A program made the position numbers and the translations under genes. Under the pieces are notes generated by a model, which saw only the letters and a program-made list of their open reading frames with translations, did no database searches and was not told the origin of the DNA. A stretch of DNA of 64,000 nucleotides, from positions 1 through 64,000 of the forward strand of contig JAJPJX010000020.1 of assembly GCA_021324015.1 (NCBI GenBank), in the 5' to 3' direction. Source of the DNA: Solibacteraceae bacterium. GTDB taxonomy: Bacteria; Acidobacteriota; Terriglobia; Bryobacterales; Bryobacteraceae. This document shows, one piece after another, positions 1 through 64,000 of the stretch (positions within the stretch are counted from its first letter, which is position 1; every line of letters starts with the position of its first letter).

Positions 1-23
1 CCGGGCTAAGTGGCCGTTTTGGA

Positions 24-1499
24 TCAGCGTTCCGCGCCACCTGATGAATACCTGGGAAGCAAATGCTTCTGGATCTTTCCCAGGGCCGTGCGGGGCAGCT
101 TTTCCACGGCAAGGAAGGCACGGGGAATTTTAAAAGAGGCCAGTTTTTCGCGGCAGCGCCGCTCGAGAGTTTGGGGTTCGAAGGGGCCGCGAGGCACCAG
201 GTAGGCGACGGGAACCTCTCCCCGGAGGCGGTCGGACGCGCCGACCACGGCGGCTTCCGCGACTTCGGGCTGTTCCAGCAGGAACTCCTCGATTTCGCGC
301 GGGTAGATGTTGAAACCGCCGGAGATGATGAGATCACTCATGCGGCCACGCAGGGTGTAGTAGCCGTCGGGGGAGCGCACGGCCAGGTCGCCGGTACGGA
401 AGTAGCCGTCGGCGAAGGCGGCGCGGGTGGCGTCCTCGCGTCGCCAGTAGCCCGCAAAGACGTTCGGTCCTCGCAGATAGAGTTCGCCGGTCTCGCCGTC
501 CGGAACAGGCCGGCCTTCAGCGTCCAGGCAGCGCACGGAGACGCCCGGCAGGGGAAGGCCCACGGTACCGGGGCGGCGCTCGCCGGCGTACGGGTTGCTC
601 AGGTTCATGAGCGTCTCGCTCATGCCGTAGCGTTCCAAGATGGTGTGTCCAAACAGGGTGCGGAATTCTTCCAGGACTTGGCCAGGAAGCGGCGCCGAGC
701 CGGAGACGAACAGGCGCATCGAGGCGCCGATACGGCAGGCCGCATCCGGCGATGTCTCCAGCAGGCGCACGTAGATGGTGGGCACGCCGAAGAACAGCGT
801 CGGCTGGAAATCCAGGAAGGTTTCGACGGCGGTTTGATACTCGAAGCGCTCCAACAGGCGCATGCGGCAGCCGCTCATCAACCAGCAGTGCAGGCCGTTG
901 CCGAGGCCATGAACGTGAAACAGCGGCAGCGGGAGCAGGAAGCGATCGGCGCTCGAGATCTGCCAGCAGGCCAGCAAATTCACGGCATTCGAGGCGAAGT
1001 TGTGGTGAGTCAGGATGGCGCCCTTGGAAGTTCCCGTGGTGCCGGAAGTGTAGACGATAGCGGCGGGCGAGTCCCCGGTAAGGGCCGGCTGGGGGGGCGC
1101 GGGCCAAGGCTGGCTGGCGGCGCGGGCCAGATCGGCGGCCTGCCAAACCTCCGTGAGGGAGGGCGCGGGACAGGGAAATTCGCCCGCGGCCACCACGGCT
1201 TTGGGTTCGGCGTCCCGCAGGATGTGGCCGGCTTCGCGTTCGCGGTAGAGGATGTTGATCGGAACGAAGATCACGCCCAGGCGCACGCAGGCCAGGTAGA
1301 GATCGATCAGCTCCACGCAATTAGACAGATACACACACAGGCGGTCGCCTTCGCGCAGGCCGCGGGTGGTGAGCAGGGAGGCCATGTTTTCAGCGCGCGC
1401 TCCGATCTCGCCGAAGGTAAAGGTGCGGCCCTGGAATTCGAGCGCCGGAGCGTCACGGCGCCCCGCCAGAGAGAGTTGAAAAAGTTGAGTCAGATTCAC
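24..1499 (-). CDS. Acyl-CoA synthetase, malonyl-CoA synthetase (MatB)-like
   Basis: A 491-residue AMP-forming ligase of the ANL superfamily that would activate a carboxylic acid to its CoA thioester through an acyl-adenylate in the cytoplasm. The P-loop-like motif YTSGTTGTSKG lies near residue 150, the ERYGMSET adenylate-binding motif is in the middle, the GRMSDLIISGGFNIYPREIE hinge is near residue 390 and the catalytic lysine motif PRTALGKIQK is at the C-terminus. The short length and the stretch MRLFVSGSAPL...ERYGMSETLMN resemble malonyl-CoA synthetases more than long-chain fatty-acyl ligases, but substrate is inferred. The GTG start at 1499 overlaps the stop of the upstream MFS transporter in a GTGA, so the two genes are translationally coupled and the transporter may import the substrate. 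The call to the ANL family is firm; the malonate assignment is moderate. Confidence 0.8.
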   Translation of the reverse strand: MNLTQLFQLSLAGRRDAPALEFQGRTFTFGEIGARAENMASLLTTRGLREGDRLCVYLSNCVELIDLYLACVRLGVIFVPINILYREREAGHILRDAEPKAVVAAGEFPCPAPSLTEVWQAADLARAASQPWPAPPQPALTGDSPAAIVYTSGTTGTSKGAILTHHNFASNAVNLLACWQISSADRFLLPLPLFHVHGLGNGLHCWLMSGCRMRLLERFEYQTAVETFLDFQPTLFFGVPTIYVRLLETSPDAACRIGASMRLFVSGSAPLPGQVLEEFRTLFGHTILERYGMSETLMNLSNPYAGERRPGTVGLPLPGVSVRCLDAEGRPVPDGETGELYLRGPNVFAGYWRREDATRAAFADGYFRTGDLAVRSPDGYYTLRGRMSDLIISGGFNIYPREIEEFLLEQPEVAEAAVVGASDRLRGEVPVAYLVPRGPFEPQTLERRCREKLASFKIPRAFLAVEKLPRTALGKIQKHLLPRYSSGGAER

Positions 1500-2641
1500 G
1501 GCTTCTCTTGGATATCCAGCGTACCGCCGCAGGCCAGCAGGGTGAACAGACCCAGAGCTAGGAAGCCGGAATGGAAGCTTCCGGTCCAGTCGGCGAGGCG
1601 GCCGACCAGGGGAGCGCCAACCAGGATCATGAGAATGCCCAGCATGTTGACCAGGCCCATAGCGGCCCCGGCGCGGCCGGGATACAGGGCCGCGGCCCGG
1701 TTGAACAGGGCGGCGTAGGGCAATCCGCAGCCCGTGCCTAGTAACAGGACGGCGGCCAGGGCCAGGGCCAGGGTTGTGGCCGGCGCGGCCAGAAGGAAAC
1801 AGCCCCCGGCACTCGCCAGCAGGCTGGTCCGGAGCAGGCGCCGCACACCCAGGCGCGGCACCAGCGAACCGCCCAGTGGCCGGGTGACGATCCCCAGTAA
1901 CAGGATCAGCGAGCCTGCCAGGCCGGCGCGCGCGGCGGACAGCCCCAGGTCCGTGCGCAGGAGCATCGAAATCCACGAACCGGCCACGATGACCAGGCCG
2001 AAAGAGGCCATCTGGATCCATCCCAGTGCCCAGAGGCGGCGATCGGCCAGCATCCCGCCAAAACTGGAAGGGGCATGTCTGGTAGCGGGCGGCCGGGGTG
2101 CCCCGAGCATCCAGGCTATCAGCACCACGGCGGCGACCGTGGCCGTGGCAAAGAAGGCGCTGCGCCATCCGAAAGCGGCCAGGTGTGGGAGGGCGAAGAT
2201 CACGAAGCCCGAGCCAAGCAGGATGGACCCGCCGTAGAGCCCCTGTACCAGGTGCAGGCGCGCCCCGGAAAACATGCCCGCGATGTAGCGCGCCCCTGCC
2301 ACAAAGGATACCCCCGTGCCGAGCCCGACGAAGATTTTCCAGAACAGCAGTTGCCAGTAGGCCTCCGAGAAGCCGATGCCGAAGTTGCCAATGCAGACGA
2401 TCGCCATCGCGGTGGCGAGCACACGTGCGGCGCCCAGACGGTCGGCCAGTAGGCCGCCGGGAATCTGCATGACGGCGTGCGTGAGGAAGATGCCCGTGGT
2501 AAGCAGGCCGGCCAGGGCCTGGCTGAAGTGGAATTGCGCGATCAGCGCAGGGACCACCGGCGCGTGATTGGTGTAGTTCGCCGAAAAGGCGAAGCCTACC
2601 GCGCACACACACACCAGGGCCAGGCGATAGTTGACGGGCAT
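1496..2641 (-). CDS. MFS transporter
   Basis: A 381-residue major facilitator superfamily permease of the inner membrane, with about twelve hydrophobic segments. The loop between segments 2 and 3 reads GGLLADRLGAARV, a good match to the MFS signature GxLaDrxGrkxxl. The start at 2641 is the first in-frame ATG; it has no Shine-Dalgarno sequence but has a perfect TATAAT ending six bases upstream, so translation may be leaderless. It overlaps the following ligase gene by four bases (GTGA), which suggests a two-gene operon for uptake and CoA activation of a small carboxylate. The substrate cannot be read from the sequence; CynX/NNP-like and carboxylate permeases are both possible. Confidence 0.85.
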   Translation of the reverse strand: MPVNYRLALVCVCAVGFAFSANYTNHAPVVPALIAQFHFSQALAGLLTTGIFLTHAVMQIPGGLLADRLGAARVLATAMAIVCIGNFGIGFSEAYWQLLFWKIFVGLGTGVSFVAGARYIAGMFSGARLHLVQGLYGGSILLGSGFVIFALPHLAAFGWRSAFFATATVAAVVLIAWMLGAPRPPATRHAPSSFGGMLADRRLWALGWIQMASFGLVIVAGSWISMLLRTDLGLSAARAGLAGSLILLLGIVTRPLGGSLVPRLGVRRLLRTSLLASAGGCFLLAAPATTLALALAAVLLLGTGCGLPYAALFNRAAALYPGRAGAAMGLVNMLGILMILVGAPLVGRLADWTGSFHSGFLALGLFTLLACGGTLDIQEKP

Positions 2642-2647
2642 GGGGCG

Positions 2648-2653
2648 ATTATA
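2648..2653 (-). promoter_or_regulatory. -10 box of a possibly leaderless promoter for the MFS-ligase operon
   Basis: On the minus strand the hexamer is TATAAT, the exact sigma70-type -10 consensus, and it ends six bases before the ATG at 2641. Transcription would start at or within a base or two of the start codon. No convincing -35 box lies 16-18 bases upstream. No AGGAGG-like sequence precedes the ATG. Confidence 0.55.
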
Positions 2654-2697
2654 TCCTGGCTAGTCACAACGCCCCGCGACAGCACCTTCGCCGCCGT

Positions 2698-4287
2698 TCA
2701 CTTCTGGAGCAGGAAATTGCCCACCAGCATGGCGTCGATACCGGAGGAGTAGAAGCTACGTACGGCGTCGCGCGGCGTGCACACCAGGGGCTCGCCAAAC
2801 AGGTTGAAGGAGGTATTGTAGAGCACCGGCAGGCCGGTAGCTTTGCCGGCGGCGTGCAGGAGCTTCCAATAGAGCGGATTGTCTTCCTGGGCGACCACGT
2901 GGACGCGGATCAGGTCGCTCGCGAGGAGAGCGCTTTCGAAGCGGCCGCGCCAGGCCGGGCGCACATGGCCAACGGTGGCGAGAAAACGCGCGTTGGGACC
3001 AACCTCGAAGTATTCGGCAGCCAGTTCGGCGGGCACCGAAGCCGCGAACTTCCGGAAAGACTCCCGATGTTTGATGTAGGCGTTCAGGTTCTCGGTGGAA
3101 TAGGGATCGAGCGGCGAAGCCAGGATGCTGCGATTGCCCAGGGCGCGGGCGCCGAACTCCATGCGCCCCTGCATCCAGGCGACAATGCGGTTCTCGCTGA
3201 GCTGCGCTACGGCGGTCTCAATAACTTCCTCGGTCGTGAGGCAATACCGGAACCTGAGCTTGCAGTTTTCGAGTACCTGTTTGACTTCTGCGGCAGCGTA
3301 GCTGGGCCCCAGGTACAGGTGGCGCATGGGGACGCGGGTGGTCTGCCCGTAGGTGGCATGCCAGGCATAGAGCGCCGCGCCCAGGGCGGTGCCGGCGTTC
3401 CCCGCGGCCGGCTGCACGAAGACCTGTTCAAAGCCGGAGCGCCGCTCGAGGGCGGAAACCAGCAGGGCGTTCAAGCCCAGTCCGCCGGCAAAGCACAGGT
3501 TGCGCCCACGCCCGGCCATTTCGATAATGGCGGCCTCCACGGTGCGCTGCAGGCCCGCGGCCAGGTGCGCGCGCAGTTGCTCGGGGATGGCGGCGGCGTC
3601 TTCCAGCCCCAGGCGTTGGAAGAACCGGGCGCCGAAACCGCCGTGGGTCTGGCGCTCGGCGTCGAAGAAGGCCCGCTCCATGCGCGGCCAGCCGTCATCG
3701 TGGCGAGGCATCACGTCCGCAAAGAGCTCCAGATAGCGGTCGTCGCCGGCGGCGGAAAGCCACTGCACCTTGTGTTCCTCGCGGCCTGCGCGGAAGCCCA
3801 GCAACTCGGTAACGCAGCCGTACAGTTCGCCCAGCGAGTCGGGATAATAGGTCTCGCGCTCCAGCGTGAGCTGCGCGCCTTCGGCCCGCCACTTGGAGCC
3901 GCAGCGGAAATCGCCCATGCGGTCGAGCGTCAGCACGGTGGCTTCGTCGAACGGAGAGGCGTAATAAGCCGAGGCCGCGTGCGCGGTGTGGTGTTCCACC
4001 AGCACAATGCGGCTGCTGGGGAAACGCGCGCGCAGCCGCAGGTGGCGCTCGGCCTCCGGACCGGCCGAGATCGGCCGGGCGATGGCTACGCAATCCAGTC
4101 GTTCGGGCCTGGCGCCGGCCAACGACAGGCAGGCGGCCAGGGAGTGCTCGGGCAGGTCGTCTGAGGCGGCAGTCAGATCGCCCCGGCGGGTGAGCTTCGA
4201 TTCTTCGATCGCGGCGACCAGTTCACCGTCCCTCAAGATAGCGCAGGCGGCGTCGCCCAGGATTCCTCCGATTCCAAGAATCAACAT
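2698..4287 (-). CDS. Carbamoyltransferase, NodU/CmcH/TobZ family
   Basis: A 529-residue protein of the NodU family, which transfers a carbamoyl group from carbamoyl phosphate to a hydroxyl via carbamoyl-adenylate. The N-terminal half has an ASKHA/Kae1-like fold: MLILGIGG at the start, the His-rich metal motif VEHHTAHAASAYY near residue 110, LTLDRMGD just after it, and CFAGGLGLNALL. The C-terminal half holds the family motifs GRMEFGARALGNRSIL and LPVLYNTSFNLFGEPLV. ATG 4287 is chosen because homology starts there; the open frame continues upstream into glnS without family sequence. It lies ten bases downstream of glnS, so it is probably cotranscribed with it, though no functional link is known. 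Family members act on antibiotics, Nod factors and glycans; the acceptor here is unknown. Confidence 0.85.
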   Translation of the reverse strand: MLILGIGGILGDAACAILRDGELVAAIEESKLTRRGDLTAASDDLPEHSLAACLSLAGARPERLDCVAIARPISAGPEAERHLRLRARFPSSRIVLVEHHTAHAASAYYASPFDEATVLTLDRMGDFRCGSKWRAEGAQLTLERETYYPDSLGELYGCVTELLGFRAGREEHKVQWLSAAGDDRYLELFADVMPRHDDGWPRMERAFFDAERQTHGGFGARFFQRLGLEDAAAIPEQLRAHLAAGLQRTVEAAIIEMAGRGRNLCFAGGLGLNALLVSALERRSGFEQVFVQPAAGNAGTALGAALYAWHATYGQTTRVPMRHLYLGPSYAAAEVKQVLENCKLRFRYCLTTEEVIETAVAQLSENRIVAWMQGRMEFGARALGNRSILASPLDPYSTENLNAYIKHRESFRKFAASVPAELAAEYFEVGPNARFLATVGHVRPAWRGRFESALLASDLIRVHVVAQEDNPLYWKLLHAAGKATGLPVLYNTSFNLFGEPLVCTPRDAVRSFYSSGIDAMLVGNFLLQK

Positions 4288-4297
4288 ACATGTAGGC

Positions 4298-6022
4298 CTA
4301 GCCGACCTGCTCCTTTTGTGACTTTTCGATTTTGGCCCAGGTGTCGCGCAGGCCCACCGTGCGGTTGAACACCGGACGCTCCGGCGTGGAATCAGGATCC
4401 ACGCAGAAGTAACCCAACCGCTCAAACTGGTAGTGGCTGAAGGGCGGCGCGCCGCGCAGGCCAGGCTCGACCTGGCAGCCGGTGAGGACTTCCAGAGACG
4501 TCGGATTCAGATTGGCGGTGAACTCCTGGCCTTCCTCCACTTCGTTGGGATTGGCCTTCGTGAACAGGCTGTCGTACAACCGTACCTCAGCGGCCACCGC
4601 GTGGGCGGCGGAAACCCAGTGGATGGTGGATTTCACTTTGCGGCCGTCCGGGGCGTTGCCGCCGCGCGTGGCCGGGTCGTAGGTGCAGCGAACCTCGATT
4701 ACCCGGCCGGCCTCGTCTTTGACCACACCCGTGCAGCGGATGAAGTAGCCGTAACGCAGACGCACCTCGCGGCCCGGCGAGAGGCGGTAATACTGCTTGG
4801 GCGGATCCTCGCGAAAGTCCTCCTGCTCGATGTAGAGCACGCGGGAGAAGGGCACCCGGCGCGTGCCGGCGGAGGCGTCCTCCGGGTTATTGACCGCCTC
4901 CATCTCTTCCATCAGGTCCTCCGGGTAGTTCTCGATCACCACGCGCAAAGGCCGCAGCACGGCCATCACCCGCGGGGCGCGCTTGTTGAGGTCTTCCCGG
5001 ACATGATGCTCCAGCAGGGAAAGCTCGATGGTGCCGTTGGTCTTCGAAACCCCGATGGCGGAGCAGAAATTGCGGATGGCTTCGGGAGTGTAGCCGCGGC
5101 GCCGAATGCCCGAAAGAGTGGGCATTCGCGGATCGTCCCAGCCCTTCACGTGGCCGTCCTGCACCAGCGTGAGCAGCTTGCGCTTACTCAGGAGGGTGTA
5201 GGTCAGGTTCAGGCGGTCGAACTCGATCTGCTGCGGGTGGTAAATGCCCAACTGGTCGAGATACCAGTCGTAGAGCGGGCGGTGGTCCTCGAACTCCAGC
5301 GTGCAGATGGAATGCCTGATGCCCTCGATGGAATCCGACTGGCCGTGCGTGAAGTCGTACATCGGGTAGATGCACCATTTGCCGCCGGTGCGGTGATGCT
5401 CGGCGTGCAGGATACGGTACATCACCGGGTCGCGCATATTCAGGTTGGGCGAGGCCATGTCGACCTTGGCGCGGAGCGTGCGGGAACCGTCCGGAAACTC
5501 GCCGGTCCGCATGCGCTCGAACAGGTCCAGGTTCTCTTCCACGGTGCGGTTGCGCCAGGGACTTTCGCGGCCGGGTTCGGTAAGCGTGCCGCGGTACTCC
5601 TTGATTTCCTGCGGGCTGAGATCGCAAACATACGCCTTGCCGGCACGGATGAGTTGTACGGCCCACGCGTACAACTGGTCGAAGTAATCCGAGGCATAGA
5701 AGAGCCGGTCCTCCCAGTCGAAGCCCAGCCATCGGACGCTGTCGATGATGGATTCGACGTACTCGGTTTCTTCCTTGCACGGGTTGGTGTCGTCAAAGCG
5801 CAGATTGCACTTGCCGCCGAACTCGGCCGCCAGGCCGAAGTTCAGGCAGATGGATTTGGCATGGCCGATGTGCAAATAGCCATTGGGCTCCGGCGGAAAG
5901 CGCGTGTGCACACGCGCGCCGAAGCGGCCAGTCTCGTTATCCCGGAGGATCATCTCTCGGACGAAGTTGGAAGGTCCGTTGCGTGTCTTTGGAGCTTCCA
6001 GGTCTGAATTTGACGTAGTCAT
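4298..6022 (-). CDS. glnS: Glutaminyl-tRNA synthetase
   Basis: A 574-residue class I aminoacyl-tRNA synthetase that charges tRNA-Gln with glutamine. The Rossmann-fold signature is [16 protein letters not shown] (HIGH motif) near residue 45, and the second signature is TLLSKRKL, the GlnRS form of KMSKS. The GlnRS-specific region [20 protein letters not shown] follows, and the C-terminal half is the beta-barrel anticodon-binding region. Length matches bacterial GlnRS (about 550-575). ATG 6022 begins [12 protein letters not shown], a short extension before the conserved NFVREMI segment. It sits 43 bases downstream of gltX on the same strand, so the two Glx-tRNA synthetases appear to be cotranscribed. 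Its presence means tRNA-Gln can be charged directly; whether GatCAB is also present cannot be seen here. Confidence 0.95.
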
Positions 6023-6065
6023 CTCTGCTTTCCTCAATTCCCGCGCCCCGGCTTCGCGACGGAGC

Positions 6066-7499
6066 CTACCGCAGTTTTTCGATAGCCTGGCGGATCCGCT
6101 GGAGGCAGGTTTCCCGGCCCAGCACTTCCAGCGTCTCAAACAGCGGGGGCGCGGTTTTGCGCCCGCAAACCGCCACGCGGATGGGCAGGAACATCTGTCC
6201 CGTCTTGATCCCCAACTGCTGGGCTGCGGCGCGCAAGGTGTTTTCCAGGGCGGCGTGGGTGAAGTCAACGGCCGACAAGACCTCCAGGGCGTGCTGTAAG
6301 ACCTTCAAGGCCATGGCCTTATCGCCCTTCTGCGGGATAAGCTCTTCGGCCAGGTAGGGCGCCAGCGCGTCTTGGAAAAAGAAATCGGCTGCGGTCGCCA
6401 CGTCAGTCAAGAGTTTGATGCGCTCGCGGATGAGCGGCGTCACCTGCCGCATCTTCTCCGCTTCGGCGCGGAATCCGGCGGCGCGGGCAAAGGGCAGCAG
6501 GCGCCCGGCCAGTTCCTCCACCGGCAACGCGCGGATGTGTTCCGCGTTTAGCCACACGGCCTTGGGGTCAAACGGGTCGTCCTCGGTGAAATTGACCACC
6601 GCGTTCGAGCGGTTGATGCCCTCGAGCGTAAATGCGTCCACCAGGTCCTGCCGGCTCATCTGCTCGCGGTCGTCCTTGGGAGACCAGCCCAGCAGGCACA
6701 GAAAGTTTACGAAGGCGTGCGGCAGGAAGCCGCGGTCGCGGTAGGTGGTGACGCTGACCACCGGGCCGTGGCGGCGCTTGGAAAGCTTGGCGCCGTCCGG
6801 GGCTACCAGCAGCGGCAGGTGCGCAAACTCGGGCGGCTCGTGGCCCGCGGCGCGGAAGATCAGGATGTGCTTGAAGGTGTTGGTGAGATGGTCCTGGCCG
6901 CGGATGATGTGGCTGATGCGCAGGTCGGCGTCATCGGCGCAGGAGGCCAGGTGGTAAGTGGGCGTGCCGTCACTGCGGAGCAGGGCGAAGTCCTCGATAT
7001 CGGCTGTGGACTTGGACTGCTCGCCGTAGACTGCGTCGCGGAAGCGAATGTCACACGGACCTTCGCGCGGCACGCGGAAGCGCAGCACGAACGGTTCGAT
7101 CTTCGCGCGGTGATCGCTCTCTTCCCGCGGCATGTCGCGCATGCCGGGGTTGCACAGCCAAGTCCCGTTAGCTCCTGATCTTTCGGAATCTTCGTTTCCC
7201 GCCGGCGTGAAATCGCGGTAGGCCAGCCCACGCTCGAAAATGGCCTGTGCCGTCCGCCGGTGCAGGTCCAGCCGTTCGGACTGGTGGTACAGTTCGTCCC
7301 ACCCCAGATCCAGCCAGTTGAGGCCCTCGAAGATCGAATCCAACGACTGCTGCGTGTTCCGCTCCACGTCGGTATCGTCGATGCGCAGGATCATCGTGCC
7401 ATGGTGATGGCGGGCGTACAGCCAGTTGAAAATGAAAGTGCGCGCGCTGCCGATGTGCAAGAAGCCCGTGGGGGAAGGAGCGAAACGAACGCGAGGCAT
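6066..7499 (-). CDS. gltX: Glutamyl-tRNA synthetase
   Basis: A 477-residue class I synthetase that charges tRNA-Glu. It starts [19 protein letters not shown] (HIGH-type motif) and has KLSKRRHG as its KMSKS motif near residue 240; the C-terminal part is the helical anticodon-binding region, ending in [12 protein letters not shown] small insertion ([13 protein letters not shown]) lies after the HIGH domain. ATG 7499 is the family start. It has no Shine-Dalgarno sequence but has a TATACT hexamer nine bases upstream, so the transcript may be nearly leaderless. gltX is first in an apparent operon gltX-glnS-carbamoyltransferase. With a separate GlnRS present it is probably a discriminating enzyme, but the specificity residues were not checked. 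Confidence 0.95.
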
Positions 7500-7508
7500 C
7501 AAAAGCCC

Positions 7509-7514
7509 AGTATA
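7509..7514 (-). promoter_or_regulatory. -10 box upstream of gltX
   Basis: The minus-strand hexamer is TATACT, five of six matches to the sigma70 consensus, and it ends nine bases before the gltX ATG. The gene lacks a Shine-Dalgarno sequence. No good -35 is visible. It lies back to back with the -10 candidate for the divergent gene at 7559. Confidence 0.45.
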
Positions 7515-7543
7515 ACAAGTGGAAGCTGGCTTCCAGGCTGTTC

Positions 7544-7549
7544 TACAAT
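7544..7549 (+). promoter_or_regulatory. -10 box upstream of the enolase-superfamily gene
   Basis: TACAAT (five of six consensus matches) ends nine bases before the ATG at 7559, and no Shine-Dalgarno sequence lies between. The predicted transcription start is within about three bases of the start codon. The -35 region is not recognisable. Confidence 0.45.
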
Positions 7550-7558
7550 GGCCCACGC

Positions 7559-8713
7559 ATGCGAATCACAGCTATCGACACATACATCGCGGGGAATCCG
7601 TGGAAGAACTGGGTGTTCGCCAAAGTGTCCACCGACGAGGGCATTCACGGGGTCGGCGAAGGCACGCTGAACTACTTCGGGCGAACCGTGGAGACGGCAA
7701 TCCAGGAACTGAAACCACTCATTATGGGCATGGATCCGTTCCAGGTGGAGGTAATCAGCCAGCGGTTGGTGCGGGACGTTTACTCGGAAGGGGCGCAGAT
7801 CCACATGTGCGCCGTGGCGGCGATTGAAATCGCCTTGTGGGACATCATCGGCAAGGCGTGCAACCAGCCCATTTATAACCTATGGGGCGGGCGCTGTAAC
7901 GAAAAGCTGCGGGCCTACGCCAACGGCTGGTACCGGGGGCCGCGTACCCCGGAAAGCTTCGCCGAGAAGGCCGCCAGAGTGGCCAAGCGTGGCTACACGG
8001 CCATGAAGTTTGATCCCTTCGGCGACACCTGGCGGGTGCTGCCGCGCTACGAATTCGATCTTTCCGTAGACATCATCCGAGCGGTACGCGACGCCGTGGG
8101 ACCTTCGGTGGATCTGTTGATCGAAGGCCACTGCCGGTTCAACCCGGCCACCGCCATCGAGTTCGCCGAGGCCATTCACCCGTTCCGGCCCATGTGGTTC
8201 GAAGAACCGGTGCCGCACACGAACATCCCGGCCATGGTGGAGGTGGCGCGGCGCAGTCCGGTGCCTATCGCCACCGGCGAGAGCCTTTCCAGCAAGCAGC
8301 AATTTGCGGAGCTGTTGCAATCGGAGGCGGTCCATATCCTTCAGCCGGAACCGCTCAACCTGGGGGGCCTATTCGCGGCCCGCAAAATTGCGGACATGGT
8401 AGATGCGCATTTCGGCATGATCGCACCGCATAGTGCGCAGGGTCCCATCTGCTCGGCGGCCTGTGTGCAACTCAACGCTTCCCTCCCGAATTTTCTAATT
8501 CACGAGATTTTCGATGAATTCAACGAGCCGTGGGAACGCGAGATCGTGACCAACCCGGTGCATGTGGAGGATGGGTACATCGAGGTTCCGGAGCGTCCCG
8601 GGCTGGGCGTGGATTTGAATATCGCGGAAATTCTTAAACATCCGTACCAGCAGGAGAATTATTTGCCGCTATTCAAGCCCGGGTGGGAGCGGCGCGAACG
8701 GCAGGCCGTGTAA
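7559..8713 (+). CDS. Enolase-superfamily dehydratase, galactonate dehydratase-like
   Basis: A 384-residue protein of the mandelate racemase/muconate lactonizing enzyme family, with an N-terminal capping domain (about 1-120) and a TIM barrel. The galactonate-dehydratase pattern can be followed: EGH at 189-191 (metal ligand and catalytic His), FEEP with E215/E216, TGES with E241, and PHSAQGPI with H291. In E. coli DgoD the first metal ligand is Asp and here it is Glu. There is only one lysine (AMKFDPF) where mandelate-racemase-type enzymes have KxK, again as in acid-sugar dehydratases. It would dehydrate a sugar acid to a 2-keto-3-deoxy acid in the cytoplasm. The substrate is inferred only to the level of an aldonic acid. 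It is transcribed divergently from gltX. Confidence 0.85.
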
Positions 8714-8894
8714 TTTTCGCCCGGTCGCGGTCGAAAAAACCGTGTAAAAGCGGCGCGGTGCAGCGGCCGTCGCGGCATTTCCTCTTTGTTTGCAGTGTGG
8801 CAAGGCTCGTGCACGTAAAGACCACAGTTGAAGTGGCGCAAAAGCCGGCGGCCGCGCCCGAATCTTGACGGTTCGAAGGCGCGGACGCCGGTTT

Positions 8895-9113
8895 CTAATT
8901 GGCGGACTGAATCGGGATGCCTGCCCCCGCGAGGGTGGCTTCCACGTCCGGCGGCTGCAGACGCGTGGCATCATACTCCACTGCAAGGCCTTCCAACGAG
9001 GTGTCCAGCTGGATCCTGAAAATCCCGTACTTGGAGTGCAGGTTTTCGAGGCGGCTGAAGTCGTTGTCGTTGAGCGGCTTGCGTAAGCGGAAGTGAATCT
9101 GCACTTTAGTCAT
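8895..9113 (-). CDS. Small conserved-looking protein, HMA-like fold
   Basis: A 72-residue protein without a signal peptide or Cys pair. Its pattern (MTKVQIHFRLRKPL, a helix, GIFRIQLDTSLEGLAVEYDATRL, a second helix, AGAGIP) resembles the beta-alpha-beta-beta-alpha-beta layout and the closing GAGIP motif of heavy-metal-associated domains, but the CxxC metal site is absent. It reads as a real gene because its codon use and amphipathic pattern are regular and it fills the gap between neighbours. Function is unknown. ATG 9113 has no strong Shine-Dalgarno sequence; a weak TATCCT hexamer ends eight bases upstream. It converges with the enolase-superfamily gene across about 180 bases in which I see no convincing terminator. 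Confidence 0.6.
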   Translation of the reverse strand: MTKVQIHFRLRKPLNDNDFSRLENLHSKYGIFRIQLDTSLEGLAVEYDATRLQPPDVEATLAGAGIPIQSAN

Positions 9114-9136
9114 CCAGATACAGGATACCAGAGGCG

Positions 9137-9694
9137 TCAGCCGCGCTTCGGCGCGTTTTCGACCCTGAGGTTGTTGGTCACCGCGCCGAAACTGAGCCCG
9201 GCGCCGTTGGCGCGCAGACCGGCAATGTTCTTGTCAGTTTCGCTCGCGACCACGCCTTCCAGCGTGACGTGCCCGTTATCCACGATGATGTGAATCGAAG
9301 GCAGCGCTCCCATCCCGTAGCGGTACAGTTGCGGGTCGCGATAGATGGCCCGGGCCACCTGAAACCGCAGGCGGTTGTCAAAATCCGAAATCGGCAGTAC
9401 CTTCAGGTCATTGGTGACGCTGGTGACGCCCGGAAGGCGTTGCGCGATCCGGCCCAGGTCGACTTTCTTCCAGGGCTGAGTCACCTCGCCCAACAGCTCC
9501 GCCTGGCCGTTGTGCACCTGCAACCTGATGTTGTCAAAGATCGTATAGTACGGATACATCCGAACTTCGTGTGCCAATTTCTGCCCGATCTCCGCATCCG
9601 TTGCGGCACCCGGGGTGTCCGCGGTGGCGCCAGCGATTCCCAGCCCGAACAGAGCCACCGCCATCAGTAGCTTGGTACCCAGTTGAAGTCTCAT
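9137..9694 (-). CDS. Periplasmic BON-domain protein
   Basis: A 185-residue exported protein. The N-terminus MRLQLGTKLLMAVALFGLGIAGATA is a signal peptide. Two BON (OsmY-like) modules follow, each with the variable-region then G-V-V-x-S/T-V-T-N-x-L pattern: NGQAELLGEVTQPWKK...LPGVTSVTNDLKV and NGHVTLEGVVASETDK...AVTNNLRV. BON proteins bind phospholipid surfaces and support envelope integrity. ATG 9694 is chosen over an upstream in-frame GTG at 9709 because GGAGG lies eight bases before it and because the signal peptide begins there. Nothing in the context narrows the role. Confidence 0.85.
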   Translation of the reverse strand: MRLQLGTKLLMAVALFGLGIAGATADTPGAATDAEIGQKLAHEVRMYPYYTIFDNIRLQVHNGQAELLGEVTQPWKKVDLGRIAQRLPGVTSVTNDLKVLPISDFDNRLRFQVARAIYRDPQLYRYGMGALPSIHIIVDNGHVTLEGVVASETDKNIAGLRANGAGLSFGAVTNNLRVENAPKRG

Positions 9695-9778
9695 TTCCAC
9701 AGCCTCCACTTTTCATTACGCGAGAGACCGGGAATCGGACGGTAAGGATTCGTAAAGACCCACATGATTGTGGTTCTA

Positions 9779-10006
9779 CTACTCGGGAAGATCGTGCTCC
9801 CCGTGCAGCTCGGCTACCAGACGGTCGATCAGGGCCTTTTGTCCGTAGTCGAACTCCGTGCGTAGCCCGCCTGGCTCGTGGGCCTCCAGCCAGGCACGCA
9901 GAAGATCCGTGAGCGGCTTTTCGAGCGCCTCCTCGGCACCGGGCTCGAAGCGCAGCGGGATTTCGGAGCGGTTAATAGCGGCTTGGATCAAATCATGAAA
10001 CTTCAT
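9779..10006 (-). CDS. Small hypothetical protein coupled to thiD
   Basis: A 75-residue acidic, mostly helical protein of unknown function, with no signal peptide, membrane segment or metal motif. Its ATG overlaps the stop codon of thiD in an ATGA (10003-10006), which argues for a real, translationally coupled gene. I do not recognise a family. Confidence 0.55.
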   Translation of the reverse strand: MKFHDLIQAAINRSEIPLRFEPGAEEALEKPLTDLLRAWLEAHEPGGLRTEFDYGQKALIDRLVAELHGEHDLPE

Positions 10007-10796
10007 GTGACCTCCGTATGATGGTTCACCGGGCCCGCCCCGTGTCCCAGGCCAGGGTTGGTCCGGATCGCTTCGGTAATAAATCTCTTGGCCCGGGCAA
10101 CTGCCGCGGCGAGAGAAAACCCCTGGGCGAGCGAGGCGGTAATGGCCGCTGAGTAGGTGCAGCCGGTGCCATGCGTGTGGGGTGTCTCCAGGCGGGGGGC
10201 CGGAAATTCGTGCCAGTCGCCGCCGTCGAACAGGAGATCCGTGGCAGCCCCGGCCAGGTGACCGCCTTTGATCAGGACAGCATGCGCACCGGCCTTATGC
10301 AGGCGCAGGGCGGCGGCGTGCATGCCGGCAAGGTCAAGCACAGGCATGCCGGCCAGGACCTCGGCTTCCGGCAGGTTCGGCGTGATCAGGGCGGCGCGCG
10401 GGAGAAGCTGTTCGCGGATCGCGGCGATGGCCTCCCATTCGCCAGCGGGCGGCCGTGCTTGCTGATTATGACCGGATCGACCACCAGGGGGAAGGTAAAA
10501 TCGCGGGCGGCCGCGGCCACCGCTTCGACGATCGCCCGGCTCCCCAGGGCCCCGGTTTTGGCCGCCCGCGGGGGGATATCCGCCAGCACGGCACGAAGCT
10601 GCGCGGCCACCAGGCCTGCCTCCAAACATTCCACGCGTTCCACCGAAACCGTGTTTTGCACGGTGATCAGGGTGATGACGGCCTCTCCGTACACGCCGAA
10701 CTGGTGGAAGGTTTTCAGGTCCGCCTGAATGCCGGCGCCCCCACTGGGATCCGAACCGGCAATCGTCAGAGCCACTGCGCGCATCCGTCCCAGCAT
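10003..10796 (-). pseudogene. thiD: Hydroxymethylpyrimidine (phosphomethylpyrimidine) kinase, frameshifted
   Basis: ThiD phosphorylates HMP and HMP-P for thiamine synthesis. The sequence covers the whole family, from [20 protein letters not shown] and the KTGALGS motif, through [14 protein letters not shown], then [20 protein letters not shown], the substrate loop KGGHL and the catalytic THGTGCTYSAAI. The N-terminal half (down to about 10441) and the C-terminal half are in different frames: the join at PL|GEWEAI near 10440-10446 needs one extra base, for example a third G in the coding-strand run CTGGCGAA. Restored length is about 264 residues, normal for ThiD. Both halves are well conserved and the next gene is coupled by ATGA, so a sequencing error or a very recent mutation is more likely than old decay. 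An in-frame ATG at 10784 is an alternative start. Confidence 0.85.
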
Positions 10797-10824
10797 ATCA
10801 GCCGGAAGCGGCGGCCACTCCGGC

Positions 10825-13530
10825 CTACTTCACGGCCAAAGTGACGCCGCTCTGGCTGGTGGCGCCGCCCACGGTGAGCACTACGGCGAGATTCCCGGTA
10901 GGCACGAATCCGCTGGGGACGCGGGCATTGATTTGCAGGAGCCCCACGAATCCCGGGGCGCTCCCGGCAAACAGAATCTCAGCGGGATTGTTGCCGATGC
11001 GCAGCGAAATGGGCGCGGCCGGCCGGGGCAGGGGAGCGGCGGCCGGCTCGCCGCTGACCGAAGGCGGCCAAGTCTGGCCCACGCCGGTAGCGAACAGCGT
11101 GATCACCGAACCGCGCGAGGCCGCGGCCGACTCCGAATTCAGCGTACCATCCTCGTTGAGGGCCACCACCGGGCCGGCGCCGTTGGCTGCTGTAAACAGG
11201 CCGGGCGCGACATCCGCCACGGGCCACGTGGTGCGCACGCGAGTGGCATTCTGGTACTGGATTTCAAGCTGCACGCTCGGCTGCCCGGCAACGCTGTAGG
11301 GCACCTGGGCGTTGACCTGTTTGTCCTGCGCGTAGAACAACGGCGCCGGGCGGCCATCAAACAGCACCCGGGTATTCCCCAGCAAGGTATCTACCAGTCC
11401 GAAGGCGTTCAGGCCCGCCTGAACGCCGCGCTCGGGCCCGATGCCCGCGGAGAAAAGGGAAACGATCTCTCCGGGTGCCACGGGGCCTGGCAGCATGCTC
11501 GCGGCGTTCAGGACGGCTACGTCCGCTGTGGGAGCGGGTTCCTCAATACTGGCCGGGGGCTGGGTGTCCGGTGTGAGCCGGCGCACCCGGTGGTTGCGAC
11601 TGTCAGCCACGTAAAGGTTTCCGGAGGCGTCCAGGGCCAAGCCCAGCGGGGTGTCCAACTGGGCGAGAGCTGCCGGGCCGCCATCGCCCGCGAACCCGGG
11701 TGCTCCGACTCCAGCTACCGTGGACGTCCCGCCGCCGGGCACGATCATGCGGATGCAGTGATTGCCCGTATCGGATATAAAGATTCGGCCAGAGGTATCC
11801 ACGGCTAGCCCGCCCGGAGATTGCAGGCGCTCGTCGCCGCCGCTACCCACCAACGTGCGGATGACCCCGGAGGCATCCACGAGCCGCACGCGGTGGTTGG
11901 CGGTATCGGCAATATAGAGATTTCCGGCGGCGTCCGCAGCGATACCGGAGGGTTCGTTCAGGCGCGCCAGGATGGCTGGCCCCCCGTCTCCCGTATCGCC
12001 CCGCAAACCCGTGCCGGCCACCACCGTGGCCAGGCCGGAGGGTGCCAGTTGCAGGATACGGTGGTTGAGGGTGTCAGCGAGATAGAGGCTGCCGTTCGGG
12101 GCAACGGCTAGGCTGCGCGGCGACCAGAGCGCGGCCCCGGGGGTTCCGTTGCCGGCCAGCGTGCGGATCCAGCCGGGCGCCACCACTTGGCGCAGCCGGT
12201 GATTCTGCGTATCGGCGATGTATAGGCCCCCGGTCATGTCGACGGCGACGCTGGCGGGGGAGTTGAGCAGTGCCGTGCCGGCTGGTCCGCCGTCGCCGCC
12301 AAAACCGGCCGTACCGATGCCAGCCAGGGTGGTGATCGTGCCGTCGGGCGCTACCCTCCGGATGCGGTGGGCGCCCGCCTCGGCTATGTACAGGTTACCG
12401 CTGGAATCCAGGCTCACGCCCGCCGGCATGTTCAACGTTGCCAGGACGGCCGAGGCGGCCTCGGCCGGGAAGGGCACCGGAAGTTCGGCGAATGCCGATT
12501 GGATCTGGCCCGAAGGGAGCACCTTGCGGATGCGGCGGTCATCCACGAGGTAGAGGTTGCCCGTAGCATCGAAAGTCAGGTCGCGGACCACGGTGAGAGT
12601 GGCCTGCACAGCCGGGCCGCCATCTCCCGAACCGCCGGTGACTCCTGTGCCGGCCGCTACACTCACCTGACCTGTCAGGCTCACGCGACGGACCGCCGGG
12701 CCCTGGTCGCCCACGTATACGTTGCCGGAAGCGTCGGCCGCCAGCGCCGTCGGCGTGGGCCCGGCGGCGTCGTTGGCCAGCACAGTGGTGATGAAGCCTG
12801 TGGCGGTGACTTTTCGGACCCTGCGGTTCTGGCTGTCGGCGATGTACAGGTTTCCCAGGCCATCCACAGCCAGGCCGGCGGGATACGCCAGTTGCGCGGT
12901 AACAGCCAAGCCGCCGTCGCCGCTGAAACCGGCCGCGCCGTTGCCCGCGACCGTGCGGATGGTTCCGTCCGTGGAGACCCGCCGGACTCGGTGTCCCTGG
13001 AATTCAGAGATATACAGGTTGCCGGCGGCATCCAGGGCGAGATTGCGAGGGGAAAGCAGACGTGCGGAAACTGCCTCGTTGCCGTCGGCGAGCGAACCGC
13101 CGGAACCGCTGCCGGCCACAGTGGTGATGATGCCGTCCAGCCCTATGCGCCGGACCCGGTTGTTACCCAAGTCGGCGACGTATAGATTGCCTTGGGTATC
13201 CACCGCAAGGCCGTAGGGAAAGTTGAGATTCGCTGCGCCGGCCGGTCCGCCGTCGCCTTCGAAACCCGCGTAACCGGTGCCGGCTACGGTGCTCAGCAGG
13301 CCCCCAGGGGTCAGGCGGCAGATGCGGTGATGGTCCGTGTCGGCGAAGTACAGGTTGCCCCAACGGTCTGCCGCCACGCCCAGGATGTCACCCGGCGGGA
13401 GGGCGGCGGGAGCAGCCGGGCGCCCCCCGCCAGCCACAGTTTCGATGTGATACGTGGGTTGGCACAAAGCCGGCGCGGCCGCCACCGAGAGAACGGCGGC
13501 AGTTGCAAGAGTGAGAGGAGCAGGCTTCAT
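10825..13530 (-). CDS. Secreted NHL-repeat beta-propeller protein with Solibacter C-terminal domain
   Basis: A 901-residue exported protein. The signal peptide is [23 protein letters not shown]. About twelve NHL repeats follow, each with the pattern GLAVDxxGNLYVADxxNHRVRRV, enough for two six-bladed propellers or one large closed array. Between blades lies a repeated loop of the form TVAGTGxxGFxGDGGPA. From about residue 665 the protein changes to the C-terminal domain typical of Solibacter ([21 protein letters not shown]...GIGPERG...VNAQVPY...[12 protein letters not shown]...[15 protein letters not shown]), matching TIGR03437 by eye. NHL propellers bind proteins, peptides or glycans. It is divergent from the protease at 13601 and ends 28 bases upstream of thiD, with no shared function evident. 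Confidence 0.9.
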
Positions 13531-13600
13531 CCAGGCGGTTTACCGAAAGAAGTGGCGGACTAATTCAGAAATTCTCACCTGCTTATCCGATGAGCCCATT

Positions 13601-15052
13601 GTGAGACGTGGTTTTCTCATTCTGTTCGCCGCCGCGATGGCCGGCGGGCAAACGCAGCCGGAGACGGAGGCGCCCCTGCGGCGGGCTGCGCAGAGAGGCC
13701 ACTACCGCCTGGAGTTGGCCCAGCCACCAGGGCCGGAAATCAAAGCACGGTTGGAGGCGCGGGGGGCCCGGGTGACCGGATCGCTGGCGGGCGCCGGCCT
13801 GGTGGTGGAGGCGCCTGAGGGACTGAACCTGGAGGGCCTGGGTGTGCGGCGAATGCGACCGTTCCGGCCCGCGGAGAAGCTCAGCCCCACGCTCGCGGAA
13901 GCCCCGGACGGCGCCTACCTGGTGGAATTCCACAGCGACGTGGCTCCAGAGCGGGCCGGCCAGATTCTGCGCGAAAGCGGGTTGCTCCGGCTGGACCATC
14001 CGGACCTGGTGGGCTGCGACTTTCTGGCGGTGGGTCCGCGGGACCGGCTGGACGCGCTGGCCGCCCGCGACGAAGTGGCGTACCTGTTTCCGGCTTCGAG
14101 CGATCTGCTAACTGGAACGCGGCTAGTGGGTTGCGCCGGTGCGCTCGGCGACGGTGTCCCGGTGGGGCAGTACGTCAAGGCGAGCGGCGCCTGGCCAGCG
14201 AATGGCGCGGGACCGGTTGAACTGCGCTATGTCTTTACTCACCTGAGCGCAAAACTCCTGGCGGCCACAGCAGAATCCGAGATCGTGCGCGCTTTGGATG
14301 AGTGGGCGCGTTATGCGCCGCTTGAGTTTTCGCCTGCCGCCAGCGCCAGCGAGGCACGCACTATCTCGATTCTGTTCGCCAGTGGAGCGCACGGCGACGG
14401 CTACCCGTTCGACGGGCCAGGGAAGATCCTGGCCCACACTTTTTACCCGCCGCCGCTGAACAATGAACCGCTGGCCGGGGACATGCACCTGGACGCTGAC
14501 GAGGACTGGCAGATCGGGCGCAACGTGGACATGTACACGGTGGCATTACACGAAGCCGGGCACGCGCTGGGACTGGGCCATTCGGACCAGCCCGGGTCGG
14601 TAATGTACCCCTATTACCGCCTGGGCGCGGTGATGAGCGACGACGATATCGCCGCGATCCGGGCTTTGTATGGCAGCCGCGACGCAGCGGCCCCGCCCAG
14701 CCAGCCGGCTTCGCCTCCAGCGCAGCCTAAGGCACCGTCACCTCCGCAGACGCCTGCCAAGCCCGTTCCCGCCGCGGACACTACACCGCCGGCACTGCGT
14801 GTCATTTATCCGGCTCTCAGCGTAGTCGCGACTTCTTCGGACCGCATCACGGTGCGGGGCAGCGCTTCCGATAACGTGGCTGTGGAAGAAGTGCTGTGGA
14901 GCAACTCGGCCGGTGGAGCGGGCACTGCCGCGGGAACGTCTCTCTGGAGCGCGGAAATCCTTTTGCAGAAAGGCACGAACACGGTGATGGTACGCGCCTA
15001 TGATGCAGCCGGAAATAGCAGTTGGCGGGCGGTTACGGTCGTACGGAGGTGA
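13601..15052 (+). CDS. Secreted matrixin-like zinc metalloprotease
   Basis: A 483-residue exported protease. A signal peptide follows the GTG start at 13601 (MRRGFLILFAAAMAGGQ). Residues about 20-190 form a propeptide-like region of unknown fold. The catalytic domain follows, with HEAGHALGLGH at 317-327 (zinc ligands H317, H321, H327; catalytic E318) and the Met-turn SVMYPYY, the pattern of metzincins of the matrixin (M10A) type. A Pro/Ala-rich linker (about 365-390) leads to a C-terminal Ig-like module (LRVIYPALSVVATSSDRITV...AYDAAGNSSW). The start was placed at GTG because upstream in-frame sequence is not signal-like. It probably degrades extracellular protein. Confidence 0.85.
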   Translation: MRRGFLILFAAAMAGGQTQPETEAPLRRAAQRGHYRLELAQPPGPEIKARLEARGARVTGSLAGAGLVVEAPEGLNLEGLGVRRMRPFRPAEKLSPTLAEAPDGAYLVEFHSDVAPERAGQILRESGLLRLDHPDLVGCDFLAVGPRDRLDALAARDEVAYLFPASSDLLTGTRLVGCAGALGDGVPVGQYVKASGAWPANGAGPVELRYVFTHLSAKLLAATAESEIVRALDEWARYAPLEFSPAASASEARTISILFASGAHGDGYPFDGPGKILAHTFYPPPLNNEPLAGDMHLDADEDWQIGRNVDMYTVALHEAGHALGLGHSDQPGSVMYPYYRLGAVMSDDDIAAIRALYGSRDAAAPPSQPASPPAQPKAPSPPQTPAKPVPAADTTPPALRVIYPALSVVATSSDRITVRGSASDNVAVEEVLWSNSAGGAGTAAGTSLWSAEILLQKGTNTVMVRAYDAAGNSSWRAVTVVRR

Positions 15053-15065
15053 ACCGGAAGCGAAA

Positions 15066-17381
15066 TTAGAACTCGCTCTGCAAGCGCACGGCAACGCTCC
15101 GCGGATTCGCCAGGGCGGTGCCCGAGAACAGTCCGGCAAAGTTGATCAGGTTGAGGCGGTTGGTCAGGTTCAACGCGTCGGCTTGGAGTTTGACGCTGGC
15201 ATGTTCTTTTTTCCAGAGGCGCACGCCCACCGAGGCGTCGAGCGAAAAGTTGGGGCGCACGCGGCCGCGGTCGAAATTCACGCGTTCGAGCAGGCGCGGA
15301 CTGTACTGGCCCGCATAGTCGGAAGGCTGGGCGTTGTCTGGCAGTTCGGCGGGCAAGCCACTGCCGTAACGACCACCGACGGAGGCCCAGGCCCGGGGGA
15401 CGGGCTGATAGCGCACTTGCGCCTGAGCGGTGTTGCGCTGGTCCTGGGTAATGGGAAAGCTGCTGGTGGAGTGCAGCAATTCGACCGAGCCGGGTTCCAG
15501 GAACAGCCCTCCGGTGATGGGCAGCCATCCCGTGCCGGTCAGGTTGGAGTAACTCGCAAAAGCGGAGAACGGCCCCCAGTTGGGCAGTTCCAGCTTGGCC
15601 TCATAACCGTGGATGGAGGCGCTGGCGAAGGAGATGGGAAAGCCGACGCCGGTGTTGAGGAAGACATCGTCGTCGGAGAAGTTGCGGATCTCGCGGCGGA
15701 AGTAGTTGGCGTTCAGGCGCAGCCGCGACCACAGGCTTTTGGAGAATCCGGCCTGGTAAAAGTTGCCGCGGGAAGGCGGCACCGGCAGGCCGGTGGTCTG
15801 CGCGGTTAGGGATTGGGCGGCGCGAGAACTGGCCAGCAGAAGATTCTCGATGGAGGGAGTCTCGAAAGCTCGGTCATAGGAGGCGCGCAACACCAGTCCC
15901 GCCGCGCGCCAGTACCAGGCGATACCCAACCGGGGGCTGAGCGCCTGGTCGTCCACGAGCAGCCGGTAGTGGTCCCAGCGCAGCCCGGCGCTGAAAGTCC
16001 AATTGCCGAGCCGGATGAGGTCCTGGGCGAACCACGCCTGCTGGCGGGCCTGGCGGCGGTCGGAAAAGCCGAAAGCGGCGGGCAGGTCCTGGTCAAAGTA
16101 GCTGGGGTCCGTGATCTGGTAGGCAAAGCCTTCGTGCAGCGACGTGAACAGAGCGTCGCCGCCGAACTTGAACTCATGCGGGCCGGGGCTGTAGGACAGA
16201 GCAGCGCCGGCATAGCCCTCGCGGAAACCGCGGTCCTGGCCCGCCAGGATGGGAGTCGACAAATCGTTGGACCACAGGCTCGCGGCGAGTTCCCGCACCA
16301 TGGCACGCGCGCTCAGCATCGCACGGGGCGAGAGAATGCGCTGGTAGGCGAGTTGGCCCATGGTCTCGCCGTTGGTACGGTCCTGACGCTGGCCGGCCTC
16401 TTCCTGCACTAGTTCGTTGGGCACCAGAAATCCGGCGCGTCGGGAGTGGAAATAGGCGCGCAGGCGATCGTTGGCTGTGAGGTCGGCTTCCAGGCGCGCG
16501 CTGACGCCACCGCCCGACATGCGGTTGCTGTAATTCTCCTCCGTTGGCGGATCCAAAAAGCGCTCGGTGTGGGCCCCATCGGCAGAGAGCGAGGTCGTGA
16601 GGCGGCCCTCGGTGTACTGGCCGGTGAAGAATCCGTTTTCGGTGCCGAAGCTGCCGCCGCCCAGATCGGCCTTGGCATGAAAGCCCGGGCGCGTATCCCG
16701 TTCAGTGGCCACTTCGATGACGCCGCCGAGCTTACGGCCATACTCGGCCGGGTAGTTGGCGGTGAGCACTGTCATGGACTGCAACTCCTGGGTCTCGATG
16801 GCCGGGGCGAACGCCGGGGAGCGATTGTCCAGAACAGGCACGCCGTCGATCACGTATTGCGTGTTGTACTCCGCGCCGCGGGGGTGCAGCACGCCGTTGG
16901 CCTCCAGGATCCAGCCGGGCTCCGATTCGACCAATTCGATGGCCCCGCGGGCCGGCGCTGAGGCTCGCCGCTCTTCCAGCGCCTCCGAACCGATATAGTA
17001 GGCCGAGCCGGTGCGGTGCGGCTCGAGCAGGGTGTCCCCGGGTGTCACGTTTACGCTTGTCTCGATGGCGGCCACGCCCAGCACCACGCGATGCACCAGA
17101 GGCACTTCGGAGCGGATCTCGATCAGTTCCGAGGAGGGCGCGAAGCCTTCATGTGTCACCGTCAGGCGGTAGAGCCCGAAGGGCAGGCCCCGCGCAATGT
17201 AGCGCCCCTCGTGATCGGTGACAAAAGTCTGATGAACGTGAGTGGCCTGGCCCAGCAGATCGCCGGAGGCGGGCAGGGCCAGCCCGCCGGCATCCGATAC
17301 TTCCAGCCGCAATTCGCCTGTGCGATGCTGCCCGGCGGCCACCAGACAACAAAGCAGCAGGACGCACGGCAGGCGCGGCAT
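15066..17381 (-). CDS. TonB-dependent receptor with carboxypeptidase-regulatory-like domain
   Basis: A 771-residue outer-membrane receptor. The signal peptide is MPRLPCVLLLCCLVAAG, followed by a CarboxypepD_reg-like beta-sandwich (about 20-110, with DHEGRYIARGLPFGLYRL). The plug domain contains QYVIDGVPVLDN and TANYPAEYGRKLGGVIEV, and the rest is a beta-barrel ending in aromatic F (SVAVRLQSEF), as outer-membrane barrels do. At under 800 residues it is shorter than the usual Oar-like proteins of this phylum (about 1000-1100). ATG 17381 is preferred over an upstream TTG at 17390. No substrate-binding protein or regulator is adjacent, so the ligand is unknown. It converges with the protease gene across 13 bases. 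Confidence 0.9.
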   Translation of the reverse strand: MPRLPCVLLLCCLVAAGQHRTGELRLEVSDAGGLALPASGDLLGQATHVHQTFVTDHEGRYIARGLPFGLYRLTVTHEGFAPSSELIEIRSEVPLVHRVVLGVAAIETSVNVTPGDTLLEPHRTGSAYYIGSEALEERRASAPARGAIELVESEPGWILEANGVLHPRGAEYNTQYVIDGVPVLDNRSPAFAPAIETQELQSMTVLTANYPAEYGRKLGGVIEVATERDTRPGFHAKADLGGGSFGTENGFFTGQYTEGRLTTSLSADGAHTERFLDPPTEENYSNRMSGGGVSARLEADLTANDRLRAYFHSRRAGFLVPNELVQEEAGQRQDRTNGETMGQLAYQRILSPRAMLSARAMVRELAASLWSNDLSTPILAGQDRGFREGYAGAALSYSPGPHEFKFGGDALFTSLHEGFAYQITDPSYFDQDLPAAFGFSDRRQARQQAWFAQDLIRLGNWTFSAGLRWDHYRLLVDDQALSPRLGIAWYWRAAGLVLRASYDRAFETPSIENLLLASSRAAQSLTAQTTGLPVPPSRGNFYQAGFSKSLWSRLRLNANYFRREIRNFSDDDVFLNTGVGFPISFASASIHGYEAKLELPNWGPFSAFASYSNLTGTGWLPITGGLFLEPGSVELLHSTSSFPITQDQRNTAQAQVRYQPVPRAWASVGGRYGSGLPAELPDNAQPSDYAGQYSPRLLERVNFDRGRVRPNFSLDASVGVRLWKKEHASVKLQADALNLTNRLNLINFAGLFSGTALANPRSVAVRLQSEF

Positions 17382-17425
17382 GTCTCTCAATTCTCACACA
17401 TCCGCCGGACGCCCCCGCTTGCGGG

Positions 17426-17815
17426 TCAAGTGCGGCTCCAGGGATCAGTGGGCTGGCGCAGGCGGATCCAGGCACCCGCCAGGGCCAAAAGCGCTCCCAG
17501 GGTCAGATAGACGGCCGTTTTGAACTCGCCCGGCTCGAAATGGTGGGAGCTGAGAAACAGACCCTTCACGAGAACCAGGACCACCACCAGATTCCAAAGA
17601 AAATACAGACCGCGCAGCACTCCCTTGACGGCCAGCACCAGCGAAACTATCCCGAACAGAGACGCGCCGAGCAACCAGTAGGACAGGGCGGAGCCCTGCC
17701 AGGGGAGGAAATCCAGGCTCAGTGTATTCACGCCGCTGCTGAGCAGCGCCAGCGCGGAGATGGCCAGCAGGAAGAGGGCCAGGAGTCCATGGTAGAGATA
17801 GCTGAAGAGTCGCAT
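17426..17815 (-). CDS. Small inner-membrane protein, four predicted helices
   Basis: A 129-residue protein with four hydrophobic segments (about 7-28, 43-62, 66-88 and 98-118 by eye) and short loops; it begins MRLFSYLYHGLLALFLL. It has no motif I recognise. ATG 17815 is chosen because the upstream in-frame extension (to 17842) is not conserved-looking. It precedes the TonB receptor by 44 bases on the same strand and may be cotranscribed with it. It is divergent from hrcA. Confidence 0.65.
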   Translation of the reverse strand: MRLFSYLYHGLLALFLLAISALALLSSGVNTLSLDFLPWQGSALSYWLLGASLFGIVSLVLAVKGVLRGLYFLWNLVVVLVLVKGLFLSSHHFEPGEFKTAVYLTLGALLALAGAWIRLRQPTDPWSRT

Positions 17816-17932
17816 GATCGTCTCAATTGCCGCACCAAGCACCCTGCGAGAGCCTCCCGTAGGGATCCGATGAATTGAACTGCTATTCTACCAAGACCTT
17901 ACGGGCATGACCCGGCCTGACGCGGCCAGGGA

Positions 17933-17961
17933 TTGAACCGTAACGGTTCCGTGAATACAAT
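17933..17961 (+). promoter_or_regulatory. Sigma70-type promoter of the hrcA-grpE-dnaJ operon
   Basis: The -35 box is TTGAAC (17933-17938, four of six), the spacer is exactly 17 bases and the -10 box is TACAAT (17956-17961, five of six). The expected start near 17968 gives a leader of about 43 bases before the hrcA ATG, with GGGGAA as a Shine-Dalgarno-like sequence. This is one of the few promoters in the window with both boxes at the right spacing. Confidence 0.7.
17935..17949. promoter_or_regulatory. Perfect inverted repeat overlapping the hrcA promoter, candidate operator
   Basis: GAACCGT-A-ACGGTTC is a perfect inverted repeat with 7-base arms and a 1-base centre. It overlaps the -35 box and spacer, where a bound repressor would block RNA polymerase. 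It does not match CIRCE (TTAGCACTC-N9-GAGTGCTAA), the known HrcA target, and no CIRCE is visible upstream of hrcA. It could be a divergent HrcA site or the site of another regulator. Confidence 0.55.
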
Positions 17962-18010
17962 ACGTAGTGAAGGGTGTTATCTTCGTGAGGAATAGTCCAT
18001 TCCGGGGAAT

Positions 18011-19048
18011 ATGCGCACGGAAGCGGCGTTGAATCCAAGAAACCAGGAGATTCTGCATTCCATCGTGCGGGAGTACATCGAAACCGGGGAACCGGTGGGT
18101 TCCCGGACGGTGTCGAAGCGCCGCACCAGGAGCCTCAGTCCGGCTTCGATCCGCAACGTCATGGCGGACTTGGCCGAAGAGGGGTATTTGGCCCAGCCCC
18201 ACACCTCGGCCGGACGGGTGCCGACGGCGAAGGCTTTCCGGAACTATGTGAGATCGCTGAGCGCCTCGCGCCTGGCTTCGGCTGAGTTTCACCGTCTGCG
18301 GGCGGAACTCAGCGAAGTGACTTCCGTGGGGCAGCAGGTGGAGCGCTCCTCGCACCTGCTGACGGAGTTGACCCGCAACGTGGGTATCGCCGCGGCGCTG
18401 CCGGCCAGCGGGCAGGAACTGGACCAGGTGGAACTGATTCCTCTGGCCGACCGCCGGGTGCTGATGGTCCTGGTCACCCGGGACCACCTGGTGCGGAATC
18501 GCGTGGTCGCACTGGACGAGCCTATCAGCCTGGAAGAGCTGGCCAGCATCCGCAACTACGTGAACCGCAATTTCAGCGGCTGGCACCTGGCAGACGCGCG
18601 GCGGGAACTCTCCCGGCGGATGGCCCAGGAGCGGGAGTTGTTCGAGGCCGTAATGCGCAAACTCACGATGCTGTATCAAAAGGGCCTGCTCGAAGCCGAT
18701 GACTCGCCGGAAGTGCACATGGAGGGTGCTTCCAATCTGCTGGGGCTGGATCTGCATCTAACGCGCGAGCGGATGCGCGAGCTGCTGCACGCGCTCGAGG
18801 AAAAGAAGCGCCTGATCGAGCTGTTGGACCGTTTCCTGGAGGCGCCCGGCGGGGAATTGGCCGTGCAGGTCGGGCTGGGTGACGTGCACCCGGCGATGCA
18901 GGAACTGGCCCTCATCGGCCTCACGTTTCACATGCCCACGGGCCTCACGGCGAAGATCGCCGTGCTAGGTCCCTTGCGGATGAATTACGAGCGCGTGATG
19001 GCGGCGGTACTGAACATGGGCCGCACGCTCGAAAGCGTGCACCTCTGA
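18011..19048 (+). CDS. hrcA: Heat-inducible transcription repressor HrcA
   Basis: A 345-residue repressor of class I heat-shock genes. The N-terminal winged helix-turn-helix contains RNQEILHSIVREYIETGEPVGS and SPASIRNVMADLAEEGYLAQPHTSAGRVPT, both hallmarks of HrcA. The middle and C-terminal parts form the dimerisation and GAF-like domains (VELIPLADRRVLMVLVTRDHLVRNRVV; ELALIGLTF...KIAVLGPLRMNYERVMAAV). Length is typical. It heads the operon hrcA-grpE-dnaJ and probably represses it, its activity depending on GroEL in characterised bacteria. An inverted repeat in its promoter is a candidate autoregulatory site. Confidence 0.97.
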   Translation: MRTEAALNPRNQEILHSIVREYIETGEPVGSRTVSKRRTRSLSPASIRNVMADLAEEGYLAQPHTSAGRVPTAKAFRNYVRSLSASRLASAEFHRLRAELSEVTSVGQQVERSSHLLTELTRNVGIAAALPASGQELDQVELIPLADRRVLMVLVTRDHLVRNRVVALDEPISLEELASIRNYVNRNFSGWHLADARRELSRRMAQERELFEAVMRKLTMLYQKGLLEADDSPEVHMEGASNLLGLDLHLTRERMRELLHALEEKKRLIELLDRFLEAPGGELAVQVGLGDVHPAMQELALIGLTFHMPTGLTAKIAVLGPLRMNYERVMAAVLNMGRTLESVHL

Positions 19049-19085
19049 GGCGTCCGCCTGGGCGCTTCTGCTAATCTGAAAGAAA

Positions 19086-19655
19086 GTGGAGAACCAAGAC
19101 TTGAAATCAGCCAACGCCTCAGGAGTGTCGCCCGGCGATGGAGGGGCTGGAGTGTCGGCCGACGAATCCGTGCCCATGATCACGCCGGAGAGCCAGTTGG
19201 CGGCTCTCACGGCCGAACGGGATCAACTCGCGGCGGAAAAGGCCGACCTTTACGATCGGTTGCTGCGGCGGCAGGCGGAATTTGAGAATTTCCGGCGCCG
19301 CGCGGAGCGTGAGCGCTCGGAGTATTTGCAGTATGCGGCCATGGACCTAGCCGGGTTGCTGGTGCCGATTCTGGACGATTTCGAGCGCGCCCTGAAGGTG
19401 GAAACGGGCGACAAGAATTACGCCAAAGGAGTCGAGATGATCTACCAGCGGCTCTGGGACACCTTGAAAAAAATGGGGCTCGAACCGGTGCAGGCAGCGG
19501 GCCAGCCTTTCGACCCCAATGTCCACCAGGCGGTGGACCGGGTGGAGACAGAGGAAGTGGAGGACCAGACGGTGCTGGAAGAGTATCAGCGGGGCTACTT
19601 TTTCAAAGGGAAGCTGTTGCGGCCGGCCATGGTGAAGGTGGCGGTCAAGCCCTGA
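19086..19655 (+). CDS. grpE: GrpE nucleotide exchange factor
   Basis: A 189-residue cochaperone that promotes ADP release from DnaK. An acidic, disordered N-terminus (1-35) leads to a long coiled coil (ESQLAALTAERDQLAAEKADLYDRLLRRQAEFENFRRRAERER) and the C-terminal beta domain with GVEMIYQRLWDTLKKMGLEPV and FDPNVHQAV, both standard GrpE motifs. The start is GTG (19086), 37 bases after hrcA, with GAAAG just upstream. Its partner DnaK is not in the window. Confidence 0.96.
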   Translation: MENQDLKSANASGVSPGDGGAGVSADESVPMITPESQLAALTAERDQLAAEKADLYDRLLRRQAEFENFRRRAERERSEYLQYAAMDLAGLLVPILDDFERALKVETGDKNYAKGVEMIYQRLWDTLKKMGLEPVQAAGQPFDPNVHQAVDRVETEEVEDQTVLEEYQRGYFFKGKLLRPAMVKVAVKP

Positions 19656-19680
19656 GCGGGCGATTCCGGATCGATATTCC

Positions 19681-20796
19681 GTGTCCAAACGAGACTACTA
19701 CGAGATTTTGGGAGTAGGCCGCGACGCCGACGATCAGCAGATCAAGGCGGCGTACCGCAAGATGGCGCTCACCTACCACCCGGACCGCAACCCCAATAAT
19801 CCGGACGCTGAAGAGAAATTCAAAGAGGCTGCGGAAGCCTACAGCGTGCTGAGCGACCCTCAAAAGCGGGCGGCTTATGATCGCTACGGGCACGCGGGCT
19901 TGCAAGGCGCGGCGGCGCCCGGTTTCGACGCTGGGTCCTTCGCGGATTTCAGCGACATTCTGGGTGACTTTTTCGGCTTCGGCGACCTGTTCGGCGGCGG
20001 TGGGCGCCGGCGCAACCGGCCCCAGCGCGGCGAAGACGTGCGCTACGACCTGGAGATCAGCTTCGAGGAGGCGGTCTTCGGGATGTCCGCCGAGGTCCAG
20101 GTGCCGCGAATGGAGCGCTGCGACCGCTGCCATGGGTCGGGGGCTGAACCGGGCAGCAGCGCCACCACCTGCCCGACCTGCCACGGGCGAGGCGAACTGC
20201 TCTACCAACAAGGTTTCCTCACTGTGCGGCGGACCTGCACTACCTGCGGCGGCAACGGAAAAGTGGTGCGCCAGCCGTGTACCCAGTGCCGCGGCGAAGG
20301 CTACCGCCAGGTCCGGCATAAACTGCGCATCAACGTGCCTGCGGGGGTGGACGACGGCACTCGGCTGCGCATGAGCGGGGAGGGGCAGCCGGGGGCAAAC
20401 GGCGGTCCGAACGGGGATCTCTACGTGGTCCTAAAGGTCAAGGAGCACCCCTTCTTCGAGCGGCAGGAGAACGACCTGCACTGCACCATCCCCATCAACA
20501 TCGCCCAGGCCGCGCTCGGCGCGGAGCTTGAGGTGCCCACACTCGAGGAGCCTTACAAGCTCAAGATTCCCGAAGGCACGCAGAGCGGCGCCCAGTTTCG
20601 ATTGCGGCACAAGGGAGTGCCTCACGTGAACGGCAGCGGCCGCGGCGATCTGTACGTACACGTGCAGGTGCAAATCCCCACCCGGCTCAGCCGCGAGCAG
20701 CGTAAGCTGTTCGAGCAGTTGCGGGAGACCCTGCCGGTGGAAAACGAGCCTGCCGAAAAGGGCCTTTTCGACAAAGTCAAAGACTATTTCCTGTAA
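19681..20796 (+). CDS. dnaJ: Chaperone protein DnaJ
   Basis: A 371-residue type I Hsp40 that delivers substrates to DnaK and stimulates its ATPase. The J domain spans 1-70 with HPD at 33-35, followed by a G/F-rich linker (SFADFSDILGDFFGFGDLFGGGG). The zinc-binding domain has four CxxCxGxG repeats: CDRCHGSG, CPTCHGRG, CTTCGGNG and CTQCRGEG. The C-terminal substrate-binding domains follow. The start is GTG at 19681, 25 bases after grpE, so it is the third gene of the heat-shock operon. All key residues are present. Confidence 0.97.
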   Translation: MSKRDYYEILGVGRDADDQQIKAAYRKMALTYHPDRNPNNPDAEEKFKEAAEAYSVLSDPQKRAAYDRYGHAGLQGAAAPGFDAGSFADFSDILGDFFGFGDLFGGGGRRRNRPQRGEDVRYDLEISFEEAVFGMSAEVQVPRMERCDRCHGSGAEPGSSATTCPTCHGRGELLYQQGFLTVRRTCTTCGGNGKVVRQPCTQCRGEGYRQVRHKLRINVPAGVDDGTRLRMSGEGQPGANGGPNGDLYVVLKVKEHPFFERQENDLHCTIPINIAQAALGAELEVPTLEEPYKLKIPEGTQSGAQFRLRHKGVPHVNGSGRGDLYVHVQVQIPTRLSREQRKLFEQLRETLPVENEPAEKGLFDKVKDYFL

Positions 20797-20819
20797 AGCC
20801 CGCTGCGCCTTGGCGCCGC

Positions 20820-20984
20820 TCAGACGGATTCGTCGTTCTCCGCACTCAAGGGTTTCTTGTGCTTGGTTTTTTTTCGTCCGGTCTTAGGCTCGATGGGAAA
20901 TGCCGCCGGCACGGTTCCCACGCGCTCGCGGGCGAGTTTGCGCACTTCCTTCCCCAGGACGAATGGTTTTTTCTTCCGGGGCAT
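20820..20984 (-). CDS. Small basic protein, 54 residues
   Basis: A 54-residue lysine/arginine-rich protein beginning MPRKKKPFVLGKEVRKLARER and ending with an acidic tail (SAENDESV). It has a clear ATG at 20984 with GAAGG about five bases before it and a TGA at 20820. It lies 30 bases downstream of the phosphoesterase gene on the same strand. The composition resembles small nucleic-acid- or ribosome-associated proteins, but no family is recognised. The regular codon use and the Shine-Dalgarno sequence make it a plausible real gene that is easily missed because of its size. Confidence 0.6.
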   Translation of the reverse strand: MPRKKKPFVLGKEVRKLARERVGTVPAAFPIEPKTGRKKTKHKKPLSAENDESV

Positions 20985-21014
20985 GGACCTTCAGGATAGC
21001 ACCTCACTCTACCT

Positions 21015-23456
21015 TCACCGCTTCTGGAACCAGAACCGGTGCACGGGCGGGGGCATGGGGGAGTCGGCTCCTTTCACGCTCTTCCAGAGGATTTCGTTCA
21101 GGGCGAACATGGGCGCTCGGTCCACGTCGTCAAGGTCCATAGCCAGGCTCTCTTTGGCGCCCCAGGAGAGCAGGGTGTTCTTCTCCTGGACGTCCAGCCG
21201 CGGCGCCACTGCCGTGTACCCGCCAAGGTCCGGCGCGGTGCGGAAGCTGGCATACATCGGCGGTGCGGCGGCGTCATACTGGGTCATGGGCGGAAGGCCC
21301 AGCAGCAGTTCGATGGTGCGCAGCATGGAGGACGTGGTGTACAGGGTCGAATCGACAAAGCCACGCTTGGCATAGGGAGAGGCCAGCAGGCCCACCGTTC
21401 GGCGCGCATCCACGTGGTCCGGCCCGTCCTGCGCGTCATCTTCGATCATGAAAATGGCGGTCTGGGGCCAGTATCGGGATCTGGTGACGCGCTCTACAAG
21501 CATTCCCACCCCGTAATCCGCATTCGCAACCATGGCTCGCGGCGTGAAGCCGCCAGGCCGGGTGCCGGCGGTGTGGTCTTCGGGCAAACTCATCACCACC
21601 AGGTTCGGAAGGCGCTGGTTGGGGTCCGGCGAGTCGAAGTTCTTCTCGTATTCATCGAACTCGCGAATGAACTCGCGGACGTTGTCGGTATCGCGCATGC
21701 CGGCCAGCTTGAACTTCGGCGCAACGTGCCCTACCAGTCCGCCCATGCCGGGAGCGGCCTCCATGGTCGTGCCGTCCGAGGAGCGCGCGGCGTACTCGCC
21801 GTAGCTCCTATAGGTCAACCCCTTGCGCGCAGCCAGGTCCCACAGGTGCCCGGCGGAAGGAACATACGCCGCCGCCCGCGTGGTCTGGCTGTGGCCGCCG
21901 TACTGCGCCGGCCACATCTTTTCGTTGTAGTCGGTGGCATAGGCCGAGTTCGACCAGGAGTGACCGTCCACAGAGACCTCGCCGTCACAGTAGAGGTTGT
22001 CTAACAAGACCCACTGCGAGGCGATGGCATGGTGGTTCGGTGTAACCTTCTGGCCGAAGATGGCCAACCGCACATCTCCGTTACCCTGTTTCAGGTCGCC
22101 GAAGACCTGGTCGTAGGTGCGGTTCTCCTTGATCACGTAAATCACGTGCCGGATAGGGCTTCCGGCGTGCACGTCGCTGGGTACAACGGAGGGCTCTTTC
22201 GGGGGCCGGGCACGCAGCAGCAGATCGTCGCGATAGGGCACGTTGTCGTACACCTGCCGCGTCCACTGCTTGATCTGGCCGCGGAGGTCAGCCACGGATA
22301 TGATGTTCACCGAACCTTTCTGAATGTGCTTGATGGTCTGTGTGTTCGGCCTTGTGCGGGCGATCGGGCTATTCGGTCCCTCAGGATTGGCATGCGACTC
22401 CAGACCCTTGGAGTTACCGATGTACAGCTTGGCTGCCGGCGTGAGGTACAGCGCGGAGGGATACCATCCCGCCGGGATGAAGCCCAGCACCTGACTCTTG
22501 CCCGGCGTGGCGACGTTGACCACGGCCACGCAGTTGTTGTCCGCGTTGGCGACGAAGAGCATGTGATTGCGCCGGTCGAGTGCCAGTCCGTTCGGCGTCG
22601 CGCCTTCCGGAGCGCGCGGCGTCAAGGCTACGCTGATGGTCTCGATGGCCAGCCGTTCGCGAGTGTCCACCACGGTCACGGTGTTTTCATTCCCGTTCGA
22701 GACGTACAGGCGCCCGTCACCGTCCAGTTCCATATCGTTCGGATTGACGCCAACCTGAATCTCGTCAATTACCTTGTTCGCCCGGGTATCGATGACCGAG
22801 ATCGACCGGCTCGACCAGTTGCTCACATAGAGCAGATCGCCGTCCGGTCTGAAGACCAGGTCGTACGGGCTCACGCCCACGGGAATGCGCGTGAGCACGC
22901 GGCCCGAATTCGTATCGAAGACCGTGACATTGCCCGCCAGGGGGTCGCTGCCTCGGTTGGCGGCATAGAGCAGATCCTTCTTCGGATGCTGCGCCAGCCC
23001 GGACCAGTAAATTTGCTGAGTTGGCAGCCCATCACTCCACTGGGAGACCGGATGCTCGCTCAATCGCCCGTTCTGGTAGCCGAACACCCAGATCGGAGCC
23101 GGCCCCGAGCCGTTCTTGGGATGATTGGAGTTACCGCCGGAGACGAAGAGCCGCGCACCGTCCCGAGACCATGTCAGCCCCAGCCACGCGTTGGACAGCG
23201 TGATACGCTGAACGGCGCTCTCCGCCTCCGCGTCGATCACCACCAGCCCGTGGGGATTAAAGCCGCCGTGCTGCGCGACGACCACCCGGCCGTCCGGGGA
23301 GGGTTGAAGATTCAAAATCAGGTCCTCGGTGGGGATCGACTTACCGAACGGGGTGATTTTCCAACCGTTCGGAAGCGCAAATCCTCCCTCCGGCAATTGG
23401 TGCGGAACCTGCGCCGAAAGCGCGGCCGCCAGGCAGAGCGAAGCCAGATACCTCAT
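21015..23456 (-). CDS. Secreted YVTN beta-propeller/phosphoesterase fusion
   Basis: An 813-residue exported protein in two parts. After a signal peptide (MRYLASLCLAAALSA) comes a seven-bladed YVTN-type propeller (about 25-400), with blades such as LLYVSNWSSRSISVIDTRANK and RLYVSNGNENTVTVVDTRER. The second part (about 430-810) is an alkaline-phosphatase-like phosphoesterase of the acid phosphatase/phospholipase C family: VIYVIKENRTYDQVFGDL with the metal-binding E-N-R-T-Y-D, EVSVDGHSW, PEDHTAG and FMIEDDAQDGPDHVDARR. It would hydrolyse phosphate esters outside the cytoplasm, possibly phospholipids. An in-frame ATG at 23468 is an alternative start. It is divergent from the amidohydrolase gene and shares a promoter region with it. 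Confidence 0.85.
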   Translation of the reverse strand: MRYLASLCLAAALSAQVPHQLPEGGFALPNGWKITPFGKSIPTEDLILNLQPSPDGRVVVAQHGGFNPHGLVVIDAEAESAVQRITLSNAWLGLTWSRDGARLFVSGGNSNHPKNGSGPAPIWVFGYQNGRLSEHPVSQWSDGLPTQQIYWSGLAQHPKKDLLYAANRGSDPLAGNVTVFDTNSGRVLTRIPVGVSPYDLVFRPDGDLLYVSNWSSRSISVIDTRANKVIDEIQVGVNPNDMELDGDGRLYVSNGNENTVTVVDTRERLAIETISVALTPRAPEGATPNGLALDRRNHMLFVANADNNCVAVVNVATPGKSQVLGFIPAGWYPSALYLTPAAKLYIGNSKGLESHANPEGPNSPIARTRPNTQTIKHIQKGSVNIISVADLRGQIKQWTRQVYDNVPYRDDLLLRARPPKEPSVVPSDVHAGSPIRHVIYVIKENRTYDQVFGDLKQGNGDVRLAIFGQKVTPNHHAIASQWVLLDNLYCDGEVSVDGHSWSNSAYATDYNEKMWPAQYGGHSQTTRAAAYVPSAGHLWDLAARKGLTYRSYGEYAARSSDGTTMEAAPGMGGLVGHVAPKFKLAGMRDTDNVREFIREFDEYEKNFDSPDPNQRLPNLVVMSLPEDHTAGTRPGGFTPRAMVANADYGVGMLVERVTRSRYWPQTAIFMIEDDAQDGPDHVDARRTVGLLASPYAKRGFVDSTLYTTSSMLRTIELLLGLPPMTQYDAAAPPMYASFRTAPDLGGYTAVAPRLDVQEKNTLLSWGAKESLAMDLDDVDRAPMFALNEILWKSVKGADSPMPPPVHRFWFQKR

Positions 23457-23502
23457 GAGGACTAGCATACCCGCGCCGCGTAGATTTTCGATTACGGCGT
23501 GA

Positions 23503-23509
23503 TATTATA
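23503..23509. promoter_or_regulatory. Shared -10 region between divergent genes
   Basis: On the minus strand TATAAT (23509-23504) gives an expected leader of about 30 bases for the phosphoesterase gene. On the plus strand TATTAT (23503-23508) could serve the amidohydrolase gene, with GAGAGAC as its Shine-Dalgarno-like sequence. -35 boxes are weak on both sides. Confidence 0.4.
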
Positions 23510-23537
23510 AGCGCGCCCGAGGTTTTCTGAGAGACAA

Positions 23538-24809
23538 ATGCGACGCACTATTGTCATTCTGTTGTCCGCTGCGGGACTGCTGGCAGCGCAGCCCGCGTAC
23601 GACCTCGTGTTGAAGGGCGGCCACGTCATCGATCCCAAGAATCACATCGATGCAGTGATGGATGTGGCCGTGAGCGGCGGCAAGATCGCCCGGGTGGCGC
23701 CCGGCATTCCGGCTGCCGACGCCCGCCAGACCGTTGATGCCGCCGGGTTGTACGTCACGCCCGGACTGATCGACATTCATGCGCACGTCTTCGAGCCTTG
23801 CGACCTGAAAGCGCCGGCGCATGCCGCTCTCAGCGTGCAGCCGGACGCTTTCTCCTTTCGCAGTGGCGTTACCACAATGGTCGACGCAGGCACGTCCGGC
23901 TGGAAGACCTTTCCGGAATTCCGCGAGCGTATCATCCGGCGATCCAGCACGCGCGTCCTGGCGCTGCTGAATATCGTGGGCGCAGGCATGGGGTCCGGCA
24001 AGGAAGATGACCCCGCGGAAATGGATCCAGTGAAGGCCGCGGAGACCGCCAAGGCCAACGCGGACATCATCGTGGGTTTCAAATCCGCGCACTACGCCGG
24101 TCCCGGATGGGAGTCCGTGGATAATGCGGTGAAGGCCGGCAGAATGGCCGATATGCCCGTGATGATCGACTTCGGCCAGTTGAACGAGGTGCGCAACCTG
24201 GATACGCTGCTGCGCGACAAATTGCGCCCCGGGGACATCTACACCCATTGCTATTCGGGACATCGGGAGGAGTTGCTGGACAACAACCGGGTGAACCCCG
24301 CCATGATTGCCGGCCGCAAGCGCGGGATCATCTTCGATCTCGGCCACGGATCCGGCAGCTTTTACTGGTACGTGGCCGTGCCGTTTTTTCAGCAGGGCTT
24401 TTATCCGGACTCGATCTCAACGGACCTGCATACCGGCAGCATGAATGGCGGCATGAAGGACATGACCAACGTGATGTCCAAAGTCCTGAACCTGGGCGTG
24501 CCGCTGGCGGAGGTCATCCGCATGTCCACCTGGAACCCGGCGCAGGAGATCAAGAAGCCGCAGCTAGGCACATTGGACGTGGGCGCGGAAGCGGACATCG
24601 CCGTGCTGCGCGTGGACCGCGGCCACTACGGATTCCTGGATTCCACGCTCGCCCGGAAGGACGGTACGCGGCTGATCGTCTGCGAGCTGACTTTGCGCAA
24701 GGGCGCGGTGGCCTGGGATCTCAACGGCCGTGCCAGCCTGGATTGGCAAAAATACCCCTACCATCGCAAGAAGTGGACCGGCCAAACGGCCCCTTCGACC
24801 GCTCACTAG
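23538..24809 (+). CDS. Secreted metal-dependent amidohydrolase
   Basis: A 423-residue hydrolase of the amidohydrolase superfamily (dihydroorotase/deacetylase-like), with a signal peptide (MRRTIVILLSAAGLLAAQ) that would place it in the periplasm. Family features are YDLVLKGGHVIDPKNHID at the start, the metal motif PGLIDIHAHVF, a lysine in GFKSAHY where the bridging carboxylated lysine is expected, YTHCYSGH, the catalytic Asp in SISTDLHTG, and the C-terminal beta-sandwich LGTLDVGAEADIAVLRV. An exported enzyme could act on an imported cyclic amide, ester or D-amino-acid derivative. Its stop codon overlaps that of the convergent gene at 24806 within CTAG. Confidence 0.85.
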   Translation: MRRTIVILLSAAGLLAAQPAYDLVLKGGHVIDPKNHIDAVMDVAVSGGKIARVAPGIPAADARQTVDAAGLYVTPGLIDIHAHVFEPCDLKAPAHAALSVQPDAFSFRSGVTTMVDAGTSGWKTFPEFRERIIRRSSTRVLALLNIVGAGMGSGKEDDPAEMDPVKAAETAKANADIIVGFKSAHYAGPGWESVDNAVKAGRMADMPVMIDFGQLNEVRNLDTLLRDKLRPGDIYTHCYSGHREELLDNNRVNPAMIAGRKRGIIFDLGHGSGSFYWYVAVPFFQQGFYPDSISTDLHTGSMNGGMKDMTNVMSKVLNLGVPLAEVIRMSTWNPAQEIKKPQLGTLDVGAEADIAVLRVDRGHYGFLDSTLARKDGTRLIVCELTLRKGAVAWDLNGRASLDWQKYPYHRKKWTGQTAPSTAH

Positions 24810-25246
24810 CGGCAGGGACGGCCGAACCGGCCACGCCACAGCGGACGACCTTGTTCGTCGCGCAGCTTCAAGGTGCGGTTCTCGGCCGGGAGGGTCACCT
24901 GAATGGCGATCACCGCGTCGTTCAGCTTGTAGCCCTTCACAGTCACTTCCTGGCCCGCCTTAGGGTTGAAGTTCTCCGCAATCAGGTAGCGCATGGAGCC
25001 CAGGTAGACCTTGGTGGAGTCCGGGCCGGTCTTGACTTCCAGGTACGGCATACCTTGGCCGGGGGCGATATGCACCTGGGCGATGGTCCCCTTCACGTCC
25101 ACCACCGGGCTGCTGGCCAGAGGCGCGGAAGCGCCGCTCTTCTGGCTGTTCGCGCCCGTGCAGCAACACCCGCCGAGGCGTCCCGGCTGCGCGGCCAGCG
25201 GCCACGAAAGGGCTGCCGCGGCAATGAGGATAAGGACTTTGTTCAT
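24806..25246 (-). CDS. Small secreted cysteine-cluster protein, OB-fold-like
   Basis: A 146-residue exported protein. After the signal peptide MNKVLILIAAAALSWPLAAQ comes a cluster GRLGGCCCTGA, a flexible Ser/Ala segment and a small beta-rich domain (VVDVKGTIAQVHIAPGQGMPYLEVKTG...VYLG...QEVTVKGYKLND) that looks like an OB-fold, ending TLKLRDEQGRPLWRG and a final Cys. The three adjacent cysteines suggest metal or redox chemistry, but the function is unknown. ATG 25246 has GGAGAG as its Shine-Dalgarno sequence. A palindromic sigma54-type promoter lies 21 to 37 bases upstream of the ATG and would start transcription about 11 bases before it, so the neighbouring NtrC-type regulator is its probable activator. 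Confidence 0.7.
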   Translation of the reverse strand: MNKVLILIAAAALSWPLAAQPGRLGGCCCTGANSQKSGASAPLASSPVVDVKGTIAQVHIAPGQGMPYLEVKTGPDSTKVYLGSMRYLIAENFNPKAGQEVTVKGYKLNDAVIAIQVTLPAENRTLKLRDEQGRPLWRGRFGRPCR

Positions 25247-25266
25247 AGCGCTCTCCGCTGTGTACG

Positions 25267-25283
25267 TGGCACGCGGCGTGCCA
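25267..25283. promoter_or_regulatory. Palindromic sigma54-type (-24/-12) promoter
   Basis: TGGCACGCGGCGTGCCA is a perfect palindrome with 7-base arms around a 3-base centre. Read on either strand it fits TGGCACG-N4-TTGCW: GG and GC are exactly 12 bases apart, with GTGCC in place of TTGCW. On the minus strand the start would be near 25257, leaving an 11-base leader containing the Shine-Dalgarno sequence of the secreted protein. On the plus strand it points to the histidine kinase with a leader of about 160 bases. The adjacent response regulator carries the sigma54-activating AAA+ domain. Confidence 0.65.
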
Positions 25284-25292
25284 GTCCGGGAC
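25284..25292. repeat. GTCCGGGAC palindromic element, copy 1
   Basis: GTCC-G-GGAC is a 9-base inverted repeat that directly abuts the sigma54-type palindrome. An identical copy lies at 25359-25367, 75 bases away, about seven helical turns. Candidate regulator-binding element. Confidence 0.45.
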
Positions 25293-25358
25293 GCTTCGCA
25301 AATCCTTTCCCGCCACCAACGACCAGGGGGCAGGTACGCAGGCTTTGCGCACCCAACC

Positions 25359-25367
25359 GTCCGGGAC
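25359..25367. repeat. GTCCGGGAC palindromic element, copy 2
   Basis: Identical to the copy at 25284-25292. It is followed at 25369-25379 by another small inverted repeat, GCAGC-A-GCTGC. Its position, about 100 bases upstream of the predicted minus-strand start, suits an enhancer for an NtrC-type activator. Confidence 0.45.
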
Positions 25368-25453
25368 TGCAGCAGCTGCGCGCGCCCGGGGTGCTTGTCA
25401 CCAGCCCGCAAAAGTTGAATCCTGTAAAAAGAGACGTGCGTATCGGAAAGCAG

Positions 25454-26701
25454 ATGGTAAGGCGGGTGCTGTTGCCGGCCGCGATCGCGGCATTGCCCCT
25501 CGTGCTGCTGTGGAGCTCCCTGCGCACGTTCCACGAGTTGGACGAGCAGCGTACGGTCTATCTCAGGCAGAGGGTCGCCATGCTGGCCGCCCGCTTGGAG
25601 CGCGTGCCGGCCGGCAGCCCGGACTCGGTAGTGGAAGCGCTCAGCGAGGACGAACCGAATCTGGTGGATGCGGCCGTCATCGCGCCGGGCGGGGAAGGGG
25701 ATGAGGCTTCGCTGGCGGCCATTTGGGGCGGGCAGGAGTTATTTCGGACGGAGTCCGTCGCCAGGGCGGGGGGCGGCATCTTCCGAGCGTACGTCCCCTT
25801 CCACTCGGCGCAGGGGCTACGCATCGCGCGCATCGATCTGCGGGCGGCGGCCGCGGATTTTCTGGTGTTGCATGCGCGGCACAACCTCATCGCCGCATCG
25901 CTCGGCGGGTTGGTACTGGTGGCCTTGTCCATCTATGCCGTATGGGCGACGCGGCGCGCGGCGGCTCTGCGGCTGCGCCAGATGCAGATGGAGCACCTGG
26001 CGCACATCGGAAAGATGGCGGCTGCTCTGGCGCATGAGATCCGGAACCCGCTGGGCACGATCAAGGGCTTTGCCCAACTGGCCGCGGAGCGCGCCCCGGC
26101 CGCGAGCCAGGAACTGCTCAAGCCCATCCTTTCGGAAACGCAGCGTTTGGAAGGGCTAGTCACCGATCTGCTGGCCTACGGACGGCCTCCCGTGGCGCAC
26201 CCGCGCAGCGTGGAGTGGAAGGAGATTGCCCGCGCCGTGGAGAGCCACGCGCGGCAGTGGATCGGCGCGCGGCCCATCCAGCTTAGCGTGCCGGAGGCGG
26301 ACCTGCGTTGGCAAACCGATCCCCTTCTTTTGCAGCAAGCTCTGCTGAACCTGGTCCGCAACGCTGTGGAGGCCATCCAGGAGGCCTCGGGCGGTGAAAT
26401 TTGCCTGGAAGCTGCCATCACAGACGGCAACGGCCTGCGGATCACGGTAGCCGATGACGGCGCGGGCATCCCAGCCGAGGTTCGGGCGAAGCTGTTCGAA
26501 CCGTTCTTCACCACTAAACCGTTCGGCACCGGGCTCGGCTTAGCGATCACGCGCAAGCTGTTGGAAACACTGGGCGGTACCCTCGAACTGCGGGCCGCCC
26601 CCGGAGGAGGAACCGAGGCCGTCATCATTTTTGCGTCCGCACTCGCGGAAGCGCCCGCCATCGTACTGGGACATCATGGAAACCATTCTGATCGTGGATG
26701 A
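25454..26701 (+). CDS. Membrane sensor histidine kinase of an NtrC-type pair
   Basis: A 415-residue kinase. An N-terminal membrane helix (VLLPAAIAALPLVLLWSSL), a periplasmic region of about 120 residues and a second helix (LIAASLGGLVLVALSIYAVWA, about 143-163) precede the HisKA domain with phospho-acceptor H194 in ALAHEIRNPLGTIKGF. The HATPase domain has the N box LLNLVRNAVEAIQ, the G1 box DDGAGIP, the F box FEPFFTTKPFGTGLGLAI and G2. It would phosphorylate the response regulator whose gene overlaps its 3' end by 26 bases. An in-frame GTG at 25436 is an alternative start. The periplasmic sensor has no recognised fold; being next to a secreted cysteine-cluster protein, it may sense envelope metal or redox state (inference). 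Confidence 0.85.
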   Translation: MVRRVLLPAAIAALPLVLLWSSLRTFHELDEQRTVYLRQRVAMLAARLERVPAGSPDSVVEALSEDEPNLVDAAVIAPGGEGDEASLAAIWGGQELFRTESVARAGGGIFRAYVPFHSAQGLRIARIDLRAAAADFLVLHARHNLIAASLGGLVLVALSIYAVWATRRAAALRLRQMQMEHLAHIGKMAAALAHEIRNPLGTIKGFAQLAAERAPAASQELLKPILSETQRLEGLVTDLLAYGRPPVAHPRSVEWKEIARAVESHARQWIGARPIQLSVPEADLRWQTDPLLLQQALLNLVRNAVEAIQEASGGEICLEAAITDGNGLRITVADDGAGIPAEVRAKLFEPFFTTKPFGTGLGLAITRKLLETLGGTLELRAAPGGGTEAVIIFASALAEAPAIVLGHHGNHSDRG

Positions 26702-27995
26702 CGACCCAGGTTTCTGCAGCCTGCTGGAAACCATCCTGCGGCAGGAAGGATACGCGGTCGATGCGGCAGCGAGCATCGCGGAGGCACGCGCGGCGGGCGA
26801 GCGGAAGAGCTATCACCTGGTCCTCAGCGACCTGCGCCTACCGGACGGCGAAGGCCTGGAGATTCTGCGCCACTGGAAGCGGGAGATGCCCGAGATCCCG
26901 GTGGTGATGATCACCGCCTTCGGGACGGTGGCTTCCGCCGTGGAAGCCATGAAACTTGGCGCCGCGGATTACCTGGGCAAGCCGCTCAGCAGTCCGGACG
27001 AGCTGCGCCTGGTAGTGCGCAAGGCTTTGGAACATAACCGCGCCACGCGGGAGTGCGAGGTGCTGCGGGAGCAGGAGGCGGCGCGATTTTCCTGCGGGGA
27101 CCTGATCGCCGGCGACCCGGTCATGCGGCCGGTCGTGGAACTGGTCCGCCGCGTGGCGCCCACTAGCGCTACCGTGCTGATTACCGGGGAGAGCGGCACC
27201 GGAAAAGAAATTGTTGCGCGGTGCATCCACCGCAACAGCCCTCGCAGCCAGCGCGTATTTGTGCCCGTGAACTGCTCGGCCCTGGCTCCCGCGCTGATTG
27301 AAAGTGAACTGTTCGGCCATGAGCGCGGGGCCTTCACCGGGGCGGTCGGACAGCACGCCGGCCGCTTCGAACGGGCACACGGCGGCACGCTGTTCCTGGA
27401 TGAAATCGGCGAGCTGGACGCCGGCCTCCAAGCCAAACTGCTGCGGGTGCTCCAGGACAAAACCTTCGAACGGGTGGGCGGAACCCGGCAAATCAGCACC
27501 GACGTGCGCATTCTGGCGGCCACCAACCGCGACCTGAAACAGAGCGTGGCGGAAGGCAAATTCCGCGAAGACCTGTATTACCGCCTGAACACCTTTCCTA
27601 TCAACTTGCCGCCGCTGCGGGAACGTCCTTCCGACATCCGCAGGCTGGCACGCCATTTCCTGGAACGGGCCGCGCGCGAACTGGGGAAGCCAGCGTTGTC
27701 GCTCTCGCCCGAAGCGGAGAACGTGTTGCTGGCCTATGCCTGGCCGGGCAACGTGCGGGAGTTGGAGAATACCATGGAGCGGGTAGCCATCCTGTGCGAC
27801 ACGGTGATCGAACCTGACGATCTGCCCATGACCAGCGGCGGACCCACACGCCCGGTGTTGTTCAAGGACATCGAGCGCCAGGCCATCGAATCCGCTTTGC
27901 GCGAAAACGGCGGCAACCGCACCCACACGGCCAAACAGTTGGGCATCAGCCTGCGCACGCTGCAATACCGGCTCAAAGAGTACGGGATTGCGTGA
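26676..27995 (+). CDS. NtrC-family sigma54-dependent response regulator
   Basis: A 439-residue activator. The receiver domain (1-120) has its phospho-acceptor at D52 (LSDLRLPDGEG) and the conserved lysine in LGKPL. The AAA+ domain (about 140-375) has Walker A GESGTGKE near 171, the sigma54-contacting loop GAFTGA near 219, Walker B GGTLFLDEIGELD and the arginine-finger region PSDIRRL. A Fis-type helix-turn-helix (NRTHTAKQLGISLRTLQYRLKEYG) ends the protein. The start METILIVDDD at 26676 lies inside the kinase gene. All residues for activating sigma54-RNA polymerase are present, which fits the sigma54-like promoter at 25267-25283. Confidence 0.93.
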   Translation: METILIVDDDPGFCSLLETILRQEGYAVDAAASIAEARAAGERKSYHLVLSDLRLPDGEGLEILRHWKREMPEIPVVMITAFGTVASAVEAMKLGAADYLGKPLSSPDELRLVVRKALEHNRATRECEVLREQEAARFSCGDLIAGDPVMRPVVELVRRVAPTSATVLITGESGTGKEIVARCIHRNSPRSQRVFVPVNCSALAPALIESELFGHERGAFTGAVGQHAGRFERAHGGTLFLDEIGELDAGLQAKLLRVLQDKTFERVGGTRQISTDVRILAATNRDLKQSVAEGKFREDLYYRLNTFPINLPPLRERPSDIRRLARHFLERAARELGKPALSLSPEAENVLLAYAWPGNVRELENTMERVAILCDTVIEPDDLPMTSGGPTRPVLFKDIERQAIESALRENGGNRTHTAKQLGISLRTLQYRLKEYGIA

Positions 27996-28008
27996 GGAAG
28001 CGATCCGT

Positions 28009-29319
28009 CTACCGCAAGTTGCCGATGGCGTACTGCAGGGCGGAGAATTGCATCTGGTACTCGTACTTAGCGCTGGTGTTTTCGATTTCTGCCTGGGTGA
28101 GATTGAGCTGCGCCTGCGTCAGTTCCACGATGGAGCTGAGGCCCAGATTGTAGCGGCCCTGGGAAAGTTCCATGGCCAGGGTGGCTCGGCGCAGGAGCTG
28201 CGCCGTAACATCGAGCTGCTGATACGCCGTCGTCGAGCGGGCCCACGCCACGCGCACATCGCGAGCGATCTGCTGCTCGAGGTCCCGGAGCTTCTGGTCG
28301 GCCGCCAGCGCGCGATAGTGCGCGGCCTGGCGGCGGGCGTTGAACAGATGGCCGTTAAATACCGGGATCGAAATGTTCAGGGCAGCGCCCTCGTAGTAGT
28401 TCGGGATGAGCCGGGGAGTGGTCTGCTGGTTCACCAGCGGCAGCGCTCCGGCCACGCCCACCAGGCTGACCGTAGGATAAGAGAGATCTTTTTCGGCCTG
28501 TTCGTACTTATAGGCCGAATCGCGGCTCAGGCGCAGGCTGACGGCTTCCGGGCGCTGGTTGAGCGCTTGCGTCACCAGCGTTTCGGCCTCCCCAGGAGGG
28601 CTGGCTGGCAGCGGATCTTCCACCAGGGAGTATTGCACCACCTGCTGGGAGCCCAGCGCGCGGGTTAAGTCCGCAAAGGACTGCTGCACGCGGTCCCGCG
28701 AGCGGATGAGCAGCAGGCGGGCTTCGGCCAGGTTGACCTCGGCGAAGCTCACGTCGAGCATGGAGCGCAGGTTGTTCTTGGCCAGCGTGCTGACCTGATC
28801 CACGATCAACTGACGTGCGGCCACGGTATCCTCGGCCACTTTCACCAGTGCTTGAGCGCGCAGGACCTCGTAGTACGCCTCGGCCACGCCCAGCAAAACG
28901 TCGTAGCGGGTGGCCTGATAGCTTTGCGCGCTGGCCTGCGCTTGCAGCCGGGAACTGGCCACCAGGTTGGGTGTGCGCCCTGAGTCGGTGATCAGTTGGG
29001 AAAACTCGATGCCCTGGCCGAAACGGTTGAACAGGCGCGAGACGCTCAGGTAACCCGCCCCGATGCGTCCCTGCTCGTTGCCTTGGGAGCCGGTGAGGTC
29101 GCCGCTTAAGGTAGGGTAGTACGCCGCGCGGTTCTGGACCACAATCTGATCGGATTCAGAGACGCTGTCCTGGGCCGCCTGAATGCGCGGGTGGTTCTTC
29201 AGGGCGAGGGCCTCTGCATCCTGGAGCGTGAGGCGCACCACCGGCGGTGCTTGCGCTAGGGCGCGCCAAGCGAACAACAAAGCAAAAGTGGCACTGAGGC
29301 AAAGAAGGCGTTTTCGCAT
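28009..29319 (-). CDS. TolC-like outer-membrane efflux protein
   Basis: A 436-residue outer-membrane factor. The signal peptide MRKRLLCLSATFALLFAWRALAQ is followed by two OEP repeats rich in long helices (VRLTLQDAEALALKNHPRIQAAQ for the first; ALNQRPEAVSLRLSRDSAYKYEQAEKDLSYP for the second). The helical barrel crosses the periplasm and the short beta-strands form the outer-membrane pore. It begins two bases after the RND permease gene, as the third component of the efflux operon. Convergent with the NtrC-family gene across 13 bases. Confidence 0.92.
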   Translation of the reverse strand: MRKRLLCLSATFALLFAWRALAQAPPVVRLTLQDAEALALKNHPRIQAAQDSVSESDQIVVQNRAAYYPTLSGDLTGSQGNEQGRIGAGYLSVSRLFNRFGQGIEFSQLITDSGRTPNLVASSRLQAQASAQSYQATRYDVLLGVAEAYYEVLRAQALVKVAEDTVAARQLIVDQVSTLAKNNLRSMLDVSFAEVNLAEARLLLIRSRDRVQQSFADLTRALGSQQVVQYSLVEDPLPASPPGEAETLVTQALNQRPEAVSLRLSRDSAYKYEQAEKDLSYPTVSLVGVAGALPLVNQQTTPRLIPNYYEGAALNISIPVFNGHLFNARRQAAHYRALAADQKLRDLEQQIARDVRVAWARSTTAYQQLDVTAQLLRRATLAMELSQGRYNLGLSSIVELTQAQLNLTQAEIENTSAKYEYQMQFSALQYAIGNLR

Positions 29320-29321
29320 GG

Positions 29322-32300
29322 TTATTCCGAAGGGGCGGCTGCGGGCGCCGGGCGGGTCTTTCGTCCGTACACCAGCAGGTATGCGGCCGGCACGATGAAG
29401 ACCGTGAGCAGCACTGAGGAAGTCAGACCGCCGATGATGGCCCGGGCCATGGGCGCGTATTGTTCGGCGCCCGTGCCGAGCTTCATGGCCATGGGGATCA
29501 TGCCGATGATGGTAGCGAGCGAGGTCATCAGAATCGGGCGTAGGCGCACGCGGCAGGCCGTGACCACCGCATCAGTCACCGACAGGCCCTGCTCTTCCAG
29601 ACGGTGGGCGAAATCCACGATCAGAATGCTGTTGGAGTCGGCAATACCGATCAGCATGAGCACACCCATCAGCGACATCACGTTCAAGGTGGAGTGCGTC
29701 AGCGGCAGAATGATCAGCACGCCGACGAAGCCCATGGGAATGGCCAGCATGATGAGGAACGGATCGATAAAGGAGCGGAACTGAGCCACCAGAATGAGGA
29801 ACAGCAGGATGAAGGAGAGCACAAATCCGAAGCCAAAGCTCGTGAACGACTCGTTCATGCCCTGCACCATGCCGCGCAGGGTGACGCGCACGTTGTCCGG
29901 CAACTTCAGGTCGGCGATCACCTTGCGGATGGCCTTGCTGGGTTTGCCCAGGTCTTCTCCCGAGGGGGTCACGTACAGGTCCACCACGCGCTGGATCTGG
30001 TAGTGATCGATTTCGGTGGGAGTCTGCGCGTACTCCAGCTTGACCAGGTTGTCGAGGACCGTGGTGGGTTTGGGGGAGAGGCTGCGCGGCGCGAACGCCG
30101 TGCTGCGCGTGCCGTCGATATGAATCGTCGAGGGCGCCCGCAGCGGAATCTGGCGCAGATCGGTCAGGCTGTTGATGGCCGCCTTGCCCTGCTCGAAGTA
30201 CTGCACGGTGAGGAAGTAGTCGTTTCCGGTGTTGTAATCCACCCAGTAGTTGGGGGCGATCATGGTGTTGGAGTTGAGCGCCGTGATCACATTGTTCACG
30301 ACGTCTTTTTGAGTCAGTCCCATCTCCGCGGCGTGTACCCGATCCACGTTGAGGCGGATAGCCGGGTAGTTCAGGTCCTGCGGGATGTAGACTGAGCCGA
30401 CGCCGGGAATACGGCGGATGCGAGTGGCCAGTTCCTGGGCAATGGCATACACTTTGTCCATGTCCTTGCTGCTGAGCTGGACGTCAATCGGGGCCATCAT
30501 GCCCATGTTCAGGATGGCATCCACCATCGAGCCGCTGGTGAAGAAGGTTCGCACGTCGGGATACCGCGCGGCGATGTCGCGTTCAACGCGGTCCATGTAT
30601 TCGAAGCTGCTGGTCTCGTGCTCGCGGCTGAGTTGCGCCTGCACGGTAGCGGTGTAAGGACCGGCGTTGGTGGTGTACAGTGAAGAAAAGTCGTTGACCA
30701 CGCCGATGTTGGAAACCACCATGTTGAGGTCCTTGGGCTTGACCTCGTGGCGGATAATGTCCTCGACGCGGGAAACATAATCCTCGGTGCGCTCGATGCG
30801 GCTGCCCGTGGGCACCTTCAGGTTGATGGAAAATTGCCCGGCGTCCGTTTTGGGGAAGAATGCCAAACCCAGCAGGGGATAGATCCCCAGGCTGGCCACG
30901 AACACGCCCGAGAGCACCGCTACGGTCAGACCCGGGTGCTTCAGTGCCAGGCGGACGGAGCGCTCGTAGTAGTCCAGCACGTGGTTGAACATGCGGTTGA
31001 AGCCCGCGTTAAAGCGGCTCCACAGGGAGCCGCCGTGGGCCGGAGCATGCTCGCCGCCGTGCGCCGCCTCGTGTCCGCCGCCGTGCTCCACGCTCTTCAG
31101 GAAGCGGGAGCAGAACAGGGGGATCACGGTCATGGCCACCACGAACGAGGCCAGCAGCGAGAGGCAGAAGGCCAGAGCCAGCGCCGAAAACAGAAACTTG
31201 CTCACCCCGTACAGGAAGGTGACCGGGAAGAAGTCCACCACGTCTACCAGGGTGGCGGCCAGCACGGCCAGGTTCACTTCCTGCCCGCCGACCTCGGCGG
31301 CGATGGCCGGCAGAGCCCCCATTTCCAGGTGCCGGTAGATGTTCTCCAGAGAGATCACCGAGTTGTCGATCACGCGCGAGAACGCCAGCGCCAGTCCCCC
31401 GAGGATCATGGTGTTGACCGTGCTACCCATCATGAACAGCACCACGAAGGCAGCCAGAGCCGAGAGAGGAATGGAGAGCAGCACCGCCGAGGTGGCGCGG
31501 AAACTGCCCAGGAAGATGAGGATCATGATGCTGGTGAGGATCAGACCTATGAGGCCTTCATGCAGCACCGTCTCTAAAGCTTCCTTGACGTAAATGGATT
31601 GGTCGAAGACCACTGCGGTCTTCAACTGCTTGGGGAGGTCGAACAGGTGGCCGAGCAGCACCTTGAGATCGTTGACCACTTGGATGGTGTTCGTGTCGCC
31701 GCCCTGCTTCATGATGGGGATGTAGGTGGAGCGCTGGCCATCCACGCGGACCACGTTGTACTGGATCTGATTGGCGTCTTCGGCGCGTCCGATGTCGCTA
31801 ATCGTGGTCCAACTGGTTCCGGACGCCTTGATGGGGATCTGGTTCAGCGTTTTCATGTCCGGAACCATGGCGTTGGAGTACACGTAATAGTCGAACGGCC
31901 CGATCTTGACGTCGCCCGCGGGCAGGATCAGGTTGGACTCGTTCACCGAGTTCACCACGTCCATGGGGCTCAACTGCCGGGATGCCAGCTTGTAAGGGTC
32001 CACGTAGACCATGATCTGGCGGTACTTGCCGCCAAAGGGGGGAGGGATCGTAGCGCCTTTCACCACCGCGATCTGGTTGCGGATCTGAAATTGGGCGAGG
32101 TCGTGAAGCTGCGTCTCGTTGAGACCCTCTCCCTTGACCGTAACCAGGCAGACCGGCAGGCTGGAAGCGTCGAACTTCAGAACAACCGGCGGCAGCGTGC
32201 CGGGCGGAAGCCGCTTGAGGTCAGCCAGGGCCAGGTTCGACAACTGCGTAACGTCCGCATCGGCGCTGGTGCCCGGCTGGAAAAACACCTTGATCATGCT

Positions 32301-32558
32301 AACGCCGAGCAGCGACCGTGATTCCATGTGGTCGATGCCGCTAGCCAGGGTGAAGAACCGCTCCAGGGGGTTGGTGATGTCGGTTTCGATGTCCTCCGGA
32401 GGCATGCCGGAATAGAAGGTGGCGACCACGACCTCGGGCAGATTAATCGGGGGGAACAAGTCCACCGGCATGCGTGCGAGGCTGGTGACACCGATCACGA
32501 CCAGGGCCAGGCAGAGCACGATGATAAAGTACGGGTTACGGATGGAAAAGCGAGGCAT
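29322..32558 (-). CDS. RND efflux permease, HAE1-like
   Basis: A 1078-residue inner-membrane pump subunit with twelve membrane helices and two large periplasmic loops, starting MPRFSIRNPYFIIVLCLALV. Motifs include PVDLFPPINLPEV near the N-terminus and IVLAQFRS-like sequence in the second half. Two points differ from AcrB. In helix 4 the Asp pair (VDDAIV) reads IDNSVI near residue 395, and in helix 10 the AKNAIL motif containing the essential lysine reads DSNSIL near residue 973. A histidine-rich insertion (EHGGGHEAAHGGEHAPAHGG) lies near residues 485-506 in the cytoplasmic linker between the two halves. It works with the adaptor and outer-membrane protein encoded on either side. The substrate (drug, lipid or metal) is not evident. 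Confidence 0.92.
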   Translation of the reverse strand: MPRFSIRNPYFIIVLCLALVVIGVTSLARMPVDLFPPINLPEVVVATFYSGMPPEDIETDITNPLERFFTLASGIDHMESRSLLGVSMIKVFFQPGTSADADVTQLSNLALADLKRLPPGTLPPVVLKFDASSLPVCLVTVKGEGLNETQLHDLAQFQIRNQIAVVKGATIPPPFGGKYRQIMVYVDPYKLASRQLSPMDVVNSVNESNLILPAGDVKIGPFDYYVYSNAMVPDMKTLNQIPIKASGTSWTTISDIGRAEDANQIQYNVVRVDGQRSTYIPIMKQGGDTNTIQVVNDLKVLLGHLFDLPKQLKTAVVFDQSIYVKEALETVLHEGLIGLILTSIMILIFLGSFRATSAVLLSIPLSALAAFVVLFMMGSTVNTMILGGLALAFSRVIDNSVISLENIYRHLEMGALPAIAAEVGGQEVNLAVLAATLVDVVDFFPVTFLYGVSKFLFSALALAFCLSLLASFVVAMTVIPLFCSRFLKSVEHGGGHEAAHGGEHAPAHGGSLWSRFNAGFNRMFNHVLDYYERSVRLALKHPGLTVAVLSGVFVASLGIYPLLGLAFFPKTDAGQFSINLKVPTGSRIERTEDYVSRVEDIIRHEVKPKDLNMVVSNIGVVNDFSSLYTTNAGPYTATVQAQLSREHETSSFEYMDRVERDIAARYPDVRTFFTSGSMVDAILNMGMMAPIDVQLSSKDMDKVYAIAQELATRIRRIPGVGSVYIPQDLNYPAIRLNVDRVHAAEMGLTQKDVVNNVITALNSNTMIAPNYWVDYNTGNDYFLTVQYFEQGKAAINSLTDLRQIPLRAPSTIHIDGTRSTAFAPRSLSPKPTTVLDNLVKLEYAQTPTEIDHYQIQRVVDLYVTPSGEDLGKPSKAIRKVIADLKLPDNVRVTLRGMVQGMNESFTSFGFGFVLSFILLFLILVAQFRSFIDPFLIMLAIPMGFVGVLIILPLTHSTLNVMSLMGVLMLIGIADSNSILIVDFAHRLEEQGLSVTDAVVTACRVRLRPILMTSLATIIGMIPMAMKLGTGAEQYAPMARAIIGGLTSSVLLTVFIVPAAYLLVYGRKTRPAPAAAPSE

Positions 32559-32591
32559 GGTTCGGGCTTCCTAGGAAGTACGGCAAAGACG

Positions 32592-33911
32592 CTAGCTTTG
32601 AGACTGCTCGATCGCTTCCACTTTCTGGGGCTTCACGAGCTGTCCGGGTTTCAATCCGCCGCGATCGCTGACTACAACCAGGTCGCCTTCTTTGAGACCG
32701 GAGAGGACTTCGGCGTCCGTGGCGGTCTGAATGCCCAGCGTGAGGGGACGAGCTTCCAACTTACCGTCCGGATCCACCAGGAGCACGGTGATTCGCTGTC
32801 CCTGGTGATCGACGGCTTGAAGAGGAACCGCCAAAGCCTGGTCGCGCCGCTCTACCGAGAGCGTGGCTTCGGCGTAGAGGCCGGAGATGAGTTCCCGGGT
32901 AGGATTGGGCACGTCCACCTCGGTGTGCATAGTGCGCGTCTCCTCTTTGACGTCCACCGAGAAACGCGCGACCCTGCCGGGGAAACTCTTTTGGAGAGAA
33001 GGCACCATCACATTAACCGGATCGCCGATGCGGATATACCGCACGTAGGATTCGGGGACGGGGATCACCAGGCGGAATTTATCGTCCTGGGAGAGGCGCA
33101 CCAGCGGCAGGGCCTGGGTGCTGGAACTGGTGCCCGCCTGCATCAGCGTGCCCAGGTTGGCGTAGCGCTGTGTCACTACCCCCTCGAAAGGCGCCGTGAT
33201 GCGGCTGTAGTCGAAGAGCACCTGGTCCTGCTGAAGCTTGGCCTTGGCGATGCCGAGCTGGCTTTGGGCGCCTTCCAGGGCGGCCTTGGCAGCTTCCACC
33301 TGGGATTCGGCGGCCAAATCGCGGCCCTGTACGTCATCGACTTCCTGCTGCGCCACCAAGCCAGGCTTCTCCTTGGCTACGGCCGCCAAGCGTTCGTATT
33401 CCAGGTGACGTACACGGTGCTGGGCCTCGATGCGCTTGAGTTCGTGCTCAGCGTGCGTAACCTGGTCGGACATGTTTCGGACGGAGGCCTGGTCCTGCTG
33501 CAGGACCATTTCCAGTTCGGGGATCTCCAGCACCGCCATGAGCTGGTCCCTCCGCACGCGGCTGCCGTAATCCACCAGGAGTTGGCGTACATACCCGGAC
33601 TCCTTGGCATAGACGTCAATCTCCTGAAAAGGAACCAGCTCCGAAGACATCGTGAGCTGCCGTTCCAGGGTCTTCCGGGCTACCGGGATGACTCCCACGG
33701 TCTGCGCTTCCTGGACGGTGGGGGCGTTCGCTTCCACATGAGCGCCGCGCTGGCAGGCGGTGAGAAGAACTGCCAGCGCGGCGACGCACGCCGGGAGCAG
33801 GCTGCGGGTAGGGTGGGTGGGCCAGGCGGCCACCGCACCTGCTCCGCGGGCGTGATTCGAGAACGGTTTCTTCAGATTTAGGAAAAACATGAGGTGCATG
33901 CGTTCAGCCAC
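32592..33911 (-). CDS. RND efflux periplasmic adaptor lipoprotein
   Basis: A 439-residue membrane fusion protein. A lipobox (ALAVLLTAC near residue 53) marks it as a probable lipoprotein, with a long N-terminal leader if the GTG at 33911 is used; ATGs at 33899 and 33890 would shorten it. The lipoyl half-motifs (YAKESGYVRQLLVDYGSRVRRDQLMAVL and SRITAPFEGVVTQRYANLGTLMQAG) flank a helical hairpin (about 115-200), followed by beta-barrel and membrane-proximal domains. It links the permease to the TolC-like protein. It starts four bases after the RraA-like gene. Confidence 0.92.
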   Translation of the reverse strand: MAERMHLMFFLNLKKPFSNHARGAGAVAAWPTHPTRSLLPACVAALAVLLTACQRGAHVEANAPTVQEAQTVGVIPVARKTLERQLTMSSELVPFQEIDVYAKESGYVRQLLVDYGSRVRRDQLMAVLEIPELEMVLQQDQASVRNMSDQVTHAEHELKRIEAQHRVRHLEYERLAAVAKEKPGLVAQQEVDDVQGRDLAAESQVEAAKAALEGAQSQLGIAKAKLQQDQVLFDYSRITAPFEGVVTQRYANLGTLMQAGTSSSTQALPLVRLSQDDKFRLVIPVPESYVRYIRIGDPVNVMVPSLQKSFPGRVARFSVDVKEETRTMHTEVDVPNPTRELISGLYAEATLSVERRDQALAVPLQAVDHQGQRITVLLVDPDGKLEARPLTLGIQTATDAEVLSGLKEGDLVVVSDRGGLKPGQLVKPQKVEAIEQSQS

Positions 33912-33915
33912 GTCT

Positions 33916-34614
33916 TTAGATCAACTCGCTGATTCGTTGGCCGAGGGTTTCCAGTGAAAACTCCCGTGACCGAAGATACTCCAGGAACCGCTGCTCCCGG
34001 GCCTGCAACCCGATGGCAATGCGCGGGACCTCGGTGGCGATTGGAATCGGGATGGATTGTACGCCGTGCCGGTCCCCGTGCAGCAGATCGCCGGGCTTGA
34101 TCCTCAGGCCCCCGACTTCTACGGACTCCCCGAACTCGATGATATGCGCATATGCATGCGAAACCGATACGCTCGAGGCAAACACGTGAAAACCGAGCGC
34201 TTCGAGCGCCGGCAGATCTCGCACGGCGCCGTTGGTGACATAGCCCACACAGCCCAGCGCACAGCAGATGTTGGCGTGAATCTCCCCGAAGATGGCCCCC
34301 GTACCGACCCCATGATCCACGTCCTGCAACACGATCACGCGAGGCTCGGGCAGGCTGGCGACGTAGTTCCACCAGTCCATCCGGTCGTAGTAGAACTTAC
34401 CAGAAATCGGGGCGGTGGACGTTCGAATGCGCCCCGTCACGGCATACCCGAGCATGGGTTCCACCAGGGGCTGCAGGCAGCGCACCGTGCCATCTGTGAA
34501 TCCTTCGTTGCGTAGCCGCACACCGAAGGTTTCAATGGCGTTGGAAACCGTGCAGGTGTCGAATTGCAGAAGTTGAGCAAGCGTCTGAGGAGGCACAGTT
34601 TGGTAACGGTTCAT
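33916..34614 (-). CDS. RraA-like family protein
   Basis: A 232-residue protein of the RraA/HMG-aldolase family (often labelled dimethylmenaquinone methyltransferase-like). Family features are LLQFDTCTVSNAIETFG at the start, GYAVTGRI, the phosphate/metal region GEIHANICCALGCVGYVTNGAVRDLPALEALGFHVFA with the catalytic Arg-Asp pair (VRD), and KPGDLLHGDRHGV. Such proteins act as class II aldolases on 4-hydroxy-4-methyl-2-oxoglutarate or as RNase E inhibitors; the presence of GDxxGV and the RD pair suits aldolase chemistry but the substrate is open. ATG 34614 is favoured; ATG 34641 would add nine residues. It is first in a tight operon with the efflux genes, an unusual partnership. Confidence 0.8.
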   Translation of the reverse strand: MNRYQTVPPQTLAQLLQFDTCTVSNAIETFGVRLRNEGFTDGTVRCLQPLVEPMLGYAVTGRIRTSTAPISGKFYYDRMDWWNYVASLPEPRVIVLQDVDHGVGTGAIFGEIHANICCALGCVGYVTNGAVRDLPALEALGFHVFASSVSVSHAYAHIIEFGESVEVGGLRIKPGDLLHGDRHGVQSIPIPIATEVPRIAIGLQAREQRFLEYLRSREFSLETLGQRISELI

Positions 34615-34818
34615 CGAGACAAGCGCCGAAGTCGGGCGCATCCTTCACGGCAGCCGACCTTTGGTCCACCCAGTTCTCAGTTTGCGGAAAGAGGCCTCCC
34701 GCGGGCCATCCCGTGATTACCGTATTCTATACGAGACAGCCGGGTACGCCGCGATGGTGATCCGGCCGCTGCGAATGCGACGAAATTGCCAAGAGGTACC
34801 GGGGAAATCCGGGCAAAT

Positions 34819-34836
34819 TACCCCTCGCGGGGGATA
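34819..34836. promoter_or_regulatory. Imperfect palindrome resembling a NarL-type site
   Basis: TACCCCTCGCGGGGGATA pairs at seven of nine positions. Its left end TACCCCT fits the NarL heptamer TACYYMT. It lies 71 bases before the start of a NarL-type two-component operon and may be an autoregulatory site. The rest of 34615-34906 holds no gene that I can support, and no clear -35/-10 pair. Confidence 0.3.
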
Positions 34837-34906
34837 CCGGCAGGGTGACCCCGGCTGGCGGAATGGAGGCTAGTGGAGCCGGGGGGTATGATGGAGATGA
34901 AAAAGG

Positions 34907-36289
34907 GTGAGACGCCACGCGCCCGTTCTGAGTCCGATTAAAAGCCGCTACATCCTGTTTCTGGGATTTGGCGGTCTCCTGGCGCTGATGGTGTTCGCCG
35001 GGTTCGATGCTGTGGAGGCCCTGCTGCGCATCCAGGCTGCCAACGAGGCCATCCGGCAGGAGTTTCTGTCGCGCACGCGGGTGCTCGAACAGATTCGCTC
35101 AGATGTTTATCTTTCAGGGACTTACGTGAGGGACTACCTGCTGGACCCGGAGCCCGACCGAGCCGAGGAGCACAAGGGGAGCCTGATCCAGGCGCGGCGG
35201 GAAATGGATGCCGCCCTGGCCACCTACCGGCGCTTGATGAGCCCCCTCGAGACTGGTCCTTTCGATACTTTGACTCGGCAGTTGAGCGACTTCTGGCGAG
35301 TCCTCGAACCCGTGTTCCAGTGGACCCCGGTTCAGCGGAAGGGCGGTTTCGAGTTTCTCCGGACCGAGGTGCTTCCACGGCGGGCGGCCATGCTGCATAT
35401 CGCCGATCAGATCGCGGAAGTGAATGAGAGGCAATTGAACGCCGGCAGGGACCGCATCGCCTATCTGTTCGCCCACTCCAGGAACCGCCTGGTGGTCACC
35501 ATGGGAATCACGGTTGGGCTCGGGCTGCTGCTGGCGATCTTCAGTGTCAGCAAAATCCTGCGGTTGGAGCGGGAGGCTGCGTTGCGTTACGAGGAGATCT
35601 CGGACGCCCGCGCGGAGTTGAAGCGCCTATCCGCGCGCCTGGTGGAGGCCCAGGAGAACGAGCGCCGCTCCATCTCCCGGGAACTCCACGACGAAGTAGG
35701 GCAGTCGCTCACCGGGGTGCTGCTGGAGTTGGCCAATCTCTCGCGGGGAATTCGAAAGAAGGAGCCCGACGAAGCCCTGCTGGAGCGGACGGATAATATC
35801 AAGAAACTAGTCGAGAACTCGGTGGGGGTGGTGCGAAACATGGCCCTGCTACTGCGGCCCTCTATGCTAGACGACCTAGGGTTGATCCCCGCACTGCAGT
35901 GGCAGGCGCGGGAAGTCTCCAAACGTACGGGCGTGCGCGTGCGGGTATCGGCGGAGAGCGTCTCCGACGATCTCCCCGAAGAGCACAAGACCTGCATTTA
36001 CCGGGTGGTGCAGGAAGCGCTGCACAACGCTTCGAGGCACGCCGAGGCTCGCCAAGTGCGGGTGGGGGCCCGCCAGGAGGCGGACCGGATCTTGCTCTAC
36101 ATTCAGGATGACGGCAAGGGTTTCGATCCGGAACAGGGCACGGGCATGGGCCTGCTCGGCATGCAGGAGCGGGTCACGCACTTGGGCGGTACTTTTCGCG
36201 TCGAATCGCAGCCCGGGCAGGGCACGGCCATTCGGATCGTGCTTCCGGTTGCTCGCGAAGAGGTTCTGAAAACACAGGCCACGGCATGA
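34907..36289 (+). CDS. NarL-type sensor histidine kinase
   Basis: A 460-residue kinase. A membrane helix (YILFLGFGGLLALMVFAGF), a helical periplasmic sensor of about 150 residues resembling four-helix-bundle sensors, and a second helix (LVVTMGITVGLGLLLAIFSV) precede a short coiled coil and the HisKA_3 domain. The phospho-acceptor is H261 in SISRELHDEVGQSLTG. The HATPase domain has VVQEALHNASRHAEA, DDGKGFDPEQGTGMGLLGM and GTAIRIVLP. It starts with GTG at 34907. Its stop overlaps the regulator start by ATGA, so the pair is coupled. The signal is unknown. Confidence 0.9.
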   Translation: MRRHAPVLSPIKSRYILFLGFGGLLALMVFAGFDAVEALLRIQAANEAIRQEFLSRTRVLEQIRSDVYLSGTYVRDYLLDPEPDRAEEHKGSLIQARREMDAALATYRRLMSPLETGPFDTLTRQLSDFWRVLEPVFQWTPVQRKGGFEFLRTEVLPRRAAMLHIADQIAEVNERQLNAGRDRIAYLFAHSRNRLVVTMGITVGLGLLLAIFSVSKILRLEREAALRYEEISDARAELKRLSARLVEAQENERRSISRELHDEVGQSLTGVLLELANLSRGIRKKEPDEALLERTDNIKKLVENSVGVVRNMALLLRPSMLDDLGLIPALQWQAREVSKRTGVRVRVSAESVSDDLPEEHKTCIYRVVQEALHNASRHAEARQVRVGARQEADRILLYIQDDGKGFDPEQGTGMGLLGMQERVTHLGGTFRVESQPGQGTAIRIVLPVAREEVLKTQATA

Positions 36290-36936
36290 GTCAGATTCGC
36301 ATTTTGTTGGCGGACGATCACACGGTGATCCGGAAAGGGCTCCGGCTGCTGCTAGAAAGCCAGCCCGGCTTCAAGGTGGTGGCGGAAGCGGCGGACGGCC
36401 GCCAAACCGTGGCGCTGGCCGAGGAGCATTTGCCGAACGTCGTGGTGCTGGACGTCGCCATGCCGAACCTGAATGGCATCGAGGCAGCACGCCAGATCGC
36501 CGCCAAGTTGCCCCAGACAGCTATCGTGATCCTCAGCATGCATTCCGATGAAAGCTACGTGCTGCGGGCGCTCAAAGCAGGGGCCCGGGCTTACCTGCTC
36601 AAGGACTCCGCGGAAGACGATCTGATCAACGCGGTACGTGCGGTCAACGCCGGGAAAGCTTTTTTCAGTCCACTGATCAGCAAGATGCTGGTGGAGGACT
36701 TTATGCGCCAGCTGCAGGAGCGCGAGGTGGAGGACAGCTACGAACTGCTCACCACCCGCGAGCGGGAAATCCTCCAGCTACTCGCCGAAGGGAAAAGCAA
36801 CAAGGAAATTGCAACTGTTCTGAACCTCAGCCCGCACACCGTCGAGACGCACCGGGGGAACATCCTCCAGAAACTCAACCTGCACAGCGTCCCGGAGTTG
36901 ATTCTTTACGCCGTGCGCAAGGGGGTTATCGCGTAG
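36286..36936 (+). CDS. NarL/FixJ-family response regulator
   Basis: A 216-residue regulator. The receiver domain has the acidic pocket ADDH, phospho-acceptor D56 in VVVLDVAMPNLNG, and the lysine in YLLKDSAEDD. The C-terminal LuxR-type helix-turn-helix reads LTTREREILQLLAEGKSNKEIA...LSPHTVETHRGNILQKLNLHS. It is the cognate partner of the kinase overlapping it upstream. It converges with the atypical receiver gene on the other strand, the two coding regions overlapping by 11 bases. Confidence 0.95.
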   Translation: MSQIRILLADDHTVIRKGLRLLLESQPGFKVVAEAADGRQTVALAEEHLPNVVVLDVAMPNLNGIEAARQIAAKLPQTAIVILSMHSDESYVLRALKAGARAYLLKDSAEDDLINAVRAVNAGKAFFSPLISKMLVEDFMRQLQEREVEDSYELLTTREREILQLLAEGKSNKEIATVLNLSPHTVETHRGNILQKLNLHSVPELILYAVRKGVIA

Positions 36937-37411
36937 CGAACCCGGAGCCACCGCTGGGCTGGCGTCCGAGAGAGAATGCAAAGTCGAGGGTTTGGAGGAC
37001 GTCCGCCTTGCGCAAGGGCGTGGTCAGAACGTCGAAGCCACCCTGGTCGATGACTTCCTCCCAAAGCGAGTAGTCGCCGGCCGGCGAGAGCACGATGACC
37101 CGCGGCTGGTGATTCGCCGACTGCAGAGCGGCCAGATTCTCGCGCCAACCGGAACCGGAAGTGTCGTGGGCGCACAACACCACCGGGATGTGGCCCGCGG
37201 CGATGCGCTCCAGGGCATCCTGGCACGAAGGGGAGGTTAACAGCTTCCAGCGCGTGTCTGCCAGAATTTGCTCCAGGGCTTTACGGTCGGCATCGGACGC
37301 CGAGACCAGCAGCAAGGGGGTCTTCCCTGGCTGCTCGCCCGACGCTCCCGTGTGCTCGGACAGCCCCAGAGCGCTAGCGAATTTATGGATAATTCCCTGA
37401 AATGAATTCAT
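36926..37411 (-). CDS. Atypical (probably phosphorylation-independent) receiver-domain protein
   Basis: A 161-residue protein with a short N-terminal helix (MNSFQGIIHKFASALGL) and a receiver-like domain: PLLLVSASDADRKALEQIL, IPVVLCAHDTSGSGWRENL, PRVIVLSP, FDVLTTPLRKADVLQTL. Where VVLCD is expected the sequence is VVLCAHD, so the usual phospho-acceptor position is Ala, and the conserved lysine of KP is Thr (TTPL). It therefore looks like a pseudo-receiver. ATG 37411 has GGAG eight bases upstream. Next to the NarL-type pair it could modulate that system, but this is inference. Confidence 0.7.
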   Translation of the reverse strand: MNSFQGIIHKFASALGLSEHTGASGEQPGKTPLLLVSASDADRKALEQILADTRWKLLTSPSCQDALERIAAGHIPVVLCAHDTSGSGWRENLAALQSANHQPRVIVLSPAGDYSLWEEVIDQGGFDVLTTPLRKADVLQTLDFAFSLGRQPSGGSGFATR

Positions 37412-37691
37412 GGCTGGTCTCCCACAACATTCCTTCTTGCCGTACCCACGTCGCCTGAAAGCGGCGGGTCGGTTTTGGTGGTGAGCAAGAGACACTACAA
37501 CCTCACCCGTCAAGGTAGCGTGGGAGACAGGGGCGCACCCATACTCTCCATCGGGTATATCCCTGGAAAGGACGCACTAGGGCGGTGTCAGGGCGCGTGC
37601 CGGACGGCGTGGGGACTCCCGCGAATTGCCCCTTCCAGATCCTGAGACAAAGGGATGGCAGCCGGTGGGAAGGCCAGCTACGCTCGGGGTG

Positions 37692-38099
37692 ATGAGTCAG
37701 GAACAATATCGCAAGGCGCTCGAGATCAAGGCCGCCGAACTCAGCGCTTCTCTGCGAAACCGGGAGGGGATTCACATTGAGACGGCCAGCGACATGCAAG
37801 ACGAGGTCCAACAGGAGACCGAGCGGGATCTGATTGTCACGAGCCTCGATCGCGACAGCCAGATGCTGCGTCACGTTCGCGCCGCGCTGAAGCGCCTGGC
37901 GGATGGCTCCTTCGGAGTCTGCGTGGACTGTGAGGAACCCATCGGCGCAAAGCGCCTGGCAGCGGTACCGTGGGCGGCACGTTGCCTGCGGTGCCAGGAA
38001 CGCGCCGACGAAAACGGCGACGGCCGGCTGGCCGCAGACCGGGCGGGCGGTGCCTTGATCGCGGGCGCCGGGCGCGCGTTCGGCCTCGGGAGGCTCTAG
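37692..38099 (+). CDS. DksA/TraR-family zinc-finger protein
   Basis: A 135-residue protein of the DksA/TraR superfamily, which binds the secondary channel of RNA polymerase and modulates stringent-type control. A helical coiled-coil region (YRKALEIKAAELSASLRNREG...DRDSQMLRHVRAALKRLADGSFG) is followed by the four-cysteine zinc finger CVDC-N17-CLRC with the family sequence EEPIGAKRLAAVPWA. The coiled-coil tip, where DksA has DxxDxA, reads LIVTSLDRD here and was not matched. ATG 37692 (MSQEQYRKAL) is the conserved-looking start. The C-terminal tail is Gly/Ala rich. The 280 bases upstream (37412-37691) contain no gene or clear promoter that I can support. Confidence 0.85.
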   Translation: MSQEQYRKALEIKAAELSASLRNREGIHIETASDMQDEVQQETERDLIVTSLDRDSQMLRHVRAALKRLADGSFGVCVDCEEPIGAKRLAAVPWAARCLRCQERADENGDGRLAADRAGGALIAGAGRAFGLGRL

Positions 38100-38240
38100 C
38101 GCGCCGCCAGCGGCCGCCCCGGACCGTGCGTTTGATCCCGGTTTGGCCCGCATATACAGCGCCGGCCGGATGGCGCCGCGGGGAAGTTCGGGTCTACGGT
38201 GAAAAAGGGGCGGGCTCGTCCCCGATCGAGGAATATACCC

Positions 38241-39239
38241 ATGAAATGCCGATTTGTGAGCGTCATCACGGGCCTCGTCCTGACATTCTGTCTGGGGAGC
38301 GCCCCGTCGATAGCCAAAGACAAGAAGAAAGATCCGGACGAGATCGGTAACCGGGATGTCGGCAAAGGGGTGAACTTCTACTCCCTCGAAAAGGAAATCG
38401 CGCTCGGTAAGCAGATGGCTCAGGAGGTGGAACGGGAGGCCAAAATCATCGATGACCCGGTGATTGCTGAGTACGTCAACCGGGTGGGGCAGAACCTGGT
38501 TCGCAACTCCGACGCCAAAGTACCTTTTACTATCAAGGTCCTGGATTCCGACGAGGTGAACGCCTTCGCGCTGCCCGGGGGCTTCTTTTTCGTAAATTCC
38601 GGCCTGATCCTAAAGGCGGACAACGAAGCCGAACTGGCCGGCGTCATGGCGCACGAAATCGCCCACGTGGCGGCGCGGCACGGCACCCGCCAAGCCACAA
38701 GAGGCGCCCTCGTGAACTATGCCTCGTTACCGCTGATCTTTATGGGAGGCTGGACCGGGTATGCGATTCAGGAGGCCGCCGGCTTGGCTATCCCGATGGG
38801 ATTTCTGAAGTTCTCGCGGGGTTTCGAGGCCGAAGCTGACATGCTGGGGTTACAGTACATGTACAAAACCGGCTATGACCCAACCTGCTTTGTGGATTTC
38901 TTTGAAAAAATCGAGTCGCTTGAGAAGACCAAGCCTGGCGCGCTCTCGAAGGTCTTCTCCACTCACCCCATGACGGAAGAACGCATCAAGGCCGCCCAGA
39001 AGAACATCCAGGAAATGCTCAAGGCCAGGCCCGAGTATGTCGTGAACACCTCCGAGTTCATGGACGTAAAGGCCCGGCTGGCTAGACTCGAGAACCGCAG
39101 CCGCAAACTCAATGAAGCGAAGGATGCCGACCGGCCTACCCTGCGGCGGCGGCCCGACAGCGGGCAGGTAGACGAAGACGGCGACGGCAAGGCCAAGCCG
39201 GATGAGGATGATCGGCCCACTCTGAAACGGCGGGATTGA
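38241..39239 (+). CDS. M48-family zinc metalloprotease
   Basis: A 332-residue exported protease of the BepA/Oma1 type. A signal peptide (MKCRFVSVITGLVLTFCLGSAPSIA) is followed by LGKQMAQEVEREAKIIDDPVIAEYVNRVGQNLV, the active site MAHEIAHVAARHGTRQ with H138, E139 and H142, and the third zinc ligand in RGFEAEADMLGLQYM. The C-terminus is charged and repeats DRPTLRRR/DRPTLKRR around an acidic stretch. Such proteases degrade misfolded envelope proteins. ATG 38241 has GAGG nine bases upstream; an upstream in-frame ATG (38199) is not needed. Confidence 0.9.
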   Translation: MKCRFVSVITGLVLTFCLGSAPSIAKDKKKDPDEIGNRDVGKGVNFYSLEKEIALGKQMAQEVEREAKIIDDPVIAEYVNRVGQNLVRNSDAKVPFTIKVLDSDEVNAFALPGGFFFVNSGLILKADNEAELAGVMAHEIAHVAARHGTRQATRGALVNYASLPLIFMGGWTGYAIQEAAGLAIPMGFLKFSRGFEAEADMLGLQYMYKTGYDPTCFVDFFEKIESLEKTKPGALSKVFSTHPMTEERIKAAQKNIQEMLKARPEYVVNTSEFMDVKARLARLENRSRKLNEAKDADRPTLRRRPDSGQVDEDGDGKAKPDEDDRPTLKRRD

Positions 39240-39267
39240 GGGGCGGCCGCGCGGGTACTGTGTCGCT

Positions 39268-39708
39268 TCAGACCCCGGGGACAGTTGCAGCCGCCCGTCC
39301 CGAGTGGGCCAGACGGATGGCGGCGCGGATTTCCGTCATCCGCAGCGGCCGTGCCAGGCCGCAGGCTCGGCAGCGGAAAGCCTTGGGCCAGCGCGCGCGA
39401 TCCGCTTCGTCGGCGATCAACACCAGGCTCACATGAGGGTGGAAGGCGGCTAGCATATCCACGGCCGAGTCGCAGTCGCCATCCAGAAAGAGCGTGTCGC
39501 ACAGGAGTACCGTGGCTTCGGTGACGGTCAGCAGAAAGTCCGATTTCTCCACCGTGTCGGCGGCATACAGGCGAATCCCGAAGTAGCGCAGCAGCTCGGC
39601 GAATACCTGGTACTCGGCGTCGAAACAAGTCAGGAACACACAATGAATGCCTGGCCGGCGCGTTGCCTCAACCTTTCCCTGCACCAGGTGCGCAAACTCA
39701 TCCGTCAT
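39268..39708 (-). CDS. Receiver-like protein with degenerate switch residues
   Basis: A 146-residue protein with a receiver-like pattern: IHCVFLTCFDAEYQVFAELLRYFGIRLY, ATVLLCDTLFLDGDCDSAVDML (Asp in the phospho-acceptor position), VSLVLIADEAD and CGLARPLRMTEIRAAI, where the conserved Lys before Pro is Arg. There is no output domain. ATG 39708 has a strong GGAGG seven bases upstream. It is the second stand-alone receiver-like gene in this region. Its partner is unknown; a role as an adaptor or pseudo-receiver is inference. Confidence 0.65.
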   Translation of the reverse strand: MTDEFAHLVQGKVEATRRPGIHCVFLTCFDAEYQVFAELLRYFGIRLYAADTVEKSDFLLTVTEATVLLCDTLFLDGDCDSAVDMLAAFHPHVSLVLIADEADRARWPKAFRCRACGLARPLRMTEIRAAIRLAHSGRAAATVPGV

Positions 39709-39933
39709 GCCTCGACCTCCGTTCCGCTCGCATCCCAGCATAGGACCCGGGGCGCGCGGGGAACATACAGTGGGAATGGTAGATTCACTGGAACCGCTGG
39801 GTAGGCCCGGCGGGCGGCCTAGCAGGATGTTTTCGATTCCCTCCGGTCTGCCGTAGCATAATGAACCTGGTATGCGATGCGAGACGAAATTTCCCGGTGT
39901 GAGGCAGCGGTTTTGCGTGCGGAGCGAGTGGCG

Positions 39934-41034
39934 ATGAGCGGAAACTCCGAGGCCGTTGGCCTGCCGCTGGATGCGTTGGAGACGCCGGCGTTGTGCCTGG
40001 ATATCGACGCGTATCGCCGGAACGTGGCCCGTATGGCGGACTACATCGTGCGGCAGCACGGGCTGGGATGGCGCCCCCACATGAAGGGGCAGAAAGCTCC
40101 CGAACTGGCCAAAGAGGCTATTGCCGCGGGAGCGCGCGGGGTGACCTGTGCCACGGTGTACGAAGCGGAAGTGATGGTCCGCGCTGGTGTCGCTGGCGTG
40201 CTGGTGGCCAACCAGATCGCAGGCGAGCGGAAATTGGCGCGGTTGGCACGCCTCCAGTGCACTACTCCGGTGATGGCGGCGACCGACAGCCTGGACCATG
40301 CACGCGCCCTCGATGCGGCTGCCCAGGCCGGCGGAGTCACGATTCCGGTGCTGATCGAGGTGGATATCGGCATGCAGCGCTGCGGGATCGCGCCCGGAGG
40401 GACCGTGGCCGCCCTGGCACGGGAGATCGCAGGCCTGCGGGGCTTGTGCTTCCTGGGCGTCATGGGCTGGGAAGGCCATACCCTGGCTTACGGCGGGGAC
40501 GCCAAGCGGGAACAGATCGCCGGTGCTATCGGCAAACTCACTGCGAGTGCAGAGGCGTGCCGCGCGGCGGGCATTCCCGTGGAGATTGTGTCGGCCAGCG
40601 GCAGCGGCACGTTCCGCCTTTCCGCGCCGTTGCCCGGGCTTACCGAGGTGCAAGCCGGGGGAGGCGTCTTTTCGGACCTCAGCTACGCCAAGTGGGGGCT
40701 GGACCACGAATTCGCGTTAACCGTGGTGACGCGCGTGGTGAGCCGCCCCAGCCCCACCCGAATCATTGTCGACGGGGGGTTCAAGACGATGAGCGTACAG
40801 CATGGCCAGCCTCGTCCCCTAGGCCTGGGAGCGATCAAGAGCCTCGTGCTTTCTGCCGAACACGGGAACGTGGAACTGGAACAGCCCAACTCCGCCCACC
40901 GCGTAGGCGACCTGATCACTTTCATCCCGGGCTACACCGACAGCACCGTTTGCCTGCACGACGAGCTGTGTGTGCTGCGCAACGGGCTGCTGGAGGCAGT
41001 GTGGGCAATCCCTGGCCGGACCGGGCGGCGGTAG
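39934..41034 (+). CDS. DSD1-type PLP-dependent enzyme (D-threonine aldolase/D-serine dehydratase-like)
   Basis: A 366-residue fold-type III PLP enzyme. The N-terminal alanine-racemase-like barrel starts ALETPALCLDIDAYRRNVARM and has the PLP lysine K51 in RPHMKGQKAPELA. Further barrel motifs are ATVYEAEVMVRAGV, VLIEVDIGMQRCGI, VSASGSGTF and EVQAGGGVFSDL. The C-terminal D-serine-dehydratase-like domain ends with CLHDELCV, a His/Asp/Glu group placed like the divalent metal site of this family. It would cleave or dehydrate a D-hydroxy amino acid. ATG 39934 is preferred because GGAG precedes it and homology begins soon after; an in-frame ATG at 39877 exists. Confidence 0.85.
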   Translation: MSGNSEAVGLPLDALETPALCLDIDAYRRNVARMADYIVRQHGLGWRPHMKGQKAPELAKEAIAAGARGVTCATVYEAEVMVRAGVAGVLVANQIAGERKLARLARLQCTTPVMAATDSLDHARALDAAAQAGGVTIPVLIEVDIGMQRCGIAPGGTVAALAREIAGLRGLCFLGVMGWEGHTLAYGGDAKREQIAGAIGKLTASAEACRAAGIPVEIVSASGSGTFRLSAPLPGLTEVQAGGGVFSDLSYAKWGLDHEFALTVVTRVVSRPSPTRIIVDGGFKTMSVQHGQPRPLGLGAIKSLVLSAEHGNVELEQPNSAHRVGDLITFIPGYTDSTVCLHDELCVLRNGLLEAVWAIPGRTGRR

Positions 41035-41053
41035 CCCGGCCGGCGATACGAGA

Positions 41054-41692
41054 TCAGAAGGCGAACGTCAGCCCGACCAGAGGTACGAGGTTGTGCAGCC
41101 AACCGCCTACTTTTTCTCCAGGCGCGGCGGCGATCACTTGGGTGGGAAAGGGCGTAAGGTAGTCGCGGAACTCCGCCCGCAAAAACAGGTTTGGACTCAG
41201 GGGGATCTTTACGCCCGCGCCAGCGCTTATTAGAGGCTCAACCTGTTGTGTCTTGGTGAGGTAGGCGTATTGGTGCAACGGCTGATAGGACGCTTCCGGT
41301 CCCGTGCCGCGAAAGACTTTCACGCCCCCTCCCAAAGCCAGAAACGGCAACGGCGCACCGCGCCGCGGGCGGGGGTGCAGCAGCACATCGTAATGCACGG
41401 CGTGGGCCACGCCGCTAAAGTTGACCGCGGTGCCGCCGGATGAGAGCTTGAGGCCGCTTTGCAGGAAGGTGTAGCGGATTTCGCCGCTAAAATGCTTCTG
41501 GACGTTGTGGGACGCCACCGCACCGATGGCTGCGCCAGGTTGGAAGCCGGCCAAGGCGCTACCCGCCGCCCCCGATACCGAGGCATTGGTCAGAAAACCA
41601 CCGCCGCCCACGCCGCCGATCTCCCATGGTTGGGCCAGGCAGAGCGCGGCAAGCAGGAGCGAAAACAAACAGAGTCTAAACGCGGCAGGCAT
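41054..41692 (-). CDS. Outer-membrane beta-barrel protein, OmpA/OmpX-like
   Basis: A 212-residue exported protein with a signal peptide (MPAAFRLCLFSLLLAALCLAQ) and alternating hydrophobic strands typical of an eight-stranded barrel, for example HFSGEIRYTFLQSGLKLSS, NLFLRAEFRDYLT and a C-terminal VPLVGLTFAF ending in Phe. AGGAG precedes the ATG by eight bases. It lies 11 bases after the large propeller gene on the same strand. It is commonly an envelope-structural protein; specific function unknown. Confidence 0.75.
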   Translation of the reverse strand: MPAAFRLCLFSLLLAALCLAQPWEIGGVGGGGFLTNASVSGAAGSALAGFQPGAAIGAVASHNVQKHFSGEIRYTFLQSGLKLSSGGTAVNFSGVAHAVHYDVLLHPRPRRGAPLPFLALGGGVKVFRGTGPEASYQPLHQYAYLTKTQQVEPLISAGAGVKIPLSPNLFLRAEFRDYLTPFPTQVIAAAPGEKVGGWLHNLVPLVGLTFAF

Positions 41693-41703
41693 CGGAAATT
41701 CTC

Positions 41704-44679
41704 CTATTTGACAACCCGGACGAACAGCGTCGTGGAACTGCCGCCCTGCGAGATCGTCAGAGGGACGCTCATGCCGAGCGGTGCAAAATATGGAACGGAA
41801 GCCCGGATCTGATATACACCTACTTGGCCGGGCGCCAAGCCCGCATAGCTCACCGGCAGGCCTACACCACCCAGGTCCACCGCGGGCGGAATCAGGACTT
41901 CGGATGGCGGGTCCCCCGAGGCGGGCGTACCGGCTTCCACGGGCGGGGAGGTGCGGCCCAAACCGGTTGCGTAAATGATGATTTCGTCCTCCGGGTGAAT
42001 GGGATTCGATCCGGTCACTAACTGCCAGTTGGCGGCGCGAATCACTGTGGCGATGCCGGTATCCGGACCGGCTGTGCCACTGCGAAATACGCTGGGCGCC
42101 GCCGGCAGAATGGTCAGGTGGAAACTGTCGCTCACCCCGCCAGGTGTGCGCAACAACAGGGTGGCGTCGCCGTCCACGTTAAAAGGCAGTTGGGCATTGA
42201 CCTGGCTGGGAGACAAGAACAGCATCGGGGAAAGCACGCCGTTCACCGTGAGGCAGGATTCTCCCAGGGCCGTGGGCAAGGGCACTTCGCTGGTGGCCTG
42301 ATTCACGGGACTCAATTGTGCGCCAAAGATAGCGATCAGGCCCCCGGGTGCCACGGGCGCGGTAAAGTCAGCGGCATTCACTACCTGGAAGATCTGGGGC
42401 GGCGCGACGGCGGAATCGTAACTCCAGGGAAGCACGGTGAAGCCCGAGGTGGTCAGCGCGACGATGCCGCTGCGGTCCATGAGCGCCGCCAGCGTGCGTG
42501 TGAAGGGGAAGGCGGTGGTACCCACCAGCGGTGCTTCCACCATACGCGTGGGACGGACACCTTGCACGTTCACCGGATCGACGCGTTGAACGGTTCCGGC
42601 CCCACCACCGGAGGGTGCGCTGGTACGAAAAGCGGACTGGTCTACAAACACGAATCCCGAAGAGGCCCCCAACGCGGCATCTAGCTGGCCTACCGGCACC
42701 AGCGAAGCGTTCAACAGGTAGTGATCCACCAGAAACTGGCGGTAGCTGGAGGCCGCGTAGGCGCCCGCAAGCGACTCAAAATCCTTGCGTTCGGCGGTGA
42801 ACGTATCGGCGGTCGCGTCGTAAAGCAATACGGTGCCGTCTGCCATGGCCGCCAGAATGGCGGAACCGTTTGGGGCCGCTGTCAACACCGTGCTGATGTT
42901 CACGTCGTTCTGGTAAACACCTAGCGAGGGCAGCGCGGTGGCCGTGCGGGCTGGCAGGTCCACCCGATCGATGGTATGAACCGGGCCTGCCACGCGGCAG
43001 GCCGCGAGGATAGCCCGGCCGGAGGCGGCTACCGAGCGCGGGTAGTGCCCGCCGGGAAAGATTACGGGCATCTGCGGCTGCAGCGAATCCAGATCATAAA
43101 CCGAGGCGATCTGAGCATTGTCGTGGCCGATCAGCAGGTACTTGTCGTCGAAGGTGATGGCCATCTGAGTGGGCGTATTGGCGGTCCGCAGCGTGGCGAT
43201 CCGCGCATTCGTGGCGGTGTCGAAGACGAGCACCTGGTTTTTGTCCTGGCGCAGGATATAGAACCGATTGCGGCCCGGATCGGCCAGGACGTCCACTAAC
43301 TGCCCAGGCACGTTCACGAAGGTGCCGCGCTGGTCCGGCTCACGGGTGTTGATGAGCACCCGCACGGGCGGTGGCAGGTTTACGGCGGAGGCCGAACGCC
43401 ACTGCAGAAGGGCCGTTACTGTCCCGTTTTGATTTTGGAAGATGTTCGGATCCACGCTGATATGCACGGTGGCCGGCGTCGAACCGGAGGATTGGGAGAC
43501 GTTCACTCCGGCCGTGTCCGGCACAAGCGTGAAATCCGTGGCCCCCCCGCCCGGATCGGTGACCAGTAGGTCCCGGCTGGAGACGCTCCTGTCGCACAGG
43601 TTGCCGCGAAATACCAGGTCTTCCTGGTCCGCCGCCAGGCGGTGTGCCTTGGCGAGTGCGCCCACCGGCAGAATCAGCGCGCCGCTGTCGGAGACAGCGT
43701 AAAGCACGGTTCCCGCGGTGTCCAGGATGCTTCGGCCAGCCAGGTTTTCCGGCAACCGCAGTCTTTCCCGCGGGGCCAGATTGTCGGCATCCAGAATGTC
43801 CAGCACCGGAGGCCCGGGCGTGGCTGCGGCGCCCTGCCCGGCTGGTTGCGGAATCTGGGCGTATATGACGCCATGTGCGGAATCTATCGCGTGCGAACCT
43901 ACGTTGAGCAGGCCGGCGGGGTTGGGAAACTGCGAGATCAGCACTCCGTTGCGATCGAACAGCCCCCATCCGGCCGTGTAAGTGGAGCCGTCGCGGCTCA
44001 CACTGACCACGCGCGGGCCCATGGGGGGGCTGGAGGTATAGCCCAGGGAACGGACCTGGCGGGATGGCACGTCGTAACGGAAGCGGATCGTGTCGGTCAA
44101 GCCATAGATCGAACGGCCGTCGGGAGCGGCGGCTACCGCGGCGGCAATGATCTGCGGAGGAAAGTTGACTGGGGGCACGGGCAGAGTTTTGGCAGTCACG
44201 CCCTCTACCGTGTCAATCGCCCGGGTGGTGCCCGAAACCGGATCGAAGAGTAGAAAAGTGTCCGTCGTCACTACCAGGGCCAGGCCGTCATTGCCGAAAG
44301 CCACGCCCAACGGTGGTGAGCCCAGCGTGAAGGTCTGGCGCGTGCCGGGGGCGTTCAGGTTGACCACGGTAAGGGCATTGGCTGGTGTGCCAGGCGGCTG
44401 GAAATTGGCGAAGTGGGCGATCAGCAGAAACTGGCCGTCAGGCGACAACGCCAGGGCGCCCGGCTGCGGCGCGACGTTCATGGAACTGCGGATGGCGTGG
44501 TCGGACAAGGACAGCAGTTCAATCCGGTTGGCGGTGAAATTAGCGATGTATAGGACGCCCCGGGCCTCATCGAGGGCGATGTCGGCGGCGTGCCCCCCAA
44601 TGGGAACCACGGTGCCGAATGTGGCCGGCCACGCCGGGATGGATAGCAGCAAGGCTACAAAAGCGGCTCGGAACCGCAT
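41704..44679 (-). CDS. Secreted beta-propeller protein with Solibacter C-terminal domain
   Basis: A 991-residue exported protein. The signal peptide is MRFRAAFVALLLSIPAWPATFG. The body holds YVTN/quinoprotein-like propeller blades (HAADIALDEARGVLYIANFTANRIELLSL, QLVDVLADPGRNRFYILRQDKNQVLVFDTATNARI). Residues from about 760 form the Solibacter C-terminal domain: VVNAADFTAPVAPGGLIAIFGAQLSP, LFLSPSQVNAQLPFNVDG, DEIIIYATGLG and GQVGVYQIRASVP, the same order as in the NHL protein at 10825. Likely a cell-surface or extracellular binding protein. ATG 44679 is the signal-peptide start. It is divergent from a third protein with the same C-terminal domain. Confidence 0.88.
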   Translation of the reverse strand: MRFRAAFVALLLSIPAWPATFGTVVPIGGHAADIALDEARGVLYIANFTANRIELLSLSDHAIRSSMNVAPQPGALALSPDGQFLLIAHFANFQPPGTPANALTVVNLNAPGTRQTFTLGSPPLGVAFGNDGLALVVTTDTFLLFDPVSGTTRAIDTVEGVTAKTLPVPPVNFPPQIIAAAVAAAPDGRSIYGLTDTIRFRYDVPSRQVRSLGYTSSPPMGPRVVSVSRDGSTYTAGWGLFDRNGVLISQFPNPAGLLNVGSHAIDSAHGVIYAQIPQPAGQGAAATPGPPVLDILDADNLAPRERLRLPENLAGRSILDTAGTVLYAVSDSGALILPVGALAKAHRLAADQEDLVFRGNLCDRSVSSRDLLVTDPGGGATDFTLVPDTAGVNVSQSSGSTPATVHISVDPNIFQNQNGTVTALLQWRSASAVNLPPPVRVLINTREPDQRGTFVNVPGQLVDVLADPGRNRFYILRQDKNQVLVFDTATNARIATLRTANTPTQMAITFDDKYLLIGHDNAQIASVYDLDSLQPQMPVIFPGGHYPRSVAASGRAILAACRVAGPVHTIDRVDLPARTATALPSLGVYQNDVNISTVLTAAPNGSAILAAMADGTVLLYDATADTFTAERKDFESLAGAYAASSYRQFLVDHYLLNASLVPVGQLDAALGASSGFVFVDQSAFRTSAPSGGGAGTVQRVDPVNVQGVRPTRMVEAPLVGTTAFPFTRTLAALMDRSGIVALTTSGFTVLPWSYDSAVAPPQIFQVVNAADFTAPVAPGGLIAIFGAQLSPVNQATSEVPLPTALGESCLTVNGVLSPMLFLSPSQVNAQLPFNVDGDATLLLRTPGGVSDSFHLTILPAAPSVFRSGTAGPDTGIATVIRAANWQLVTGSNPIHPEDEIIIYATGLGRTSPPVEAGTPASGDPPSEVLIPPAVDLGGVGLPVSYAGLAPGQVGVYQIRASVPYFAPLGMSVPLTISQGGSSTTLFVRVVK

Positions 44680-44818
44680 GGGCAAACTCTTCACCCAAAC
44701 AGATCGGCAGTTGCCCGGTTCCGCCATAGAGCACGGAAAGACTCGGGCAGACCCTTGTTGCCGAAAGTAAGTATGCGTTTCGCTCTCGTGGGGGTCGATC
44801 CTCTGTCGGGAGCATCTG

Positions 44819-47125
44819 GTGCGAACGCGTTTCGGGTGGAGAATACTCTGGGCCATTCTGGGGGTGACCCCCTGGGTGGCTGGCTGGCCGGCGGCCCGCT
44901 GCGAGACCACCATTTCCAGCGTGCGCGTCTTTACCGAGCCCGCCGGTGCCCAGTTCACCGTGGACGGCCAGGCGTACACCAGCCAGGCGGTCTTTCTGTG
45001 GCCCGCGGGCAGCAAACATTTCCTCGTCGCGCCGCGGCTGCAGAACACACTGATTCTGAATACACAATACGTGCTAACGGGATGGGAAACCAACTTGGGC
45101 GTGCCGGTCTCGGTGGAGCCCATTACCGCCGATCCCGGCCTGACCTACGTAAAGGTGGTGTTCCGTTTGGAATACGCCCTTCTGTTGCGCTATTTCTCCT
45201 GTCCCCCAAACAGCCTGGATTGTGCGCCGCACTCCCCCGGCAGCGTGGCTGTGAATGGCATCCTGTATAGCCAGGACGCGGATCTGTACTTCCCAGCCGG
45301 CTCCCAAGTCAGCGTGCAGGCCTATCCCAACAGCGGCTATGTGTTTGCGGGCTGGTCGATTCCGGGCGTTTCGGCAGGGAACGCTTTTCTGGCCTCCTTT
45401 GTGATTAACCAGCCGCTGCGGGTGACGCCTATGTTTCAGAACGCCCGGCCCGTGGCGATTACCATTGACACATCGCCGCCGGGGCTCGAAGTGCTCCTGG
45501 ACCGGACTCCGGCCACCACGCCCGCAAACGTCGAGTGGGGGTGGAACAGCGAGCACACGCTGGGCACCGCCGGCGTTCAGCGAGATGCGCAGAACCGGCT
45601 GTGGATTTTTGATAGCTGGAGTGACGGCGGCACCGTCAACCACACGTTCCGTGTGACACCCGGGGCGTCGCCGGTGACGGTGACGGCCCGCTTTGCGCCC
45701 GGCGCGACGGCCAGCTTTCTCACCCAGCCGCCGGGGCTGCCGCTCCAGGTGGATGGGCGCATCAACTGGCCTAGTTACAACTTCTCTTGGGCGGCGGACA
45801 GCATGCACTCGGTGGAAGCGCCCGCCGCGCAGACCGACGGGCGGGGGCACAAATATCGCTTCCAATCCTGGTCCAACGGCGCGTCTGCGGCGCAGCAAGT
45901 CCGCATGCCCAATCCACCGCAGGATTTTCGCCTGACCGCCAACTACAACCCCGTAGCCCAAGTCATTCTGGAAAGCGAGCCCACTGGTGTGGCGCTGCGG
46001 GTGGATGGCGAGGATTGTGCCACGCCCTGCGTGGTCGAACGCCCGCCGGGTACGACAGTGTCGGTCAGCGCTCCGCTTACCGTGCCCTCCAGCGGTGGAA
46101 GGCTGGCATTCCTGAACTGGTCCGACGGTGGCCCGGCCAGCCGGACGCTTACGGCGGCGGACGATCCGCAGAGTTTCACCGCGCGGTACCGTTGGCAGTA
46201 CCCGTTGACTTTGTCGGCTGTGCCGCCCGAAGCCGCCGGCCTGCTCACCGTGCCGGCCTCGCCGGACAGTTACTACGACTCGCCTGCGCGGGTACAAGTG
46301 ACCGTGCAGCCCCGGGCGGGCTATCGTTTCCGGAGTTGGACCGGCGACTTGAGCGGAACGGGTGCCTCCGCGTGGATCGAGATGGGCGCCCCGCACTCGG
46401 TGCAGGCCCTGCTCGACGCGGTCCCCTACGTGCCGGACTCGGCCGTCCAGAATGCCGCCGGGCGCGGTCCGCTCTCCGCCGTGGCTCCCGGGTCGGTGGT
46501 GTCTGTATTCGGGCTGAATCTGGCGGAGCAACTAGCCGTGGGACCCGCGAGTCCTCTGGCGCAGAGCTTGGCGGACGTCACCGTAAACCTGGGAGACCGG
46601 CTGGTGCCCCTGTTCTTTGTCTCCCCCAACCAGATCAACCTGCAGTTGCCCGCGGATGTCGAACCCGGACCGCAGACGCTGCGCATTCAAGCCGCCGGTA
46701 AGCCCGCTGTCCAGGCGGCGTTCACGGCAGCCCGCAACGCGCCCGGCATCTTCTGCCGGCAGTCCGGGGGCCTGGACATGGCCGTCGCGGAGCACGAGGA
46801 TGGCTCGGCCATTATCCCGGCCTCTCCCGCGCGGCGCGACGAACTGGTAACCGTTTACGGCACCGGCTTGGGCCCGTACGATCACCCGGCGCCCGATGGA
46901 TTCGCCCTGCCGGTGGATGTTCCGTTTCCGCTGCTTGACCCGGTCGAAATCGTCTTGTCGGACGTAACCGTAACCCCGGAGCTAGCGGCCGGGGCCGCCG
47001 GGCGCGTGGGCGTGCAGGTAGTGCGGTTCCGCCTCACCCCGGAAGTGCCCGCGGGTGGAAATGTCCGCGTGGTGCTGCGCGTAAACGGGGTCGAAAGCAA
47101 TCCGGCGGTCCTGCCCGTGGAGTAG
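44819..47125 (+). CDS. Secreted repeat protein with Solibacter C-terminal domain
   Basis: A 768-residue exported protein starting at GTG 44819 with GGGAG six bases upstream and a signal peptide (ILWAILGVTPWVAGWPAARC). Residues about 35-540 contain repeated units with a Y-x-F-x-x-W-S-x-G core (YVFAGWSIPG, WIFDSWSDGG, YRFQSWSNGA, LAFLNWSDGG, YRFRSWTGDL), as in bacterial InlB-type B repeats. The last 220 residues are the Solibacter-type domain (AVQNAAGRGPLSAVAPGSVVSVFGLNLA...SPNQINLQLPADVEPG...LVTVYGTGLGPYD). Probably surface adhesion or binding. The 139 bases between it and the divergent gene presumably hold both promoters. Confidence 0.85.
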   Translation: MRTRFGWRILWAILGVTPWVAGWPAARCETTISSVRVFTEPAGAQFTVDGQAYTSQAVFLWPAGSKHFLVAPRLQNTLILNTQYVLTGWETNLGVPVSVEPITADPGLTYVKVVFRLEYALLLRYFSCPPNSLDCAPHSPGSVAVNGILYSQDADLYFPAGSQVSVQAYPNSGYVFAGWSIPGVSAGNAFLASFVINQPLRVTPMFQNARPVAITIDTSPPGLEVLLDRTPATTPANVEWGWNSEHTLGTAGVQRDAQNRLWIFDSWSDGGTVNHTFRVTPGASPVTVTARFAPGATASFLTQPPGLPLQVDGRINWPSYNFSWAADSMHSVEAPAAQTDGRGHKYRFQSWSNGASAAQQVRMPNPPQDFRLTANYNPVAQVILESEPTGVALRVDGEDCATPCVVERPPGTTVSVSAPLTVPSSGGRLAFLNWSDGGPASRTLTAADDPQSFTARYRWQYPLTLSAVPPEAAGLLTVPASPDSYYDSPARVQVTVQPRAGYRFRSWTGDLSGTGASAWIEMGAPHSVQALLDAVPYVPDSAVQNAAGRGPLSAVAPGSVVSVFGLNLAEQLAVGPASPLAQSLADVTVNLGDRLVPLFFVSPNQINLQLPADVEPGPQTLRIQAAGKPAVQAAFTAARNAPGIFCRQSGGLDMAVAEHEDGSAIIPASPARRDELVTVYGTGLGPYDHPAPDGFALPVDVPFPLLDPVEIVLSDVTVTPELAAGAAGRVGVQVVRFRLTPEVPAGGNVRVVLRVNGVESNPAVLPVE

Positions 47126-47147
47126 CACTCAACGCGCTCGGAAGCGC

Positions 47148-47153
47148 TATAAA
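47148..47153 (+). promoter_or_regulatory. -10 box of a possibly leaderless carbohydrate operon
   Basis: TATAAA ends nine bases before the ATG at 47163, and there is no Shine-Dalgarno sequence in the short gap. The -35 region overlaps the end of the upstream gene and is not recognisable. Confidence 0.45.
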
Positions 47154-47162
47154 AGTAACATC

Positions 47163-49982
47163 ATGCAAATTGCAAACGGGTGCGCTTTGCCGGCGCCCTC
47201 CGTGGCACGAGCCCTTGGCGTGTTCTGTCTCGCTGCGGCGCTGCATGGGGCGGAGCTGAAGGTCCGCCTGTCCCTGGGGCACCAGGCAGCCCGGCCGGCG
47301 CCGTATTACGTGCGGCTGGTACCCGATACTCCCGGCGTGGAGGTGCGCGATGTCACCGGTCAGGGCCTCGAACCAGGGGAAGGCCGAAAGGGCGACGTCT
47401 GGCAGGGCCGCGCCGGCGCGGGCGATGTGGACAGCCTTGAGTTCACCATCTCCTATCCGGAGGAACCCGCAACGCGCCTGCAGAAGACGCACATTATCTG
47501 GGCCGACTTGATCGCTCACAGCGACGCGGATACCGCCCGGCGTCTCGGCTCGGACCCGGCTTTCCGCACCAACCCGCAGAAAGTGACCATCCTACTCAAC
47601 GAGGAAGGCACGCGCGGATTCACCGTCAGCCTGGATCAATTGCGCGAGCACCGTGCGCTGTGGATTCCGTCGCTGGACGCGTATGTGACCTCCGGTGATC
47701 AGCCGGTCTCGTTTGAGGACCATCAGCGCGCGCTCGCGGAGTGGAAGGGCGGCCGCATCCTCGACCGCGTGGAGCGCGAGCCGGAGGCGACCTATGAGGG
47801 GTACGCCTCGCTGTGGGAGGACATGGGAAACCCGGCCTACACCAACCCGCAGCAGCGCGGGCCGGGGCACATTGTCTGCCTCACCTGGGACAGCGCCATT
47901 CCCAAGTTCGGCATCGACCGGGGCGCGGGTGTGTGGAACGATTACGGCAATCCGGATCACTTCCAGTTCTGGTTCGGCTTCGGCGACTTGGCGCAGGGGA
48001 TCACGGGAAGTTGGAAGAGCCAGGGCTTGCACGACGGTCTGCCCGTGATCACCACGCTCTTCGAACGGGACGGCGTGCGATACGAAGTGGAGCAGTTTGC
48101 CTATCCCCTGCATGGTCCACCGGGGGAACGGCGGGGCGATATCCCCATGTTGCTCCTGGCCAAAGTGAAAGCCACGGAATTGCGCGGAGTGGCGCGCACT
48201 CTTCCGGTGACCATGAGCCACCGCCGGCAGTTTCCTCCATTCCAGGACACCTCCATCGTTGCGGATCACCGCGCTGGCGTGACGCTGTTCCGGGGAGCGG
48301 CTCACCGCCGTGTGCTGTTCGCCATCCAGGGCGCCGGAGGGCAGCCGGAGTGGAGCGGCACCCAGGACTATCAGCGAGAAATGAAGCGGGTCAATGCCAC
48401 CGTGTTTCTGCCGCTCCCGCCAGGCGGATCGCGCGAATTCGTGGTGAAACTGCCCTCGCCCCCGGTGAACGCCGAGGAAGCGGCCACGCTGGAGGCGATC
48501 GACTACCAAACGGCGCGTCAGGCGACCTTGCGCTTCTGGATGGATTACGTCCGACGGGGAGCCCGGTTCCAAGTGCCGGAGAAGGCCGTGAACGAGCTGT
48601 TCCGCGCCACGCTCTGGCACGCTCTGCGCCTTCCGCGCCGCCACGGAGGCCCGCAGCCGGACGTGACCATCGACCTGCCTTACTCCAACTTCGCCTATAG
48701 CCAAACGGGCACTCCCTGGCCGGTGAACCAGTCCGTCTACGTGGATTACATGCTTTACGAACTGCGCGGCTATCACGACATTTCTGTCGAGGAATTGCTG
48801 GCCCAGTTCCGCAACAACCAGGAGGTCGACGGACGCCTTAACGGAGTGGCCAACTGGCTGGTCTACACGCCGGGAATGCTCTATGCGGTGGCGCAGGACT
48901 ATCTGCTTTCCGGCGACCGGGGAGCGCTCGACCGCCTGCTGCCGCAGACCCTGAAAGCCATGGACTGGTGCCTGCGCGAGGTGCGGGCCGCGGCCGGACG
49001 GCCGGGAGCGGAGCGCGGGCTGGTTTCCGGGCCCTTGAACGACGGCACCGGAGAAGGCACCTGGGCCTTCAACCAGGCATATTTGTATGCCGGCCTGGAG
49101 CGTTTCGGACGGGTGCTGGAACTGATCGGAAACCCGCGGGCCCGCGAGGCGCGCGAAGCCGCAGAGGCGGTGCGGCGGGCTGTCGCGCGGGGCTTTGGCT
49201 CCGCCTCGGCGCGCTCCACCGTGGTCCAGTTGCGCGATCACACCTGGTCGCCCTACGTCCCTGGTGAGGCCCTCACCTTCCGGCGCAACGTAGACAAATG
49301 GTATCCCGCCGATGTGGACACCGGCGCCGTCCACCTGCTGCGCCTCAAAGCGCTGCCGGCCGCCGGGGAACTCGCCGATGCCCTGCTCAACGACCACGAG
49401 GATAACCTCTTCCTGCACGGTTGGGGCCTGGCAAACGAACCGGTCTACAACCAGCAGGGCACCGCGTACCTGTTGCGCGACGATCCCAAGGCGGCCATCC
49501 GCACCTTCTACAGCTATATGGCGGGCGCCTTCAGCCATTCCGTCTTCGAGCCCGTGGAGCACCGCTGGACGCACGGCCAGTACTTCGGCCCGCCCAGCAC
49601 GGACGGCGCCTGGATGGAGTTGTATCGCAACATGCTTCTCCGGGAGGTGGACGATGAGACCCTGCTGATCGGCCAAGCCACACCGAGGCGTTGGCTGGCC
49701 GAAGGGCAGGCCATCTTGGTGGGGCGCGCCCCCACCTGGTTCGGCCCGGTAACCTTCCACATCGCCAGCCAGGCGGCCTCCGGCCGGATCTCGGCCGATG
49801 TCGAAATGCCGGCCCGCGGCTGGCCGCGCACGCTGCTGGTGCGTCTGCGCCATCCGGACGGCCGCTCGATGCGCGCGGTCACCGTGAACGGGAAAGCTTG
49901 GAGCGATTTCGATCCGGCCAAAGAGTGGGTCCGGATCCAGTCGCCCGGCGGCCAGCGGTACACGATTGTAGCGAGCTACTAA
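47163..49982 (+). CDS. Secreted six-hairpin glycosidase-like protein
   Basis: A 939-residue exported protein. After a signal peptide (about 1-30) a large beta-sandwich region (to about 440) precedes an (alpha/alpha)6-barrel region with repeated helical hairpins (AVNELFRATLWHALRL, YVDYMLYELRGYHDISVEELLAQF, EGTWAFNQAYLYAGLERFGRVLELIG, DTGAVHLLRLKALPAAGELADALL). This resembles the six-hairpin glycosidase superfamily (GH15/63/65/78-type architecture). Candidate acids include the Glu of GEGTW and the Asp/Glu of HDISVEE, but no family-specific catalytic pair could be assigned. It is first in a tightly overlapping operon: its TAA overlaps the next ATG by one base (TAATG). A role in plant- or microbial-polysaccharide breakdown is inferred. 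Confidence 0.75.
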   Translation: MQIANGCALPAPSVARALGVFCLAAALHGAELKVRLSLGHQAARPAPYYVRLVPDTPGVEVRDVTGQGLEPGEGRKGDVWQGRAGAGDVDSLEFTISYPEEPATRLQKTHIIWADLIAHSDADTARRLGSDPAFRTNPQKVTILLNEEGTRGFTVSLDQLREHRALWIPSLDAYVTSGDQPVSFEDHQRALAEWKGGRILDRVEREPEATYEGYASLWEDMGNPAYTNPQQRGPGHIVCLTWDSAIPKFGIDRGAGVWNDYGNPDHFQFWFGFGDLAQGITGSWKSQGLHDGLPVITTLFERDGVRYEVEQFAYPLHGPPGERRGDIPMLLLAKVKATELRGVARTLPVTMSHRRQFPPFQDTSIVADHRAGVTLFRGAAHRRVLFAIQGAGGQPEWSGTQDYQREMKRVNATVFLPLPPGGSREFVVKLPSPPVNAEEAATLEAIDYQTARQATLRFWMDYVRRGARFQVPEKAVNELFRATLWHALRLPRRHGGPQPDVTIDLPYSNFAYSQTGTPWPVNQSVYVDYMLYELRGYHDISVEELLAQFRNNQEVDGRLNGVANWLVYTPGMLYAVAQDYLLSGDRGALDRLLPQTLKAMDWCLREVRAAAGRPGAERGLVSGPLNDGTGEGTWAFNQAYLYAGLERFGRVLELIGNPRAREAREAAEAVRRAVARGFGSASARSTVVQLRDHTWSPYVPGEALTFRRNVDKWYPADVDTGAVHLLRLKALPAAGELADALLNDHEDNLFLHGWGLANEPVYNQQGTAYLLRDDPKAAIRTFYSYMAGAFSHSVFEPVEHRWTHGQYFGPPSTDGAWMELYRNMLLREVDDETLLIGQATPRRWLAEGQAILVGRAPTWFGPVTFHIASQAASGRISADVEMPARGWPRTLLVRLRHPDGRSMRAVTVNGKAWSDFDPAKEWVRIQSPGGQRYTIVASY

Positions 49983-51229
49983 TGAGGCGCGAACCGGGAA
50001 GCAGGCGAGCTTGGCCATCTCGTTGGGCATGGGTGCTGGCAGCGCTGGCTCTGGGAGCTGCGCCGCGCCCGGCCGAATTCCATTGGAAGCACCTCTCGAG
50101 CGCCTCCGGCGACCTGCCGACGCCCAACCAGGGGACCCAGCAGACTTCCCTCACCGTTGCCGATTTCGACCGGGACGGTGTCAACGATTTCGTGGTCACT
50201 GAGCGCACCGCCGCCGACTCCGTCGTGCTGTTCCGCCGCGGCAGAGCCGGGTGGACCCGGTGGGTCATCGAGAGTCAACCGCTGCACATCGAGGCCGGTT
50301 CGCTGGCGCTGGACGTGGATGGCGACGGCGACCTCGATTTCATCGCCGCCGGAGACTATAAGAGCAATCAGATCTGGTGGTGGGAGAACCCCTACCCGGA
50401 TTTCGATCCTCACCGGCCCTGGAAGCGGCACCTCATCAAGAACTCCGGCGCGCCCAAGCACCACGACCAGGCGGCCGCGGATCTGGACGGGTGCGGCAGG
50501 CCGGAGCTGGTCTTCTGGAACCAGGACGCGCACGGCTTGTTCGTTGCCAAAATGCCGCCGGACCCGCGCCAAGCCGAAGCGTGGCCGCTCACGGAGATCT
50601 ACTCCTGGAGCGCAGACAGCGAACCCCAGCAGCGTGGTGCGCCCGCGCGCTTCAAGGGTGTCAACGAGCACGAGGGTCTGGCCACCGTGGATGTGGACGG
50701 CGATGGGCGCCTGGACATCGTGGGCGGGGGCCGCTGGTTCCGCAATCTGGGCGGCCTGCGATTCGAGATGAACCTGATCGATCCCAGCTACAGTTTCTCG
50801 CGTGCAGCCGCGGGCCAGTTGAAGACCGGCGGCCGGCCCGAAGTGGTCCTCGTAGTGGGCGACGGCGACGGGCCCCTGAACTGGTACGAGTGGGTCAAGG
50901 GTGCCTGGATACCCCACAAAATCGCCGATATCCACTACGGGCACAGCTTGGCCCTGCTGGATGTGGACGGGGATGGTAACCTGGATATCTTCTGTGCCGA
51001 GCAGCGCCTCGATGGCGCTAACCCGGACGCGAAGATCTACGTGTTTTACGGCGACGGTCAGGGAAACTTCGCCCCGAGCGTGGTAGATCGCGGCTACGAT
51101 CTGCACGAAGCCAAAGTGGGGGACCTCGATGGCGACGGGCGGCTGGATATTCTCGGCAAGCCCTACAATTACCAGACGCCGCGCCTGGATATCTGGCTCA
51201 ACCAGGGCCCCCTGGGGAGCCGACCATGA
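49982..51229 (+). CDS. Secreted FG-GAP/VCBS-repeat protein
   Basis: A 415-residue exported beta-propeller protein. A signal peptide (SRWAWVLAALALGAAPRPA) is followed by repeats with calcium-binding loops of the DxDxDGxxD type: ADFDRDGVND, LDVDGDGDLDF, VDVDGDGRLDI, LDVDGDGNLDI and GDLDGDGRLDI. Such propellers bind carbohydrate or protein. The ATG overlaps the stop of the upstream glycosidase-like gene, and its own stop overlaps the next ATG by four bases (ATGA), so it is translated as part of the same operon and may work with the glycosidase. Confidence 0.85.
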   Translation: MRREPGSRRAWPSRWAWVLAALALGAAPRPAEFHWKHLSSASGDLPTPNQGTQQTSLTVADFDRDGVNDFVVTERTAADSVVLFRRGRAGWTRWVIESQPLHIEAGSLALDVDGDGDLDFIAAGDYKSNQIWWWENPYPDFDPHRPWKRHLIKNSGAPKHHDQAAADLDGCGRPELVFWNQDAHGLFVAKMPPDPRQAEAWPLTEIYSWSADSEPQQRGAPARFKGVNEHEGLATVDVDGDGRLDIVGGGRWFRNLGGLRFEMNLIDPSYSFSRAAAGQLKTGGRPEVVLVVGDGDGPLNWYEWVKGAWIPHKIADIHYGHSLALLDVDGDGNLDIFCAEQRLDGANPDAKIYVFYGDGQGNFAPSVVDRGYDLHEAKVGDLDGDGRLDILGKPYNYQTPRLDIWLNQGPLGSRP

Positions 51230-52542
51230 ACTTTGCCGCTAACCTCCGCCGGCGCGCCGCCCTCGGCAATCCCGTGCGTGTCGGGCTGATTGGGGTGGGC
51301 AAGTTCGGCAGCATGTTTCTCTCGCAAGCGCTGCGTACGCCCGGATTGCTGCTGGCGGGCATCGCCGATCTGGCCCCCGCGCGGGCCCGCGCAGCCATCG
51401 AGCAAGTAGGCGGCGATCCGTCGTCCGTCCCGATCACCGAGGACGCCGAGACGCTCATCGCCACTGACGGGTTGGAACTGGTGGTGGATGCCACCGGCGA
51501 TCCGGCCGCGGGCATCCGGCACGTGCGGCTGTGCTGCCGATATGGGCGCCACATCGTGATGGTCAACGTCGAGGCGGACGCCCTGGCCGGCCCACTGCTG
51601 GCGCGCGAGGCGGCGCAAGCCGGCATCGTCTACAGCCTGGCATACGGAGATCAGCCGGCCTTGATCGCTGAGCAGGTGGATTGGGCGCGCGCCGCGGGCT
51701 TCGAGGTGATTTGCGCGGGCAAAGGTACCAGGTACCTGCCGGCCTATCATGCCTCCACTCCCGAAACGGTCTGGCCGCTGTACGGTCTCTCCGCGGAGGA
51801 GGCCGAGCGGGGCGGATTGAACCCCAAAATGTTCAATTCCTTCCTGGACGGCACCAAGTCCGCCATCGAGATGGCCGCGGTAGCGAATGCGACGGGCCTG
51901 ACGCCGGCGCCCGGAGGGCTCGACTTCCCGCCCTGTTCCATTGACGACCTGCCGCGGGTGTGCCGCCCCCGCGCGTCGGGCGGGGAACTGGCGCATGCCG
52001 GCACTGTGGAGGTCGTTTCGTCGCTCGAACGCGACGGCCGGCCTGTGGAGCGCGATCTGCGCTGGGGCGTCTACGTCACGTTCGAAGCACCCAGCGAATA
52101 TGTGCGCCGCTGTTTCCGTGAGTACGGCCTGCGCACTGACGAAAGCGGCCGGTACGCTGCCTTGTACCGGCCCTATCATCTGATAGGCCTGGAGTTGGGG
52201 ATCTCCGTGGCCAGCGTGGCCCTGCGGGGCGAGCCCACCGGCTGCCCTACCGGGTTCCGGGGCGACGTGGTGGCGGTGGCCAAGCGCCCGCTGGCCGCGG
52301 GAGAGATTCTGGATGGTGAGGGCGGCTACACCGTGTACGGCCATCTCATGCGGGCGGCCGATTCCCTGCGGCTCGGCGGCCTGCCGATCGGGCTTGCCCA
52401 CGGCGCGCGTTTGTGCAGGCCGGTAGCCGCCGGTGAGCCGGTGCGGTGGGTGGACGTCAGCTTGGACGCCTCTTCGGAAGTGGTGGCTTGCCGGCGTGCC
52501 ATGGAAGCCTTGTTTCGGAGCTCCCCGGGGCCCTCGGCCTGA
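51226..52542 (+). CDS. NAD(P)-dependent homoserine-dehydrogenase-like protein with C-terminal SAF domain
   Basis: A 438-residue cytoplasmic oxidoreductase of the COG4091 type. The Rossmann domain begins VRVGLIGVGKFGSMFLSQAL (GxGxxG) and LVVDATGDPAAGIRH; the catalytic region has GTKSAIEMAAVANATGL. The last 100 residues form a SAF domain (DVVAVAKRPLAAGEILDGEGGYTVYGHL), a fold shared with sialic acid synthase antifreeze-like proteins. Homologues occur in pathways for sugar acids or branched sugars; the substrate is inferred as a sugar-derived hydroxy acid. The last 217 bases overlap, antisense, the coding region of the convergent glycosidase-like gene. Confidence 0.8.
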   Translation: MNFAANLRRRAALGNPVRVGLIGVGKFGSMFLSQALRTPGLLLAGIADLAPARARAAIEQVGGDPSSVPITEDAETLIATDGLELVVDATGDPAAGIRHVRLCCRYGRHIVMVNVEADALAGPLLAREAAQAGIVYSLAYGDQPALIAEQVDWARAAGFEVICAGKGTRYLPAYHASTPETVWPLYGLSAEEAERGGLNPKMFNSFLDGTKSAIEMAAVANATGLTPAPGGLDFPPCSIDDLPRVCRPRASGGELAHAGTVEVVSSLERDGRPVERDLRWGVYVTFEAPSEYVRRCFREYGLRTDESGRYAALYRPYHLIGLELGISVASVALRGEPTGCPTGFRGDVVAVAKRPLAAGEILDGEGGYTVYGHLMRAADSLRLGGLPIGLAHGARLCRPVAAGEPVRWVDVSLDASSEVVACRRAMEALFRSSPGPSA

Positions 52543-53966
52543 GGCGCGGCCCGGTCACCGCCGCGCGAATCGCCCAGCAGGCCGGCATGCCGGAGGCTCA
52601 GATAGGGCAGCGCCACCGTGGCCACGTAGAGTGGGTTGGCGTGGCGCCCCGTGTCGGGATTGAACCACTCCCAGGCTTGGGTCATGCCGTCGCCCCGCAG
52701 ATGAATTCGCAGGAACCGCATGTAGTCCCGCGCCATGGCGGCCGCGGCGTTCCGGTCCGCCTGCCACAAGGCTGCGATATACCAGCCGCTGGGCGTACCC
52801 CAGTAGCCGCCATTCTGGTATTCACCTACGGGCGAGACGGAAATCTGCCATCCGCCCCGGTTCGTGGCGTCCGTGGTCAGGATCTGGCGCACGCAGCCTT
52901 CGCGCACGGCGGTCTGTTCGCGGTAGGCTCGCAGCAGGGCACGCGCCACCGGTTGCGCGTTACGGCCCTCTACGGCGCCGCTCCACAAGGCGTACGCGCT
53001 GCCCCAGACGTCCGGTTGGTTGCCCGCTCCAGTGGCCGAATGCAGCCAACCTTCGTCCGGCTCCGCAGCCCTATGAAAGAACGTGGGCACCAGGGCGGCT
53101 TTGATACGTGTCGCCTCCTGCCGGTACTCGGCGGCTTTGGACTCCTGGCCGACCGCCCGAAAGAGTTCCGCGAGGCGCGTGGCGGCCACGTACTTCAGCA
53201 GGGAAGGGAAGAGCAGTTTGCCGCTTTTGCTCTCCCCGTCGCAGAAACCGAAGTCCTTGGCGTTTTCCTTTTCCACGTCTCCGGTGACACAGAGGCCGGT
53301 TTGGGAATCCGTCGGCGCCACCCGGTACACCTTCTCGCACAGATCCTGAAGCGGGATATCTCCGCTCGAAATCCGCACCCGCGACTGGAACAACTCCAGG
53401 CTGCCGGTCATCTTCCAGTGCTCGTAGACGGCGTGGATGAAGTAAAAGTGGTCGTCCAGTGGGGGATATTTGCCCCACGGTTTGCCGCCTTGTTCCGATC
53501 CCGTGTCGTAGCTCCCCGGATAGAAGGTCGCCAACCCGTTGAAGTTGATGTGGTCGGGAACCGCCCAGGCGGGAATCAGCACTCCGGGACGCAGCGGCCG
53601 GTCTGCCGGGGAGACGGTCGCGGCGATTAGCCGGATCCAGCCCTCCACCTCTTTTTCAGGAATGAAGTCGGCTCCCAGCATCATGACCGCATCGCGCACC
53701 CAAAACGCGGGGTACCCCATGTTGCCACCGGGAACATGGACGGTGAAGCGCGTCTGATTGCGCCACTTGCCGGACGCCTGGCCCGCATCCAGGCGGGCGG
53801 AATCCACGATGCGGCGGGCCTGCTGCCGCCAGAAATCCTCGTCCGCGTGGTTGAGTAGAGGTCCCGCCAGGCATGCGCGAAACGCGGCAGCAGCGAGCAC
53901 GATCAGGTTGGCGAGTCTTCTGAGCAAGGGATCCTGCGGCGCATCTCGGCCTGAAAACCCTATCAT
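52326..53966 (-). CDS. Secreted six-hairpin glycosidase-like protein, 3' end antisense to neighbour
   Basis: A 546-residue (alpha/alpha)6-barrel protein: YPAFWVRDAVMMLGADFIPE, DDHFYFIHAVYEHWKMTGS, TGAGNQPDVWGSAYALWSGA and GGYWGTPSGWYIAALWQ are typical of glycosidase barrels acting on glucosides or rhamnosides. A hydrophobic signal-like stretch (LANLIVLAAAAFRACLAG) lies near the start; TTG 53927 with AGGA upstream is an alternative to ATG 53966. After about residue 455 the protein leaves the domain and the last 72 codons run antisense through the SAF-domain gene. That tail is low-complexity and basic, so the ancestral stop was probably lost. It is downstream of the XRE regulator gene on the same strand, which may control it. 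Confidence 0.7.
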   Translation of the reverse strand: MIGFSGRDAPQDPLLRRLANLIVLAAAAFRACLAGPLLNHADEDFWRQQARRIVDSARLDAGQASGKWRNQTRFTVHVPGGNMGYPAFWVRDAVMMLGADFIPEKEVEGWIRLIAATVSPADRPLRPGVLIPAWAVPDHINFNGLATFYPGSYDTGSEQGGKPWGKYPPLDDHFYFIHAVYEHWKMTGSLELFQSRVRISSGDIPLQDLCEKVYRVAPTDSQTGLCVTGDVEKENAKDFGFCDGESKSGKLLFPSLLKYVAATRLAELFRAVGQESKAAEYRQEATRIKAALVPTFFHRAAEPDEGWLHSATGAGNQPDVWGSAYALWSGAVEGRNAQPVARALLRAYREQTAVREGCVRQILTTDATNRGGWQISVSPVGEYQNGGYWGTPSGWYIAALWQADRNAAAAMARDYMRFLRIHLRGDGMTQAWEWFNPDTGRHANPLYVATVALPYLSLRHAGLLGDSRGGDRAAPQAEGPGELRNKASMARRQATTSEEASKLTSTHRTGSPAATGLHKRAPWASPIGRPPSRRESAARMRWPYTV

Positions 53967-53995
53967 AGCGGATGTGCCACGACGCCCGAGAGATC

Positions 53996-55126
53996 TCAGA
54001 GCAGGCGCTCGCCCGCCACCCGCGTGTCGTAGCCGCCCAGGCTCTCCAATTCCTGCCGGAAACTTGACCGGCTCAGCGTGTCCAGCAGGGTTTGAATGGC
54101 CGGCAGGTTCAAGTGGTGGCGGCGGATCGCCAGGTCGTAGCGTTCGCTCACCAGGGGGATGAAGCTCAACCCGAACAGACGCGCGGCAGCGCGCGTGGCG
54201 ATACAGCAATCCGCCGCCTGCGAAAGCACGTGCCAAGCCGCAGGAAGGTGGCCCTGTGCCGTGTGCCCGTACCCGCGCACATTGCGCCGGTCGATGCCCA
54301 GGCGCTTCAGCCACGTATCCAGCAGAATCCGGCTGCCTGCTCCCGCCTCGCGGTTCACCATGGTCACGTCGGGCCGCGCGAAGTCCTCCACGCCGCGAAT
54401 CTGTTTCGGATTGCCCCGCGCCGTCACGACGCCCTCCTCCCAGACTGCGAAGGAGATTACCGCCACCGAATGCCTGGGAAACACCCGCCCGATCTCTGGG
54501 ATGTTGCTTTCCCCGCTGGCCTCATCCCGCAGGTGCGTCCCGGCGATGTGCACGGACCCCTCTTTCAGCAGCCCCAATGCCTGCGAGCTGTTGCGGTGAG
54601 CTAGCACGAGCTCGATTCCCGCCGCCCGGATGTGCCGCGCGAGCACCGAGATCCCCGGATCGCACCCGGCGATCAGGATCCGGTTGCCAGTCTCTTCACC
54701 GTGGAACACTTGCACCTGGGCCTTCGCCGAACCAGCCGGCGCGCTCGTGACCACTGCGTCACTGGACGGAAAATACCAGGGAACCGGGGAGGGCACCACG
54801 GCGATGGTGCGCCGGTCCACGCGGCACAGCTCCACGGGTTGCCCCGGCTGGGGACCCTCCGCTCCCGCGAGCAGCGTGACTAGGTCTGTGCGCAGTTCCC
54901 GGACGGTGAAGTCCTCGGGCAGCGCGAACAGGTCCTCCACGCAAGCTTCCAGCGCGCGGGCCAGCTTCAGCGCCACCGCCGTGTTGGGCACATAGCTGCC
55001 CGCCTCCATGGCGTAGATCGTCTGCCGGCTGACGCCCGCGGCTTTCGCCAGTTCCGCGGCCGAAAAACCGCGTTTGTGCCGTAGCGCGGCCAGGCGATTC
55101 TCAATTTCGGCCGGTTTGCGAGTCAT
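53996..55126 (-). CDS. XRE-family regulator with molybdate-binding-like domain
   Basis: A 376-residue regulator. The N-terminal helix-turn-helix (about 8-65) reads LRHKRGFSAAELAKAAGVSRQTIYAMEAGSYVPNTAVALKLARAL. The larger C-terminal part (about 140-340) is a periplasmic-binding-protein-like domain of the type in molybdate-responsive regulators (PBP_like_2/COG1910): ILIAGCDPGISVLARHI, LKEGSVHIAGTHLRD, MVNREAGAGSRILLDTWL and DCCIATRAAARLFGLSFIPL. It probably senses molybdate, tungstate or a related oxyanion and binds the palindrome at 55185-55202 that separates it from the divergent TonB receptor. ATG 55126 is preferred over an upstream start at 55138. Ligand is inferred from domain type and from the ModA-like gene nearby. 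Confidence 0.82.
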   Translation of the reverse strand: MTRKPAEIENRLAALRHKRGFSAAELAKAAGVSRQTIYAMEAGSYVPNTAVALKLARALEACVEDLFALPEDFTVRELRTDLVTLLAGAEGPQPGQPVELCRVDRRTIAVVPSPVPWYFPSSDAVVTSAPAGSAKAQVQVFHGEETGNRILIAGCDPGISVLARHIRAAGIELVLAHRNSSQALGLLKEGSVHIAGTHLRDEASGESNIPEIGRVFPRHSVAVISFAVWEEGVVTARGNPKQIRGVEDFARPDVTMVNREAGAGSRILLDTWLKRLGIDRRNVRGYGHTAQGHLPAAWHVLSQAADCCIATRAAARLFGLSFIPLVSERYDLAIRRHHLNLPAIQTLLDTLSRSSFRQELESLGGYDTRVAGERLL

Positions 55127-55184
55127 GCCGCTTACCAAGTTAACACGCCACGCCGCCAGACCGTGTGATCCTCTAAAATGACAA

Positions 55185-55202
55185 TGTCTTGTATACTAGA
55201 CA
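55185..55202. promoter_or_regulatory. Near-perfect palindrome overlapping divergent promoter, candidate regulator operator
   Basis: TGTCTTGTATACTAGACA pairs at eight of nine positions. It contains TATACT (55192-55197) as a plus-strand -10 box, six bases before the TonB-receptor ATG, and TAGTAT (55198-55193) as a possible minus-strand -10 for the regulator with a leader of about 60 bases. No Shine-Dalgarno sequence precedes the receptor ATG. Confidence 0.55.
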
Positions 55203-55203
55203 A

Positions 55204-58200
55204 ATGAATCCGCTGCGGATCATTTCGGTCTGCCTGCTCGCGGCCGCACCGTGCCTAGGTCAGGCCGGCAGGACGGAACTCTTCGGAACCGTGACCGACC
55301 CTTCCGGACTAGTGGTAGCCGGCGCCCGCCTGGAGGCCGCGGAACAGGCCACCATGGCGCGGTTTGCCTCTGTCTCGGACTCGCACGGCGAACACCACCT
55401 GCTGGGACTGCCCGCCGGCCACTATGTGCTCTCCGTCGAAAAGCCGGGCTTTCAGACATACCTCCAGTCCGGCATCACGCTGCGGATCGCGGACCGCACC
55501 GTCTTGGATGTCCGCCTGGCGGTGGGGCAGCCCTCTCAGTTCGTGGAAGTCCATGCCGCCGCGCCCATGCTCCAGACCGCGGGCGGCGACGTGAGCTACA
55601 CCGTTGACCAGACGAAGGTCGCCGCGCTGCCGCTCGACGGGCGGAATTTCATTCCCCTCATTGCGCTCTCCCCGGGGGTTGCCCTTCCTGCCGGCTCGCT
55701 GCTGCCGCGCATCAACGGTAGCCGCCCGCGCACCAATGAGTACGTTTACGACGGCATCAGCGTGCTCCAGCCCGAACCCGGCCAGGTGGCCTTTTACCCC
55801 CTCATCGACGCCATCGAGGAGTTCCGCCTGAACATCAACGCCTACGCGCCGGAATATGGCCGCTCCAACGGCGGCGCCGTGATTGTCAGCAGCAGGTCCG
55901 GCGGCAACCAGTTCCATGGCACGGTCTTCGAATTCCTGCGCAACGAGGACTTGAACGCGCGCAATTACTTCGCCCAAGGCGGTGCGCGGCCCGAGTTCCG
56001 CCGCAACCAGTACGGCTTCGTGTTGGGCGGACCCATTCGGAAAAACCGCACCTTCTTTTTCGTGGACTGGCAGGGTACGCGGCTGCGCACCGGCATCACT
56101 CGGTTCAGCACGGTTCCCACGCCGGCCGAGCGGCAGGGAGTCTTCGCTGTACCCGTCTATGACCCGGCAACCTCGCCGCGCCAGTTGTTTCCGAACAACA
56201 CCATCCCGGCCAGCCGCTTCGACCCGCTGGCGCTCGAGGTGCTCGCGCACTACCCCCTGCCGAACCTTGCGGCACGGCCAACAATTACGCGCGCCAGACG
56301 GCCGAACCGGAGGCCCAGGACCAGTTCGACACGCGCCTGGACCGTTATTTCGGCGCCCGGCACCGGCTCTTCGCCCGGTATTCCTTCCTGCACGACGAGG
56401 ATACGCCGGTGACGCCCCTGCCCGATGGAAGCGGCCTGCTGACTTCCGGCGCGGTCGGCCATGCCGTCACCCGCGGCGATGGCCTGGTGGCCGAGCAGGA
56501 TTGGACCCTCTCGCCTGGCACGCTCAACCAGGCGCGTTTCGGATATACGCGCCGCGGCCTCCGCCAGGCTTCCTTGCAGAACGGTGACATTACCGTGCCT
56601 GGCGTGCCCCCAAATTTCTTCGCTTCTGTGCTGCCCATTTTCACGCTGACCGGCTATCAGCAGATTGGCCCCACTTCGGCCGCCAATTCCAGGTTCACCA
56701 CCTCAGTTACGGAATACCTGGATACGTTTTCAATGGTGCGCGGCCGCCACACTCTCAAGTTCGGCGCCGACATCCGGCGCGAGGCCCTCGACGTCCTGAA
56801 TCCGCCGAACCCGACCGGCTCTTACGCGTTTACCGCCATAGGCACCAACAATCCGGCCCGGCCGATAAGCGGCAATGCCCTGGCCTCCCTGCTGCTCGGG
56901 CAGGTCAACGCGTTCTCCATCGATATTCAGCCGCAGCCCCTCCAGGAGCGGGCGCACATTGCGGAATTCTTCGCCGGCGACGACTGGAAGGTGTCCAGCC
57001 GCCTGACCCTCAACCTGGGCACCCGCTACACGCTGAACTTTCCCTCCACTGAGGTGCATAATCGCGGCGCGATATTCAACCTCGGAACCCAGGTGCTTGA
57101 TTTCCCGCATACTGCTCGGGAACTGGAGTGCTGCGATTTCGGCCCCCGCGTGGGTGCCGCCTGGCGCCTCGGCGATTCCTGGGTGCTGCGCTCCGCCTAC
57201 GGCATGATCTGGTTCGAGCAGACCGGTATCACCTCGCCCTTTACACTGCCGCAGTTTCCCTTCGTGCAGACCCTCGGGCAGCAGTCTCAGGACAACATCA
57301 ACCCAGCCTTCCTGCTCTCGCACGGACCCTCCGTACAGGTGACGCCCCCGAATCCAAACTCCGGCCTGGGGCAGGGTGTCTTCGGCGTCGATCGCCGGGT
57401 GGGTTCCGGCTATTCCCAACAGTGGAACTTTACCGTGCAGAAGACCTTCGGGAGCGACCTGAATGCGGAAGTCGGGTACCTGGGCTCCAAGAACACCCGC
57501 TTGGGCGTGCCGGACGTCAATTGGAACCAGTTGCCGGCGCAGTATCTGGCTCTGGGAACCGCCCTGCTGGAGCCGGTGCCCAATCCGTATGAGGGGCAGA
57601 TTCCGGCGTCCTCGTCGCTGGGCGGCCCTACCCTCACCCGCCAGCAGTTGCTGCGCGCCTACCCGCGGTTCACCAGCGTGGCGCTGTTCCGGGATAACGT
57701 GGGAAACTCTTCCTATCACGCACTGCAGGCGAAAATGGAAAAGCGATTCTCGCACGGATTGACGCTCACTTTCGCATATACTTTCTCCAAGCTGCTGGAT
57801 GACGCCTCGGCGGTGTTTTCGAACACCATCTTCACCGGCCCGATTGCCAACTACCCGGTCGCCGATAGCTTCAACCGGCACCTGGAGAAGGATCTCTCGA
57901 ACGGCGATATCCCGCGCGTGTTTTCGGGCGGTTGGCTTTACGATATCCCGCGCGTGTGGAAGATCTCTGGCTGGCGCATCGGCGGCCTGCTGCGCGTGCA
58001 ATCAGGCGATACCGTGGCAGTCGCGCAAGGCACGAACTATAACTCCAACCTGGGGTACGGGACCCAACGGCCCAACCGCATCGCCCATGCCAATGAATTC
58101 GCCAGCCGCAGTGCCGCCCGGTGGTTCAACACCGCCGCTTTCACCCCCGTGCCCCAGTTTGTCATCGGTGACAGTTCCCGCAATCCCGTGCGTGGGCCCG

Positions 58201-58406
58201 GGCTCCAGGACGCCGACCTGATGCTTGGAAAAACCTTTCGCTTTACCGAGCGCGTGAATCTGGAGTTCCGCGCCGAAGTGTTTAACATCAGCAACACGCC
58301 GCCGCTGAACGATCCGAACGGTACGTTCGGCACACCGGCGTTCGGCGCCATCACCAGCGCGGGCAACCCCAGGGTCTTCGAGTTTGCGGGCAAAATTCAT
58401 TTTTAG
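55204..58406 (+). pseudogene. TonB-dependent receptor (Oar-like), frameshifted
   Basis: An outer-membrane receptor of about 1067 residues when restored. The signal peptide MNPLRIISVCLLAAAPCLGQ is followed by a carboxypeptidase-regulatory-like domain, a plug domain (TNEYVYDGISV; FRLNINAYAPEYGRSNGGAVIV) and a large barrel ending FEFAGKIHF. The first part is in frame to about 56270; the continuation GTANNYARQTAEPEAQDQFD is in the next frame. Inserting one base in GCGGC at 56269-56273 (for example GCCGGC, giving NLAGTANNY) restores one reading frame. Both parts are otherwise well conserved. Divergent from the XRE-molybdate-type regulator and overlapping the ModA-like gene, it is a candidate outer-membrane transporter for a metal oxyanion or its chelate. 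Substrate is inferred. Confidence 0.85.
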
Positions 58407-59163
58407 GCCGGCGCCGCTGCTGGTCCTGGTGGCGGCTCTTTCCGCCTGCCACCACCAGCCTCCTGAAGGACTGCCCACCAAGTCCGAAGTTCTCGTTGGC
58501 GCGGCAGCGAATCTGACCGATGTCTTTCGGCGTATCGGCCAGCGCTTCGAATCCCAGACCGGTATCCACCCTGTCTTCAGCTTCGCCGCCACCGCCCAAC
58601 TTGCGCAACAGATCGAATACGCCGCTCCGTTTGATGTCTTTGCCGCCGCCGATACTGCTCACGTGCAGGAACTCGACCGCAAGGGGCTCCTGTTGCCGCG
58701 CAGCCGCGCCGTGTACGTCCGGGGGGTACTTGCGCTCTGGATTCCCCCGCACACCGGGACGGCGGTCCACACCATCCGGGACCTGGTGTCACCGCAGGTG
58801 CGGATGATCGCTATCGCCAACCCGAAGCTGGCACCCTACGGCGAGGCGGCGGTCGAAGCGCTGCAGCGGGTAGGCATCTGGGAAAGGGTGAAAGGTAAGG
58901 TCGTGTATGCCGAGAACATCAACATGGCGCGCCAATACGGCTCCTCGAAAAATGCGGATGCCGTGTTTACGGCGTATTCCCTGGTGTTCTCCGAGCCGGG
59001 TGCAGTGATTCGCGTAGAGGAAGGCCTGCACCAGCCCATCAATCAGGAATTGGCCATCGTGGCGCGCGCCAAAAACCACGATAATGCGCGCCGATTTGTC
59101 GACTTCCTCCTGAGCGCGGAGGGAAAGGCCATCCTCCGCGGCTATGGCTACGCGACCTACTGA
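58384..59163 (+). CDS. ModA-like substrate-binding lipoprotein
   Basis: A 259-residue periplasmic binding protein of the molybdate/tungstate (ModA) type. A lipobox (LLVLVAALSAC) makes it a probable lipoprotein. ModA features include EVLVGAAANLTDVFRRIG at the start (phosphate-like oxyanion loop with A-A-N-L), FSFAATAQLAQQI (serine in the second loop replaced partly by Ala-Ala-Thr), FDVFAAADTAHV and AIANPKLAPYGEAAVEAL. The start is TTG at 58384, overlapping the end of the TonB-receptor gene by 23 bases, so coupling is likely. No permease (ModB) or ATPase (ModC) is nearby; they could be elsewhere or the protein could work differently. It converges with the secreted aldolase gene with a 7-base overlap. 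Confidence 0.8.
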   Translation: MRAKFIFRPAPLLVLVAALSACHHQPPEGLPTKSEVLVGAAANLTDVFRRIGQRFESQTGIHPVFSFAATAQLAQQIEYAAPFDVFAAADTAHVQELDRKGLLLPRSRAVYVRGVLALWIPPHTGTAVHTIRDLVSPQVRMIAIANPKLAPYGEAAVEALQRVGIWERVKGKVVYAENINMARQYGSSKNADAVFTAYSLVFSEPGAVIRVEEGLHQPINQELAIVARAKNHDNARRFVDFLLSAEGKAILRGYGYATY

Positions 59164-60026
59164 GTGGAGCCCCCGCCGCCCTTAGCCGGCCCGCCTAGTG
59201 CCGTCTGCGCTCCCGAGTGGATCAGCATGGCTTCGCCTGGACCCTGAAAAAAGGTGTATCCCGCACGGTTCCTCCAGGCCAGAGGGCCGCCCAGCTTCAA
59301 GCCCGCCTTCAGAACCACATCATGAATGGTGGTGACCAGCGATTCATAGGGTTCCTCGCCCTGCTGGTGGCCGGAGAAGTTCGCCAGGTCGCCGCTCGCC
59401 GCGAAGATCACGTCGATCCCTGGAACGGCGGCGATTTCCTTGGCGTTGGCCACCCCCAGCGGGGTCTCGATCATGATTACCACCATCATATTTTCGTTGA
59501 TGGTCTGCCGGTAATCGTTGCCCCAGAGTTCGCGATACTGGCCTGCGCCCATGCTGCGGCGCCCCTGCGGCGGATACTTGGCCCACTTCACGGCTGCCTG
59601 CGCCTTTTCCACCGTGTCCACCGTGGGCACGATGATCCCCAGCGCGCCGATGTCCGTGGCCTTCTGGATATCGCTCTCGGTGGCGTCCGGCACGCGGATG
59701 AAGGGCACGGCAGCGCTGCCTCGGCAGGCCCGGATCATCCGGGCCACATCCTCATACGTGAGCGGGCTGTGCTGCATTTCGATCCACAGGAAGTCGAAGC
59801 CCGCGTTGGCCATAGCGCAATACATGTTCGGATCCGGGGAGGACACCGTACCGCCTACGATCTGCTTGCCCGCCATCAGCTTCTGCTTGGCTGTGTTGTA
59901 GATCCGCACGGGCCCGGAGGCCTGCCGCCAGTCCCGCTGCGCCGGCTGGGCGCGCCCCGCCCGGGGAAGCCCCGCGCACAGTATCGTGCACACCGCAGCG
60001 GCCATCACGCATCGCCTTCCGCTCAT
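59157..60026 (-). CDS. Secreted HpcH/HpaI-family aldolase
   Basis: A 289-residue class II aldolase of the HpcH/HpaI (2-keto-3-deoxy acid aldolase) family. The catalytic barrel has GGTVSSPDPNMYCAMANAGFDFLWIEMQHSPLTYEDVARMI, the substrate region RVPDATESDIQKATDIGALGIIVPTV, GAGQYRELWG, and the metal site VIMIETPLGVANAKEIAAVPGIDVIFAASGDLANF. Unusually, a clear signal peptide (MSGRRCVMAAAVCTILCAGLPRAGRAQ) precedes it, so it should act outside the cytoplasm. ATG 60026 has GGAGG four bases upstream. The C-terminal glycine-rich end is a short extension. Substrate unknown. Confidence 0.87.
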   Translation of the reverse strand: MSGRRCVMAAAVCTILCAGLPRAGRAQPAQRDWRQASGPVRIYNTAKQKLMAGKQIVGGTVSSPDPNMYCAMANAGFDFLWIEMQHSPLTYEDVARMIRACRGSAAVPFIRVPDATESDIQKATDIGALGIIVPTVDTVEKAQAAVKWAKYPPQGRRSMGAGQYRELWGNDYRQTINENMMVVIMIETPLGVANAKEIAAVPGIDVIFAASGDLANFSGHQQGEEPYESLVTTIHDVVLKAGLKLGGPLAWRNRAGYTFFQGPGEAMLIHSGAQTALGGPAKGGGGSTQ

Positions 60027-60123
60027 ACCCCCTCCTTTGGAGCGCATTACTCCGGGTTGCGAGGTATCATATGCGGGCCCACGGCCGAAAGTCAAACTCC
60101 AGCAACCGCAATCCAGGAGAGAA

Positions 60124-61206
60124 TTACATCCCCACCAGCGGCCGCAGCGCGTCCACTTCGTCCATGCGGTTCACCATGATGTTGAGAAACAGGCCGCGCG
60201 GCTCGAGCGCATCCATCAGCCGCCGCACTTCCTCCGGGGTGAAAGAACCCCGGACGAGCAGCGGTTTCCCGGCCGCCTGCACCTTCTGGAAGTAGGGGAT
60301 CATCTCCGCCACCGGCGGCCCCAGAGCATCCTGGTTCACCTCAAAGCACTGGATCTCCCGGATTTCGAAAATGGCGTCCAGCAAGAACATGGATGTGGAG
60401 TGCAGGTGGATGAAACTCGAGGGAAAATGCGCGGCCAGCATGCGGTCCACCGGCTGCACGAAACGGCGGTAGAGGGCTGGCGAGTAAACTGCCGTGGCGT
60501 CCTCCTGCATGCGGATGATCGGGCCAGGCGCCCACAGGGAATATTGCGCGTCGAACCAGCCACCGTGAAACAGCGGCACGTGCTTCCAGAACTCCTCGGT
60601 GAGGTCCCGGAACAGCTCGCCCATCTTCCAGAGCAGTTCCGCAGATCGTTCGGGGTCGTCGGTCAGGTCCAGGATGCTGCTCGTGTGCCCGCGCAGCATC
60701 GCGTGCAGGTCGGTGGGACCTATCTCCGGGCTGTGGCTCACCGGAAAGGCGCCCTCCGCCCGGCGCACCAGCGCCTGCGCGAATTCCAAGTACTTGCACA
60801 GCCAGGGATTGCCAGCATCCAAGCCCACATCCAGGGCCTGCTCCCAGGGAACCTGCTTTTCTTCTCCCAGGATGCTCTGCGGCAGGATGCGCAAGGTGCA
60901 GCCGGCGATGCCCGGCAGCCAGGGGATGGCCGCCTGACCCGGACAGGCGCCGCGGATCAGGTCGTCATCCATACTCTCTCCCTCGCGCAGCATGCGCAGA
61001 TGATCGTCTAGAAAGGCTTCCGGATCGATCATGCCGGGAGTAAGGGTATCGGCGGAACCCCAGGCGCGGCAGGCGGCAAACTCACCCAAAGGAAACCAGC
61101 CCACTAGGGTGAAACCAACAAGGGGCCGCGTCACATCGGCGCGGCGCCAGAAAGCCTGATAGCGGGCAATCTTGGCGGGGTCGTTTCCGAAAGGAACAAC
61201 GCTCAT
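60124..61206 (-). CDS. Uroporphyrinogen decarboxylase-like (URO-D domain) protein
   Basis: A 360-residue protein of the URO-D/methyltransferase superfamily. It has the barrel pattern of the family, for example FPVSHSPEIGPTDLHAMLRGHTSSILDLTDDPERSAELLWKM, LHLHSTSMFLLDAIFEI (with the metal/methyl-donor-site histidines H-x-H) and GKPLLVRGSFTPEEVRRLMDAL. It is unlike true HemE in length order and lacks its N-terminal Arg motif RAPVWxMRQAGR; it is closer to the cobalamin-dependent methyltransferase-like or uncharacterised URO-D group in Acidobacteriota. A TACAAT hexamer ends 11 bases before the ATG, so the transcript may have a very short leader. No partner gene is adjacent. Confidence 0.75.
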   Translation of the reverse strand: MSVVPFGNDPAKIARYQAFWRRADVTRPLVGFTLVGWFPLGEFAACRAWGSADTLTPGMIDPEAFLDDHLRMLREGESMDDDLIRGACPGQAAIPWLPGIAGCTLRILPQSILGEEKQVPWEQALDVGLDAGNPWLCKYLEFAQALVRRAEGAFPVSHSPEIGPTDLHAMLRGHTSSILDLTDDPERSAELLWKMGELFRDLTEEFWKHVPLFHGGWFDAQYSLWAPGPIIRMQEDATAVYSPALYRRFVQPVDRMLAAHFPSSFIHLHSTSMFLLDAIFEIREIQCFEVNQDALGPPVAEMIPYFQKVQAAGKPLLVRGSFTPEEVRRLMDALEPRGLFLNIMVNRMDEVDALRPLVGM

Positions 61207-61274
61207 GCCGGACCACCATTGTAGTTGCTTTCCGGCAGGCGCGAATCAGGAGTGCTGGGCGCGGACTTCCGTCG

Positions 61275-61487
61275 CTACGATTCGCCGGCCGTCGAGGATT
61301 CGTCCACTCCGGGTGTAACCTCGTCCACTCCGGGCGTCAGATCTTCCATCGGCGCAATTTCGGGCTCCCGATGCTCCGCGGCGGCCAGTCTGCGCTGCGC
61401 TCGTTTGGCTGCCTTTTCCCGTTGCTTCTCCATCCGGGCAATCTCTTTCTGACGCTTCTTGAATGACGTGCGGGAACGCGTAGGCAC
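61275..61487 (-). CDS. Small basic protein, 70 residues
   Basis: A 70-residue protein starting MPTRSRTSFKKRQKEIARMEKQREKAAKRAQRR, a basic helical N-terminal half, with an acidic C-terminus containing a tandem repeat (TPGVDEVTPGVDE). The GTG start at 61487 has an excellent GGAGG seven bases upstream. Similar small proteins appear common in Acidobacteriota as far as I recall. Function unknown; a nucleic-acid-associated role is suggested by the basic coiled coil only. Confidence 0.7.
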   Translation of the reverse strand: MPTRSRTSFKKRQKEIARMEKQREKAAKRAQRRLAAAEHREPEIAPMEDLTPGVDEVTPGVDESSTAGES

Positions 61488-61553
61488 GATTATCCTCCTT
61501 TGCCCGGCGACCGGCTTCTCCCCGCCGGCCGCCGTAGTCCGATTCTGAGTCTC

Positions 61554-61886
61554 TTACCAGCGAGGCTCGCGCCGCTGGCGGGGTGCGCCGTAGCCGCGGC
61601 CACCACCACGGGACGAACCCCCGAACCCTCCGCCGCCCTGCGGCTTCGGCCGGGCCTCGTTGATGTTCAGCGCGCGGCCGTCCAGTTCCGTTCCGTTCAG
61701 GGCAGCAATGGCGCGGTCCGCCTCTGCGGAATCGCTCATTTCCACAAAAGCGAAGCCGCGCGAACGCCCGGTATCCCGGTCGGTGATCAGGTTTACTCGC
61801 TCCACGTTCCCGTATGGTTCAAACAATGAACGGACGGAAGATTCCGTGGCGTTGAAATCCAAGTTGCCTACAAAAATGTTTTTCAT
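61554..61886 (-). CDS. RRM-domain RNA-binding protein
   Basis: A 110-residue protein with a single RNA recognition motif (1-78): RNP2 is IFVGNLDFN and RNP1 is RGFAFVEM, with the standard aromatic residues present. The C-terminal tail is Gly/Arg rich (GGGGFGGSSRGGGRGYG), the layout of cyanobacterial and Acidobacteriota cold-responsive RNA-binding proteins. It probably binds mRNA and may act at low temperature. The leader is about 84 bases long, which would suit temperature-dependent control. No Shine-Dalgarno sequence stands out before ATG 61886. Confidence 0.92.
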   Translation of the reverse strand: MKNIFVGNLDFNATESSVRSLFEPYGNVERVNLITDRDTGRSRGFAFVEMSDSAEADRAIAALNGTELDGRALNINEARPKPQGGGGFGGSSRGGGRGYGAPRQRREPRW

Positions 61887-61976
61887 AAACGTCGCGTTGT
61901 CTTTTAATCGTGCGGGCCAGACGAGGCAGATTGGAATTCAGCCAGGTTCTTGCAGGACTCTCAAAAGGCAGCCTTA

Positions 61977-61985
61977 ATTATAGCA
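61977..61985 (-). promoter_or_regulatory. Extended -10 promoter of the RRM gene
   Basis: The minus strand reads TGCTATAAT, a consensus extended -10 element (TGNTATAAT). The expected start near 61970 gives a leader of about 84 bases. No -35 is needed with an extended -10 and none is seen. Confidence 0.6.
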
Positions 61986-62055
61986 TGCCCGACAGCCCGG
62001 CTTTCTCCTGGGCGGTGCCGCGAAAGTCACCACGGTGCGGTTGTGGTTGGGTGAT

Positions 62056-62703
62056 CTATAGCCACTTCCGGCGACGCGCCAGCCCCGCCAGCGCCACGAA
62101 ACCCAGGCCCAGGTATGCCGCGGTGGCCGGTTCGGGAATAGTGCCGCCACCATCTGAAAATGTGGTCGCCTGGAAATTGTCGGCCAAAAAGTCCGAGCCA
62201 GCGCCCGGAAGGATCACAACCTCCACCAGGTTGAATGCAGCGTTCGATTGGAAAGTCAGCGTGCCCAGGCCCCACCCTTCGCCCACTGCTTGGGAAGTGG
62301 TCGACCCGACGGCCGGATTAAACGTGGAATTCAGGTAGGCGGTCAATTGCAGAGTGGTGTTGGTATCTAGTCCGAAATCGGCGGTGGCAAAGTCGAATGA
62401 CAGGCCGATCAGCACCCGATCGAACGAGACCGTCAGCGGCGGGCTGTAGACATCGCTCGGATCCAGATAGTTTCCGGAAAAGTTGGGCAGGTTGTAAAAG
62501 GTGGTGTCGTGGCTCTGGACCGAGAAGCGCCCCGTGAAAGTAGCCGTTGCGCCCCCGGCCGTTTGGCTCAGAGGCAGCCCCATGCCGGTCGAAAGCGGGG
62601 GGCTGCCGCTGTCGAAATCGAACAGGATTGTGTTCGCGGCCGCCGGCAGGCAAAGCGCTGCCGTCAACACCGAAAGCAGAACCGGATGTAGTCTGTTCCG
62701 CAT
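62056..62703 (-). CDS. PEP-CTERM-sorted exported protein
   Basis: A 215-residue exported protein. A signal peptide (MRNRLHPVLLSVLTAALCLPAAA) is followed by a beta-rich domain (TILFDFDSGSPPLSTGMGLPLSQ...LIGLSFDFATADFGLDTNTTLQLTAYL...VEVVILPGAGSDFLADNFQ). The C-terminus carries a PEP-CTERM signal: the PEP motif in IPEPATAAYLGLGFVALAGLARRRKWL, a hydrophobic helix and a basic end. It would be processed by an exosortase and exported, often with exopolysaccharide. GGAGG lies four bases before ATG 62703. Exosortase genes are not in the window. Confidence 0.9.
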   Translation of the reverse strand: MRNRLHPVLLSVLTAALCLPAAANTILFDFDSGSPPLSTGMGLPLSQTAGGATATFTGRFSVQSHDTTFYNLPNFSGNYLDPSDVYSPPLTVSFDRVLIGLSFDFATADFGLDTNTTLQLTAYLNSTFNPAVGSTTSQAVGEGWGLGTLTFQSNAAFNLVEVVILPGAGSDFLADNFQATTFSDGGGTIPEPATAAYLGLGFVALAGLARRRKWL

Positions 62704-62832
62704 AGATCCTCCGGATCGTCCCATCAGGATACGGAACTCCGAGCGAGCCGTCAAGCATCATAAGACCTGAAACTCCATAAGTCGTTCTTGGGCCGCTTTG
62801 CGTTCTCCCGCACTTTGCGTAACAATCCGGAA

Positions 62833-64000
62833 ATGGATTTCGAGTACTCCGGCAAAGTCCAGGAACTACGGCGCACCCTGCTGGCCTTCATGGACGAGCA
62901 CATCTATCCGCACGAAGGCGTCTATCACGCCCAACTGCGCCAAGGCGACCGCTGGAAGCCCATCCCCATCGTCGAAGACCTGAAGGTCAAGGCGCGCGCT
63001 GCCGGCCTTTGGAACCTATTCCTGCCGGAGAGCGAGTACGGCGCCGGCCTGACCAACCTGGAGTACGCACCCCTGTGCGAGATCATGGGGCGGTCCGTGA
63101 TGGCGCCGGAGGTTTTCAACTGCTCGGCTCCGGACACCGGCAACATGGAAGTCCTGGCCCGGTATGGCACCGAGGCGCAGAAACAGCAGTGGCTGGTCCC
63201 GCTGCTGGAGGGCCGCATCCGCTCCTGCTTCTGCATGACGGAGCCGGATGTGGCCTCCTCCGACGCCACCAACATCTCCGCCAGCATCGTGCGCGATGGC
63301 TGCGAATACGTGCTGAACGGCCGCAAGTGGTGGACCTCCGGCGCCGGCGACCCGCGCTGCAAGATCGCCATTTTTATGGGCAAGACCGATCCGGCGGCGC
63401 CGCGGCACAAACAGCAGTCCATGATCCTGGTGCCCATGGATGCACCGGGCGTCACCATCCGCCGCATGCTGCCGGTGTTCGGTTACGATGACGCCCCCCA
63501 CGGACACGGCGAAGTGGAATTTCGTAACGTGCGCGTGCCGGCCTCCAACATCCTGCTGGGTGAAGGCCGCGGTTTCGAAATCGCCCAGGGGCGTCTGGGC
63601 CCCGGGCGCATCCACCATTGCATGCGCTTGGTCGGCGTCGCCGAGCGCGCGCTGGAGGCCATGTGCCGCCGCGTGGAAAGCCGTGTGGCCTTTGGCAGGC
63701 GGATCTCCGAGCAGGGTGCCATCCGCGCGCATATAGCCGCCTCGCGCATGGAAATCGAACAGGCGCGCCTGCTCACGCTCAAAGCTGCCTACATGATGGA
63801 CACGCTGGGCAACAAGGCGGCCCGGGCCGAAATCGCCATGATCAAGGTGGTGGCGCCCAATATGGCGCTCCGCGTCCTCGACCGCGCCATCCAGGCTCAC
63901 GGCGGTGCCGGTGTCTGCGACGATTTCTTCCTGGCCGCCGCCTGGGCCAACGCCCGCACCCTGCGCCTGGCCGACGGCCCCGACGAGGTGCACAGCGAAG
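62833..64000 (+). CDS. Acyl-CoA dehydrogenase, partial (3' end beyond window)
   Basis: A flavoprotein dehydrogenase of fatty-acid-type acyl-CoA oxidation; 389 complete codons are present and the frame runs off the window without a stop. N-terminal helical domain [29 protein letters not shown] is followed by the FAD-binding beta domain with [17 protein letters not shown] and [21 protein letters not shown], then the C-terminal helical domain [34 protein letters not shown]...[34 protein letters not shown]. This order and the long C-terminal part resemble ACAD10/11-type enzymes. The catalytic Glu could not be assigned confidently. ATG 62833 is preceded by only 129 bases to the divergent PEP-CTERM gene. 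Confidence 0.9.

Follow-up and report, generated by a model that had tools for sequence, protein, structure and literature searches.

The window (the whole stretch of DNA analysed, 64,000 nt) lies on contig C192 of an acidobacterial genome of 8.23 Mb in 214 contigs, and the features considered here are collected in Table 1. The earlier note had described a regulator gene divergent from that of a TonB-dependent receptor (TBDT), the end of which overlaps the frame of a ModA-like lipoprotein; both the divergent pair and the overlap were borne out. A long frame adjoining the regulator on the same strand (52326-54314, minus) had no match in the Pfam and NCBIfam scans. Rfam searches at gathering thresholds returned no matches in the window or in the loci L070 and L037 of relatives, and only a tRNA in L127; control by a riboswitch was dropped, since neither the window nor L070 or L037 had a match.

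Table 1. Features of the regulator-receptor-modA locus (positions in the window)
Feature	Position	Strand	Basis or remark
HTH (Cro/C1-type) + PBP_like (PF12727) one-component regulator	53996..55126	-	domain matches
Operator-like palindrome ATGTCTTGTATACTAGACAA	55184..55203	.	directly before the receptor ATG; motif from relatives
Oar-like TonB-dependent receptor (TBDT), two frames in the assembly	55204..58406	+	CarboxypepD_reg + OMP_b-brl_4
Stretch holding the frame shift of the receptor	56256..56274	+	alignment to an intact orthologue
ModA-type molybdate-binding lipoprotein, TTG start, lipobox LSAC	58384..59163	+	TIGR01256; 23 nt overlap with the receptor end

The regulator combines the PBP_like domain (PF12727, 199 bits) with its HTH in the Pfam scan, a type of protein which we take to be that named COG1910. 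Its closest NCBIfam model is PRK14498, a molybdopterin-biosynthesis protein (186 bits, below the cut-off), while the specificity of PF12727 for molybdate or tungstate is a matter of annotation. Solved structures matched the HTH half only, and none was found for the sensor half. Pfam and NCBIfam scans detected neither a TOBE nor a ModE domain in this protein, and regulation of the ModE type, with its ModE HTH and TOBE/Mop domains, was thus rejected for it. The regulator is the sole strong match in its genome, PF12727 being found elsewhere only weakly, on contigs C87 and C203.

The claim that the receptor is an Oar-like TBDT stands, but it is not one open frame in the assembly. The ORFs 55189-56412 and 56409-58406 align to residues 13-361 and 355-1071 of an intact orthologue (65% and 72%, respectively), and these halves, like the intact protein, carry the N-terminal CarboxypepD_reg domain and the OMP_b-brl_4 beta-barrel. 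The frameshift arose either in assembly or by a recent mutation, two origins that look alike here. The reading frame of the receptor orthologue is likewise split in two or broken by an internal stop in L134 (genome G126) and L092 (G299). The structural model of the intact orthologue (59 sequences, pLDDT 74, the plug region being weak) has a plug-in-barrel fold; TBDTs head its Foldseek list, with Cir, PqqU and PfeA among the PDB matches. A VEVTA-like consensus, a candidate TonB box, follows the first domain of the aligned receptors; the pattern used for it matched 16 of 59 sequences.

The lipoprotein exceeds the cut-off of the modA model by far (TIGR01256, 198.3 bits vs 62.5), and matches the solved molybdate-binding proteins 9wgd (189 bits) and 1atg (84 bits). 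At the two positions compared, N41 and Y150 align with an Asn and a Tyr of 1atg, presumably ligand residues. This is the only modA match in the genome. The locus had been described as lacking ModBC, which is correct for the locus itself but not for the genome, and the search for their whereabouts led to contig C66, away from modA: a modB gene (TIGR02141, 237 bits vs a cut-off of 182.6) is directly followed there by the gene of an ATPase for which modC is the best NCBIfam model, although its 217 bits stay below the cut-off of 285.

The analysis was extended to 399 genomes of the class, 85 of which contain the regulator (E<=1e-20); 83 regulator loci were read, and G018 and G079, in which the match was partial or split, were left out. 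In 63 of the 83 loci the regulator has a TBDT within 1 kb; 51 of these receptors are orthologous to that of the window (at least 45% identical) and 12 are of a different kind. The other 20 loci have none at this distance. The chance expectation is about 8.4% of genes, as derived from 9 TBDT frames in 644 kb of 39 modA-centred loci, two of the nine being linked ones. Within the same 1 kb we found a gene for a SUOX-fold protein in 15 loci, modA in 6 and modB in 2 (the fused modBC of L070 was counted as modC and is outside the modB number), and a TBDT or any of these in 72. Widening the distance to about 3.4 kb brought modA to 12 of the 83 loci, and regulator, TBDT and modA occur together in 7. 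The conserved core is the regulator with the receptor, and ModA joins the cluster occasionally. The receptor orthologue itself was found in 111 of the 399 genomes (E<=1e-170) by a search that scored two candidates per genome, so second copies may be missed.

A scan of named records yielded 261 regulator loci. Among the best 80, the regulator has an orthologous TBDT at 1 kb or less in 62, and among the 38 of these 80 that were new it has one in 27. The titles of the best 80 name acidobacterial metagenome-assembled genomes, the nearly complete Bryobacterales bacterium F-183, whose locus L250 holds the regulator together with the SUOX-fold gene, and one metagenome-assembled genome of Bordetella parapertussis. 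The last record (L228, CALQCC020000048.1) carries an acidobacterial modA-TBDT-regulator cluster and has the same size, 22,350, as contig C48 of G024; its title thus appears to stem from an error in binning or naming.

The regulator-receptor pair is embedded in various gene arrangements. In G398 (L097) the order of the window is repeated, the regulator being divergent from the TBDT, which is followed by modA, and here the receptor frame is open. In G028 (L070) the TBDT, SUOX-fold, regulator and modA genes and a modB-modC fusion follow each other on one strand, with ends that overlap or nearly touch, and in G024 (L037) modA is divergent from a TBDT-regulator pair whose frames touch. The regulator of G034 (L036) is divergent from modA with no TBDT between them, and this modA encodes the ModA that scored best outside the window. 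G402 (L091) combines the TBDT and regulator with a WtpABC-like transporter that has its own operator-like site (WtpA at 100 bits, below the cut-off), and in G182 (L087) a stand-alone, molbindin-like TOBE protein (7690-7941) and the SUOX-fold gene are divergent from the TBDT.

Ten of the 12 non-orthologous receptors beside the regulator (L139, L143, L144, L146, L148, L152, L153, L159, L163, L164) form a second Oar-like clade, with 50-91% mutual identity and 26-29% identity to the first; two receptor clades therefore pair with the same regulator. An operator-like site accompanies some of the second-clade receptors. These observations bear on the cargo, which might be something other than molybdenum or tungsten, e.g. 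an organic substrate that is degraded with the help of a molybdoenzyme, the molybdenum sensor then activating the receptor gene when the cofactor metal is available. The pairing of two unrelated TBDT clades with one regulator fits such a cargo, as do the occurrence of modA in a minority of clusters and the huge expansion of Oar-like receptors (at least 65 PF25183 matches in the genome of the window, where 65 of 172 candidates were scored). We nevertheless consider it unlikely, because metal uptake is indicated by the modA-modBC run of L070, the overlap of modA with the receptor in the window, the WtpABC-like neighbour in L091 and the molbindin of L087.

A de novo search for palindromic motifs in 66 TBDT upstream regions yielded the 20-bp palindrome nTGTCrTGTTAACAyGACAn. 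At >=11.5 bits it is present in 53 of the 55 upstream regions from regulator-bearing genomes and in none of the 11 from genomes devoid of the regulator (Fisher p 7e-11), and at >=14.5 bits in 50 of 55 and 0 of 11, respectively; these counts use the same regions on which the motif was trained, and as the genomes are related rather than independent, the p-values are descriptive. The two exceptions in regulator-bearing genomes are L115 and L131, the latter being a second copy in its genome. Outside checks came from two sources. A consensus search (<=1 mismatch) of 121 family genomes detected 7 sites in 7 genomes, as against 2 for the reversed control; 5 of the sites precede a TBDT and 2 the regulator, and 5 of the 7 genomes are outside the training set, to which G002 and G131 belong. 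In addition, 30 of the 38 new named-record loci contain a site >=14.5 bits somewhere in the locus.

At the same threshold 3 matches were obtained in 2.2 Mb of shuffled sequence, and real sites lie mostly before a TBDT, regulator, modA or SUOX-fold gene. Sites placed otherwise occur, among others, in L047 (two) and in L095, L153 and L172 (one each). In L047 (genome G013) a strong site of 21.9 bits at position 10924 precedes a DUF169 gene that lies near modA, and this gene is a possible further regulon member.

The site of the window has one mismatch to a looser pattern. It contains TATACT and may thus overlap a -10 element. Our first guess at an operator, a relaxed pattern that matched the window alone, was superseded by the palindrome learned from the relatives. 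With two mismatches allowed, the loose pattern occurs at three other places in this genome, one of them at a frame that by eye reads like dxr; the reversed control also gave three, and these places were accordingly taken as chance. An extension of the regulon to the modBC genes of the window's genome was likewise dropped, since the 20 kb searched around them (L035) held no site >=14.5 bits.

The receptor orthologues of genomes devoid of the regulator were informative in another way. Of 89 receptor loci read, 48 have the PBP_like regulator and 24 a TOBE protein (one of them the stand-alone protein of L087), and 17 have neither within 1 kb; a nearby contig end cuts 5 of these 17, and the PBP_like regulator is present elsewhere in several of the genomes concerned. 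Thirty-two receptor loci lack a PBP_like regulator beside the receptor; 31 of them belong to genomes in which it has no match, and one is the second copy, L131. In 23 of the 32 a protein with a MerR-like HTH and a TOBE domain (PF03459) is encoded within 1 kb of the TBDT (46-51%). By coordinates alone, the HTH+TOBE gene adjoins the TBDT in G058, G206, G274, G296, G238, G203, G262, G253, G284, G188 and G113; it is not near it in G324, G321, G308, G282, G137, G149 and G175, and lies 2.1 kb off in G100. In L055 such a gene directly precedes modABC. The receptor is thus linked to two unrelated molybdenum-type sensors in different acidobacterial families. No observation argues more strongly for control of the receptor by molybdenum or tungsten status than this pairing of one receptor with unrelated sensors.

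The same data bear on another explanation of the cluster, namely that the regulator and ModA merely happen to lie beside one of many TBDTs. TBDTs are indeed dense in these genomes, but coincidence is most improbable given the adjacency in 63 of 83 loci, the shared palindrome and the swap of regulators, and we rejected it on these grounds. The proposal examined here had been made to depend on the genes being conserved together, and the regulator and receptor are, with their palindrome kept; where this regulator is missing, the receptor is usually paired with a TOBE-type one.

From what was computed directly, i.e. the gene identities, the conserved linkage, the conserved palindrome and the replacement of the regulator by a TOBE-type protein, we infer, with a probability of about 70%, a TonB-dependent outer-membrane uptake system that is controlled by molybdenum or tungsten status and hands its cargo to ModA, the ligand, the direction of regulation and transport itself being part of this estimate. 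The receptor is probably a gate that stands beside molybdenum sensors and molybdate-binding proteins and is switched by them. Under scarcity of the metal, the palindrome before the receptor gene would be released by the HTH-PBP_like protein (which might, less likely, activate from it instead). The Oar-like TBDT, energised by TonB, would then import molybdate or tungstate, a chelate being the likelier cargo for such a receptor. In the periplasm the oxyanion would be captured by ModA, the lipoprotein encoded by the gene that overlaps that of the receptor, and ModBC, encoded here on another contig, would carry it inward. Oxyanion in the cell would bind the PBP_like domain and turn the system off. 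The outer-membrane route for molybdate, tungstate or a chelated oxyanion that the earlier note had put forward thus gains support from linkage, palindrome and regulator swap, with transport, ligand and TonB dependence as its predicted components. This suggests that soil acidobacteria actively pull molybdenum (or tungsten) through the outer membrane, and do not acquire it via passive pores alone.

Being small, free molybdate could also enter through porins, which counts against the need for a receptor. Further points against the uptake reading are the frameshifted receptor gene of this assembly, the location of modA away from most clusters, the absence of a site >=14.5 bits in the 20 kb around modBC of this genome, the 20 regulator loci with no TBDT nearby and the 17 receptor loci with neither regulator. 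TBDTs generally take large, scarce ligands. A tentative and, in our opinion, rather doubtful extension of the uptake system is that the metal enters in organically complexed form (a "molybdophore" or a molybdenum-pterin), a cargo shared by the orphan ModA and, where present, by the SUOX-fold protein. If true, this would constitute an energised route for scavenging molybdenum chelates in Acidobacteriota. The SUOX-fold protein of the relatives (model pLDDT 88.5) is closest to the PruR periplasmic pterin-binding proteins (7kom, 7rkb) and to sulfite-oxidase-type enzymes; its 16 sequences contain no invariant or near-invariant Cys, and the Mo-ligating Cys is hence not kept. The likeness to PruR lies in the fold and in this lack of a conserved Cys; the protein of the relatives differs in residing in molybdenum-type clusters, and its binding of pterin is putative.

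In its most specific form, a molybdenum-pterin (Moco-like) or other chelate would be bound by this periplasmic protein before molybdate is freed for ModA. The encoding of this SUOX-fold protein, which has no conserved Cys, at 1 kb or less from the regulator in 15 of 83 loci, its resemblance to PruR and the preference of TBDTs for large ligands all agree with such a pathway. It is still quite improbable, as most clusters are devoid of the gene, and the genome of the window gave no match to it in a search run without a positive control; moreover, the PruR site is likely unable to hold Moco according to a review (PMC13259868).

If correct, the favoured reading, in which the receptor is a gate for molybdenum or tungsten under the control of their sensors, would add these metals to the cargoes of TonB-dependent transport and point to a substrate for a few of the Oar-like receptors that soil acidobacteria possess in large, unassigned numbers. 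It would also make the nitrogen and carbon turnover that depends on acidobacterial molybdoenzymes testable against the outer-membrane supply of the metal.

The acquisition of molybdate by bacteria is usually described solely from the inner membrane inward, i.e. in terms of ModABC. The system described here resembles this transporter in having ModA and ModB above the equivalog cut-offs (TIGR01256, TIGR02141) and a modC-like ATPase (TIGR02142) behind modB; it differs in the position of modA, which lies apart from modBC and overlaps a TBDT gene. In the open-licence literature of PubMed Central we found no TonB-dependent receptor for molybdate or tungstate other than one prediction, though a subscription paper could exist. 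This prediction concerns a bifunctional iron-molybdenum cluster of Acidithiobacillus ferrooxidans (PMC2631029), in which a ModA-like protein is likewise clustered with TonB-dependent receptors. That cluster comprises 13 genes, is of the siderophore type, and is tied to nitrogenase in one organism, whereas the acidobacterial core consists of two genes with their own regulator and palindrome and recurs across a class. A ModA secreted by the Pseudomonas H2-T6SS, which acts with the outer-membrane protein IcmP (review PMC8602904), offers another case of an outer-membrane ModA partner in molybdate acquisition. The receptor model matches the structures of siderophore- and PQQ-type transporters (Cir, PqqU, PfeA), but the receptor itself is distinguished by its Oar-like OMP_b-brl_4 barrel with an N-terminal carboxypeptidase-regulatory domain, and by its linkage to sensors and binding proteins of the molybdenum/tungsten type. 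TonB-dependent transport as such is known; its control by molybdenum-type sensors, and its probable molybdenum or tungsten cargo, would be new.
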